NCBI GenBank assembly: GCA_023380935.1
Contig: JAMCST010000002.1
Location: 13,189 to 55,339, forward strand
Reading direction: 5' to 3'
Origin: Patescibacteria group bacterium
Lineage (GTDB): Bacteria; Patescibacteriota; Microgenomatia; UBA1406; GWC2-37-13
DNA: 42,151 nt
Positions within the stretch are counted from its first letter, which is position 1. Each line of letters opens with the position of its first letter. Under the pieces are notes generated by a model, which saw only the letters and a program-made list of their open reading frames with translations, made no database searches and was not told the origin of the DNA. Made by a program: the position numbers and the translations under genes. Positions 1 to 42,151 of this stretch are shown piece by piece.

Positions 1-1
1 G

Positions 2-103
2 GCAATCAGGATGCCGTTAATCAGTTATGAGTTGAAAAGAGCTGAAGATAATGAGCGTTATCGCCAAGCCACGAAACTAATAATTCAATATGTCAAAAAC
101 TAA
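2..103 (+). CDS. C-terminal end of an unidentified protein (5' end outside window)
   Basis: An open frame enters from the left edge and ends at a TAA at 101-103, giving about 33 residues ending in IIQYVKN. It is charged and helical in appearance (ELKRAEDNERYRQATK) and overlaps by 4 bp the 3' end of the convergent peptidase gene. It is too short to assign to a family. It could also be a chance open frame; an ATG at 11 would give only 30 residues. Confidence 0.3.
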   Translation, partial: AIRMPLISYELKRAEDNERYRQATKLIIQYVKN

Positions 104-828
104 CCAGCAATCAATATGCCCCGGTGGCTAAAAAATCTATCAAAGTCGGTCGGCGAGATTTTGGCATACTTCTGTGATCGGCGGTAATATCCCGACGGGT
201 TATGTAGGTACAGGAATCGGTCGGGAAGTGAATATCCGGATATTAAAACCAAATGTCCTCCCCGGCGCTGCGGTTGGGTAATGGGGTTTCTGATTGAGGC
301 GTTGACTGAAGCGATCACGTAGAAACGTCTGGAGATATAATGAGGAATTTCTTTTATGGTTAAGGGCGAGGCGATTTTCCCGTCCAGGTTGAATTCGTTT
401 TTTATGAAGGTGAGAAACTGGCGGTAGTAAAGTCCGTCGATCGAGTGTAGATACTGACCGGCGGCAAAGTGACGTGGATTAATTTTGTAAGCGCCGTATT
501 TGGTAGCGATTTTGGCCAGTGTTACTAACGGGAAGGCGATATTTTTTTCCTGCTTCAGGATCATTTTCAAACAGGCCATGCCACAACCGTTCCAACTCCA
601 GTTACAATATTCCAGTTGACTTTTCGCTCCGGAGTTTTTCCAGTTCGGGTCATTTTCCGCTTTAATGCGATGGTTTAATATTTTGTCTACAAGCGATCTT
701 GATTCCCACTGAGAATAGTAGGGGAGATTGGGGTATGCAAATGTATTCGATTGAACGGTTGTAAAAGTCGTGGCGATATTTTTAAGAAATAAAACGGCTT
801 TAAAAACCGATTGTTTTACAGTTTGCAT
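100..828 (-). CDS. C39-like papain-fold cysteine peptidase
   Basis: A 242-residue protein with the signature of C39-like (papain-fold) peptidases: an NGCGMACLKMIL segment with candidate nucleophile Cys82, a GGHLVLISGY segment with His192, and a following HNPSG with Asn210. This order and spacing is that of the Cys-His-Asn/Asp triad. The N-terminus has a moderately hydrophobic stretch (residues 7-20) but no clean signal peptide, so location is uncertain. Family members process leader peptides or cleave cell-surface substrates; the substrate here is unknown. No ABC transporter domain is attached, unlike bacteriocin C39 exporters. The gene lies alone in the accessory zone and is convergent with the frame at the left edge. 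Confidence 0.7.
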   Translation of the reverse strand: MQTVKQSVFKAVLFLKNIATTFTTVQSNTFAYPNLPYYSQWESRSLVDKILNHRIKAENDPNWKNSGAKSQLEYCNWSWNGCGMACLKMILKQEKNIAFPLVTLAKIATKYGAYKINPRHFAAGQYLHSIDGLYYRQFLTFIKNEFNLDGKIASPLTIKEIPHYISRRFYVIASVNASIRNPITQPQRRGGHLVLISGYSLPDRFLYLHNPSGYYRRSQKYAKISPTDFDRFFSHRGILIAG

Positions 829-895
829 GTGATTTTATTATCTCTTTTTCTCAATCAGCCTTCAAACTGAAGTGTTATAATATTTAAGCGACTAT

Positions 896-916
896 CCGAG
901 GGTTTTTAACCCTCGG
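896..916. repeat. Left-end hairpin of the IS200/IS605 element
   Basis: A perfect 9-bp stem (CCGAGGGTT/AACCCTCGG) with a TTT loop. The core stem matches the right-end hairpin at 1363-1383. These are the TnpA recognition structures. Confidence 0.8.
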
Positions 917-952
917 CTGTAAAGCAGATTACCGATTTGATAGACTTCAATC

Positions 953-1348
953 ATGAAAGGATTGAGGTCGTCCGCACAAAGTAAATTTGATCTAAGATAT
1001 CACTTTGTCTTTGTGCCAAGGTACCGCAAGCGAGTCTTGACAGGTGAGGTAGGCAAAAGAATAGAGGGAATGATAAGATTTGCTGCTCAAATTCATGAGT
1101 GGGAAATCTACGAGCTTGCGGTAAACATCGATCACGTTCACCTTTATATGGGAGCACAACCAAAATTTGCTCCCGCAGAAATCATGAGAATTGTCAAAGG
1201 GGGAACATCAAACAAAATAAGAGAGCTTTTTCCTGAGCTTGACGAAATAGACTGGGGAGCAACATTTTGGGCCGATGGGTATCTGGTTAAGACGGTAGGA
1301 TTTGTGACTGACAAAGTGATATCGGAATATGTTGCCAAACAAAGATAA
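953..1348 (+). CDS. tnpA: IS200/IS605 Y1 transposase TnpA
   Basis: A 131-residue HUH single-strand transposase. The HUH metal-binding motif is visible as NIDHVHLYM (His61, His63), and the catalytic tyrosine is most likely Tyr126 in VISEYVAKQ near the C-terminus. The length is typical of the family (about 130-150 residues), and DLRYHFVFVPRYRKRVL at the N-terminus is characteristic. The ATG at 953 gives the expected N-terminus. All motifs are intact, so the enzyme is probably functional. Its hairpin substrates flank the gene. Confidence 0.9.
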   Translation: MKGLRSSAQSKFDLRYHFVFVPRYRKRVLTGEVGKRIEGMIRFAAQIHEWEIYELAVNIDHVHLYMGAQPKFAPAEIMRIVKGGTSNKIRELFPELDEIDWGATFWADGYLVKTVGFVTDKVISEYVAKQR

Positions 1349-1362
1349 TTACACATTAAAAG

Positions 1363-1383
1363 CCGAGGGCTTTTAGCCCTCGG
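1363..1383. repeat. Right-end hairpin of the IS200/IS605 element
   Basis: A perfect 8-bp stem (CCGAGGGC/GCCCTCGG) with loop TTTTA, 15 bp after the tnpA stop. It shares the CCGAGGG/CCCTCGG core with the left-end hairpin. Confidence 0.8.
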
Positions 1384-1389
1384 ATATTA

Positions 1390-1545
1390 ACTGATCTCCA
1401 CCTGTTTAATGCAGTGAATTATAAGGTTGCGGTCGGTAATGCGGTGGTCGATTTGAAACAGCGGGCCGATAAAATAATTCCTCCGGTAACCGAAGACGGC
1501 CTGGCTCAGTATTTTGAGTCGTTACTGTCCAGGAAAGGCAATTAA
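1390..1545 (+). pseudogene. C-terminal remnant of a HAD (Cof-type) phosphatase
   Basis: Starting right at the IS200/IS605 right end, an open frame encodes about 50 residues with the C-terminal signature of Cof-type HAD phosphatases: TDLHLFNAV (the ND-x-x-M/L-F region), then VAVGNAVVDLKQRAD and PVTEDGLAQYFESLL, ending in TAA at 1543-1545. The family normally has 220-280 residues, so the catalytic N-terminus and cap are missing. No matching 5' part is seen left of the IS. It overlaps the 3' end of the convergent Fic gene by 24 bp. It is best read as a gene cut by the IS and a deletion. Confidence 0.65.
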
Positions 1546-1983
1546 ATACTTCCTGACATTCTTTTTTATTTTTGCCAGCACCTTATCTTTAAGCTGTGGG
1601 TCGGTCCCCGCAATCAATACAGCCAGTTTATATAGGTTATGGGGCGAAATCGATAGCCATCTATTATTTAGGGCTAAAAATACCAATAAAGACATCACAG
1701 CAATCCTTTTATTCCCGTTTTTAAACGGATGGTTTTTAATAATGGAATAAAATAAAATTGAAGCTTGTTCTATTAAAGTTGGGTAAAGAAATTGTCCCGC
1801 AAACGTTTGTTTCGGAGAACCAAGAGCCGATTCTAACAGATCATTATTTCTAGTAGAATAGTCCGGTATTGGTTCATCAAAGCTCATCTGTTCCCGGGTA
1901 AAGTCGAAACAAAGATATTCAAAATCATCTGGTTCAAGCCAGACAATGTTATGTAAGCGCCAGTCTTCTGAAGGTTTCCTCAT
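1522..1983 (-). CDS. Fic/Doc-family toxin
   Basis: A 153-residue Fic-fold protein with the core motif HPFKNGNKR (His85-Arg93), close to the canonical HPFx(D/E)GNxR but with Asn at the acidic position, as in Doc-type proteins. Fic enzymes AMPylate targets; Doc phosphorylates EF-Tu. Which one applies here cannot be told from sequence. The short length and the LYPTLIEQASILFYSIIKNHPF context match death-on-curing toxins. Its ATG at 1983 lies inside a small upstream gene (1949-2080) that overlaps it by 35 bp, the usual antitoxin-first order. A perfect palindrome lies over the promoter. It is visibly AT-richer than the core genes, suggesting transfer. Confidence 0.8.
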   Translation of the reverse strand: MRKPSEDWRLHNIVWLEPDDFEYLCFDFTREQMSFDEPIPDYSTRNNDLLESALGSPKQTFAGQFLYPTLIEQASILFYSIIKNHPFKNGNKRIAVMSLLVFLALNNRWLSISPHNLYKLAVLIAGTDPQLKDKVLAKIKKNVRKYLIAFPGQ

Positions 1984-2080
1984 ATTCTTTTACCCCACAC
2001 TTGACGGCCCTCTTGATAATCAAGACTTTTTTAGGATGTTTTTTTACGTATTTCTTAGCCGAAAATTTCACTTTTTCCAT
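1949..2080 (-). CDS. Small basic protein, candidate antitoxin of the Fic/Doc toxin
   Basis: A 43-residue open frame from ATG at 2080 to TAA at 1949, overlapping the Fic start by 35 bp in a different frame. It begins MEKVKFSAKKYVKKHPKK and ends EYEETFRRLAL, so it is basic in the first half with a helical C-terminal part. It shows no clear AbrB, Phd or ribbon-helix-helix signature. The call rests on position (antitoxin-first order with overlap), size, and the 16-bp palindrome that starts 2 bp before its ATG. It could also be a truncated antitoxin. Confidence 0.5.
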   Translation of the reverse strand: MEKVKFSAKKYVKKHPKKVLIIKRAVKCGVKEYEETFRRLALT

Positions 2081-2081
2081 T

Positions 2082-2097
2082 TGATATAATTATATCA
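2082..2097 (-). promoter_or_regulatory. Operator-like perfect palindrome over the -10 of the Fic operon
   Basis: TGATATAATTATATCA is a perfect 16-bp palindrome. Read on the minus strand it contains a consensus -10 (TATAAT, 2094-2089), 8 nt before the ATG at 2080, so the transcript would be leaderless or nearly so. A palindrome over the -10 is the usual arrangement for toxin-antitoxin autoregulation. Confidence 0.55.
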
Positions 2098-2115
2098 TAT
2101 TAAATAACGGTCAAT

Positions 2116-2203
2116 TATAACGTACGCTTCGGACCCCCGCCGGTTCTACCTCAAACGCGGCTTTATTGACCGGGAAGTCGGAATGCTGAAAGAAATATTA
2201 TGA
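2116..2203 (+). pseudogene. Possible GNAT acetyltransferase C-terminal remnant
   Basis: An open stretch of about 28 residues, ending at TGA 2201-2203, contains DPRRFYLKRGFIDREV, which resembles the C-terminal FYxKxGF motif of GNAT acetyltransferases. There is no start codon and no acetyl-CoA-binding region upstream. An ATG overlaps the stop (ATGA at 2200), as in an old operon. The assignment rests on one short motif and is weak. Confidence 0.3.
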
Positions 2204-2525
2204 CACTAAAAAATCTGCGGGACTGGACCAAAAAATTCATGCGACTGGGAGGCAAGAAATCCTGAGTTAGTCGTGAAACTTTTTGCCAAGAAAAATCTCA
2301 CCTATTTTGAATCAGCAGCGCAATCGGTTGACGGCATATTTGTTGTTACGCTAAACGAAAAGGGTCTGTGTACTTACTTTAATCAATGGCGATCCGTCCG
2401 GCTTGATCTTATATCGGACGGGTAAATATGCGAGGCGGAGAGCCATGTTTTTAGATATGCGTATTCCCGCCGTCAAGCGGGCGATTAATTTTACTTCTCT
2501 TCGTGAAGCGCAGTCACACGCTTAA
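2200..2525 (+). pseudogene. Degraded coding remnants of unknown origin
   Basis: Short open frames follow one another on the plus strand: 21 residues from ATG 2200, about 48 residues from GTG 2273 (contains YFESAAQSVDGIFVVTLNEK), then in another frame a stretch containing NGDPSGLILYRTGKYARRR that ends at TAA 2523-2525. The switch of frame near 2380 suggests a decayed gene with at least one frameshift. No family is recognised. Confidence 0.3.
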
Positions 2526-2565
2526 GGCGGGTAAACTGGTTGAAACAAACTTCGAACCCAAACAA

Positions 2566-2732
2566 TTACTTTCCCCCAATCAACCTGAAATATTCTTCAT
2601 TAGAGATTTTGGCCGTTCGGAGACTATTCTTGTAAAGATCATATGATCCCCTTTGGTTCTTTGATAAATCCAACCCGTTTTCTTAAATATTTTTACCAAC
2701 TTTTTATAGTGAGCTGGTTTTATTGCAGGCAT
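2566..2732 (-). pseudogene. hicA: Broken HicA toxin (internal deletion and frameshift)
   Basis: Immediately after the hicB stop an ATG at 2732 opens MPAIKPAHYKKLVKIFKK, followed by YQRTKGDHMIFTR, the N-terminal dsRBD-like part of HicA with its GDH/GSH active-site histidine. The frame then runs into unrelated residues and stops at 2580. In another frame, directly from the TR codons, comes NSLRTAKISNEEYFRLIGGK and a TAA at 2566, which is the expected HicA C-terminus. The middle of the domain (the strand that usually carries a proline-rich vPvH/IPxY segment) is missing. HicA is an mRNA interferase; this copy should be dead. Confidence 0.65.
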
Positions 2733-3008
2733 TTAGGTACGAAAGACAAAAGGTTCAAATGTTATCTTAGGGAAAAGACTACGAGATTGAGGTGAGAATC
2801 CCGCTTCTTTCAAAAATTCGTTTAATTTACCCTGCTTTTTTATTTCCTCTAGGGTTATTTCCAAAGCTTGTTTAGCATTCTCTTTAGCTTTTTCCTCAGT
2901 TTTACCACAAGAAGAGATATCGAATTCAGGAATATATGCTACGTATGGAGCATCTTTTGCTTCAGGCTCGCAAAGTACTTTGATGGTGATTGGAAACCGA
3001 ATAGACAT
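2733..3008 (-). CDS. hicB: HicB-family antitoxin
   Basis: A 91-residue HicB-like protein: an N-terminal partial RNase H-like fold with YVAYIPEFDISSCGKTEEKA, followed by a helical KENAKQALEITLEEIKK segment. HicB neutralises the HicA mRNA interferase and usually represses its own operon. The usual C-terminal DNA-binding domain is short or absent; the tail (SLFPKITFEPFVFRT) is not a helix-turn-helix. The stop codon abuts the hicA ATG, so the order is antitoxin first. Since hicA is broken, this gene is an orphan that could still titrate related HicA proteins. It is AT-rich like its surroundings. Confidence 0.75.
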   Translation of the reverse strand: MSIRFPITIKVLCEPEAKDAPYVAYIPEFDISSCGKTEEKAKENAKQALEITLEEIKKQGKLNEFLKEAGFSPQSRSLFPKITFEPFVFRT

Positions 3009-3152
3009 ATGTTTATATTATATCTTTTTTTGAGTAACTAAGGGGATGAACCTCGGAGCCAAATTCTTTGGGTTTACCCTGAGTATGCCGAAGGGTGATT
3101 GGACAGATGCCGCCAGAACTCAGATTATTTAATTTTGTGTTATCATATTATT

Positions 3153-3356
3153 ATGAAAATAAGAGTACAAGATCTATCTAAAACATTGAAAGATAAAGAA
3201 TATTCGAATAAATGGCTGGCATTAAAGCCTCTCTCTATGAAGGTAATTGCGTACGGAAATGAACCTAAGAGAGTATTAGAAGAAGCAAGAAAAAAGGGAG
3301 TTGATAATCCGGTATTGACAAAAGTCCCAAAAGATTATGGAACTTATATACTTTAA
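3153..3356 (+). CDS. DUF5678 domain small protein
   Basis: A 67-residue protein from ATG 3153. The pattern W-x-ALKPLSMKVIAYGNEPKRVLEEARKKG followed by PVLTKVPKDYGTYIL (kept here in short pieces) matches DUF5678: a short beta segment, a helix with ALEEAR-like residues, and a closing VPKD. An upstream ATG at 3099 is possible, but TATCAT at 3141-3146 placed 6 nt before the ATG at 3153 argues for a leaderless start there. Its stop shares one base with the start of the retropepsin-like gene (TAATG), so the two are translationally coupled. Function is unknown. Confidence 0.65.
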   Translation: MKIRVQDLSKTLKDKEYSNKWLALKPLSMKVIAYGNEPKRVLEEARKKGVDNPVLTKVPKDYGTYIL

Positions 3357-3790
3357 TGAACTTCAAATATCGTAAATTTCCCATAGACCCTAATAATTGT
3401 CCTTTCCCAAATAAAAAATCCGCACTTAGACCTGTAATTCAAATAGATTTTGAAACTAATAAAGGCACATTTGGTTATTTTGTTTTAATTGATTCTGGTG
3501 CAGATTATTGTATTTTTCATGCGTCAATCGGAGAAATGCTTGGTTTAGACATAAAATTAGGGAAGCCTCTTACATTTTTTGGTACTTCAGGAGAACCACA
3601 AGAGGCATATTTCCATGAAGTTACGTTTAAAATAGGCGGTATAGATCATCAGTGCGAAGTTGGTTTTTCTTATGATATGGAGAAATTAGCCTATGGATTA
3701 TTGGGGCAAGAAGGTTTTTTTAATAAATGGATTGTTAAATTTGAATATCATAAAGAAAATGTGGAGTTAAAAGAAATAACACATCGATAA
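3356..3790 (+). CDS. Retropepsin-like aspartic protease
   Basis: A 144-residue single-domain protease of the retropepsin-like group. The catalytic motif is visible as VLIDSGADYCIF (Asp46), and the downstream flap and GLLGQEGFFNKW segment matches the conserved ILGxxGFF block. Such proteins act as dimers, each giving one Asp. It is soluble, with no signal peptide or membrane anchor, so it is probably cytoplasmic. It is coupled to the preceding DUF5678 gene, a pairing that suggests a common job, possibly with the small protein as partner or substrate (inference). AT-rich, probably horizontally acquired. Confidence 0.75.
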   Translation: MNFKYRKFPIDPNNCPFPNKKSALRPVIQIDFETNKGTFGYFVLIDSGADYCIFHASIGEMLGLDIKLGKPLTFFGTSGEPQEAYFHEVTFKIGGIDHQCEVGFSYDMEKLAYGLLGQEGFFNKWIVKFEYHKENVELKEITHR

Positions 3791-3865
3791 CCAAACTTTA
3801 GACCAGGCTCAATTATCCCTTAGTGGAATTAAATTTATATTGTTCTTATACTCTAAATCGACACT

Positions 3866-3885
3866 GTCCCAAAATTGTCAGTTGT
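3866..3885 (+). repeat. Left terminal inverted repeat of the zinc-ribbon IS
   Basis: GTCCCAAAATTGTCAGTTGT, matching the complement of the right end at 18 of 20 positions. Confidence 0.85.
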
Positions 3886-3928
3886 AAATAATACTTCTGT
3901 TTGTAATAATGCCCTAATCCTTGTATAG

Positions 3929-4966
3929 ATGGGACATATGAAGAAATATATATGTCCCAGGTGTAAGATAACTGCTTTCGTCATCCGTCAAAGAAAAAGA
4001 GGAAAAAGCATTACCTACTTGTGTAAGACGTGTTGTAGATATTTTTCAGTCAATGTCCATTTCCCTGATGATGTTTCTATCCTTGTTGATCATTTATCCG
4101 GCTTGTCCTACAGAAAGCTGGCGGAAAAGTATCGCATCACCAAGTCGACAGCCTGTCGTATTGTTTTGAATGCGCTGGGGAGACTTCCCAACAACAATGA
4201 GTTTACGAAACAATACTGTAGCCGCTTCTCCCAAGTGCTTCTTGTTGACGGAAAATATATCCATGTGAAAGGTTACGATCAAAAGATACCACTTCTTTGG
4301 GGGATCGATTACTTTACTCACGATATTCCCGTATTTACCCTGGCTCCTTCCGAAAATTACCAATCATGGGCGAGATTTTTCTCCTTGTATCGAATCCTTA
4401 ATTACCTTCCTCAGCTTCTGGTGTGTGATGATAACGCTTCCCTTAAAATGGCTGCCCGGTATGCATTTCCAAAAATCAGGATTCAAACCTGTTGGAATCA
4501 TTTCAAAGAAACAATAAGGAAAGAGTTAAATGTTAGATCTGATCCAACCTACAGATATGTTTCCCGTGCCGTTGACAACATCCTTTTAACCAGACAGCCT
4601 ACAGAAACATTCAATAGACGTTTTGGTAACTTTTTTACCAAATATGGGAGCGATCCTGTTGCACGAGAGGTGCTGACCAATATCGAACGAAACAAAGAAG
4701 AACTTTTAGCTTACAAATGGATTAGGAGAGCACCATTCACCAACAACCTTATGGAGTGTTTCAATTCTCACCTTGAAGCCCGACTTACTCCTTTAAAAGG
4801 ATTCAATTCCTACGCTGATGCCAGACTTTGGTTAAATGGATATGTCCTAAAAAGAAGGTTTACAGCTTTCACTTCCTGTTCCGGTAAATTCAGGCATTTA
4901 AACAGAAAAAGATCAATTGACATAACGAAGAAAAAAGGGATTGATTTGCCAATCCTTTTTGGTTAA
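3929..4966 (+). CDS. DDE transposase with N-terminal zinc ribbon
   Basis: A 345-residue transposase. The N-terminus holds a four-Cys zinc ribbon (CPRC at 9-12 and CKTCC near 32-36). A helix-turn-helix follows (GLSYRKLAEKYRITKSTACR). The RNase H-like core shows candidate catalytic residues in LLVDGKYIHV (first Asp), LLVCDDNASL (second Asp) and NNLMECFNSHLE (Glu), the MULE/IS256-like order, with the conserved C/W-x-x-H (CWNHFK) between the second Asp and the Glu. A second ATG at 3938 is equally possible as start. The frame is intact and both inverted repeats are present, so the element may be active. Confidence 0.8.
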   Translation: MGHMKKYICPRCKITAFVIRQRKRGKSITYLCKTCCRYFSVNVHFPDDVSILVDHLSGLSYRKLAEKYRITKSTACRIVLNALGRLPNNNEFTKQYCSRFSQVLLVDGKYIHVKGYDQKIPLLWGIDYFTHDIPVFTLAPSENYQSWARFFSLYRILNYLPQLLVCDDNASLKMAARYAFPKIRIQTCWNHFKETIRKELNVRSDPTYRYVSRAVDNILLTRQPTETFNRRFGNFFTKYGSDPVAREVLTNIERNKEELLAYKWIRRAPFTNNLMECFNSHLEARLTPLKGFNSYADARLWLNGYVLKRRFTAFTSCSGKFRHLNRKRSIDITKKKGIDLPILFG

Positions 4967-4986
4967 ACAACTGACAGATTTGGGAC
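4967..4986 (-). repeat. Right terminal inverted repeat of the zinc-ribbon IS
   Basis: ACAACTGACAGATTTGGGAC; its complement pairs with the left end apart from two internal bases. It begins directly after the transposase stop codon. Confidence 0.85.
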
Positions 4987-5006
4987 GGTACCGACGGTAC
5001 CCCAAG

Positions 5007-5079
5007 GGTGACTGACGGGATTTGAACCCGCAACATTCGCCTCCACAGGGCGACGCTCTACCGTTGAGCTACAGTCACC
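5007..5079 (-). tRNA. tRNA-His (GTG)
   Basis: Reads as a full cloverleaf on the minus strand: acceptor GTGACTG/CAGTCAC, D-arm GCTC..GAGC, anticodon stem TCGCC/GGCGA with loop CTGTGGA (anticodon GTG), and T-arm GCGGG-TTCAAAT-CCCGT. A G at position -1 (5079) faces discriminator C73 (5007), the identity element of tRNA-His. CCA is not encoded. The zinc-ribbon IS ends 20 bp beyond its 3' end. Confidence 0.93.
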
Positions 5080-5106
5080 AAAGCGGCAATCAGGAATATT
5101 TTATCA

Positions 5107-5112
5107 TATACT
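5107..5112 (+). promoter_or_regulatory. -10 element of the 5119 gene (leaderless)
   Basis: TATACT ends 6 nt before the ATG at 5119, so transcription would start at or next to the start codon. Confidence 0.5.
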
Positions 5113-5118
5113 ATTACT

Positions 5119-5496
5119 ATGAAGGCATCCAACCGGGAGAATCGTCCTACCGTTATTGTGATCAAACTCGGCATCCTGGCCGGTTTGGTGATTGCCGCCG
5201 TGACCGTGGCGTATCTGGCAAAAAACACCATCGGACGCAGCAAAACCGCCGACGTCCTGGGCGCCGACGTCAAAAGTGGCGTGGTCGATTCAACCGGACA
5301 GGCGATTGATTCGGCAAAAAAAGCCGCGACCGATACGGTTGACTGGGTGAACAAAACTACCAGTGACGTCCTTTCCCAATCGACCCAGTCCGTTACCGAC
5401 TACGTTTTTAACAATACCGTTGGTAATTTGCTCAAGCAGTTTGACAAGCTGCCGCAACAGCAGCAAGAAACGATCAGGCAGGCCATCTGTCGTTGA
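5119..5496 (+). CDS. Membrane-anchored small protein of unknown function
   Basis: 125 residues. A basic N-terminus is followed by one hydrophobic helix (VIVIKLGILAGLVIAAVTVA, about residues 12-31), then a polar Ala/Ser/Thr/Asp-rich helical region (STGQAIDSAKKAATDTVDWV) and a Gln-rich end. The topology suggests a single-pass protein with its C-terminal part outside or facing the envelope. No family is recognised; the amphipathic region resembles apolipoprotein- or YtxH-like helices only in composition. It stands alone between tRNA-His and the metallo-hydrolase, which has its own promoter. Confidence 0.6.
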   Translation: MKASNRENRPTVIVIKLGILAGLVIAAVTVAYLAKNTIGRSKTADVLGADVKSGVVDSTGQAIDSAKKAATDTVDWVNKTTSDVLSQSTQSVTDYVFNNTVGNLLKQFDKLPQQQQETIRQAICR

Positions 5497-5506
5497 CCAG
5501 TTAAGA

Positions 5507-5535
5507 TTGAAAAAACCAACCGCCTTTGTTATTCT
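5507..5535 (+). promoter_or_regulatory. Promoter of the metallo-hydrolase gene
   Basis: TTGAAA (5507-5512), 17-bp spacer, TATTCT (5530-5535), then 9 nt to the ATG at 5545. The spacing is ideal and leaves no space for a leader. Confidence 0.6.
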
Positions 5536-5544
5536 TTAAGCGCT

Positions 5545-6192
5545 ATGGAAATCAAGTACCTTGGTCATTCTGCCTTTTCCCTTAAAACCAAAGATGCCCG
5601 GTTGGTGACCGATCCGTTTTCCCCCAAAATGGTGGGGCTGAAGTTTCCCAAAATCGAGGCGGACATCGTGACCGTTTCTCACCAGCACGAAGATCATAAC
5701 CAAACCCAGTTGATCGCTGGAGCGCCCTTGGTGATCGACTGGCCCGGTCAGTTTGAAAAGAACGGCGTGCGCATCAGCGGTTACCGCAGTTTTCATGACG
5801 ACAAGCAGGGTGGGGAACGCGGGGAGGTGATTCTGTATAAAATCGAAGCCGACGGAATCGCCTTTCTCCACTGCAGCGATCTGGGAATGATCCCCGACGA
5901 CGCCTTTATCGATCAGATCGGTGACGTCGACGTGCTGGCCGTACCGGTGGGCGGCTACTACACGATTAACGCCGACCAATCAGCCCTTCTTATTAAAAAA
6001 ATCGAGCCGGCCATCGTCATCCCGATGCATTATCGCGTCAACCAAACCCAGCTTTCCCAACTCGATCCGGTCGAAGTGTTTCTGAAAAAGATGGGGGTGG
6101 AAACGACAGTGCCCACCCCGAAACTAGTTTTGAAGAAGGAAGATTTACTCGATCAGGAAATGCGGGTGGTGGTGATGGAAATCACATCCTAA
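5545..6192 (+). CDS. Metallo-beta-lactamase-fold hydrolase
   Basis: A 215-residue MBL-fold protein. The metal motif HxHxDH is seen as SHQHEDHN (His46, His48, Asp50, His51), with further ligands probably in HCSDLG (His109, Asp112) and MHYRVN (His162). It resembles the compact UPF0173/L-ascorbate-lactonase-like branch of metal-dependent hydrolases. The substrate cannot be inferred. It is cytoplasmic, with no signal peptide. The start is fixed by the start motif MEIKYLGHSAF, typical of the family, and by the promoter placed right before the ATG. Confidence 0.85.
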   Translation: MEIKYLGHSAFSLKTKDARLVTDPFSPKMVGLKFPKIEADIVTVSHQHEDHNQTQLIAGAPLVIDWPGQFEKNGVRISGYRSFHDDKQGGERGEVILYKIEADGIAFLHCSDLGMIPDDAFIDQIGDVDVLAVPVGGYYTINADQSALLIKKIEPAIVIPMHYRVNQTQLSQLDPVEVFLKKMGVETTVPTPKLVLKKEDLLDQEMRVVVMEITS

Positions 6193-6260
6193 CATGAAGC
6201 GCAAAGCGGTTAACTCAGGAGATTTCATGGGTTGTCCGTTATCCGTTTCCCAGCGTTGCT

Positions 6261-7595
6261 ATGCCGGCTTCATCCAGTAGCGTTAAGCTGCCGCCCCAGG
6301 ACATCGAGGCGGAAAAATCGGTTTTGGGCGCTGTTCTTATCGATACCTCGGCGATGAATATCGTAGCCGAATATCTCAAAGAAGAACACTTTTATCTGCC
6401 GGAACACCAAATGATCTTCGCCGCCATGCTCGTGTTGTTTGAAAAACAGCAACCGATCGATCTGGTGACCACCAAGAACCAGCTACAGCAGATGGGTAAT
6501 CTGAAAAAAACCGGCGGCGCGTCTTACCTCTCCAACTTGATTAACAGCGTTCCCAGTTCCGCCCACATCGACCACTACGGCCGGATCGTCAAGAGTCAGT
6601 ATACCAAACGGCGGCTGATCGAGTTTTCCTCACGCCTGGTGGAGCGGGCGTTTGACGAGCAAGCCGACATTAAAAAGCTGCTCGATCAGGCCGAGTCCGA
6701 GATTTTCTCCTTGTCGCAGCAGCACCTGCATCGCGACTTCATCGAGCTGAAAGAGGTGCTGGCCGAAAGCTTTGAGCGGCTGGAAGAGTTTATGAAGACC
6801 GGCGCCGGCTTGCGCGGGGTAGCCACCGGGTACAAAGATTTAGACAATAAACTGGCGGGGATGCAGGATTCTAACCTATTGATCCTGGCGGCGCGTCCCG
6901 GCATCGGCAAGACGACCTTGGCTTTGAACATCGCCTTACATATTGCTACCAAAGAGAAGCGTCCGGTCGGATTTTTTTCTCTGGAGATGAGCAAGGAAGA
7001 GTTGGTTGACCGGTTGCTGGTCGGTCAGGCGGACATTGACGCCTGGCGCCTGAAGACCGGCAAACTCTCCGACGACGACTACAAACGGTTGACCGAAGCG
7101 ATGGGGGAACTGTCCGAGGCGCCGATCTACATTGACGATACGCCGGGAGCCTCAATTCTGGAAATGCGCACCAAGGCGAGAAAGCTTAAGGTGGAAAAAA
7201 ACATCAAGGTAGTGGTGGTTGACTACCTGCAACTGGCCGACGCGGGCAAGCGATTTGATTCGCGCGTTCAGGAAGTGTCATTTGTCTCCCAGGGACTGAA
7301 AAACTTGGCCAGGGAATTGAAAATTCCGGTGTTGGCCATCTCCCAGTTGTCGCGGGCAGTGGAGCAGCGCGGTACCAAAAAACCGCAGTTGGCCGACCTG
7401 CGCGAATCAGGAGCGATCGAACAGGACGCCGACGTAGTCATGTTTTTGTATCAAGAGGACGACAGCGAAGATTTACTTGATCAAAGTAAACGTTTAGTCA
7501 AGCTTTTCATCGCTAAACATCGCAACGGGCCAATTGGGGAAATCGACCTGATGTTTCGCGGTGACCGGGTGCGATTTTACGGAGTGGAACAATAG
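6261..7595 (+). CDS. dnaB: Replicative DNA helicase DnaB
   Basis: A 444-residue helicase of normal length. The N-terminal primase-interacting domain starts PPQDIEAEKSVLGAVLID and spans about residues 10-110; the RecA-like motor follows. Walker A is ARPGIGKTT (211-219), Walker B is VVVVDYLQL, and the SQLSRAVEQR and DLRESGAIEQDADVV blocks are canonical. It unwinds DNA ahead of the fork as a hexamer. No intein or insertion is seen. An ATG at 6227 with an AGGAG before it is out of frame and leads only to a short open frame, so ATG 6261 is used. It stands between the metallo-hydrolase and an IS481-like element. Confidence 0.97.
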   Translation: MPASSSSVKLPPQDIEAEKSVLGAVLIDTSAMNIVAEYLKEEHFYLPEHQMIFAAMLVLFEKQQPIDLVTTKNQLQQMGNLKKTGGASYLSNLINSVPSSAHIDHYGRIVKSQYTKRRLIEFSSRLVERAFDEQADIKKLLDQAESEIFSLSQQHLHRDFIELKEVLAESFERLEEFMKTGAGLRGVATGYKDLDNKLAGMQDSNLLILAARPGIGKTTLALNIALHIATKEKRPVGFFSLEMSKEELVDRLLVGQADIDAWRLKTGKLSDDDYKRLTEAMGELSEAPIYIDDTPGASILEMRTKARKLKVEKNIKVVVVDYLQLADAGKRFDSRVQEVSFVSQGLKNLARELKIPVLAISQLSRAVEQRGTKKPQLADLRESGAIEQDADVVMFLYQEDDSEDLLDQSKRLVKLFIAKHRNGPIGEIDLMFRGDRVRFYGVEQ

Positions 7596-7682
7596 TTTTT
7601 TACTTCTAGCACTGCCTTTGTTCAACTTTTTTGATAGTTCGACTTTATTTTTTTATAGGATATTTCCGTAATTGTTCAATAG

Positions 7683-8612
7683 CTTGGAAACTTTTTACGG
7701 TATAGTTGGTGTCAGGAAGTTAGAAGTTACTGACACCAATCTATGTACGTTTCCAATCCCTTTATTCCCAAAGTTCGTCGCATAGCCGTTAATGATGTTC
7801 TGGTTCGTGGTTTAACCCAGGAAGAGGCAGCCTTGAAATACGGTGTAGTCAAATCGACAATCTGCAAATGGATCAAGAAATCCCAAAACTTTTACCAGAA
7901 CGAATATATCGATACGTATCCCTCCCGTCCCCATCACCACCCAAACGAACTCTCTTCAGACGTGGTTAAAAGAATCATTGAGGTGAGGAAGTCAGTCAAA
8001 CGCTGCGCCCCAATTATCCACGCCCACTTAATCAAGGAAGGAATCAATGTCAGTCTTTCATCGGTCGGAAGAGTATTGAAACGGAATCATCTAGTTCGAA
8101 AGAAACGCGCGTACTTCAAGTTACCAGCCATTTCTCCGGTTTCCAACGCTCCCGGGTCACTAGTTGAAGCCGACACCATCCATTTTGCCAGACGGGACCA
8201 TTCACGCTTCTACGTTTATTCGGTCCTCGATACATACACCCGTTTGGCCTATGCGGAATACCACCGGCACATTACGCCTGAAGTGAGCCTTCAAGTGGTC
8301 GCCAACGCTGGCGAATTATTCGGTTTTCCTTTACGGGTGATCCAAACGGATCATGGGGAGGAATTCAGCCAGAGTTTTTACTTTGCCCTCAAGCGGCAAA
8401 ACATTCCACTTCGATATATCCGGACAAGAAAACCAAACGACAACGCCCATATCGAACGGTTCAACCGCACCTTACAGGAGGAGTGTTTTTCCGGCCAAAC
8501 ACCATCGGAGCGGCTCATTTCCCGCCGGTTAGCCGAATATCTTGTATACTACAATGAAGAACGTTTACACCTGTCGTTAAATTGCCTGACACCGAGAGAG
8601 TTCGTTTCCAAG
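7683..8612 (+). mobile_element. IS481-like insertion sequence
   Basis: One intact transposase gene flanked by two short inverted blocks: an outer CTTGGAAAC (7683-7691) facing its complement at 8604-8612, and an inner GGTGTCAGG (7708-7716) facing its complement at 8585-8593. The right-hand blocks lie within the 3' end of the transposase gene. The element is about 0.93 kb. No target duplication could be recognised, so the ends are tentative by a few bases. Its right end supplies the last codons of the neighbouring PAP2 gene. Confidence 0.65.
7706..7739. repeat. Hairpin with internal 7-bp direct repeat just before the transposase start
   Basis: TTGGTGTCAG and CTGACACCAA form a perfect 10-bp stem at 7706-7715 and 7730-7739. 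The loop is exactly two copies of GAAGTTA. The structure ends 3 nt before the transposase ATG at 7743 and includes the inner inverted block of the left IS end, so it may serve as transposase or repressor binding site. Confidence 0.6.
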
Positions 8613-8624
8613 GTGCTGAAGTAA
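7743..8624 (+). CDS. IS481/IS3-type DDE transposase
   Basis: 293 residues. An N-terminal helix-turn-helix (GLTQEEAALKYGVVKSTICKW) is followed by a second HTH-like segment and an rve integrase core. The DDE residues are visible in VEADTIHF (Asp), VIQTDHGEEFS (Asp) and NAHIERFNRTLQEE (Glu). The C-terminus has the family's NEERLHLSLNCLTPREF block. A single uninterrupted frame without OrfA/OrfB frameshifting points to IS481 rather than IS3. The last eleven or so codons lie on or beyond the right inverted repeats. It should be an active enzyme. Confidence 0.88.
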   Translation: MYVSNPFIPKVRRIAVNDVLVRGLTQEEAALKYGVVKSTICKWIKKSQNFYQNEYIDTYPSRPHHHPNELSSDVVKRIIEVRKSVKRCAPIIHAHLIKEGINVSLSSVGRVLKRNHLVRKKRAYFKLPAISPVSNAPGSLVEADTIHFARRDHSRFYVYSVLDTYTRLAYAEYHRHITPEVSLQVVANAGELFGFPLRVIQTDHGEEFSQSFYFALKRQNIPLRYIRTRKPNDNAHIERFNRTLQEECFSGQTPSERLISRRLAEYLVYYNEERLHLSLNCLTPREFVSKVLK

Positions 8625-9164
8625 ATGCGATTTCAGCCGGAGGGTGGTTTGCGCGATAAACGTTCCAATCAAGCCCCCGGCCACTATGTCAAACAGGTAA
8701 TGACAATAGAGATAAATCCGGGATAAGGCAATCAATCCGGCGATCAGATAATACAACCAACGGCGTTTGCGATCAAAAAATGCGAGCACCGTGGCCGAGG
8801 CAAACGCGGTCGCGGCGTGAGACGAAGGAAAGGAGTAATCGACGGGGCAGGAGGGTCCGGTAATCACGGCCAGGGGATTGGTAAATGGCCGGGGCCGCCG
8901 GATCAAGTTCTTTATCCCGTAATTGACCAGCAGGGCGGTGACGACGAAGCTGGCAAGAAAATAAAAAATGAATTTCTTGTCGCGCTTTTGGATCCCTGGA
9001 TGATAAAGCTCCTCAATGAGGATGGTGACAAGGATAACGATAATCCAGATCAACAGGGCGTCGCCGTCCAGGGAAAAAAAAGTAAACAGGCGGTCAAAGA
9101 CCGCATTATGAGGGAGTAGGTGGTAGATGGCATTAGTCAGTTGGAAATCGAGCGAAGTTAACAT
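8577..9164 (-). CDS. PAP2-family membrane phosphatase
   Basis: 195 residues, five or six membrane helices. The three PAP2 motifs are all present: KNLIRRPRP (85-93), FPSSHAA (112-118), and SRIYLYCHYLFD (148-159) with the catalytic His155 and Asp159. Such enzymes dephosphorylate lipid phosphates such as undecaprenyl diphosphate or phosphatidic acid at the membrane. The final residues (about GNELSRCQAI) are encoded inside the IS481-like element, so the original C-terminus has been replaced. All catalytic motifs are upstream of that point, so activity is probably kept. Confidence 0.88.
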   Translation of the reverse strand: MLTSLDFQLTNAIYHLLPHNAVFDRLFTFFSLDGDALLIWIIVILVTILIEELYHPGIQKRDKKFIFYFLASFVVTALLVNYGIKNLIRRPRPFTNPLAVITGPSCPVDYSFPSSHAATAFASATVLAFFDRKRRWLYYLIAGLIALSRIYLYCHYLFDIVAGGLIGTFIAQTTLRLKSHLLQHLGNELSRCQAI

Positions 9165-9185
9165 AAATATTATCCTAAGTATAAA

Positions 9186-9734
9186 CTATTGCTGCCGGCG
9201 GCGGCCAAGTTGGTAAACGAAAATTCGGTTGATTCCTTGAATCCGTTGTTGGGCTGTCAGACCGGCAACCGGGTAGTAATAAGACACCAGACGGTTCTTC
9301 CCGGGAAACTGTCGCAACCGGTTGGCGATCTTGTCGTTTAGCCAAGGAGCGCCGTAAAGATAAAACACCCGCTCGTTGGCTGGGTTAGGCTGCCAGCGGA
9401 AAAAATCCGCCCAAACTACTTGGATGTTTTTCTTGGCCGGGTGGAAAAGCCGCCGGATCAACAACGCCATTACCAAAATCGGGTTGATCTCGATCGCCAC
9501 GAACTTAATTCTCAGACGTTGCCGCTGTGCCTGGGACGCGGCAAAAAATACCACGGTTCCGTCGCCTGCTCCTAGGTCGACGACGGTTTGTCCATCATGC
9601 AGATCCATTGCCTGGGCGATCAGCCCCAAATCCCGGTGGCGGGACGGGTAATAGGGAATGGGGGAAACGGCCGGGAAGGCAAAAATAACGATGACCGCCA
9701 GGAGCGCCAATATCAAGAGCAGCAGAAGAACCAT
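9186..9734 (-). CDS. Membrane-anchored class I SAM-dependent methyltransferase
   Basis: 182 residues from ATG 9734. An N-terminal hydrophobic helix (LLLLLILALLAVIVIFAF) anchors the protein; the catalytic domain then faces the cytoplasm. Motif I of SAM methyltransferases is VVDLGAGDGTVVFFA, followed by an acidic motif II (FVAIEINP) and VVWADFF. The N-terminal PYYPSRHRDL segment before the Rossmann fold recurs in small membrane methyltransferases. The substrate is unknown. A TTG at 9749 would add five residues, but TACAAT at 9746-9741 ends 6 nt before ATG 9734, favouring that start. Confidence 0.75.
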   Translation of the reverse strand: MVLLLLLILALLAVIVIFAFPAVSPIPYYPSRHRDLGLIAQAMDLHDGQTVVDLGAGDGTVVFFAASQAQRQRLRIKFVAIEINPILVMALLIRRLFHPAKKNIQVVWADFFRWQPNPANERVFYLYGAPWLNDKIANRLRQFPGKNRLVSYYYPVAGLTAQQRIQGINRIFVYQLGRRRQQ

Positions 9735-9742
9735 CTTTTTAT

Positions 9743-9771
9743 TGTACAATAATCTACTATACTGGTACTAT
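9743..9771 (+). promoter_or_regulatory. Promoter of the DUF2207 gene
   Basis: TTGTAC (9743-9748), 17-bp spacer, TACTAT (9766-9771), 12 nt before the ATG at 9784. It overlaps the minus-strand -10 (TACAAT, 9746-9741) of the divergent methyltransferase gene, so the two promoters should compete. Confidence 0.45.
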
Positions 9772-9783
9772 ACGGCCTTAATC

Positions 9784-11463
9784 ATGAAAAAAATTATTGT
9801 TTTAGCGACAGCAGCGTTGGTCTTGGCTTTTCCGCGCGCCAGCTTTGCCGAACAAATCGATCGTTTCGCCGTAAAGATAACGGTGAAGCAAGATGCGACG
9901 GTGGCGGTGAGCGAAACCATCGTCTATAACTTCGGCAGCGCCAGCAAACACGGCATTGTCAGAAACATTCCCACCGTCAAGACCAACCAAGACGGTAAGC
10001 GCTATCAACTCCAGATTAGCCACATCTCGGTTGTCGACACCACCGGCCAAGACTATCGTTGGCAGGAGTCAGCGGATGTCGCCGGAATCCAGCTGAAAAT
10101 CGGCCGCGCCGATCAGGTGGTAAGCGGGGTGCATACCTATGTTATCAACTACGACGTGACCGGTGCCTTGAGTTATTTTTCCGACCATGACGAACTGTAT
10201 TGGAACGTTACCGGCAACCGGTGGCTGGTTCCGATCGTCACTTCTTCGGCGACGGTGAGGTTGCCGGATCAGGTGACGGCCAGTCGTGTCAAAACCGGTT
10301 GCTATACCGGCGTGGCCGGCAGTCGCACCAGCAACTGCCAGGCAACGGTAAGCGGTAATCAAATAATGTTCCAGTCGGGCAAGTCACTGGGTCCGTCCGA
10401 GGGTTGGACAGTCGTCGTCGGTTTTCCTACCCGAACCGTAGCGGTGGTGACGCCGGTGCCGGTAGTGAGTTGGTGGGAAGGCTGGGTCGGGAAATTGTTA
10501 GCAATAATCATCGCACTTATGGCGCTGTTTTGGTATGTGGTTTACCCGTTGTGGCTGCCGATCAAATGGTATTGGTTTGGTCGCGATCCTCAAGTCGCCA
10601 CCGGTTCGGTTAAAGCCTGGTACGATCCGCCTAAGGACCCGTCCGGCCGACCCTTGAGCCCGGCCGAGACCGGGACGGTGATTGACGAAAGCGTTGATCT
10701 GCGTGACCTGATCGGAACGATAGTGGACCTGGCCCGGCGCGGTTTCCTGAAGATTGTCGAAAAGAAAAAAGGCGATTTTAGTTTGGTGAAACAGCGCGAC
10801 TGGGACACGGATCACTCGGTGTTGGGTTTTGAAAAACAACTACTTGAGGGGTTGTTTGCCGACGATAGCGAAGTGCGACTAAAAAACCTGAAGTTTTACG
10901 CGACCGCCGAAGCGGTGAAAAAACAGATTTACACCGACCTGGTCAAACACGGTACGTTTCCCAGCGATCCCCGCCGCCTGCGTACCTTTTATCTGGTGAT
11001 CGGCGGTTTGGCCTTGATTAGCTTTAATTTTTTCTTGGCCATCATGGTGCTTATTTTCGGTCGGGTGATGTTCCGCAAAACCAAACAGGGTAAAGAGCAG
11101 GCTAACGTGGCCCGATCGCTCTATAATTTTCTTTCCAGTCAGTCGCGCCAGCTTAAGTTCCAGGCTGACCGCCAGATGTTTTTCGAAAAACTCTTGCCGT
11201 ATGCGGTGGTGTTTGGGGTGGAAAAGGTCTGGGCCAAGCGGTTTGTCGGGTTGAATCTGGCGCCGCCCGACTGGTATCAGGGTTATGACCAGCAGTCGTT
11301 TACCACCACCTATTTTGTCGCCAGTCTGAATAATTCCTTTTCCCATCTGGCGGCGGCCGCCCGGCCGCCGAGCACCACCGTGTCCCGCTCCGGTTTCTCC
11401 TCGGGATTCTCCGGCGGTTTTTCCGGGGGCGGCGGTGGCGGTGGAGGCGGCGGCAGTTGGTAA
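9784..11463 (+). CDS. DUF2207 membrane protein with glycine-rich C-terminus
   Basis: 559 residues from ATG 9784. A signal peptide (KKIIVLATAALVLAFPRASFA) precedes an extracytoplasmic DUF2207 domain (about 20-240) with the family's HGIVRNIP motif and YWNVTGNRW. One membrane helix lies near residues 240-265, then a cytoplasmic region, two further helices near 400-435, and a tail of Ser/Phe/Gly ending in a run of ten glycines before SW. The Gly-rich SGGG...SW tail is typical of DUF2207 proteins. Function is unknown. Earlier starts read through a region overlapping the divergent methyltransferase and are not credible. Confidence 0.85.
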   Translation: MKKIIVLATAALVLAFPRASFAEQIDRFAVKITVKQDATVAVSETIVYNFGSASKHGIVRNIPTVKTNQDGKRYQLQISHISVVDTTGQDYRWQESADVAGIQLKIGRADQVVSGVHTYVINYDVTGALSYFSDHDELYWNVTGNRWLVPIVTSSATVRLPDQVTASRVKTGCYTGVAGSRTSNCQATVSGNQIMFQSGKSLGPSEGWTVVVGFPTRTVAVVTPVPVVSWWEGWVGKLLAIIIALMALFWYVVYPLWLPIKWYWFGRDPQVATGSVKAWYDPPKDPSGRPLSPAETGTVIDESVDLRDLIGTIVDLARRGFLKIVEKKKGDFSLVKQRDWDTDHSVLGFEKQLLEGLFADDSEVRLKNLKFYATAEAVKKQIYTDLVKHGTFPSDPRRLRTFYLVIGGLALISFNFFLAIMVLIFGRVMFRKTKQGKEQANVARSLYNFLSSQSRQLKFQADRQMFFEKLLPYAVVFGVEKVWAKRFVGLNLAPPDWYQGYDQQSFTTTYFVASLNNSFSHLAAAARPPSTTVSRSGFSSGFSGGFSGGGGGGGGGGSW

Positions 11464-11531
11464 ACGTTGCAAATCAAGGGTAAAACCGTTAAGCTATGCT
11501 TAAATCACGATTATTAATTACTTAATTAAAC

Positions 11532-13121
11532 ATGGCCGAATTTCAGGAGATTAAAGCGCAACCAGTTCCGGTCGAAGCCAAATCGCTAGCGGCTTTTCGC
11601 CAACAGTCAATCGGTGAATCAAACCGGGGCGGCCGGGCGACCACTGCCGACGAAGACGCGATTTACAGCGCTTCCCGCGGCTTTCATCTGGGCGAGATCG
11701 GCGGGACCGAGGCAAAAGTTCCTACCGATGCCGAAAAAGCCGCTGGTTTAGTGAAGGCGCTTAACGGTTTGGCGGTTAAGGATAAGACCGGGCAAGTGAC
11801 CGAGACCATTCAAGTTAGCGAAGCAGACATTGCCAAAGTCCATCAGACGATTCAGACACTCATTCAGCAAGGTAAGCTGGTCGGTCTGGATATGGTATGT
11901 GACGGGATGGGTTGGCATGGTTCAGGCGACATTGCCAGCAGTATTATTACCTATATTGCTACCAGAGAGATTGGTCAGATGGTGCAGTCCGGCGGCGACG
12001 TGACAATTGACGGTTTGAAAAAAGCCATGCTTAAGGCCAACGACGTGATGGCCGCTTATAACGACAAGAACAGTGCGGAAGCCGGTGCGACCTTGGTCGC
12101 CCAGGTGACCAACAAAGACGGCCAGACCTTTGTTGTGTCGGTTGGTGATGCCCGAGCCTATAAAATTGACGCCCAGGGCAACGTGATGAGAATTACCCAA
12201 GACCAGAGCGCCGTGGAAGCTAAATTAGCGGCAAGTAAACTGAAACCGTCCGGAGTATTTAGCGCTCCGGAGCGCAATTTCATTATCCGTTCGTTCGGCG
12301 CCGGCGGCAAATTTCTAGCCGAAGATGTTCGGGTTTATTACGGCCAACTGGCCACCGGTGAAAAGCTGGTGTTGTGCTGCGACGGAGTATGGGAAGGAAT
12401 TGATGCGGGTAATCCCCAGGTGCAAGCGGCCATGCAGGCGGTTGATGCCCAGTATGAAGCAGATCTTCAGGCGGGCCGATCGATCCAGGAGGCCGCTGAC
12501 CGTGCCTTTGGCGAGATATTCAAACTCAACTTAGCCGGACTGGCGCCCAATGCCACGCCAGATCAGCTTATTAAGCATCTGGTCCGGCCCGAAGCCGGCA
12601 CCAATAGTGGAGACAATGTTTCCGCAGTCGTAGTCACCCAAGAACCGGTGGCTCAAGCGCCGCGTCCGGTGGTTGAAGCGCCGGTTACTCCACCGGTTCC
12701 ACCGGAAATAATCGCCTTTCCCAAAGGGACGCAGGTGCGGGTGCAGCGCAGCGATGGTAGCATTGAAGCCGGTTGGACGGTGATGCGTTTTGATCCGCAG
12801 ACCGGTGATGCTACGGTAGTCAAGGTAGTCGGAGAGGATACGACCATTAAGCTGGTTCCGCGCGACGAGTTGATCCGGCTAAACCGGGTTCAAGAACAGG
12901 CGACGGTGGCGGCGGCCGGGTCGTTTGCCGATCTGTTTAAAGCGCTGGATACCCATAATTCTTGGCCGGCAGGCGACGGTCAACCATATACTATAGATGA
13001 CTTGAAACACCTAATCAACGAAGTAAGAAGCGGTAAACGGCCGTTAGACTACATTACCCGCGAGGGCGGTTTGCGGCAAAAAGTCAGCGAACTATTGGCC
13101 AAGGAAAAAGGCTCGAGCTAA
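11532..13121 (+). CDS. PP2C-like protein phosphatase with C-terminal extension
   Basis: 529 residues. The PP2C core shows LDMVCDGMGWHGSGDIAS (metal-binding Asp near 124), EAGATLVAQV, FVVSVGDARAYKI, LVLCCDGVWEGI (Asp near 284) and SGDNVSAVVV (Asp near 357), the usual order of PPM motifs. The family dephosphorylates Ser/Thr with Mn/Mg. An N-terminal insert (60-115) separates the first strands. After a Pro-rich linker (about 370-392), a small beta domain (KGTQVRVQRSDGSIEAGW) and a helical tail follow; I do not recognise them. No kinase gene is in the window, so the partner kinase is elsewhere. Confidence 0.8.
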   Translation: MAEFQEIKAQPVPVEAKSLAAFRQQSIGESNRGGRATTADEDAIYSASRGFHLGEIGGTEAKVPTDAEKAAGLVKALNGLAVKDKTGQVTETIQVSEADIAKVHQTIQTLIQQGKLVGLDMVCDGMGWHGSGDIASSIITYIATREIGQMVQSGGDVTIDGLKKAMLKANDVMAAYNDKNSAEAGATLVAQVTNKDGQTFVVSVGDARAYKIDAQGNVMRITQDQSAVEAKLAASKLKPSGVFSAPERNFIIRSFGAGGKFLAEDVRVYYGQLATGEKLVLCCDGVWEGIDAGNPQVQAAMQAVDAQYEADLQAGRSIQEAADRAFGEIFKLNLAGLAPNATPDQLIKHLVRPEAGTNSGDNVSAVVVTQEPVAQAPRPVVEAPVTPPVPPEIIAFPKGTQVRVQRSDGSIEAGWTVMRFDPQTGDATVVKVVGEDTTIKLVPRDELIRLNRVQEQATVAAAGSFADLFKALDTHNSWPAGDGQPYTIDDLKHLINEVRSGKRPLDYITREGGLRQKVSELLAKEKGSS

Positions 13122-13152
13122 TTGGTCGGTTAAAAGAAGGCTGATCAGTGAT

Positions 13153-13182
13153 TTGACAGGTGTTTTGTAAATCGTGTATAAT
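13153..13182 (+). promoter_or_regulatory. Consensus promoter without an obvious gene
   Basis: Perfect TTGACA (13153-13158) and perfect TATAAT (13177-13182) with an 18-bp spacer: the best sigma-70-like promoter in the window. The expected start is near 13189, and no plus-strand protein gene follows before a T-run at 13242. Confidence 0.65.
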
Positions 13183-13188
13183 ATCGTT

Positions 13189-13249
13189 AATCACTAGAGA
13201 GAAACGAGCTTATGACTGCGTGTTATAAGTAACGCCTCTCATTTTTTTT
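13189..13249 (+). ncRNA. Candidate short RNA ending in hairpin and U-run
   Basis: From the predicted start near 13189 the transcript would contain GAGAG (13197-13201) facing CTCTC (13236-13240), an inner CTTAT/ATAAG stem (13209-13213/13225-13229), and then eight Ts (13242-13249). This resembles a factor-independent terminator and gives an RNA of about 60 nt. It is antisense to the 3' end and stop codon of the NYN gene. It also contains a 6-codon open frame (ATG 13212). The T-run is also coding (Lys codons) on the other strand, so it could be coincidence. Confidence 0.4.
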
Positions 13250-13765
13250 AAATTCCAATTTTTGTTTTTCAAACTCGATAAAGGTTTTGTATTTTTGGAA
13301 TGGTTTTAATAACGAAGACTCTGATTTTGAATTGGGAATAATAATTCGTAAGAGTTTATTGTTCTCCTGTAAGAACTTGTGAAGGCAATAAAAATCACCA
13401 TCACCTGATACGATCACCGCTTCGTCGTAATTATGATACTCTTTGGCCGCCGCATGTAAAACCAATTCGGCGTCCACATTTCCCTTAGGTTTTCCTAGAT
13501 GATTTTTTGTGGTTGGTTTAAAAACTACAATATAGCCGTATGATTTTAGGTGTTTATATAAATTTTGGTTTTCTTTAATATATCCAATAAACAAAAAAGC
13601 CATTTTAACTCTAAATTTATCAGATAAGTATTTTCTAAATTTTCCGAAATCCAATTTCCATCCAGAATAAACTTTTCTTTTACCCTTATAAATATCCTTA
13701 CTTGTACCAAAGTTAAGATTCTGGCTATCAATAAATGCAAAAGCAGTTGATGTTCGTGTTTTCAT
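13223..13765 (-). CDS. NYN-domain (PIN-like) putative ribonuclease
   Basis: 180 residues from ATG 13765. The NYN/LabA-like fold shows AFAFIDSQNLNFG at the start (first acidic residue), KGNVDAELVLHAA in the middle and VIVSGDGDFYCLHKFL, giving the acidic cluster used by PIN-like metal-dependent nucleases. Family members cleave or bind RNA, including tRNA. A start 12 codons upstream would encode MRVRLPLPAPGT from the tRNA-Leu gene itself, so ATG 13765 is chosen. The gene is much AT-richer than its neighbours and sits 6 bp from the tRNA-Leu 3' end, suggesting acquisition by insertion there. Confidence 0.82.
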   Translation of the reverse strand: MKTRTSTAFAFIDSQNLNFGTSKDIYKGKRKVYSGWKLDFGKFRKYLSDKFRVKMAFLFIGYIKENQNLYKHLKSYGYIVVFKPTTKNHLGKPKGNVDAELVLHAAAKEYHNYDEAVIVSGDGDFYCLHKFLQENNKLLRIIIPNSKSESSLLKPFQKYKTFIEFEKQKLEFKKNERRYL

Positions 13766-13771
13766 TGTTCC

Positions 13772-13859
13772 TGGTGCCGGGAGAGGGAGTCGAACCCTCA
13801 CGACAACAAGTTGTCACAGGTTTTTGAGACCTGTGCGTCTGCCATTCCGCCACCCCGGC
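13772..13859 (-). tRNA. tRNA-Leu (CAA)
   Basis: A class II tRNA of 88 nt on the minus strand with encoded CCA (13774-13772). Acceptor stem GCCGGGG pairs with TCCCGGC (one G-T); the anticodon stem CAGGT/ACCTG holds loop CTCAAAA (anticodon CAA). A long variable arm (TGACAACTTGTTGTCG) and T-arm GAGGG-TTCGACT-CCCTC follow. All elements are intact. Confidence 0.93.
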
Positions 13860-13872
13860 GATAAAATCTTTA

Positions 13873-13961
13873 CGTCTGCTCCCGAGATAAGCTCGGGACT
13901 AACTGGCAGTAAGGCTCACTGCGTATCGTCAACTGCCAGTTGAGCATTCCGCCACCCCGGC
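13873..13961 (-). repeat. Second copy of the tRNA-Leu 5' end, split by a 65-bp hairpin insert
   Basis: The first 24 nt of the neighbouring tRNA-Leu recur here in the same orientation, but split: 17 nt at 13961-13945 and the next 7 nt at 13879-13873. Between them lie 65 bp (13880-13944) that contain two perfect hairpins: AACTGGCAG/CTGCCAGTT (13901-13909/13933-13941) and TCCCGAG/CTCGGGA (13880-13886/13892-13898). After the 24 nt the similarity to tRNA stops, so this is a fragment, not a gene. Confidence 0.75.
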
Positions 13962-14038
13962 TATACAACCATCAGTATCGGTTGTTATTATAATCGAATT
14001 CCCCGGCCGTCTCAATACGAAACCGATACATTTTCCTC

Positions 14039-14067
14039 TTGACTGGTGTAATACATAGGACTAACAT
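14039..14067 (+). promoter_or_regulatory. Promoter of the aminopeptidase operon
   Basis: TTGACT (14039-14044), 17-bp spacer, TAACAT (14062-14067), 7 nt before the ATG at 14075. The -35 lies on a TTG that would otherwise be read as an upstream start codon in frame, so this promoter decides the start. Confidence 0.6.
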
Positions 14068-14074
14068 ATCAACT

Positions 14075-15574
14075 ATGACTCGGATTATCATATCTCAGCG
14101 GTCAGCGCCGCCCCGTCAGGGCGAAGTCAAGATTAGTTTGGTTTTTGAGGGCGATCTCTCCCGCCCGCCTTATACTTCACTTGTTTTAGCCAGAGCAAAA
14201 AAACACGCCTTTACTGGAAAGGCAGACCAGTTGTTTATGATGGGTAATCACGCCGGCTATCAACTCTGGCTCTTTATCGGCATGGGGAAACGGGCGGATT
14301 TTAGCTATACAAAACTAAAACAGCGCCTGGCTGACGGCCTGCGTCTGGTCAGGCAACAACGCTTCTCTCGGGCGGTGGTGGCGCCCGATCTGGTCATCGG
14401 ACGCGACTGTTTCGCATTGGGAAAAAACATCGCATTGGCTGCCGAACTGGTCAACTATCGGTTTAATAAATACCAGAATCAAAAAGGCCGCGTGGACGAG
14501 ACGCTGGTGGAAACACTGGAAATATATTTCACCGGTCTGGGCCGGCAGGAAAAAAAACAGTTTGCCGACGGTGTGACGCTGGGAGAGAAGATTGCCGCCG
14601 GCGTTAACCTGACGCGGGATTTGGTCAATGAGCCGGCGTCGCATCTGCGTCCGGAAGACCTGGTTGATCAGGCCCGGGTCATTGCCAAGACATCGGACGG
14701 CAAAATAAACATGACAGTACTGGATAAGTCAGCTTGCCGTAAGCTCGGGATGGGCGCGTTTTTGGCCGTGGCCCAGGGAAGCGTGAGGCCGCCCCGATTT
14801 ATCATCCTGGAATATAACCAAGGACAACGCGCGCCGGCACAAAAAAAGACCATCTGTTTGGTCGGTAAGTCAATCGTCTTTGACTCGGGCGGCCTGTCAC
14901 TCAAACCGTCCGAGGCAATGACCGACATGAAAATCGACATGGCCGGCGGCGCTACGGTGCTCGGTTTATTTCAGGTGCTGGCCCAGACCGGTGACAGTCG
15001 TCATGAAGTAATTGGTATTCTGCCGGTGTGCGAAAACATGCCTTCGGGGCAGGCAGTGCGGCCGGGGGATGTGGTGCGTGCCATGAACGGAACGACCATC
15101 GAGGTGCTTAACACCGATGCCGAGGGACGGCTGACGCTGGCCGATGGTTTGGCTTACGCACACAAATATTTCCGGCCCGACGCGGTCATCGACATTGCCA
15201 CCTTGACCGGCGCCTGCATGGTGGCATTGGGTGAAGAGATCACCGGGTTGTTGGGCAACGACGAATCTTTATTGCGGCAGATCGAGGCGGCCGGACAACG
15301 CAGCGGCGAAGAACTGTGGCGTCTGCCTTTGTATCAGCGTTACGCCAAAATGCTGAAAAAAAGCATCGCCGACCTGAAAAACGTCAGCGGCAGTCGTTGG
15401 GGAGGGACAATCACCGCGGCGCTGTTCTTGCAGGAGTTCACCGCCCAGCGCGCCTGGGTCCACCTGGACATTGCCGGGCCGGCTTACAACAAGGGTAAGG
15501 CACACGGAACGGTGGCGCAGGGAGGAACGGGGTGGGGGGTAGAGATGCTTTTCGATTTTATCAACCATTATTAA
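14075..15574 (+). CDS. pepA: M17 leucyl aminopeptidase
   Basis: 499 residues. The C-terminal catalytic domain has the two-zinc M17 motifs: VGKSIVFDSGGLSLKP (Lys265, Asp270), MKIDMAGGA (Asp288), and the family signature NTDAEGRLTLADGLAYA (Asp348, Glu350). The N-terminal macro-like domain spans about 1-170. It removes N-terminal residues from peptides in the cytoplasm and usually forms hexamers. A TTG 12 codons upstream is in frame but is part of the -35 element, so ATG 14075 is taken. The CBS gene follows after 18 bp and the mannosyltransferase after that, probably in one operon. Confidence 0.95.
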   Translation: MTRIIISQRSAPPRQGEVKISLVFEGDLSRPPYTSLVLARAKKHAFTGKADQLFMMGNHAGYQLWLFIGMGKRADFSYTKLKQRLADGLRLVRQQRFSRAVVAPDLVIGRDCFALGKNIALAAELVNYRFNKYQNQKGRVDETLVETLEIYFTGLGRQEKKQFADGVTLGEKIAAGVNLTRDLVNEPASHLRPEDLVDQARVIAKTSDGKINMTVLDKSACRKLGMGAFLAVAQGSVRPPRFIILEYNQGQRAPAQKKTICLVGKSIVFDSGGLSLKPSEAMTDMKIDMAGGATVLGLFQVLAQTGDSRHEVIGILPVCENMPSGQAVRPGDVVRAMNGTTIEVLNTDAEGRLTLADGLAYAHKYFRPDAVIDIATLTGACMVALGEEITGLLGNDESLLRQIEAAGQRSGEELWRLPLYQRYAKMLKKSIADLKNVSGSRWGGTITAALFLQEFTAQRAWVHLDIAGPAYNKGKAHGTVAQGGTGWGVEMLFDFINHY

Positions 15575-15592
15575 AGGTGGCCGTTTACACAT

Positions 15593-16663
15593 ATGAAAAC
15601 CAAAACCGTCAGCCTGATCAAAACCGACAACATCATTAGGATTGCGCCGACCGAAACGTTGTCGGCAGCGTTAAGCAAACTGAAAAGTTCCCATGACGCC
15701 GCGTTTGTTTTTGCCGACGACCGGCGCGACCCATTGGGTTTGATTAATCCTTATTATTGTTTGATCAAATCCTCGTTTCCTGCCAATACCAAGGTTGAGC
15801 ATTGTCTTTTCCATCCGCCCAGGGTGTTTTCGTATTATCCCGTTGCCAAAGTGGCGCAGTTGATGACCGGGTCAAAAATCCATTATCTGCCGGTGTTTGA
15901 CCGCCAGGTGAATTTCTTAGGGATAATTACCGCCAGGCGGATGCTGGCATCTTTGCGCGGCGACCCCGCACTTCATCTTTCGCTCAAACAGGTGTTGAAC
16001 GGCAAAAAACTGCCGTTGATCACCGTGTTCGAGGACGATACGATCGCCACCGCGCTCAATCTGTTCAAGCATTACAAGATTTCCAAACTAGTAGTGGTTA
16101 GTTCGGACAAGAAACTAAAAGGAATGCTCACTTACTACGACCTGATTTCTTTTTTAATGGCGCCGAAGAGCAAAGAACAGTGGGGCGAAAAAAGCGGCGC
16201 CAAAGTTAATCTCCATTTGCAAAAGGTAAAAAATTATCAGAAAAGTTTGGTGCTTACCCTGAATCAGGAGGATACCATGGAGGACGTTCTCAACCTAATC
16301 ATAGAAAAGCAGATCGGGAGCGTCGTTGTGGTTGACCGGGACAGGCGGCCCTTGGGGATCATTACGTCGCGCGACTTCCTTAAAATCCTCACCCAAGGTG
16401 CCCCTACCAAAAAGATCGACGTCGCCACTAAAAATCTCTCGCAGGAACACCAACAGACCGTCAATTTGTTTTTCCACACCATGACCCGTCGGTTACGTAA
16501 GATACCGGAAGTCATCCGTGCCCGTCTGTTTATTCAGGAAGAGAAACAAGGCGGCCTGTTTCGCGTCGTACTGTCGCTTTTCCCGAAAAAAGGCGCGGTG
16601 CACGTAATTAAAAAGGAGGGCAAGGACCTAAAAAAGGTTCTTCAGGACATCAAAAATAAGTAA
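15593..16663 (+). CDS. CBS-domain protein with C-terminal alpha/beta extension
   Basis: 356 residues with four CBS repeats in two Bateman pairs: about 8-60, 65-122, 130-190 and 215-268. Typical GLI/GIIT closing strands are visible (LGIITARRML, KGMLTYYDLISFL, LGIITSRDFLKIL). CBS pairs bind adenosine nucleotides and act as energy sensors. The last 85 residues (from LSQEHQQTVNLFF) form a separate beta-alpha unit that resembles the hibernation-factor/S30AE-like extensions seen on some archaeal CBS proteins; that resemblance is only by eye. AAAGGTGG upstream of the ATG is one of the few Shine-Dalgarno-like sites in the window. Confidence 0.75.
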   Translation: MKTKTVSLIKTDNIIRIAPTETLSAALSKLKSSHDAAFVFADDRRDPLGLINPYYCLIKSSFPANTKVEHCLFHPPRVFSYYPVAKVAQLMTGSKIHYLPVFDRQVNFLGIITARRMLASLRGDPALHLSLKQVLNGKKLPLITVFEDDTIATALNLFKHYKISKLVVVSSDKKLKGMLTYYDLISFLMAPKSKEQWGEKSGAKVNLHLQKVKNYQKSLVLTLNQEDTMEDVLNLIIEKQIGSVVVVDRDRRPLGIITSRDFLKILTQGAPTKKIDVATKNLSQEHQQTVNLFFHTMTRRLRKIPEVIRARLFIQEEKQGGLFRVVLSLFPKKGAVHVIKKEGKDLKKVLQDIKNK

Positions 16664-16674
16664 GCTTATCCCAG

Positions 16675-18453
16675 ATGAAACAGCGACGGCGGGGTCTACT
16701 GATCGCCATTTTTCTTTTAGCGGCCTTACTGCGTTTTAATAATCTCAACTGGGATAGTGGTTTTCACCTTCATCCCGACGAGCGGTTTTTGACCATGGTG
16801 GCCAATGCCACCGCCATTCCCAGTCGCCTGACCGATTATTTTAACCCGTCGCGTTCCCGGCTCAATCCGGCCAACGTCGGCTTTCATTTTTATGTCTACG
16901 GAACCTTGCCCTTGACCTTAAACAAAATCGCGGCGGTTTGGTTTAATCACGACAACTATAACGACTTTACCGTCCAGGGGCGTTGGCTGGCCGGCTGGTT
17001 TGACCTGATGGTGGTCGGGTTGGTGTACCGGATCGCGGCCCAGTTGGTGGCCGCCCGGCGCCAGCGCGATGTAAGCGCGTTGCCCTATTGGGCTGCCTTT
17101 TTTTACGCGATTGCCGTGTTACCGATCCAGCTGGCGCATTTTTTTACCGTCGATCCCTTCCTTAACTTCTTTATGATTCTTAGTTTTTATTTGCTGCTGC
17201 GCTGGCGAAACCAAGGCCGGCCGTTATGGTTGTTGTCGGTTTCGGCAGTGGCGTTGGGACTGGCATTTGCCTGTAAGGTCAACGCCGTTTTTATCCTGCC
17301 TCTCAATCTGGCTCTGATTGGACTGACGGCGTCAAAAAATTCCCGTCACCGGTTTGGGCCGGTGACGCTGGCGCTGGTTCGTTGCCTTGTCTATGTGTTA
17401 CTGGTTTATTTGGCTCTGCGTTGCGCCGACCCTTATGTATTTAGGTCGTCGGCATGGCTTGATCCGCGCCCAAATCCGGAGTTTGTCGCCAACCTGCAGC
17501 AGTTAAAGTCATACGAAAGCAAAGATGTCTGGTATCCTCCGGCGATCCAATGGATTAATAAGCCGCCGGTGATTTTCAGCCTGGTAAATCTGGCGGTGTT
17601 CGGCGTCGGCTTGCCGTACTTTTTTTTGCTCGGCACCGGGCTATTGATCCAGATAAAACGTCAGGCGGTTGATCTCATTAAGACGCTCAAGAAAAGATCG
17701 AAACCCGTTGTTGCCCGGCGGATGTTACCCGCTTCCGGCCTGATAGCGATCTGGGTGGTCGGTTTTTTCCTCTACCAGTCGACCCGGTTTGTCAAGACGA
17801 TGCGCTACTTTATTTTCCTTTATCCGTTTCTGGCAATCTATGCGGCGATGGGAGTCGAATCGGTAACCGCCTGGACAAAACGGTTTAACGGATCAAAATC
17901 AGCCCGGCGTTTCTATTTTCCGTTGCTCGTTTCCGCCGCGTTGGTCTGGCCGCTGATGTTTTTCTCGATCTACTTAAGGCCGAACTCGCGGGTGGCGGCG
18001 TCGGACTGGATTTACCAACACCTACGCGACCACAGTTTAATTCTGTATGAATACTGGGATGACGGGTTGCCGTTGCCGGTCGCCAATCCGACCGGCAAAC
18101 AATTCCGCAGCGAGGCAGTGGCCATCTTTGATCCGGACACGCCGGAAAAATGGAGTAAAATTTCCGCCCAACTGGGACGGGCCGACTACTATATTATGTC
18201 CTCCAACCGGGGGTGGGGGAGCATTCCGACCGTGCCGGACAAATACCCGGTAGCGACCCGATTCTACCGTGATCTGTTGGCCGGAAAGCTTGGTTATCAA
18301 AAACTGGCCGAGTTCAATTCATATCCCCAGTTGTGTTGGTCGGCGAACGCGTGTTTGGTTTGGCCGGATGACTGGGCCGACGAGGCGTTTACGGTTTACG
18401 ATCATCCGAGGGTTTTAATTTACGAAAACGAAAAAACCAGTCGCGCTCGTTAA
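16675..18453 (+). CDS. GT39/PMT-like membrane glycosyltransferase
   Basis: 592 residues with about ten to twelve membrane helices. After the first helix the extracytoplasmic loop carries HLHPDERFLTM, the acidic DE motif of PMT/ArnT-type GT-C enzymes that use polyprenyl-phosphate sugars. The C-terminal third is soluble and extracytoplasmic. It probably transfers a sugar from a lipid carrier onto proteins or envelope glycans. It starts 11 bp after the CBS gene. It is convergent with a GT4 glycosyltransferase and shares with it a long palindromic terminator-like repeat. Confidence 0.8.
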   Translation: MKQRRRGLLIAIFLLAALLRFNNLNWDSGFHLHPDERFLTMVANATAIPSRLTDYFNPSRSRLNPANVGFHFYVYGTLPLTLNKIAAVWFNHDNYNDFTVQGRWLAGWFDLMVVGLVYRIAAQLVAARRQRDVSALPYWAAFFYAIAVLPIQLAHFFTVDPFLNFFMILSFYLLLRWRNQGRPLWLLSVSAVALGLAFACKVNAVFILPLNLALIGLTASKNSRHRFGPVTLALVRCLVYVLLVYLALRCADPYVFRSSAWLDPRPNPEFVANLQQLKSYESKDVWYPPAIQWINKPPVIFSLVNLAVFGVGLPYFFLLGTGLLIQIKRQAVDLIKTLKKRSKPVVARRMLPASGLIAIWVVGFFLYQSTRFVKTMRYFIFLYPFLAIYAAMGVESVTAWTKRFNGSKSARRFYFPLLVSAALVWPLMFFSIYLRPNSRVAASDWIYQHLRDHSLILYEYWDDGLPLPVANPTGKQFRSEAVAIFDPDTPEKWSKISAQLGRADYYIMSSNRGWGSIPTVPDKYPVATRFYRDLLAGKLGYQKLAEFNSYPQLCWSANACLVWPDDWADEAFTVYDHPRVLIYENEKTSRAR

Positions 18454-18464
18454 TCGCGCCAGTC

Positions 18465-18490
18465 TTTTCAGTTAATTAATTAACTGAAAA
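18465..18490. terminator. 26-bp perfect AT-rich palindrome between convergent genes (copy 1 of 2)
   Basis: The sequence from 18465 to 18490 is fully self-complementary: TTTTCAGTTAATT and its complement. It begins 11 bp after the GT39 stop and encodes the last codons and stop (FSVN*) of the opposing GT4 gene. A stem followed by T-runs on both strands fits a bidirectional terminator. The same palindrome recurs at 33346-33377. Confidence 0.6.
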
Positions 18491-19615
18491 AGTTTTGAGT
18501 AGTCGGTGGTAGAAACGATAGGTTTTATCGCTGTTAAATATTGACCGGGCCTTGGTGATTAGTCGCTGGTTGGTATAACGTTTCCGTTTATCAATGACGG
18601 TGGTGATCGCCTCGGCAAGTGCTTCGGGGTTTTGCGGAGGGACGACGATCCCCATCTTGGTTAAGCTGATTGGCACCCGCACGCCCGCCAGGTCGGTGGC
18701 GACCACCGGGGTTCCCTGCAGCATCGCTTCAACCTGAACCATTCCAAACGCCTCGGTGCCGTTAACCGAGGGAAGTACCAACAGGTCGATCGACCGGTAA
18801 AACGCACCTAATTTTTTATCGGACAAATTGCCTAAAAACCGGTAGTCCAGCCGTTGTTTGGCTAGCAAATTAACGATTTTCCGGTAGTAGTCCATTTCTC
18901 CGGACACCGCGCCAGCGTAAGGGCCGGCCAACTCGAGCGTCACCGGTCGAGTGGTGACCTGTTTAACCAGACGGATCGCCTCAATCAAATACTCGATGCC
19001 TTTTTCCCGGGCAATCCGGCCGGCATAACCAATGGTTATCCGGTCAGGGTGTCTTTTTCCGGCCCGGCTTCGTGGTGCGGCGGTGCTTACCGGGGGAAAG
19101 ACGGTGCGGATTTTGGTGGGAAATCGGCGCCCCACCCAGCTGTGATTAACGTAGTCGGCAGTATAGCCGACAATTAGTTGAGATAACCATAACTGGAAGA
19201 AAGTCATGGCGTTTAGAAACGCGGTGGCGATCCGGAAAATCCATGACTGGCCGGGAGACACCAGACAGTGGAACAGGGCGACGGTCTTTTTGCCAAACAG
19301 GCGGGCACAGCAAGCCAGAAACAAACCTTCGCCGTTGGGAATGTTAAGGATCACCAGGTCGCTGCTCCGGCTGAAGCGGAAAAAATACGCCAGCGCTTGG
19401 GGTGAGACGTAGCCTTTGCTGATTTTTAACCAATAGGGCATACGGACAATTGTCACGCCGCGCCGTCGTTCTGTGGCCGGGAGGTGGCGCTGATGGGGAA
19501 AGGTAAGAACGGTGATGTCGTGGTGGCGGGCGAGATGGGACAGGAGCCGGTCGGGGTAAGTGGTGATGCCCGAGGTATAAGGATAATAATACGAGGAGAA
19601 AAACAGAATTTTCAT
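18476..19615 (-). CDS. GT4-family glycosyltransferase
   Basis: 379 residues from ATG 19615. The GT-B fold is clear: KILFFSSYYYPYTSGITTYPDRLL at the N-terminus (in short, the glycine-rich acceptor loop), RITIGYAGRIAREKGIEYLI at the linker, and the C-terminal GTEAFGMVQVEAMLQGTPVVATD donor-binding block with the EX7E-type glutamates. It transfers a nucleotide sugar to a glycan or lipid at the cytoplasmic face. The ATG overlaps the stop of the epimerase gene (ATGA), fixing the start and coupling the two. It is the last gene of a three-gene minus-strand operon. Confidence 0.9.
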   Translation of the reverse strand: MKILFFSSYYYPYTSGITTYPDRLLSHLARHHDITVLTFPHQRHLPATERRRGVTIVRMPYWLKISKGYVSPQALAYFFRFSRSSDLVILNIPNGEGLFLACCARLFGKKTVALFHCLVSPGQSWIFRIATAFLNAMTFFQLWLSQLIVGYTADYVNHSWVGRRFPTKIRTVFPPVSTAAPRSRAGKRHPDRITIGYAGRIAREKGIEYLIEAIRLVKQVTTRPVTLELAGPYAGAVSGEMDYYRKIVNLLAKQRLDYRFLGNLSDKKLGAFYRSIDLLVLPSVNGTEAFGMVQVEAMLQGTPVVATDLAGVRVPISLTKMGIVVPPQNPEALAEAITTVIDKRKRYTNQRLITKARSIFNSDKTYRFYHRLLKTFSVN

Positions 19616-20619
19616 AAATGCCGCCTTTGCCAACCAATCAGGCTGTCGACGCCGGAGCTGAAGCTGATGGTTGGCTTCCAGCCGAGCTCAGTTCGGGCAC
19701 GCCGGTTGGTCGAGACGAAATACAACTGATCTCCCGGCCGGGCTGGCTGATAGGTCAAACGGGGAGTGGTGCCGATTTTTTGGCTTAATAACCTGATTAC
19801 CTGGATTAAAGAAAAGGCGTTATGCGTACCGCCGCCGACATTAATCGCCTGGCCGGCCAGCGTGTTGGCCCGGGCAAAGGCGCGCTGGTAGGCGTCAATC
19901 AAATCATCAACGTGAAGCAGGTCGCGCACCTGAAATCCGTCGCCGAAGATGGTGATCGGCCGCTGACGCAGCGTCTGTTTGGCAAAATGCGCCACCCAAC
20001 CTTGGTCTTCAACTCCCAGCTGGTGCGGGCCGTAGATGCACGACTGGCGGAACACGACGGTTTTCAGTCCGAAGCTGCGGGCATAGTCTCGGAAGTAGCA
20101 GTCGACCGCCCCTTTGGAGCATCCGTAAGGTGAGATGAAATCAAGCCTGGCGTCTTCGTCGATGCCGTGTTGATGGCACCAGTCTGCGTATTGTTCTTTT
20201 TGCCGCTGCAGCCGGATACGATGGAGATGGAGGTCGCCATAAACCTTGTTGGTGGAGGCATAAAGGACAACGGCGTGGGGATTGTGGCGTCGGACCGCGT
20301 CCAAAAGGGAAAAGCCGCCGATCAGATTGCCGGAAAAGTCGCGGTCGGGATGCGCCATCGAGGTCGTCACGGCGGTTTGTCCGGCCAGATGGATGATCAG
20401 ATCAGCCCGCTTAATCTGCTGAAGATAAGCGCGTGTCCGCCGGACGTCGGTTTGGACAATGGTCAACTTCGGGTTAAGTTTAAGCAGATAGGCGGCGTTT
20501 TGGTCGACGCCGGCGCGGGAAAAATTATCGACTACGGTAATTTGGTGTTTCTGGCGGGAAAAATATGCGACGCAGTTGGTGCCGATGAAGCCGACGCCGC
20601 CGGTAATCAATACGTTCAT
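19612..20619 (-). CDS. NAD-dependent sugar epimerase, CDP-paratose 2-epimerase-like
   Basis: 335 residues of the extended SDR family. NVLITGGVGFIGTNC binds NAD; YASTNKVYG, SPYGCSKGAVDCYFRDYA (catalytic Tyr and Lys) and FRQSCIYGPHQLGVEDQGW are the specific blocks shared with CDP-paratose/tyvelose 2-epimerases. Other enzymes of that pathway (CDP-glucose dehydratase, paratose synthase) are not in the window, so the actual sugar may differ. The gene overlaps the HAD gene upstream and GT4 downstream by 4 bp each. Confidence 0.82.
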   Translation of the reverse strand: MNVLITGGVGFIGTNCVAYFSRQKHQITVVDNFSRAGVDQNAAYLLKLNPKLTIVQTDVRRTRAYLQQIKRADLIIHLAGQTAVTTSMAHPDRDFSGNLIGGFSLLDAVRRHNPHAVVLYASTNKVYGDLHLHRIRLQRQKEQYADWCHQHGIDEDARLDFISPYGCSKGAVDCYFRDYARSFGLKTVVFRQSCIYGPHQLGVEDQGWVAHFAKQTLRQRPITIFGDGFQVRDLLHVDDLIDAYQRAFARANTLAGQAINVGGGTHNAFSLIQVIRLLSQKIGTTPRLTYQPARPGDQLYFVSTNRRARTELGWKPTISFSSGVDSLIGWQRRHL

Positions 20620-21215
20620 AATTTTTTCAGATAGGAAACCGCCGATTTCAGGCTGGGAAATTTATAAGGGTAGTTGATGTTTTTGTCAAAAATATTATAG
20701 ATCCAGAAAATCTTCGTGCCTGAACGGCGGCGTTTTTGGACATCGTTCAGATAACGGACAATGTCCCAGTTGTCCTCGACAAAGACGTCGAGCTTGAGGC
20801 GGTCGATCATTTTTTCTTTAAAAAGATGCGGCTGGTCGTTGGTACGGTTGTAATAACAACCCCGGGTAAAAGCGCCGGCATCGAGCCGGCGGATCCAGTC
20901 ATAAAAGTCGTTCTTCAGATAATCGAACCGGGCGGTAATGATGTAGGGACTAATTTTTCCTACCCGGCTCAAACGTTTAATCTCGTCCAGTCCCGATGCG
21001 ACAAAAAAACTTGACCAGTGGCAAAGGCGCCAGAAAACTTTCTCCCAGCCGGTCCGGGGGTAATAAAACCCAAGGCGGTTTTTTTTCAGTAGCTTCTTTT
21101 TGACCGAGGCGATGAGGGGACGGACGATCCGGGCCGGGTTATAAAGGATGACGCCGTCGAGGTCAAAACCGACGCGCAGCGCCCGCGCGGGCGATACGGG
21201 TTGTTTTTTAGTCAT
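20616..21215 (-). CDS. HAD-superfamily phosphatase-like protein
   Basis: 199 residues. The first HAD motif is VGFDLDGVILYN (Asp nucleophile and the +2 Asp), motif II is YIITARFD, and an acidic VEDNWDIVRYL closes the active site. The length and the ITAR and EDN blocks recall 5'-nucleotidase (NT5C)-type HADs. The substrate is unknown; its place at the head of the epimerase-GT4 operon suggests a sugar-phosphate role. TATAAT at 21227-21222 ends 6 nt before the ATG, so the mRNA is probably leaderless. Confidence 0.75.
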   Translation of the reverse strand: MTKKQPVSPARALRVGFDLDGVILYNPARIVRPLIASVKKKLLKKNRLGFYYPRTGWEKVFWRLCHWSSFFVASGLDEIKRLSRVGKISPYIITARFDYLKNDFYDWIRRLDAGAFTRGCYYNRTNDQPHLFKEKMIDRLKLDVFVEDNWDIVRYLNDVQKRRRSGTKIFWIYNIFDKNINYPYKFPSLKSAVSYLKKL

Positions 21216-21221
21216 GGCTAA

Positions 21222-21229
21222 ATTATACT
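21222..21229. promoter_or_regulatory. Overlapping divergent -10 elements between HAD and lgt
   Basis: The 28-bp gap holds TATAAT on the minus strand (21227-21222, 6 nt before the HAD ATG) and TATACT on the plus strand (21224-21229, 14 nt before the lgt ATG). They overlap by four base pairs, so the two directions should exclude each other. Confidence 0.55.
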
Positions 21230-21243
21230 AAAATAATCAAATC

Positions 21244-22095
21244 ATGCTGCCAGTCTTAATTAACCTGCCATTCCTTAAGATTTATACGAGCGGAGTATTT
21301 TTGACGCTGGCGTTTTTTTGGGGCAGTTATCTGTTGTGGAAACTGATTCACCTTACGGTTTATCGGGAAGAGGACGTGTTCGACGGCGTGTTTTTTTCGC
21401 TGTTCGTCGGCCTGATCATCGGCCGCTTCGTCTATGTCAGCCTTAACTTTTCCAAGTTCGGCTTTAACCCGGCCAAGATCATTCTGATCAACGGTTTTCC
21501 CGGCTTCTCGATCTACGGTGGGTTGTTGGGTTTTTTTCTCGGTCACTGGCTCTTTTTCCGCCTCAAAAAAATCAGTTATTGGGAGATCATTGACTATTAC
21601 GTTGCCCCGCTGTTTTTGGTCTTTGCTTTTGCCAAGGTGGGCAACTTCTTTTCCGGCAGCGAGATCGGTGCTCCGACCCAGATATTTCTCTCGGTCAAAT
21701 ACGCCGGTCTGGCGCAGGCCCATCACCTGACCGCCCTGTACGAGGGTATACTGTTTTTCCTCGGCGCCTTTTTGGCGCACCGGCTCTTATTTGCGGTGCG
21801 GCGGGGGAATTACCCCAAAGGCGCTGCCTTTGTTTTTTTTATCGGGTATTTTGCCTTGGTCTATTTTTCCCTGGACGGTTTGAAAAGCGCCCATTTGCTG
21901 ATGCGCGGGTATAGTTTCAACCGCACCGTATCGGCGATATTGCTCTTGACAGTGGGTTTTTACATCGTGTATTATTTCAGAAGTCAAATTTACCATTTCC
22001 TAAGTAAACATGGCAAAAACACTTACAAAATTGTTCACCGACGCGCAAAAAAAACGCTTAGAAAAAGAGAAAAAAAAGACGCTTCAGCAGATTGA
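21244..22095 (+). CDS. lgt: Prolipoprotein diacylglyceryl transferase Lgt
   Basis: 283 residues with about seven membrane helices. The Lgt signature region is visible as GFPGFSIYGGLLGFFLG, followed by FAKVGNFFSGSEIGAPT (with the usual Arg-Asn pair in the form KVGNF) and ALYEGILFF. GRFVYVSLNF matches the essential Arg/Tyr segment. The enzyme moves diacylglycerol from phosphatidylglycerol to the lipobox Cys. The last 28 residues are very basic (RRAKKTLRKREKK) and overlap the next gene by 86 bp, which may be a lineage-specific extension. Confidence 0.92.
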   Translation: MLPVLINLPFLKIYTSGVFLTLAFFWGSYLLWKLIHLTVYREEDVFDGVFFSLFVGLIIGRFVYVSLNFSKFGFNPAKIILINGFPGFSIYGGLLGFFLGHWLFFRLKKISYWEIIDYYVAPLFLVFAFAKVGNFFSGSEIGAPTQIFLSVKYAGLAQAHHLTALYEGILFFLGAFLAHRLLFAVRRGNYPKGAAFVFFIGYFALVYFSLDGLKSAHLLMRGYSFNRTVSAILLLTVGFYIVYYFRSQIYHFLSKHGKNTYKIVHRRAKKTLRKREKKDASAD

Positions 22096-22375
22096 GGAAC
22101 TGAAACGGGAAGATCCTTTCTGCGATCCCGATCATGCTTCGGACAATGCCGCGGTGGATACCGACGTACGCGAACAGGTGGGCCACGATACGATCGAGGC
22201 CCAGGTCAAGGACATGGAAAAACGGATCGAGCGTATCGAGTTGGCGTTAAACAAAATCAACCGTGGGCATTACGGCCGGTGCGACAAATGCGGCGGCGCC
22301 ATTCCGGTGGAACGGTTGGAATTGGTGCCCGAGGCGTTGTTCTGCGTTGACTGCGAAAAGAAATTGCATAAATAA
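22010..22375 (+). CDS. TraR/DksA-type zinc-finger protein
   Basis: 121 residues. A coiled-coil N-terminal part (LEKEKKKTLQQIEELKRED) carries an acidic tip region (DPDHASDNAAVDTD), and a C4 zinc finger follows (CDKC at 91-94, CVDC at 112-115). This is the layout of DksA/TraR proteins that bind the RNA polymerase secondary channel. It could be a general transcription regulator. Its ATG lies inside lgt in another frame, with an 86-bp overlap, so expression is probably coupled to lgt. Confidence 0.87.
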   Translation: MAKTLTKLFTDAQKKRLEKEKKKTLQQIEELKREDPFCDPDHASDNAAVDTDVREQVGHDTIEAQVKDMEKRIERIELALNKINRGHYGRCDKCGGAIPVERLELVPEALFCVDCEKKLHK

Positions 22376-22392
22376 CAAAACCCCCATATACT
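22364..22392 (+). promoter_or_regulatory. Promoter of the cation/proton antiporter gene
   Basis: TTGCAT (22364-22369), 17-bp spacer, TATACT (22387-22392), 7 nt to the ATG at 22400. It overlaps the stop codon of the TraR/DksA gene and leaves no room for a ribosome-binding leader. Confidence 0.6.
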
Positions 22393-22399
22393 GAAAACT

Positions 22400-24127
22400 A
22401 TGGGTAATATTCCGGCCGGGCTATTCCTGAATTTTTTCGTTTTTCTTTTCGTTCCGTTTATCGTTGCCTTGTTTCTTAAACGATATCGGCTGTCACCGTT
22501 GATCGGATACATTGTCGGCGGCGTTATCCTTAGCGGTTTCATTGATGGAATGCTGTCGCGTACCACCATCAACCAATTTGCTTTTTTTGGTATCGTGCTG
22601 CTCCTGTTCACGGTCGGTTTGGAGACCCGGTTTGAGCGCATGTTGGCGATCAAACGCTTCATTGTGATCGGTGGGTTGTTGCAGGTGGGTCTTTCCATTA
22701 TCGCCCTGGCTTTGTTCAGCCTGGCGTTTGGGTTTTCTCTGGTTCAGGCCATTCTCGTCGGCATTGCCCTGGCGTCTTCTTCCACGTCGTTGGTCGCCAA
22801 GATCATCCAAGAGCGGGGAGAGGAGCATTCGTTTTTGGGAGAGCTGGCTCTGGGAATTCTGATGTTTCAGGACCTGGCTTTTGTGCCGTTCATGATCATC
22901 TTCACCGCCATGACCGTGCACAGTACCCCGCCGCTGGAGATCGCGAAAAAAATCGCCGTGGGCATCGTTTCCTCGGCGCTCATACTGTCCGGCGCCTATT
23001 ACTTCGGCAACAAAATTCTGCCGAGGGTTTTCAATCTGGTGGCGCGGCGGTCGCGGGAGTTACTTAACCTGTTCATTATTTTGCTGATTTTTCTCATCGC
23101 CTACGTTTCCACCCTGCTGGCGATCCCCATCCTGGTGAGCGTCTTCGTGGCCGGAATCGTCATCTCCCAGACCCTGGAACATTACCACATCTTTTCCCAG
23201 ATCCGTCCGTTACGCGATCTTTTGGCGATCATCTTTTTCATCTACATCGGCACCAACGTCAAGCTGGACCTGATTGTTCCACTGTTGCCGACGATTGTGG
23301 TCTTTACCATGGCGGTAATTTTGATTAAGGCAGTCATCATCTTTGTCATCTTTAGCCTGTTCAAATTCCAGTCCAGGTTGTCGTTCTATCTGGCTTTTTT
23401 CCTGTTCCAGATCGACGAAGACGCCTTTATTTTGATGTCGTTGGGTTACATGAACGGCGTCTTCAGCCAGCCGCAGTATCTTTTCGTCATCACCGCGGTG
23501 CTATTGAGTTTGGTCATCACTCCGATTTTGATCGGCAACAAAGAACGCTGTTATGCAAAGATCAAGGCCTTTCTGCACCGTCGCCTGCCTTTGGTTGACG
23601 CCTATATTCACACTCATCTGGATGCGCAGCCGACGCCGATCGACGCCCTGGATATCAAAAACCACATCATCATCTGCGGTTACGGAAGAATCGGTTCCTC
23701 GATCGGCCGCGCCCTGACGCTGGCCAATCTGCCTTTTTTGGCGATTGACTATAATTTTCATACCGTCGAGCGCGCCAAGAAAAACGGCGTGAACATCATT
23801 TACGGCGACCCGACCGACAGCAACATTCTTGACTATGCCGAAGTGGAAACGGCCACCGCTCTGGTCTTGGCGCTGCCGGATCGTTTTTCCCAAGAAGCAA
23901 TCGTCCTGAATGCGCGCTCCTGCAATCCCAACATCGTCATTATCAGCCGGGTGCATCGCCGTCCCGACCAACAGCGCATGCGTGATCTGGGTGTGAGCGT
24001 AATCGTACAGCCGGAGTTTGAAGCCGCCCTTTCCATCATCAAAAAACTCCTGTATCTCCACCGGGTTCCCCGTGAAGACATTATCAAGCAGATCCAGTAC
24101 ATTAAAAGAGCCGAGGAGGGAATATGA
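22400..24127 (+). CDS. CPA2 cation:proton antiporter with RCK/TrkA-N domain
   Basis: 575 residues. The first 380 form about twelve membrane helices of the KefB/CPA2 type (LFTVGLETRF, ALASSSTSLVAKIIQERGEE and FQIDEDAFILM blocks). A TrkA-N Rossmann domain follows from about residue 415: NHIIICGYGRIGSSIGRAL binds NAD(H), with the later YGDPTDSNIL typical of RCK. It should exchange K+ or Na+ for protons under nucleotide control. The ATG of the next gene overlaps its stop. The promoter puts the transcription start at the ATG. Confidence 0.9.
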   Translation: MGNIPAGLFLNFFVFLFVPFIVALFLKRYRLSPLIGYIVGGVILSGFIDGMLSRTTINQFAFFGIVLLLFTVGLETRFERMLAIKRFIVIGGLLQVGLSIIALALFSLAFGFSLVQAILVGIALASSSTSLVAKIIQERGEEHSFLGELALGILMFQDLAFVPFMIIFTAMTVHSTPPLEIAKKIAVGIVSSALILSGAYYFGNKILPRVFNLVARRSRELLNLFIILLIFLIAYVSTLLAIPILVSVFVAGIVISQTLEHYHIFSQIRPLRDLLAIIFFIYIGTNVKLDLIVPLLPTIVVFTMAVILIKAVIIFVIFSLFKFQSRLSFYLAFFLFQIDEDAFILMSLGYMNGVFSQPQYLFVITAVLLSLVITPILIGNKERCYAKIKAFLHRRLPLVDAYIHTHLDAQPTPIDALDIKNHIIICGYGRIGSSIGRALTLANLPFLAIDYNFHTVERAKKNGVNIIYGDPTDSNILDYAEVETATALVLALPDRFSQEAIVLNARSCNPNIVIISRVHRRPDQQRMRDLGVSVIVQPEFEAALSIIKKLLYLHRVPREDIIKQIQYIKRAEEGI

Positions 24128-24945
24128 AAAAAGAACTGATCGTGCTTGTACTGGTCGGGGCCGCGGCGCTGCTCTACTTCCAGCTGCGGTCATCGTTGCT
24201 GCTGACCAAACACGACCGTCTTAACGTGCTTATCTATGACAGTGCTCCGGTGGCGGTGTCGGTGGATCGGGTCCAGTCGATTCCCGCCATAATCGCATTT
24301 TCCCCAAACGACAAGCTAGTGGTTCCCGGCGGTTACGGCGAATACCGGGTCGGAGCGCTGGGCAGACTGGCCCAACTGGAGAAGCGGCCGGTCCTGCTGC
24401 GCAATGCTTTTTCCGCGCGTCTCAATGTATTCGTCGACCGTTATTTTTATCCGGCGGCGGCCCCGATCTATTATGGTGACCGCGGCCAGGCCGATCATCA
24501 GCCCCTTTTTGTTAAGCTCCTGACCTACGCCGGCAACGCCAACCTGTTCGATCGGGTATATTTGATTTTCCTGTTTGCTCAGACCGGAGTGGGGAAGACC
24601 GAGCCGCTGGATCAGGCTTCCTCCCAGAACAAGTTGTGGTACCAAAAACTGTTCCGCACCGAGCAAAAACGGGTTCAGTTAATCTATCAGCACCGTTATC
24701 TTACCGCCGGCGCGCTCTCGGACCTGATCGAAGGCAACGGCATCCGGGTGGTGGATATTTCCGTCGCCACCGGGTCGGACAACGGTGATTGCGTGGTGAC
24801 CGACAGTCAGACGCCGTTTTCCCAGACGGCCTTGAGTCTGGCGCAGTTTTTCGGTTGCCGGCTCCGTCAGCAAAAAGGCGAGGTGTCTGATATAATTATT
24901 TACTTGAATAAAGTCGAACGGGACTGGGAAATTAACAATCAATAA
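24124..24945 (+). CDS. Membrane-anchored extracytoplasmic protein, possibly with LytR_C-like C-terminus
   Basis: 273 residues. One N-terminal membrane helix (IVLVLVGAAALLYFQL) is followed by an extracytoplasmic domain. The last part (GIRVVDISVATGSDNG ... FFGCRLRQQKGE ... DIIIYLN) has the strand-helix-strand pattern of LytR C-terminal domains found on LytR-CpsA-Psr proteins of this lineage, but without a catalytic LCP core that I can see. Overlap of 4 bp with the antiporter gene means coupled expression. Function is unknown, with an envelope role likely from topology. Confidence 0.6.
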   Translation: MKKELIVLVLVGAAALLYFQLRSSLLLTKHDRLNVLIYDSAPVAVSVDRVQSIPAIIAFSPNDKLVVPGGYGEYRVGALGRLAQLEKRPVLLRNAFSARLNVFVDRYFYPAAAPIYYGDRGQADHQPLFVKLLTYAGNANLFDRVYLIFLFAQTGVGKTEPLDQASSQNKLWYQKLFRTEQKRVQLIYQHRYLTAGALSDLIEGNGIRVVDISVATGSDNGDCVVTDSQTPFSQTALSLAQFFGCRLRQQKGEVSDIIIYLNKVERDWEINNQ

Positions 24946-24951
24946 ATTAAG

Positions 24952-25128
24952 ATGTTTTTGGCTCTTGGACTGCTTTTTATACTAGCGTTTATCACTGCCT
25001 TGATATCGATGCGTGATCTGGGAATTCCGGCGGAGATCGAAAAACTCGTCAGGGCGAGGCGACTGAAGGGAACGATTGTTTTTTTCAAAAAAAAGGTTAA
25101 GCACTATTCATCTTCTTCCTCGTCTTGA
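24952..25128 (+). CDS. Small single-pass membrane protein
   Basis: 58 residues from ATG 24952. A hydrophobic helix (LALGLLFILAFITALIS) is followed by MRDLGIPAEIEKLVRARRLK and GTIVFFKKKVKHY, then a run of six serines. The amphipathic post-helix region is charged and looks selected rather than random. It starts 6 bp after the preceding gene and is likely the third gene of the antiporter operon. Its Ser tail is read from the strand opposite the acidic tail of the TPR gene (overlap 25104-25128). Confidence 0.55.
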   Translation: MFLALGLLFILAFITALISMRDLGIPAEIEKLVRARRLKGTIVFFKKKVKHYSSSSSS

Positions 25129-25904
25129 GACAAAGGAAAGATTTCGTCGTTTTCTTCGTCATCGTGACCGGACTCGTTCAGTGCGGTTTCCTCGCTCCAT
25201 CCGTGTTCATCATGCCCTTCGTCGTTGTCGCCATCTTCTTCCTCGTCCGGGTTCATCTGCTGGAGATTGGCCTGGATGTTCTTGGGAAAGGACAAGAAAT
25301 TGCGCATCCGGTACCCCTTGAACTCCTCGCGCACAAACACGACAACGTTGTTCAATGCCGCCTCCTTGATGCAGGTGACATAGCGGCCGTTGGCTCTGAT
25401 TAGGTAGGTGAGGCGTTTGGAAATGTCGTCGGGGAGACAGCCGACGTACTCGTCTTCTTTGGTACGGATTTCGATTTTGCGTCTTTTAGGCTTAAAGACG
25501 ACCTCCTGACCGATAGAAAGATGGGCAAGGATGTTTTTTTGTCCCGGATTGACCAAAGTAATGGTGCGGGTCTTACCGGGAATTTCCAAAAACAGGTTCG
25601 GATCCAGTTTCGGTGGATGGTGATTCGGCGGTTTTTTCTGCGACCGGCACTCCAGCACCTTGATTTTTTCCATGTTTTCCATGGCAAGGTTGTGGCCGGG
25701 TTGGAGCTTGAGGGCCTTGAAATAGTGTTGCTTTGCCGAATGCCAGTTATGCGTCTGCATAAAGGCAAAACCCAGGCGCAGGTGAGCGCAAATGTCCTCG
25801 GGATTAACGGCAATCAATGCCTTGTTCAAAGAGATCGCCTTATCCCAGTCAAAAAGCAGGGCCGCTTCAATGGCTTGGCTTTCCAACTTTTCGACGGAGT
25901 CCAT
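25104..25904 (-). CDS. TPR-repeat protein with very acidic C-terminus
   Basis: 266 residues from ATG 25904. Two TPR-like repeats (about 5-75: AALLFDWDKAISLNKALIAV, then LRLGFAFMQTHNWHSAKQHY) are followed by a beta-rich middle domain (about 105-205) with KRRKIEIRTKEDEYVGCLPD and a tail that is mostly Asp and Glu. Longer upstream frames overlap the divergent yebC gene and its promoter and are rejected. A TTGACA/TATACT promoter with 16-bp spacing lies upstream. Likely a cytoplasmic scaffold; the middle domain is unassigned. Confidence 0.7.
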   Translation of the reverse strand: MDSVEKLESQAIEAALLFDWDKAISLNKALIAVNPEDICAHLRLGFAFMQTHNWHSAKQHYFKALKLQPGHNLAMENMEKIKVLECRSQKKPPNHHPPKLDPNLFLEIPGKTRTITLVNPGQKNILAHLSIGQEVVFKPKRRKIEIRTKEDEYVGCLPDDISKRLTYLIRANGRYVTCIKEAALNNVVVFVREEFKGYRMRNFLSFPKNIQANLQQMNPDEEEDGDNDEGHDEHGWSEETALNESGHDDEENDEIFPLSQDEEEDE

Positions 25905-25917
25905 AAATATGGTTAAC

Positions 25918-25952
25918 AGTATATTTATTTTTTTAGTTTTGTCAAGTATAAT
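25918..25952. promoter_or_regulatory. Divergent promoters of the TPR gene and yebC
   Basis: Minus strand: TTGACA (25945-25940), 16-bp spacer, TATACT (25923-25918), 13 nt before ATG 25904. Plus strand: TATAAT (25947-25952), 7 nt before ATG 25960. The plus -10 lies next to the minus -35. Confidence 0.6.
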
Positions 25953-25959
25953 AAACTTC

Positions 25960-26676
25960 ATGTCGGGGCATTCTAAATGGGCAAATATCAAGCGAAAAAA
26001 AGAAGTCAACGATAAACTGCGCGGCAGTCTTTTTACCAAGTTGACCCGGATGATCACTCTCGCGGTTTTGGAGGGCAACGGCATGACCGATCCTGATTAC
26101 AACTTCAGGCTCCGGTTGGCGATCGATAAGGCAAAGCAGCTTAACATGCCCAAGGACAACATCGCTCGGGCGATCGAGAAGGGGATAGGACCCAACAAAA
26201 GCCAGCTCAAGGAGTTGTTTTACGAAGGTTTTGCGCCCGGCGGAGTAGCGTTGATCATCCATGCCACCACCGACAATCATAACCGGACCATGTCCGAGAT
26301 CAGAAACGTGATGGAGAAGGGGGGCGGAAAGTTGGGGGACCAGGGTGCGGTGGCCTACCTTTTCCAAAAATGCGGCGTGGTGATGGTAGACAAACAGGCC
26401 AACTCCCAGGAAGCGGTTTTGGCCTTTGCCGACCGCATCGGTGCCTTTGACATCGAGGAGGATGACGAGAGCTTTATCGTTTACTTTCCGTTTGAACGGT
26501 TGGGTAAGATCAGGGATCAGTTCCAGGGACTGACCGCCCCGGCGGCCGAATTGTGTTTTCGCCCTACCACCAGCGTGACCGTTGCCGACCCGGCGTTGTT
26601 TGACCGGGTTACGAGATTGGCAGAGAGCCTCGAAAGCCTTGACGATGTTCACGGTGTTTATACCAACCTGTCATGA
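25960..26676 (+). CDS. yebC: YebC/PmpR family protein
   Basis: 238 residues, the usual length. It opens with MSGHSKWANIKRKKEVNDKL, the hallmark of the family, and continues with FRLRLAIDKAKQLNMPKDNI, EGFAPGGVALIIHATTDN and KGGGKLGDQGAVAYLF. YebC-type proteins have been described as transcription regulators and more recently as factors relieving ribosome stalling. ATG 25960 gives the canonical N-terminus and lies 7 nt after TATAAT. The next gene overlaps its stop by 4 bp. Confidence 0.95.
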   Translation: MSGHSKWANIKRKKEVNDKLRGSLFTKLTRMITLAVLEGNGMTDPDYNFRLRLAIDKAKQLNMPKDNIARAIEKGIGPNKSQLKELFYEGFAPGGVALIIHATTDNHNRTMSEIRNVMEKGGGKLGDQGAVAYLFQKCGVVMVDKQANSQEAVLAFADRIGAFDIEEDDESFIVYFPFERLGKIRDQFQGLTAPAAELCFRPTTSVTVADPALFDRVTRLAESLESLDDVHGVYTNLS

Positions 26677-27482
26677 AATCGATTCACAAACAACTCCAGA
26701 AGCCGTTCCTGAAGATCGAGAAGCGTATCCGGTTTGTCATCAGCGCGGCGCTGCTTTCGGCGGTAATATTGATCTCGACCTTTTTCTTTTTTGACCAGTC
26801 CTGGTTTTTCGTCAGCCTGCTGGTGGTGCTTGTCTACGCCCTGACTTATTTTTCCCTGATCGAGGGAGTGCGTCGGATAGAGTGGCTCACCCTGTTTATT
26901 TTACCGATTCTTTTCAGCGTCACCGCCTATTTCTTTTACTTCCTTTTTCCGGTGCGCTGGCTTACCCGTCTGCCGTTTGTCATCATCTACGCCGTTTCCG
27001 TTTACGCCCTGTTGCTTACCAGCAACATCTTTAACGTCGGCGTCAAGACCAATCTCCAGCTTTACCGCGCCGCGTTTTCCGTCAACTACTTTTTTCAGAC
27101 TTTTATCTGCTTTCTGGCCTTTAATATCCTGTTTTCCCTTAAGCAGGGGTTTGTGGTCAACGCCGGTTTTGCTTTTGGGTTGATAACGATTCTGGCCATC
27201 CATCTGTTGTGGACCGTGAAACTGGAGCTGACGCTGGAAAGGACGATTGTCCGTTACGCCCTGGTGCTGGGGTTGATCGTGGCCGAAATTACCCTGGTGC
27301 TGTCGTTTGTGCCCTGGAAAAACACCATGGTGTTGGCCTTGTTTCTTTCTTCGTGTTACTACAGTCTGGTGGGGTTGGTGTACCGTTACTATGACCAGAG
27401 ATTTTTTAAGGATTCAATCCGCGAATATTTGCTGGTATTGGGTTTTGTGGGAATAATTGCGTTGCTTTCGGTCGGCTGGTAA
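26673..27482 (+). CDS. Multi-pass membrane protein of unknown function
   Basis: 269 residues with about seven or eight hydrophobic helices, a basic amphipathic N-terminus (KSIHKQLQKPFLKIEKRIR) and short connecting loops. Charged residues inside the membrane part include FSLIEGVRRIEW and KLELTLERTIVRY. No transporter or enzyme motif is recognised. It overlaps yebC by ATGA, so the two are co-transcribed. The gene-free region begins right after its stop. Confidence 0.65.
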   Translation: MKSIHKQLQKPFLKIEKRIRFVISAALLSAVILISTFFFFDQSWFFVSLLVVLVYALTYFSLIEGVRRIEWLTLFILPILFSVTAYFFYFLFPVRWLTRLPFVIIYAVSVYALLLTSNIFNVGVKTNLQLYRAAFSVNYFFQTFICFLAFNILFSLKQGFVVNAGFAFGLITILAIHLLWTVKLELTLERTIVRYALVLGLIVAEITLVLSFVPWKNTMVLALFLSSCYYSLVGLVYRYYDQRFFKDSIREYLLVLGFVGIIALLSVGW

Positions 27483-27677
27483 AAAAATGGCGAGACACAA
27501 AGGCGGGGAGAGGGGAGGATTATATATAATGCTCCGGATGACGGACGTGAGTTATTTATCCTATAATATATTTTCGCACTATAGGATATAAATATCACGT
27601 ACGTATATTTTGCGTTTATCAGAAACAACAAATGACTCAGACTCAATACCCGCCGGAGTATAACTCCTGGTCATATC

Positions 27678-27990
27678 AGCCTCAAAATATTATATTTAGC
27701 TTGTTGTCATCCCCTAAAGTCTAGGATATCCCTTTGTGGATAACTAGATAATCCAGCCTCGTTTTTTTGTTTTGGATTGCTATAGTACGCTAAATTATAA
27801 TGAAACCTGACCGGATTGTGGAGGGAAATCAGCCTCAAAACTCAACGTTTAGATTACTATAATACTCTAAACTACATATAAATCCTGGTTCATTGTTAGA
27901 ATAAAGAACAGATCTAGCCTCAAAATTAGTAATTCGTAGTGCCATTACGCTCTAAATTATTACACTGCGTTAACCGGTGAAGAGAGTGCC
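27678..27990 (+). repeat. Degenerate tandem repeat array, four units
   Basis: AGCCTC recurs at 27678, 27755, 27831 and 27916 (spacings 77, 76, 85). In every unit a CTAAA follows at offset 36 or 37. Between them lies a block like TTTAGATTACTATAATAC (27847-27864 in unit 3), matched as GGATTGCTATAGTACG in unit 2 and more weakly in units 1 and 4. AAAA follows AGCCTC in units 1, 3 and 4. The fixed register over divergent sequence shows common descent by tandem duplication. Function unknown. Confidence 0.7.
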
Positions 27991-28090
27991 GGGAGAGAGG
28001 CCGGCCATTGGTAAAAAAGAGCAAAAAATCATGAATATTATCTGAACCAACCCACGATTAATGGTGGAACGGGGGTGACGGACTGATTCT

Positions 28091-28209
28091 TATATTCTCC
28101 GAAAAGGCAGGGGTCTCGGAAAACCGGGAAAACGGCGCGATTCCGTGACAGAGAGGAGAATATGGACAACGTCGTAAATTGTATCTTTTACGACGTTGTG
28201 AGTAGACCC
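28091..28209 (+). ncRNA. Candidate structured RNA with possible pseudoknot
   Basis: Visible pairings: ATATTCTCC (28092-28100) with GGAGAATAT (28155-28163); inside it CGGAA (28117-28121) with TTCCG (28141-28145); a separate perfect 13-bp hairpin ACAACGTCGTAAA (28166-28178) with its complement at 28187-28199, loop TTGTATCT; and GGGTCT (28111-28116) with AGACCC (28204-28209), which crosses the first stem and would form a pseudoknot. Both strands would fold similarly, so the strand is a guess. It matches neither tmRNA, RNase P, SRP nor 6S RNA as far as I can see. Confidence 0.35.
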
Positions 28210-28445
28210 AGCCAGGGGAGAACGGGTTTTTGCGACAATCCGATAACCTTAATAATTAAATAAATAACTTTTTATTAACTAATTAGTAACTCTAATCTAA
28301 TCGGCCCCATACCCCAGTGGCGGTTGCCTCGATTATTACGGTGTTTTTTGCTTCCCCCATTGGGTTTTATCTTGTTGCGATGCCCTTTAGTCTCCTCTAC
28401 TCTGATTTTGGCCGATTTATTGATGATGGGCGAGGCCGGGACGTG

Positions 28446-28454
28446 TGTTACAAT
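28446..28454 (+). promoter_or_regulatory. Extended -10 of the ABC transporter operon
   Basis: TGTTACAAT (TG one base before TACAAT at 28449-28454) ends 7 nt before the ATG at 28462. The same GTGTTACAAT decamer lies before the DsbA-like gene on the minus strand. Confidence 0.5.
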
Positions 28455-28461
28455 CAAACGT

Positions 28462-29373
28462 ATGGATATCATTCAAGTCGACCACCTTACCAAGCGGTTT
28501 CGCGACGTGACGGCGGTGAATGACGTCTCCTTTAGTCTGCACGAAGGCGAAATCCTCGGACTGCTCGGGCCAAACGGCGCCGGCAAAACTACGACGATCC
28601 AGATGCTGCTCGGGGTGTTGACGCCGACCGCCGGGGCGATCCGCTACTTCGGCCGGGATCTGGTTAAGGAGCGCCAGGTGATTCTGGAGCAGGTGAACTT
28701 TTCCTCGACCTACACCAAGCTGCCGTGGCGCTTGTCGGTCAGAGAAAACCTGACATTCATTTCCTATCTTTACCAGATCAAAAACCGGAAGAAAAGAATT
28801 GGCGAGTTGGTGAAAATCTTCAAGATCGAAAAGCTGATTGACCAGCCGATGACCGAACTGTCGGCCGGACAGTTAACCCGGGTCAACCTGGCCAAGGCGT
28901 TTATCAACTATCCCAAGGTGTTATTGCTTGACGAGCCGACCGCGTCGCTGGATCCTGACGTCGCCGACTACATCCGCCAATTTCTTTTGGAGGAGCGGCG
29001 TAAATTCAAAGTCTCAATCATCATCACCTCGCACAACATGGCCGAGGTCGAGGAAGTCTGCGATCGGGTCATCTTCATCAACCAGGGGCGCCTGATTGCC
29101 GACGACACGCCCGAAGGGCTGGCCAAAACGATCGAGATCAGCCATGTCGAGCTACTGGTTAAAGACGGACTGAAACGATTGGTTGAATACTGTCGGAGTC
29201 ATGACCTTGGCCATCGGTTGGCGGGCCGATACATCACCATCGACATTAAGGAACACCAGATTGCCGCGGTGCTGCGTCAGTTGGCGGATAAAGGGATATA
29301 CTATGACGAAATCAGCATCAACAAGCCCAGCCTGGAGGACTATTTTTTACAAATGACCAAAAAAAACCCATGA
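28462..29373 (+). CDS. ABC transporter ATP-binding protein
   Basis: 303 residues from ATG 28462 (MDIIQVDHLTKRF). Walker A is GPNGAGKTT (37-45), the signature is LSAGQLTRVNLA, Walker B is VLLLDEPTASLDPD and the switch His is in IITSHN. The C-terminal 80 residues are an extra domain common in ABC-2-type exporters of the NatA/Nod class. A longer frame reads upstream into the non-coding region and lacks ABC sequence, so ATG 28462 is right. The permease follows with a 4-bp overlap. Confidence 0.93.
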   Translation: MDIIQVDHLTKRFRDVTAVNDVSFSLHEGEILGLLGPNGAGKTTTIQMLLGVLTPTAGAIRYFGRDLVKERQVILEQVNFSSTYTKLPWRLSVRENLTFISYLYQIKNRKKRIGELVKIFKIEKLIDQPMTELSAGQLTRVNLAKAFINYPKVLLLDEPTASLDPDVADYIRQFLLEERRKFKVSIIITSHNMAEVEEVCDRVIFINQGRLIADDTPEGLAKTIEISHVELLVKDGLKRLVEYCRSHDLGHRLAGRYITIDIKEHQIAAVLRQLADKGIYYDEISINKPSLEDYFLQMTKKNP

Positions 29374-30155
29374 AACTCCACCGGACCTACGCGATTGTGT
29401 TGCGCTATCTATATTTGTTCCGCCGCAGCTTTGACCGCCTGAGCGACGCGTTTTACTGGCCGACGATTGACCTGTTGCTCTGGGGCTTGACGAGCGTATA
29501 TTTTCGTACCTATATTCCCAATGCTTCGACCCTGATCATAATGATGGTGTCGGGAATTTTGTTCTGGATCATTGTCTGGCGTGGTCAGTACGAAATTACG
29601 GTTAACCTGTTGGAAGACCTGTGGAACGAAAACCTGATCAACATCTTTGTCGCGCCGATCAGCTTTGCCGAATGGGTGTTGGCGTTTGTCGTTATCGGGG
29701 TGATCAAGGCGCTGGTCAGTTTCGGCTTTGCCATGGTGGTGGCTTTCCTGCTTTACCGGGTCAAGCTGTTTTTTTTCGGCTGGTACTTTGTTCCCCTGAT
29801 CGGTTTGCTGATTATGACCGGATGGGCAGTCGGGTTTTTTGTGGCCGGTTTGATTCTTAGGTTTGGGACCAAGATACAGACATTTGCCTGGACCATGGTG
29901 GCGGTAATTTCGCCGTTTTCCGCCATTTACTATCCGGTATCGGTGTTGCCCGGCTGGGCGCAGGCGGTCGCCCGCGTCATTCCCACCAGCTATGTGTTTG
30001 AGGAGGCGCGCCGCGTCATTAACCGGGGGACGCTCGACTACCGTCAGCTTGGTATCAGTCTGGCCCTGAACTTGGTTTATCTTACGGTTGGCCTGGTGTT
30101 TCTTTATCGCAGTTTTAAGGCGGCGTTAAACCGCGGTTTAGTCAAGGTCTATTGA
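29370..30155 (+). CDS. ABC-2 type transporter permease
   Basis: 261 residues with six membrane helices. The conserved ABC-2 region is seen as PFSAIYYPVSVLPGWAQAVARVIPTSYVFE, quoted here in the two pieces PFSAIYYPVSVLPGW and RVIPTSYVFEEAR. It pairs with the ATPase immediately upstream to form a two-component exporter, probably for a lipid, glycan or drug. The neighbouring polysaccharide deacetylase suggests an envelope glycan, which is inference. Confidence 0.88.
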   Translation: MKLHRTYAIVLRYLYLFRRSFDRLSDAFYWPTIDLLLWGLTSVYFRTYIPNASTLIIMMVSGILFWIIVWRGQYEITVNLLEDLWNENLINIFVAPISFAEWVLAFVVIGVIKALVSFGFAMVVAFLLYRVKLFFFGWYFVPLIGLLIMTGWAVGFFVAGLILRFGTKIQTFAWTMVAVISPFSAIYYPVSVLPGWAQAVARVIPTSYVFEEARRVINRGTLDYRQLGISLALNLVYLTVGLVFLYRSFKAALNRGLVKVY

Positions 30156-30166
30156 GCATTGTTTTC

Positions 30167-31063
30167 ATGATCACGATCAAAAAAACGCCCGAGTCGGTTT
30201 TGGTATTTCTTGCCGGTTTTGCGTGCGGCGTAATATTGGCCGGGGCGATTGTTTATGGTTTAATCGGTCCCAGGCGACCGGCGTCACGCGCCGCGCCGCC
30301 CAGCGATCGGGAACTGATCGCTCCGTATTACCAGCCGGCCGACCTGTATAAACAGGTGAAAAGCGCCTCGGTCTCGGCTAAGATGAGGATTCCGGTCATC
30401 ATGTATCATTACGTGGAGTATGTCAAAGACCGCAACGACTTGATCCGCAAGAACCTGGACGTTACCCCCGACCGGTTTGAAAAGGAGTTAAACGCCCTGA
30501 AGGCCGCCCGATTCCAAACCTATTTTGTCAAGGACATTCCCGACATCTTAAACGGTAGCATCCAGTACGAAGCCAGCCGCAGTGCCGTCCTAACCTTTGA
30601 CGACGGGTACGACGATTTTTATACCGTTGTTTTTCCTTTGCTGAAAAAATACCAGGTTAAGGCGACGGTTTACCTGATCGCCGATTTTATCGGCCGGCCG
30701 GGATTCATGAATGCCAGCCAGATCAGTCAACTGGTTGACAGCGATCTGGTCGAGGTCGGCTCGCACACGCTTAACCATCTTTATTTGAAAGCGGTTCCCC
30801 CTCCGATTGCCGAAAAAGAGATCGTCCAAAGTAAAAAAACGCTGGAGCAGCGTTTTCACATTACGGTCAAGACGTTCGCCTATCCCTATGGTGCCTTTAA
30901 CGACGCGGTCGAAGCCATGGTTAAAGACGCGTCATACTCGGCGGCGGTTTCGGTGATGCCCGGAGTGCTGCAGGCGCAGTCGGACCGGTTTCATCTTTAT
31001 CGCATCCGGCCGGGTAGATTTAGCGACAAAACCATCGTTTCCGCGCTGGAGGGGATGAAATAG
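30167..31063 (+). CDS. Polysaccharide deacetylase (NodB/CE4 type), membrane-anchored
   Basis: 298 residues from ATG 30167. An N-terminal membrane anchor (VLVFLAGFACGVILAGAIVYG) precedes the NodB domain: PVIMYHYVEY, VLTFDDGYDD (general base and metal Asp, near 142-150), VGSHTLNHLYL (metal His pair) and FAYPYGAFND. It removes acetyl groups from GlcNAc-type polymers outside the membrane. A TTG at 30152 overlaps the permease stop and would add five residues; it cannot be excluded as a coupled start. It is the third gene of the ABC operon. Confidence 0.87.
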   Translation: MITIKKTPESVLVFLAGFACGVILAGAIVYGLIGPRRPASRAAPPSDRELIAPYYQPADLYKQVKSASVSAKMRIPVIMYHYVEYVKDRNDLIRKNLDVTPDRFEKELNALKAARFQTYFVKDIPDILNGSIQYEASRSAVLTFDDGYDDFYTVVFPLLKKYQVKATVYLIADFIGRPGFMNASQISQLVDSDLVEVGSHTLNHLYLKAVPPPIAEKEIVQSKKTLEQRFHITVKTFAYPYGAFNDAVEAMVKDASYSAAVSVMPGVLQAQSDRFHLYRIRPGRFSDKTIVSALEGMK

Positions 31064-31094
31064 GGAATCCAGCCAGTCGCCCGACTTTGTTTGT

Positions 31095-32096
31095 CTAGAC
31101 TCCCCTTCTCCAGCCCAGATATTTTTCGTACCAGTAAGTCAGGTAATATTTTGGCGAAACAATCAAGTCCTGGGTCGGTAAATAGTCGATCCGTTCTCCG
31201 CCGAAACCCTGTTTAAACAGAGTCAGTCCGGTCCAGTGGCGCGGCGTGCGCCCGGGCCGGTGGATTCCCCAAAAGTTATAGTATCGGCAGTCGCGGCGCT
31301 TGGCCTCTTTGATCGCTTCCCATTGCAACAAGTGGGAACCGGGAACTTTGGCGTGGGTGGTGGCGCCCTGGTGGTAAAACGCCGTGGACGGGGTAAAGAT
31401 AATCAGCGCCGCGGCAATGCACTGCCGCGTTGGCGTGTAAGCGAAGAAAAACGCCGCGCGGCCGGTTTGATTAAAGGCATTAAACTCGTTGGAAATAAAG
31501 CGTTGGGAAAACGGTACAAACTGTTCCCGGCGGGCGGTCTGCTGGTAGATTTTCCAAAACGCCTCGACGGCGCGGATATCGGTCCGTTTTTCCACAGTGA
31601 CGCCGTCGCGAACTGCCCGGTTAATGTTGTAACGGGTTGATTTACGCATCGCGTCAAGCATCTCTACTTCCGACTCCAGCGGCAACACCCACATCGTTTC
31701 CGCATGCATATAAATCGGGGCCGGTTTAAAACCCAGTTTAGAAAACATTACGGCATTTTCCCGATTATCCAATATGGCCGGGGCGATCCGGACAAAATCA
31801 AACGATTCCCTTTTAGCCATTTCAGTTAGGTAATTAACTAAAACAGGGAAAGACCGGCGGTTTTTTAACCATGGCCCATGCGGGATAAATAAAAAGCGGC
31901 CCCGTTTGGAGCGAATCTTAAGAATCAGGGCCGCGCCTTCCAACCGACCGGACCGGTACATTCCCAGACGCAGTATTTCCGTTCCCTGGACTGTCTGGAA
32001 CTCGCCCCATTCCCAGCTTTGAAGAAAACTGGGTGATTGATTTTCCTGGAAAAAATCGGTCCAAACGGAGCGGTCGCCGATCGGTTTAATTCTCAT
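31095..32096 (-). CDS. FemAB-type aminoacyl/peptidyl transferase
   Basis: 333 residues with two GNAT-like halves. The N-terminal SPSFLQSWEWGEFQ and the C-terminal GSHLLQWEAIKEAKRRDCRYYNFWGI blocks are typical of the FemABX family, which attaches amino acids from aminoacyl-tRNA to the peptidoglycan stem or, in relatives, acylates glycans. MRKSTRYNINRAVRDGVTVE between them fits as well. It overlaps the DegT-like gene by 11 bp and is the last gene of that minus-strand unit, so the two probably modify the same polymer. Confidence 0.88.
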   Translation of the reverse strand: MRIKPIGDRSVWTDFFQENQSPSFLQSWEWGEFQTVQGTEILRLGMYRSGRLEGAALILKIRSKRGRFLFIPHGPWLKNRRSFPVLVNYLTEMAKRESFDFVRIAPAILDNRENAVMFSKLGFKPAPIYMHAETMWVLPLESEVEMLDAMRKSTRYNINRAVRDGVTVEKRTDIRAVEAFWKIYQQTARREQFVPFSQRFISNEFNAFNQTGRAAFFFAYTPTRQCIAAALIIFTPSTAFYHQGATTHAKVPGSHLLQWEAIKEAKRRDCRYYNFWGIHRPGRTPRHWTGLTLFKQGFGGERIDYLPTQDLIVSPKYYLTYWYEKYLGWRRGV

Positions 32097-33336
32097 TTGT
32101 TTTTAGCTTAACTGGCCGCCATCCGACGTCGTTTAATGTTTTTATTACCTGACCGGCTTGCGCTAACGTAATGTTGGTGGGCAGATTGATGATATGCCGG
32201 CAGACCCATTCGGCTATAGGACAGTCCCCTGCCCGATAGCCGAACTTAGTTAGATCCAGTCCCGACGGAGCGATCGGTTGACTGTACCATTGACCCAAAA
32301 ACAGGCGGCGTTGCGCGGCGTTGTACCGGAGGATTTCCGGGTTTTCCACCTGGAGCGGATAACGGATTAGCGCCTGGGAATTGACAAATCGCCTTGATGA
32401 TATTTTTTTGAACAGGCGTTGATAATAGTTGACTGCTTTCAACCGTTTGGCTGCGGTCTGATCAAATTTTTCCAACTGGTGCAGCAGCAGGATCGCCAGG
32501 GCGTTGGGATAGCCTCGATCAAATACTATATTGTATTGTCCGGCTTTTTCCTGGGCGGTAATTTCCGGAAGCAACAGGCCCAGCCGGCGCGTCCAATAGT
32601 GGAGTAGCCGGCCCGGCCCCCAGTCGTAGCCGGCTTTGATGGTTTGGACAACGGGCTTGTAGAGTAGGCACTTTGATAGAAATCCCCAACCGGGAAAACG
32701 TCTGTCCGGTTTGATAGTGTTTTGAAGTTTAGCTATAGGTTTATTGTCACCCACTATGCCAGCGCCGAAGACGGATGAAATGGCCTTGGATCGGCCAAAA
32801 GATAACAGAACATAATGACGATTACCCCATGATCCTGATCGGGAGAACAGCCGCCGATCCCATCCGTGAGCCAAGTCTTCAATAACCACGAGTCCTTTTC
32901 CTATAGCATGATTAATGATGCGAAGACGATTGACCGGTGTCAAGCCGTAACTGTGCTGCAGAATTAAGACCCGGGAACGGACCGATAGTTTTCGCTGAAA
33001 ATCATTCCAGTCCATCCCATAGGTGTTTGTTTCAATGTCGACGTAGACCGGCTGCAGTCCGGCGCGGATAATCGGAAGAACGACAGCCTCACAGGTATAT
33101 CCCTGCACCAGCACGCGGCTGTTTTTCGGCAACTTCAACGAGTCGAGGAGGGTAAATAGAGCACTACGACCGGCTAGAGATAAATAGACCGTTTTGTTGG
33201 CAAACAAACGCCCGATTTGCCAGTTAACCCGATCTGTTTCCTTCCCGCGCCGCCAGCGCCAGGGTTGGAACAGCAGTTTGAAAGATAACCAAGCGTCATC
33301 CCAAGATTCGTTAGGTGCGAAATCGGTTGATATCAT
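32086..33336 (-). CDS. DegT/DnrJ/EryC1/StrS-like PLP aminotransferase
   Basis: 416 residues of the fold-type I PLP family. VLVQGYTCEAVVLPIIRAGLQPVYVDI (in parts) is the early domain; Asp154 in VIEDLAHGWD would contact the pyridine nitrogen, and Lys184 in LLSFGRSKAISSVFGAG is the likely Schiff-base lysine. The family aminates keto-sugars for polysaccharides. It is somewhat divergent in the C-terminal half. The gene starts just after a long palindrome and is followed with overlap by FemAB. Confidence 0.8.
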   Translation of the reverse strand: MISTDFAPNESWDDAWLSFKLLFQPWRWRRGKETDRVNWQIGRLFANKTVYLSLAGRSALFTLLDSLKLPKNSRVLVQGYTCEAVVLPIIRAGLQPVYVDIETNTYGMDWNDFQRKLSVRSRVLILQHSYGLTPVNRLRIINHAIGKGLVVIEDLAHGWDRRLFSRSGSWGNRHYVLLSFGRSKAISSVFGAGIVGDNKPIAKLQNTIKPDRRFPGWGFLSKCLLYKPVVQTIKAGYDWGPGRLLHYWTRRLGLLLPEITAQEKAGQYNIVFDRGYPNALAILLLHQLEKFDQTAAKRLKAVNYYQRLFKKISSRRFVNSQALIRYPLQVENPEILRYNAAQRRLFLGQWYSQPIAPSGLDLTKFGYRAGDCPIAEWVCRHIINLPTNITLAQAGQVIKTLNDVGWRPVKLKTNEN

Positions 33337-33345
33337 TTTTATATA

Positions 33346-33377
33346 ATCTTTTCAGTTAATTAATTAACTGAAAAGAT
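33346..33377. terminator. 32-bp perfect AT-rich palindrome (copy 2 of 2)
   Basis: From 33346 to 33377 the DNA is a perfect palindrome whose central 26 bp are identical to those at 18465-18490. It encodes the last codons and stop (LFS*) of the transglutaminase-like gene and ends 10 bp before the DegT-like start. It may end the upstream transcript or act as an operator for the downstream gene. Confidence 0.6.
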
Positions 33378-34263
33378 GGTATTTTGAGTTGTGTTGGTAT
33401 GTATTTAGGATGACTGGACACTGCAATAGATCAATCGTATAATGCCTGTTTTTTATTTTTAGGCCGAAATCTTGTCCGTAAGAGGTTGTCAGTCGATCGG
33501 CCGGAATCCGTCCGAATCCGCCGTCCCTCTTTGTCAGTCCCCGGTTTCTTTTCCATTCCAGCGCCGGATCAAGCGGAAACCAGTCGCCATCGGGCAACAG
33601 CGCTTCGGCCCAGGCATGCATCGATAAATCAGCCAACGTCGAGTGACGCAGATAGAGCGCCTTGAGCGACCGGTCAAGCAGGGTTGGTTTTTTGATCAGG
33701 AATCCGACGACTAACCGGCCGGGTATCTTTAAAGACTGTAATAGAGACAAAAGCAGGGTGGAAAAACCTCCGCAGTCGGTGGTTTTTCCCCGCAGAGCCT
33801 GGCGATAGGAATATAGGCCGGTAGTGGGTCGGCCATATGCCAAATACTCGATTACGCCTCGATAACAGGCGGTTATGACCGCGGCCAGACCGGTTGATTT
33901 TTCTCTTACCAGTTTGGTGCGCAACCGGATCAGGTCAGGGTCTTGACCATTAATGAAGCGGTTGGGCTGCAACAAGTGGCGGGATGGTTTAACCAATGAT
34001 CGCGGATAAGAGGCGCGGGTCCAACGTGGATCAATCTGTCGGTTGACGGCCCGGGGCCGATAGTAAAACGATATCCGGGTTTGATTGGTGGAGGTAACCA
34101 GAAAATGATTATTCCAATCGCGGTCTTTGTAGCAGTGGGTATCGGTAGGATAGTGCAGCCGGGCGATTGTCTGGTAATGGTTGGATTGTGGTAGTGGCCA
34201 AACAATCAGTTGTCCTTTTACGTTAGGTTTTAGTTGCCAGCAGAAAAACCGCCGTCCAGTCAT
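33364..34263 (-). CDS. Transglutaminase-like cysteine protein
   Basis: 299 residues. The transglutaminase-core triad is clear: TTDCGGFSTLLLSLL (Cys164), SMHAWAEALL (His216) and WFPLDPALEW (Asp232). Bacterial members are mostly proteases or amidases, some cross-linking. The N-terminal 110 residues form a beta-rich region also seen in this family. No signal peptide is evident. The ATG overlaps the DsbA-like stop by 4 bp, so the two are coupled. Confidence 0.83.
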   Translation of the reverse strand: MTGRRFFCWQLKPNVKGQLIVWPLPQSNHYQTIARLHYPTDTHCYKDRDWNNHFLVTSTNQTRISFYYRPRAVNRQIDPRWTRASYPRSLVKPSRHLLQPNRFINGQDPDLIRLRTKLVREKSTGLAAVITACYRGVIEYLAYGRPTTGLYSYRQALRGKTTDCGGFSTLLLSLLQSLKIPGRLVVGFLIKKPTLLDRSLKALYLRHSTLADLSMHAWAEALLPDGDWFPLDPALEWKRNRGLTKRDGGFGRIPADRLTTSYGQDFGLKIKNRHYTIDLLQCPVILNTYQHNSKYHLFS

Positions 34264-34913
34264 TTGGTGCTGAGCAATAACTGCTGGAACTGGGCGAAAG
34301 TGGTTACCTCGATTTTTTTGCCGTTGAGAAAAAAGGTTGGGGTGGCATTGATTCCGGCCGTTTCACCGGACGCCAGATCGGCCTGGACCTTATCTTTGAC
34401 CGCCTGTGATTGGAAGGCGTTCTTAAACCGGTCGGGATCCAGCCCCAATTCTTTGGCGAAGTTGACAAAGACCGGCGTCGGATCGGTCAGGTCTCCCCAG
34501 CTGGCCTGTTGGGAAAATAGCTTATTGTTCATCTCCCAATATTTTCCCAACTGGCCGGCCGCCTCGGCGGCGTAGGCCGCCAGCAGACTGTTAGGGTGAA
34601 TCGAGGTAAGCGGGTAGTTGCGGAAAACCAGGGTGATGTGGGTGACGATCGACCGGGTGGCGCTTTGGCTGGCGGTCCAGGTTTGCAACAGGTCGTGGAA
34701 ATTTTTGCAGGCCGGACACTGAAAATCACTGTATTCCACCAGAATATTCTTCTTCTGCGCTGACCAGGCCAGATGATCGGTAGGAGTAATCCGGTTGATG
34801 TCGGGAAAGTCGGTGGGTTGGTTGGTCAGTTGGTAAGCGAAAAAAAGAAACACAAGTAGGCCAACTGTGCTTAAGACTCCGATAATCACGGTGCGGCGGT
34901 TAAGACTATCCAT
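34260..34913 (-). CDS. Membrane-anchored DsbA-like thiol oxidoreductase
   Basis: 217 residues. An N-terminal helix (VIIGVLSTVGLLVFLFFAYQL) anchors a thioredoxin-fold domain with the CPAC motif (Cys66, Cys69, in SDFQCPACKNF) and the cis-Pro loop NATPTFFLNGKKI. It resembles the DsbA-like group 4 thioredoxin domain that introduces disulfides outside the membrane. TACAAT at 34927-34922, with a TG extension, ends 8 nt before the ATG. It heads a two-gene unit with the transglutaminase-like protein. Confidence 0.9.
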   Translation of the reverse strand: MDSLNRRTVIIGVLSTVGLLVFLFFAYQLTNQPTDFPDINRITPTDHLAWSAQKKNILVEYSDFQCPACKNFHDLLQTWTASQSATRSIVTHITLVFRNYPLTSIHPNSLLAAYAAEAAGQLGKYWEMNNKLFSQQASWGDLTDPTPVFVNFAKELGLDPDRFKNAFQSQAVKDKVQADLASGETAGINATPTFFLNGKKIEVTTFAQFQQLLLSTK

Positions 34914-34960
34914 GGTTCCTTATTGTAACACAGATAGGTCGGTTGGAAAAGAGATCCCGC

Positions 34961-35029
34961 TTGCAATATGCGCACTTAATATGTATAATATGCCCGTACT
35001 ATTATTTTTATTATTCGTAATAATATACT
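34961..35029 (+). promoter_or_regulatory. Tandem promoters of the 543-residue unknown gene
   Basis: P1: TTGCAA (34961-34966), 17-bp spacer, TATAAT (34984-34989), predicted start near 34996 with a 40-nt leader. P2: TATACT (35024-35029), 6 nt before the ATG at 35036, giving a leaderless mRNA. Between them TATTATT/AATAATA (35009-35015/35019-35025) is an inverted repeat overlapping the P2 -10, a possible operator. Confidence 0.55.
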
Positions 35030-35035
35030 ATATAT

Positions 35036-36667
35036 ATGATTAACTCGTACGTTGAAGCTGGCAAAGTGTTATCCGCCGCCATGGGGTTGGGGGCGTTAAC
35101 CGGACCTTCTGTCCAAACCCAACAGCTGCTTAATCTGCTGCCGCGGCCGGTTGAAGCCGGACCGAACGGTGAAGTCTTCGGAGCCAACGTCGAAACCGCA
35201 GTTCCCTTCGGGACAAAAAAGGCTACGGTTACTAATGTTCCCGGCGGATTGCAGGCTAACTATTTATACAACGACGCCTTTTACGTAGCCGGCGCTGACG
35301 GAACTCCCAATCGTCTTATTCACACCAACATTAAGGATTACGATGTCCAGTATAATCAGGAACAGCTGCGTACCGAGACAATGGCTAACCATTATGTCGA
35401 CGACCCGCACGACAGCGACTTCCTGGTTTTCCGTCGTGAAGGGTTTGATTTGTGGAACGTTTGGAGTACCACCGGACACAATATCGCCACTCCCCAGATG
35501 TTGCATTTGGGGGGCAACCGTTATTTGACCACTTCGGTAAGAGAGTATAGCGATTCCCACTCTCGCTGGATGGTGTTGGGACAGATTGACTACGATTGGG
35601 TTCCGCCGACCGGGGCAACCGCGCCGGCGGCAAATAACCCGGCCGCAATCACGGAAGCCATTAAACAGGACATACGGGAGCAGGTCGAGACGGTTAATCA
35701 ACGACGTGACCAGGGTTTAAACGGACGCCAGGTCAGCGCCGCAGACCAAAGAAGCGCCATGGTCAACGGACTAGCCGGGTTGACCGATGACGAAAGAGCC
35801 GCCTTTATCAACGGAGGGGCGGATACGGAACTGGTCGACAAGATCGCCGATGCGATGAGCGCTGGGATAACGGTTAATCAACCGGGTGGCGAAAACCAGC
35901 CCCTTGATACCCACTGGTTGATGGGAGAAAGACCGTATATGGGGTTGGGCCAGGTGACCGAGACCCAATCCATAATGATGCCCAACGACAACGGTTTGTT
36001 GGTTTTTCTAAACCGGGGCAGGTGTCTGGACCAAAACGGAGTTGAGCACCCGAACGGGTTTTTTACCTCGATGCGCCGGGAGGATGCCGACGGCTATGAA
36101 AAATGGCAATTGGAGGATAATCTTTACTTAGCGCCGGAAGGACACGTCAGTCAAGAAGTCAAAGCCATGACTTTGGTGAGTAATCCGGTTTCCGGCGAAG
36201 CCATGGCCGGATACATCGTGAAGAACGCCGACGGTCCGGCTACGGCCAACGTGACGATTTTCCAGCGGGACTATACCAATAACAGTTGGCGGTTGCACGA
36301 TATTCCCCTGGCTGAAGGTGTTAATGCTGATAGTCAAATTGCCGCAGCGGTTCTTCCCAACGGCGAATCGGTCGTGACCCTGACTGCTCCTGACGGAACG
36401 GTAGATAACTATTTCGTCAGCAGCGAAAGCATATCAAGCCGGCTGATGGTGGGTTCGCCGATAACGATGCATGCCAGAGATTTGGGTTTAGGTGAAGCGG
36501 GGTCGGTGATCTCGGTCAAACCCATGACCGGCGTTGACGGCAAATTAGTCATGCAGGTGCACGGTATTGCGGTTGACGTTAATGGCGGCGAACAAGAAAA
36601 ACTCCTGACCGTCGGCGTCGGCGAACTGCCGCACAACCGGATTTTCGTCCCGTTAACGGTGCGCTAA
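35036..36667 (+). CDS. Large protein of unknown function, beta-rich
   Basis: 543 residues, no recognised family. The composition is beta-rich and acidic. Trp-containing segments recur at spacing suggestive of repeats: DLWNVWSTTG, SRWMVLGQID, EKWQLEDN and NSWRLHDIP, each after an Asp/Asn/Gly-rich turn, as in propeller-like folds. A helical insert (about 200-285, EAIKQDIREQVETVNQRR) splits two beta parts. The N-terminus has a weakly hydrophobic stretch (VLSAAMGLGALTG) but no proper signal peptide. Its two promoters suggest strong or regulated expression. It ends 15 bp inside the convergent TIM-barrel gene. Confidence 0.6.
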   Translation: MINSYVEAGKVLSAAMGLGALTGPSVQTQQLLNLLPRPVEAGPNGEVFGANVETAVPFGTKKATVTNVPGGLQANYLYNDAFYVAGADGTPNRLIHTNIKDYDVQYNQEQLRTETMANHYVDDPHDSDFLVFRREGFDLWNVWSTTGHNIATPQMLHLGGNRYLTTSVREYSDSHSRWMVLGQIDYDWVPPTGATAPAANNPAAITEAIKQDIREQVETVNQRRDQGLNGRQVSAADQRSAMVNGLAGLTDDERAAFINGGADTELVDKIADAMSAGITVNQPGGENQPLDTHWLMGERPYMGLGQVTETQSIMMPNDNGLLVFLNRGRCLDQNGVEHPNGFFTSMRREDADGYEKWQLEDNLYLAPEGHVSQEVKAMTLVSNPVSGEAMAGYIVKNADGPATANVTIFQRDYTNNSWRLHDIPLAEGVNADSQIAAAVLPNGESVVTLTAPDGTVDNYFVSSESISSRLMVGSPITMHARDLGLGEAGSVISVKPMTGVDGKLVMQVHGIAVDVNGGEQEKLLTVGVGELPHNRIFVPLTVR

Positions 36668-37561
36668 CCGTACCAGGGAGCGGAAATTGTCCACCATTTT
36701 CTCCTGCTGCGGTTCGGGTATGAGCAACGTGTCTGGTGCGAACACTTCAAGCAGCATTCGCAGTTGATTTTTATCGGGAAAAACGTTTCGGGAAAAATCT
36801 TCTTCCAGTATGCCGTGGTGCGAATCGGTGCCGTTGAGCGGAGGGATGGTGGTGTTGACGTGGACGAGCTTGGTATAAGGAGCCAGTCTTTTGGCGTCCT
36901 CGAGCAATCGGGCAAAGACGGTGGCGCGCGGTAAATTGGGATACTGTCCGGTCGAGTGGCCGATATCAAAACAAAGCGGAATGCCGGCCTGGCCGAGCCG
37001 GAGCAGTTGTTTGGCTCCGACGCCTTTTTCTTCGACTACCCGCAGTCTTCCCTGCTCTTTTCTGCCTTCGGTAAAGTTTTCCGGAATCGCATAGGGAACG
37101 GTTTCCACACATGTTTCCACCCCGAGCGGTTTGGCGTAACATTGCAGTTGTTGACTGTGGCGCAGTAGCGACGCCATGCCTTTTTCCTGGTCGATCTCGG
37201 CCCCGGGAACCAACCGGTTGGTTTGACGGTCAAGATCCAGCTCGACCAGTCGGAACGACTCGGGATGATAGTTGACGTAAAACGCGCCGTTGGCCGCCGC
37301 AATCTTGATGGTTGACCTAATCATCCGGAACGTTTCCTCGGCAATGCCGTCGCGATCGTAAACCAAGTTGGGAAAAAAGCGCTGGCGCACCATGCCCCAA
37401 AAATGCAGGCCGTAGCGGATTTTCTCCCGGCGCAGGTAGATGAATAAGGTTTGATAGCGATCGACCCAGTCAAGGCGAAACCAGACTTCGGCATGACGGG
37501 CGCCCGACTGTTGCAATACTGTCACACCGTTGGAGTAACTGATTTTGATGCCGACCTTCAT
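36653..37561 (-). CDS. Xylose-isomerase-like TIM-barrel protein (AP endonuclease family 2)
   Basis: 302 residues. Blocks such as RYGLHFWGMV, FYVNYHPESFRL, CVETVPYA, IPLCFDIGHSTGQYP, LVHVNTT and LLIPEPQ follow the strand-end metal ligands (His, Glu, Asp, His, Glu) of the AP2Ec/xylose-isomerase-like barrel. Members include endonuclease IV and sugar isomerases; the substrate here is open. TATAAT (37573-37568) ends 6 nt before the ATG at 37561. It is divergent from obg with which it shares a mirror-like promoter region. Confidence 0.72.
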   Translation of the reverse strand: MKVGIKISYSNGVTVLQQSGARHAEVWFRLDWVDRYQTLFIYLRREKIRYGLHFWGMVRQRFFPNLVYDRDGIAEETFRMIRSTIKIAAANGAFYVNYHPESFRLVELDLDRQTNRLVPGAEIDQEKGMASLLRHSQQLQCYAKPLGVETCVETVPYAIPENFTEGRKEQGRLRVVEEKGVGAKQLLRLGQAGIPLCFDIGHSTGQYPNLPRATVFARLLEDAKRLAPYTKLVHVNTTIPPLNGTDSHHGILEEDFSRNVFPDKNQLRMLLEVFAPDTLLIPEPQQEKMVDNFRSLVRLAHR

Positions 37562-37586
37562 AGATCAATTATATTATAATTGGTCT
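37562..37586. promoter_or_regulatory. Mirror-symmetric divergent leaderless promoters
   Basis: The 25 bp between the two ATGs hold TATAAT in both directions (minus 37573-37568, plus 37575-37580), each followed by a nearly identical 6-mer (TGATCT, TGGTCT) and then ATG. The whole gap is a near-perfect inverted repeat with one base of asymmetry in each arm. Confidence 0.7.
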
Positions 37587-38537
37587 ATGTTTAGCGACGA
37601 GGCGGTAATTACGGTCAGCGGCGGTCATGGCGGGGCCGGCCGGGTGGCATTTTTTCCCAAGCGCCAGGGACCGTGCGGCGGCGACGGCGGCCGCGGCGGA
37701 GATGTTTATATCGTGATTGATGCGAATTTGAGCAATCTTAATCGTTATGTCCAGCAAAAGGAATTTCATGCGCCCGACGGCGCACCCGGCGGTGCGTTTA
37801 ACCGGAAAGGTCATGCCGGCACCGATCTGTTTCTTCCGGTTCCTGCCTATACGACAATAAGCGAACCACAGGGTCGTTTTGCCGTGGAAATCACCGCGGC
37901 CAACTCTCCGTTTTTGATCTGTCGCGGCGGCGCAGGTGGTTATGGCAACGACGCCTTCAAGTCGGCCACCAACCAGACGCCCAGGTACGCACAGCCGGGC
38001 CGATCCGGGCAAATTCGGACCCTAAAACTGGTAGTTAAATTAATTGCCGACTGCGGCCTGATCGGGTTACCCAATGCCGGCAAGACCAGCTTACTTAACG
38101 CCCTAACCAACGCCAGCGCCCGGGTAGCGGCTTATCCGTTTACTACAGTTGAGCCAAACCTTGGAGTAATGGATAAAACGATCATCGCCGACATTCCCGG
38201 ACTGATCGAAGGGGCCTCACGGGGCAAAGGTTTGGGCATCAAGTTTCTTAAACACATCGAAAAAGTCAAGTTACTGCTACACTGTCTGTCGGCCGAGTCG
38301 TCTGATCTAAAGCAGGATTATCAAACAATCAATGAAGAGTTGGGCAGTTACAGTCCGGCGCTGCTGGAAAAACCCCAAGTCGTGTTGTTGACCAAAGCCG
38401 ATCTGCTCACGCCGGATCTGGTAGCCAAAAAACTCCGACAGTTGAAACGTTTCGTTCCTCGCGCCTACCCGGTCTCGATCCATGACTGGGACGCTTTGGA
38501 GAAAATAAAAACCCTCATCAGACAAGCATCAGTCTAG
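37587..38537 (+). CDS. obg: Obg-family GTPase
   Basis: 316 residues from ATG 37587. The N-terminal Obg fold is glycine-rich (SGGHGGAGRVAFFPKRQGP, GGDGGRGGDVYIV). The G domain follows: G1 GLPNAGKTS (160-168), G3 DIPGLIEGAS (with the usual Gly-Leu-Ile-Glu-Gly), and G4 as LTKAD. The protein ends after the G domain, without the C-terminal OCT domain of some homologues. Obg acts in 50S ribosome assembly and the stringent response. Earlier starts would overlap the divergent promoter, so ATG 37587 is chosen. Confidence 0.95.
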   Translation: MFSDEAVITVSGGHGGAGRVAFFPKRQGPCGGDGGRGGDVYIVIDANLSNLNRYVQQKEFHAPDGAPGGAFNRKGHAGTDLFLPVPAYTTISEPQGRFAVEITAANSPFLICRGGAGGYGNDAFKSATNQTPRYAQPGRSGQIRTLKLVVKLIADCGLIGLPNAGKTSLLNALTNASARVAAYPFTTVEPNLGVMDKTIIADIPGLIEGASRGKGLGIKFLKHIEKVKLLLHCLSAESSDLKQDYQTINEELGSYSPALLEKPQVVLLTKADLLTPDLVAKKLRQLKRFVPRAYPVSIHDWDALEKIKTLIRQASV

Positions 38538-38969
38538 GCCGAACTGTTTGCGGTAAGCACGGGGAATGGCGTGTTTGCCAAACAGACGCGTCAGCAGCAG
38601 CCGGGCCGACCGGGCATCAGCCAGAGCAATGACGTTAGTCGTTGGCGGTTGTTTCAGCGACCGACAATAAACGCTGATGATCGAAGCGTTGTCATCGTCG
38701 GCGGCAATCCGGTTTTTATGCACCACACCGCAGTCGAGACATTGATAGACCACCATCGGCTCGCCAACCGGTTCCCCCCCTTCGGTTTTAAAGGTGATAC
38801 CGATTGGTTGCATTAGTCCGCCGCAGTGGGCGTTGCGATCGCCGGGTATGCGGTCAAGGTGTTTGGACCACAGGCAGTGGGGGCAGTGGTCGCGGTGTCT
38901 GGTGCCGGTTAAAAACCGGTCGGCATCCCCCACCGTCGCCCGGCAGCGGCCGCAGATAAAACCGTTCAT
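38529..38969 (-). CDS. RNHCP-domain zinc protein
   Basis: 146 residues. Cys pairs CGRC (6-9) and the block HRDHCPHCLWSKHLD, with PGDRNAHCGGLMQP and YQCLDCG, define the RNHCP domain, a small zinc-binding module of unknown role. The C-terminus is helical. It shares 4 bp with the EpmA-like gene upstream and overlaps the 3' end of obg by 9 bp. The link to a translation-related enzyme suggests a role in RNA or protein modification, which is inference. Confidence 0.85.
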   Translation of the reverse strand: MNGFICGRCRATVGDADRFLTGTRHRDHCPHCLWSKHLDRIPGDRNAHCGGLMQPIGITFKTEGGEPVGEPMVVYQCLDCGVVHKNRIAADDDNASIISVYCRSLKQPPTTNVIALADARSARLLLTRLFGKHAIPRAYRKQFGLD

Positions 38970-39931
38970 ATTTGGGTTTGGTCGGTCAATACCATAATCA
39001 GTCGGTCCAGGCCCAGGCCGACTCCGGCATAGCGGTGGCCCGACCGGTCAAGCCGGCGCAGCGTTTCGATAAACTCCGGGTCCTGATCGATCACTTTGGC
39101 CACCTGGTCGGCGTCGGTGTTTTCGTTGTTGCCGTTGCCCACTTCCACCCGGAACAGATAGAATTCGAACCGTTCGGCCAGATAAGGTTTATTCCGATTG
39201 ACGCGGCACAGCGGTGACAGCCGGGCGGGAAAGTCGGTGACAAAACACGGTTGGTTGGGTAAAGCCGGAACAATTTCGTTGACGAAAATCTGGTCAAACA
39301 ACTCCCCCCAACCGCTGCCGTTAACCGCGTAACCTTTTTTAGCCGCTTGATCGAATAACACACGGTCATCGGTAATGACCTGCTGATAATTTAATCCGGT
39401 TACCGTTGCGAATAATTCTTCCAGCGAGACGATTGGCCAGTCGGACTTGAGGTCGACGGTTTGGCTCTGATAACGCAATATCGTCGTCGTCGGCAGGTTA
39501 AGGTAGCGGTCGAGTGTTTGTTTAAGTTGATTAACCAAAGAGCGGACGTCTTTAATGATGCGCCGATAACCGGTATCGATCCGATACCATTCGAGCATCA
39601 GAAATTCGGGGGCATGGACGCTGCCGGCGTCTTCGAGATTGCGCATGACCGGGGAGATGGAAAAACAGGGAATAATGCCTTGGGCAATTGTCTGTTTCAT
39701 GTGGCGTTCCGGTGAAATGGGGAGAAAAAAACGCCGTTCTCCGCGGCGGGTTTTCCAGGTGGTTGTAAACGGGTGAATATTGGGTTCGTTGGGAATGGCC
39801 GGATTAAGCATCGGGATCATCACCTCGTGGAAACCGCGGCGGTCAAAAAATGACCGGGCAGTTTTAATAATCTGCTCACGTAGGAAAAACGGTTGATTTG
39901 AGTGATCAGCGACAAAATGTGGTGGCGACAT
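38966..39931 (-). CDS. epmA: EpmA/PoxA-like class II LysRS paralogue
   Basis: 321 residues, only the catalytic domain of a class II lysyl-tRNA synthetase without the anticodon-binding domain. PFTTTWKT and ERHMKQTIAQG open the site; motif 2 is in HAPEFLMLEWYR and motif 3 is GVGLGLDRLIMVL. EpmA attaches beta-lysine to elongation factor P; relatives may use other substrates. No efp or epmB gene lies in the window. It is coupled by ATGA to the RNHCP gene. Class II signature residues are intact, so the enzyme should activate an amino acid. Confidence 0.85.
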   Translation of the reverse strand: MSPPHFVADHSNQPFFLREQIIKTARSFFDRRGFHEVMIPMLNPAIPNEPNIHPFTTTWKTRRGERRFFLPISPERHMKQTIAQGIIPCFSISPVMRNLEDAGSVHAPEFLMLEWYRIDTGYRRIIKDVRSLVNQLKQTLDRYLNLPTTTILRYQSQTVDLKSDWPIVSLEELFATVTGLNYQQVITDDRVLFDQAAKKGYAVNGSGWGELFDQIFVNEIVPALPNQPCFVTDFPARLSPLCRVNRNKPYLAERFEFYLFRVEVGNGNNENTDADQVAKVIDQDPEFIETLRRLDRSGHRYAGVGLGLDRLIMVLTDQTQI

Positions 39932-39989
39932 TTGTTAGTCCGGCGATTATAATAAAAACGCTTGATTTGGTTATATTTTAACATCAACC

Positions 39990-40988
39990 ATGGAAATCCG
40001 ACCCATAAACTTAGATCAGGCAGTCGAGACCTGGCGCCAATTTGAGACGACCGGTTGCCTGTTTCCGTTCCAGCAATACGGCTATGTAGCCGGTTTTGCC
40101 CGGCAATTTTGCCACAGTAATGATCTATTAATATTGAGTGTCGAACTCGACCAAAAGCCAATCGCGGTATTGCCGCTGGAGCGGCAGGGTAAAACCGCAC
40201 GTTTGATCGGGATGAAACCGGTGTTGGGCCAGGAGGAGTTGACCGATTACGGGGACATTGTGACTGCCCGACTCGACCCCGCTACTTATGCCAAACTGTG
40301 GCAGACGGCATTTCAGTATCTGTCCGGGATTGGGATCACCGGCGTTTGGCTTGATTACGTTCGCGAGGATAGTCAACTGTTTGACCATTTCCGACATCAT
40401 CAACAGGAAACGACCAAACCCCAGTCGGTGGCACCGTTTATCAGGTTGCCTTCCAGCTGGGAAGTTTACCTGGAAACACTGGAGCGCACTGACCGCAAAG
40501 AACTCAAGCGCAAGCTAAAACGCCTGGAAACAGTCCCCTATTGGTTTGATGTTGGTGCGGTTGATCGTCGGGGGTTTGATCGGTTTGTGACCCTGCATCG
40601 CCGTTCCGACCCGAACAAAGAAAAGTTTATGAGCGCGGCGATGGTCGACTATTTTTGGGAAATGATTGGCCGGCCGCTGGGTCGCTGGCAGTTTAAACTG
40701 GCTTCACTGGCAATCAAAGACCAACCGGCCGCCGCGATCCTCTATCTTAGCGACGGCGAACGGGCATTGCTTTACAACTCCGGCTATGACCCGGCGTTTG
40801 GCTATTACAGCAGCGGTTTAATGCTTCATGCCTTGCTGATTAAAAACAACATTGCCGGGGGCATCAAAATCCATGATTTTCTCCGGGGCAACGAGCGCTA
40901 TAAATACGACCTGGGCGCCCGTGATTTAAACTTATACCAAATTAGTATTAATTTAGTCCGCCTCCGCGGAAATGCAGCGGGCCATTAA
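39990..40988 (+). CDS. GNAT/FemAB-like acyltransferase (BioF2-like)
   Basis: 332 residues. Two GNAT-like halves with the Acetyltransf_6/BioF2-like blocks: PFQQYGYVAGFARQF, SWEVYLETLERTDRKELKRK, and AILYLSDGERALLYNSGYD, and a C-terminal IHDFLRGNERYKYDLGARDL, the characteristic ending. Such proteins transfer acyl or aminoacyl groups in capsule and exopolysaccharide pathways. It is unlinked to the other FemAB gene (31095) but probably serves the same envelope function. Confidence 0.8.
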   Translation: MEIRPINLDQAVETWRQFETTGCLFPFQQYGYVAGFARQFCHSNDLLILSVELDQKPIAVLPLERQGKTARLIGMKPVLGQEELTDYGDIVTARLDPATYAKLWQTAFQYLSGIGITGVWLDYVREDSQLFDHFRHHQQETTKPQSVAPFIRLPSSWEVYLETLERTDRKELKRKLKRLETVPYWFDVGAVDRRGFDRFVTLHRRSDPNKEKFMSAAMVDYFWEMIGRPLGRWQFKLASLAIKDQPAAAILYLSDGERALLYNSGYDPAFGYYSSGLMLHALLIKNNIAGGIKIHDFLRGNERYKYDLGARDLNLYQISINLVRLRGNAAGH

Positions 40989-41101
40989 CTTCCAGATGGA
41001 TAATGTATTTCCGCTTCGGACGGATTTCAGCTATAATACAGGGACAGTTTGTTAACTATTAACGTTAAAGGTTCGCAAGCCTTCAGCCTGCGAAGCTTCA
41101 A

Positions 41102-41107
41102 TATAAT
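41102..41107 (+). promoter_or_regulatory. -10 element of the PIG-L gene (leaderless)
   Basis: TATAAT ends 6 nt before ATG 41114. Just upstream TTCGCA/TGCGAA (41073-41095) is an inverted repeat that may be a terminator remnant or an operator. Confidence 0.55.
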
Positions 41108-41113
41108 CTTGAT

Positions 41114-41844
41114 ATGAAAAAGAAAAAAATCATGGGAATATTCGCCCATCCCGACGACGAGACCTTTGGCCCGGGCGGGACGTTTGCCAAATACGCCCAG
41201 GCCGGCCACCACACGTTTTTGCTGACGGCTACTGCCGGCGCCAGGCCGGTCAGTCGGCTAACCTGCGCGTACCGGTGACGGTGGGCGAACTGCGCAAAGC
41301 TGAATTGGAAAAAGCCGCCCAGATTCTCGGCTTTCACCGAATCAAAAACCTCGGTTTTTACGACGGCAACCTCCATGAAAACCAGTTGCCGTTGTTGTCC
41401 GACTTGATCGCCCGTGAGGTCGATTCGGTTAAACCGGACGTCATCATCATTTACGAGCGCACCGGAATTTCGCTTCACCTTGATCACATTGCCGTGAGCA
41501 AGGCGGTGATTGATTTATTTGACGCCGGCCGGATTAAACCGCAGAAAATCTATTACTTCGGCTTGGATAAGGAGATGGCGCGGTTGGCCGGCGGCGAACG
41601 CGCCTGGGTGGACAGTCAAAATCACGGGGCGGTCATTGACGTATCTTCGGTGTGGCAGACAAAACTGGCGGCGATCAAAGAACACAAAACCCAGGGGGCC
41701 GACATAAAACGAATGCTTAAACGTTACCGGCAGCTGAAGAACAACCGGGGCGCTAATCTGCACCACGAACATTTTCAGCTGGCGCGCACCACCATTGATA
41801 AGCGGTTAAGTTTTCCCGAGAGTGATTTGTTAGCGTCAACCTAA
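41114..41844 (+). pseudogene. PIG-L family deacetylase, frameshifted
   Basis: The first frame (ATG 41114) gives [18 protein letters not shown] and LLTATAG, then runs into nonsense and stops at 41276. In another frame from about 41242 the family sequence resumes with [19 protein letters not shown] and continues to 41844 through ISLHLDHIAVSKAV, the second metal motif. A one-base deletion (or two-base insertion) near 41231-41244 accounts for it. The AHPDDE and HLDH motifs, which bind zinc for deacetylation of GlcNAc-linked substrates, are in different frames. It could be a real pseudogene or a base-calling error. Confidence 0.75.
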
Positions 41845-42151
41845 CTCTCTCTGTCGGGATAGCAACTCCGACCCAAAGAAGAGCTTATTGCTAGGCAGTT
41901 TCGTAAAACCCTTCTAAATCCCGGGCTTGTTGGTTGACTGATTGGATCATCTGGAGAAACTAACTGGGGGTGTCGTATAACCCTAAGTAAAGTCATAGCC
42001 GATAGGGTTGATGTCATAATAATAGACTTAATTGCCAAAATATACGGCTGAAAATGATACTTTAGACTGCTACAATAATCCTTTATTATCAATTTTTATT
42101 TTCATGAATAAAAATGTCCATTTTGTCTGTCCTATAAGACTAAGAAAAACG
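41845..42151. other. Non-coding right end of the window
   Basis: No convincing gene. A GTCGG/CCGAC stem lies just after the PIG-L stop. At 42045-42085 the sequence (GGCTGAAAATG, then TTTAGACTGCTACAATA) resembles a unit of the 27678 array in the same internal register. An ATG at 42104 opens a frame that runs off the edge (MNKNVHFVCPIRLRKT); it may be the start of another gene but cannot be judged. Confidence 0.4.

Follow-up and report, generated by a model that had tools for sequence, protein, structure and literature searches.

A probable dif locus with an upstream array of palindromic units in a lineage of Microgenomates

In surveyed bacteria, the chromosomal recombination site dif lies within about 1-3% of the genome from the GC-skew shift point (PMC3025954). 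Archaeal dif sites are off-centre, at 122-144 degrees, and the plasmid site cer carries about 180 bp of accessory DNA bound by ArgR and PepA (PMC5357621). How chromosomes segregate in the Candidate Phyla Radiation (CPR) has hardly been described. An odd GC-skew profile was noted in a closed Microgenomates genome of another lineage (PMC7143001), and when we searched the open-licence literature we came across no work on Xer/dif in CPR or Patescibacteria, and neither a dif described for this group nor an array of the present kind next to a dif. Here we describe a locus which, we are fairly confident, is the dif of one Microgenomates lineage together with an accessory array. The dif/Xer system is already known; what is new here is a variant of that system, not another kind of repeat. 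The locus lies in a 42,151-nucleotide stretch of contig JAMCST010000002.1, called the window below, and positions are those of the window unless a genome is named.

A reading of the sequence alone had listed four units beginning with AGCCTC in a gene-free region, at 27678, 27755, 27831 and 27916. All four starts are there, with CTAAA 35-36 bases on, and no convincing gene is present in the region. The pattern AGCCTC-N29..31-CTAAA has four matches in this 980-bp intergenic region; in dinucleotide-preserving shuffles of the same region the maximum was one match per shuffle, and only 1 of 5,000 shuffles gave any. The units are 77, 76 and 85 bases apart, and spacing in relatives peaks sharply at 76-79, so the earlier figure of "near 77" holds. 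The sequence-only reading had also said that the array should be dropped if relatives lacked the unit and shuffled sequence did as well; relatives have it, and shuffled sequence does not do as well. All four units are on the plus strand. Unit 1, an AGCCTC module with a palindrome, spans 27678..27718 (palindrome centre 27707), unit 2 spans 27755..27794 (centre 27783), unit 3, the top match to the palindrome profile, spans 27831..27871 (centre 27860), and unit 4 spans 27916..27956 (centre 27945). A CRISPR or a simple tandem repeat was rejected, as Tandem Repeats Finder reports nothing at the array. The palindrome has a further match at 3833-3858 (score 19.1), upstream of a transposase-like ORF at 3929-4966, which is probably unrelated. 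The array coordinates stand as listed, but the conserved locus is larger and also includes a DnaA box (27735-27743), a dif-like core (28169-28196) and flanking boxes. The suggestion of a centromere-like or partition site was right insofar as the array belongs to a chromosome-segregation locus, but it missed the DnaA box and the core about 210 bp downstream of unit 4.

The array is 5′ of this core, and unit 4, the closest unit, is about 210-230 bp from it. The 28-bp core, ACGTCGTAAAT-TGTATC-TTTTACGACGT (28169..28196, plus strand), consists of two inverted 11-bp half-sites around the 6-bp centre TGTATC. The centre of E. coli dif is TGTATA. The core lies within a perfect 13-8-13 inverted repeat (28166-28199) that reads ACAACGTCGTAAA-TTGTATCT-TTTACGACGTTGT. 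A search with the whole intergenic region gave matches in 63 of the family's 72 genomes, almost always at a single place in each, and these rest mostly on a short block, window 28168-28198. When up to three mismatches were allowed, the 28-bp core was found in 65 of the 72 genomes, at a single place in each, and the reversed pattern used as a control was found in none. At the order level the core is present in 73 of 83 genomes, and variant forms occur in some further genomes of the class.

This core is very likely the lineage's dif, because it is single copy and has the 11-6-11 anatomy of dif, because the polarity of a guiding motif reverses there, because FtsK has a gamma domain and because an XerC/D-like recombinase is encoded nearby. 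Strand-biased hexamers were taken from the arms of G069 only, leaving out 440-676 kb; this genome, assembled in one contig of 1.217 Mb, was read over 1.16 Mb, up to its last 57 kb. One motif, RGGGGA, retains its long-arm polarity across that zone and switches at 674.9 kb, 2.9 kb from the core, which is at 677.7 kb. The polarity optimum is 2.6-3.1 kb off the core (lnL deficit 2.1), and the site is just outside the change-point interval. RGGGGA was chosen in G069 partly for flipping there, and other strand-biased hexamers, such as GGTTGG, do not flip. Since the motif had been singled out partly for its behaviour in G069, we tested it in G061, G048 and G014, genomes not used for motif discovery (G014 was read outside 400-700 kb, and dif flanks were read within the family). 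The switch is 132 bp from the core in G061, 115 bp in G048 and 1.7 kb in G014, and the change-point intervals contain the core in these three genomes and in the window. RGGGGA is directed toward the core from both sides; KOPS and SRS likewise point to dif from either side (PMC5357621).

In each of the eight genomes tested, FtsK carries a gamma domain. The XerC/D-like recombinase, about 310-355 aa long, occurs in most relatives, and in the approximately 22 relatives that carry both on one contig its gene is 10-55 kb 3′ of dif. The window's own genome is a metagenome-assembled genome (MAG), about 85% complete, in which we did not find the active Xer and found only the second Xer homologue described below. 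Two genomes have a long XerC/D-like frame of 736-760 aa with a split catalytic domain (G014 C1, about 885.5-887.4 kb, L162; G032 C2, 65556-67364). In G014 the insert comes directly after HVLRH, starts with Cys and ends with HN ahead of Ser, and in this resembles an intein. The core might instead be an attachment or control site of some other system, such as a mobile element or a condensin loader, with the polarity switch as a by-product. Its place away from the GC-skew terminus, its loxP-like arms and its variable 3′ neighbours would suit such a site, but there is one copy per genome, 5′ synteny is common across genera and the motif switch is of FtsK type; we regard this possibility as very unlikely. 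As a dif, the core would be the place where recombination occurs.

The position of the site does not match the usual correlate of dif, the GC-skew shift point, in any of G069, G014, G061 and G048. The cumulative GC skew of G069 has its minimum at dnaA, at about 1039 kb, which places the origin there. A replication origin at the array locus, considered for its DnaA box and AT-richness, was rejected, as G069 has no such minimum at the site. The interval from dif to dnaA measures 361 kb, or 107 degrees, in G069; for G014 the figures are 290 kb and 95 degrees. A wide gap separates dif from the GC-skew terminus, and short-arm forks appear to run past dif. We considered that the array might be a polar fork trap, Tus/Ter- or RTP-like, in which a protein on the same-oriented units stops short-arm forks. 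The units are indeed polar and in one orientation; G069, G014, G061 and G048 have them on the side of dif toward the short arm, and GC skew is weaker once past dif. However, skew at dif in G014, G061 and G048 shows no sign change and is mostly negative beyond, and the G069 peak, at about 520-540 kb, is 140-160 kb from dif (11-13% of the genome), which means that forks commonly pass the array. The other side of dif, moreover, has no oppositely oriented array, only a single palindrome in some loci. A fork trap is therefore unlikely.

To describe the units in relatives, we collected 105 of them from 62 distinct dif loci, and they share one consensus: ATTTAGCCTCAAAA, about 6 bases, and then the 26-bp palindrome ATTTAGA-N12-TCTAAAT. 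Each unit is thus made of a TTTAGCCTC module and an adjacent palindrome. A symmetrised palindrome profile built from the 105 units finds 166 sites in 57 of the 62 loci, versus none in shuffled sequence. The array is not strictly universal, since the profile detected no palindrome in the other 5 loci, where dif is present. Unit spacing has its mode at 76-79 bp, with minor groups at 85-89 and 93-98. Upstream of dif, the closest palindrome centre is in most cases 218-255 bp away, and an extra palindrome occurs about 200-220 bp downstream in some loci. A strict unit pattern occurs at 54 places in 36 of the 72 family genomes, with no match for the reversed control. All of these are at dif, on its 5′ side and in one orientation; the sole exception is in G042 (C43:5938), a genome in which the search at up to three mismatches found no dif. 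The profile of the whole unit matches G069 at dif only, and the palindrome alone reaches moderate scores at a few other places. At the class level, G193, G085 and G228 have a similar palindrome no more than about 250 bp from dif.

Palindromes in a conserved, gene-free region can fold, and the locus might be a non-coding RNA or a cluster of tandem small RNAs with hairpins. Against this, the arms show no covariation, and their observed pairing equals the pairing after shuffling between units; no Rfam family matches, and changes in the dif core are uncompensated as well, such as A to T in G048-G050. We judge an RNA extremely unlikely. Because the arms vary independently, the unit is better read as a duplex site for a symmetric protein than as an RNA or a single-strand hairpin, and the reading of the units as duplex sites bound by protein is well supported. 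The sequence-only reading had offered both a tandem small-RNA cluster and an array of protein sites; the second pointed the right way, and the first fails on covariation and Rfam.

An exact DnaA box, TTATCCACA, is present between units 1 and 2 on the minus strand (27735..27743); TGTGGATAA at 27735 is the sole exact DnaA box of the window. The identical 9-mer occurs once 5′ of dif in 46 of the 62 loci, always in the same orientation and never in the opposite one, against a chance expectation of about 0.35 per strand. It is mostly a short distance ahead of a unit. G069 has two DnaA boxes by dnaA. The array and this box could be a locus of the datA/DARS kind that controls DnaA, or what is left of an iteron-type plasmid origin that lies beside dif by chance. 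The perfect box with its constant orientation and its usual place shortly before a unit would agree with this, and iteron-like repeats by a resolution site do resemble plasmid origins. But each locus has a single box, the GC-skew minimum and hence the origin are at dnaA, and the distance of the units is fixed to dif, not to the DnaA box. This makes either version improbable, and we return to a dif with an accessory array.

The neighbourhood is conserved on one side. A membrane-protein gene of 269 aa with no Pfam family (26673..27482, plus strand) is the 5′ neighbour in 61 of the 62 loci and is not part of the site; yebC follows further out wherever the flank extends far enough. The expectation of a fixed place between yebC and an ABC operon was thus borne out 5′, where yebC and the membrane-protein gene are conserved, but not 3′, where ABC genes, a polysaccharide deacetylase or others follow. 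Gene content differs between relatives in their 3′ flanks and in window 28200-28460, which suggests insertions or exchanges beside dif. The 5′ end of the locus has an imperfect 25-bp inverted repeat (27541..27604), part of which is similar in G047 at an equal offset from dif. Short purine or pyrimidine boxes, namely AAGAGAAG, TTCTC and AGAGRAGTG, are conserved in relatives, both in the stretch from the array to dif and immediately 3′ of dif. Such boxes are at 28095-28099 and 28214-28223 in the window and recall FtsK/SpoIIIE-type motifs. A purine-rich block at 27978..27999 (plus strand) is the putative positional counterpart of the AAGAGAAG box in the array-to-dif stretch of relatives.

Which protein might bind the units? 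Most genomes of the family encode a second Xer homologue, about 288 aa long. Of six genomes checked, five have its end 1-3 kb from dnaA, and in G061 the distance is 29 kb. In all eight copies read (L155, L156, L157, L159, L160, L161, L163 and L164), the catalytic Tyr is replaced by Phe and the His by Asn (NDLRN), and in some the Arg is replaced by Lys. Judged by these residues, the protein looks catalytically dead. Such a dead paralogue could still bind palindromes of about this size, and, usually encoded near dnaA as it is, we take it as the leading candidate for the array protein. The array itself would then be where an accessory protein binds in order to organise or regulate dif. An autoregulated binding protein was considered and rejected, as the genes by the few other palindrome matches (in G069 and at window 3846) include no evident regulator.

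The locus could then work as follows. RGGGGA motifs would steer FtsK along both arms toward dif, where it would activate the XerC/D-like tyrosine recombinase on the 28-bp core, and recombination there would turn dimeric chromosomes into monomers before division. The upstream units, each a 26-bp palindrome with its TTTAGCCTC module, would be bound as duplex by a symmetric protein, and a nucleoprotein complex would thereby form on the array, its distance from dif being fixed. This complex would probably wrap or tether dif, or gate recombination, and DnaA may be a further ligand of the locus. A more speculative idea, to which we give only a modest chance, is that the dead Xer paralogue and DnaA on the phased array couple initiation control to dimer resolution. 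If so, then with dif apart from the replication terminus, the array, not fork convergence, would mark final chromosome separation.

If this reading is correct, a large uncultured group gains a concrete dif and an FtsK-guiding motif, which can be used to orient and check genomes, and it also provides a natural case of a dif far from the GC-skew terminus. With both a phased accessory array and a DnaA box beside a chromosomal dif, the control of dimer resolution becomes directly testable. Of the known sites, loxP of phage P1 has the same 13-8-13 inverted repeat, with 25 of 34 bases identical; unlike loxP, the present site is chromosomal, occurs once per genome and needs no Cre. Plasmid cer (ColE1) and psi (pSC101) combine an Xer core with accessory DNA, and by position and conservation the array is a putative counterpart, but this locus is chromosomal, and its repeated palindromic units are about 220-500 bp from the core at about 77-bp spacing. 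Archaeal dif/XerA shares the 11-6-11 inverted repeat, an apparently single active recombinase, an off-centre position and short skewed motifs that turn at the site. In archaea, the system reportedly works without FtsK, whereas FtsK gamma is present here, and we know of no accessory array there. As in XerCD/dif of E. coli and Bacillus subtilis, there is one 28-bp 11-6-11 core per chromosome, with FtsK gamma, polar guiding motifs that converge on the site and an Xer gene nearby. Unlike in XerCD/dif, arm symmetry is almost perfect, the second Xer homologue appears to be catalytically dead, and the site is about 100 degrees from the origin, off the GC-skew peak and flanked by a conserved array and a DnaA box.
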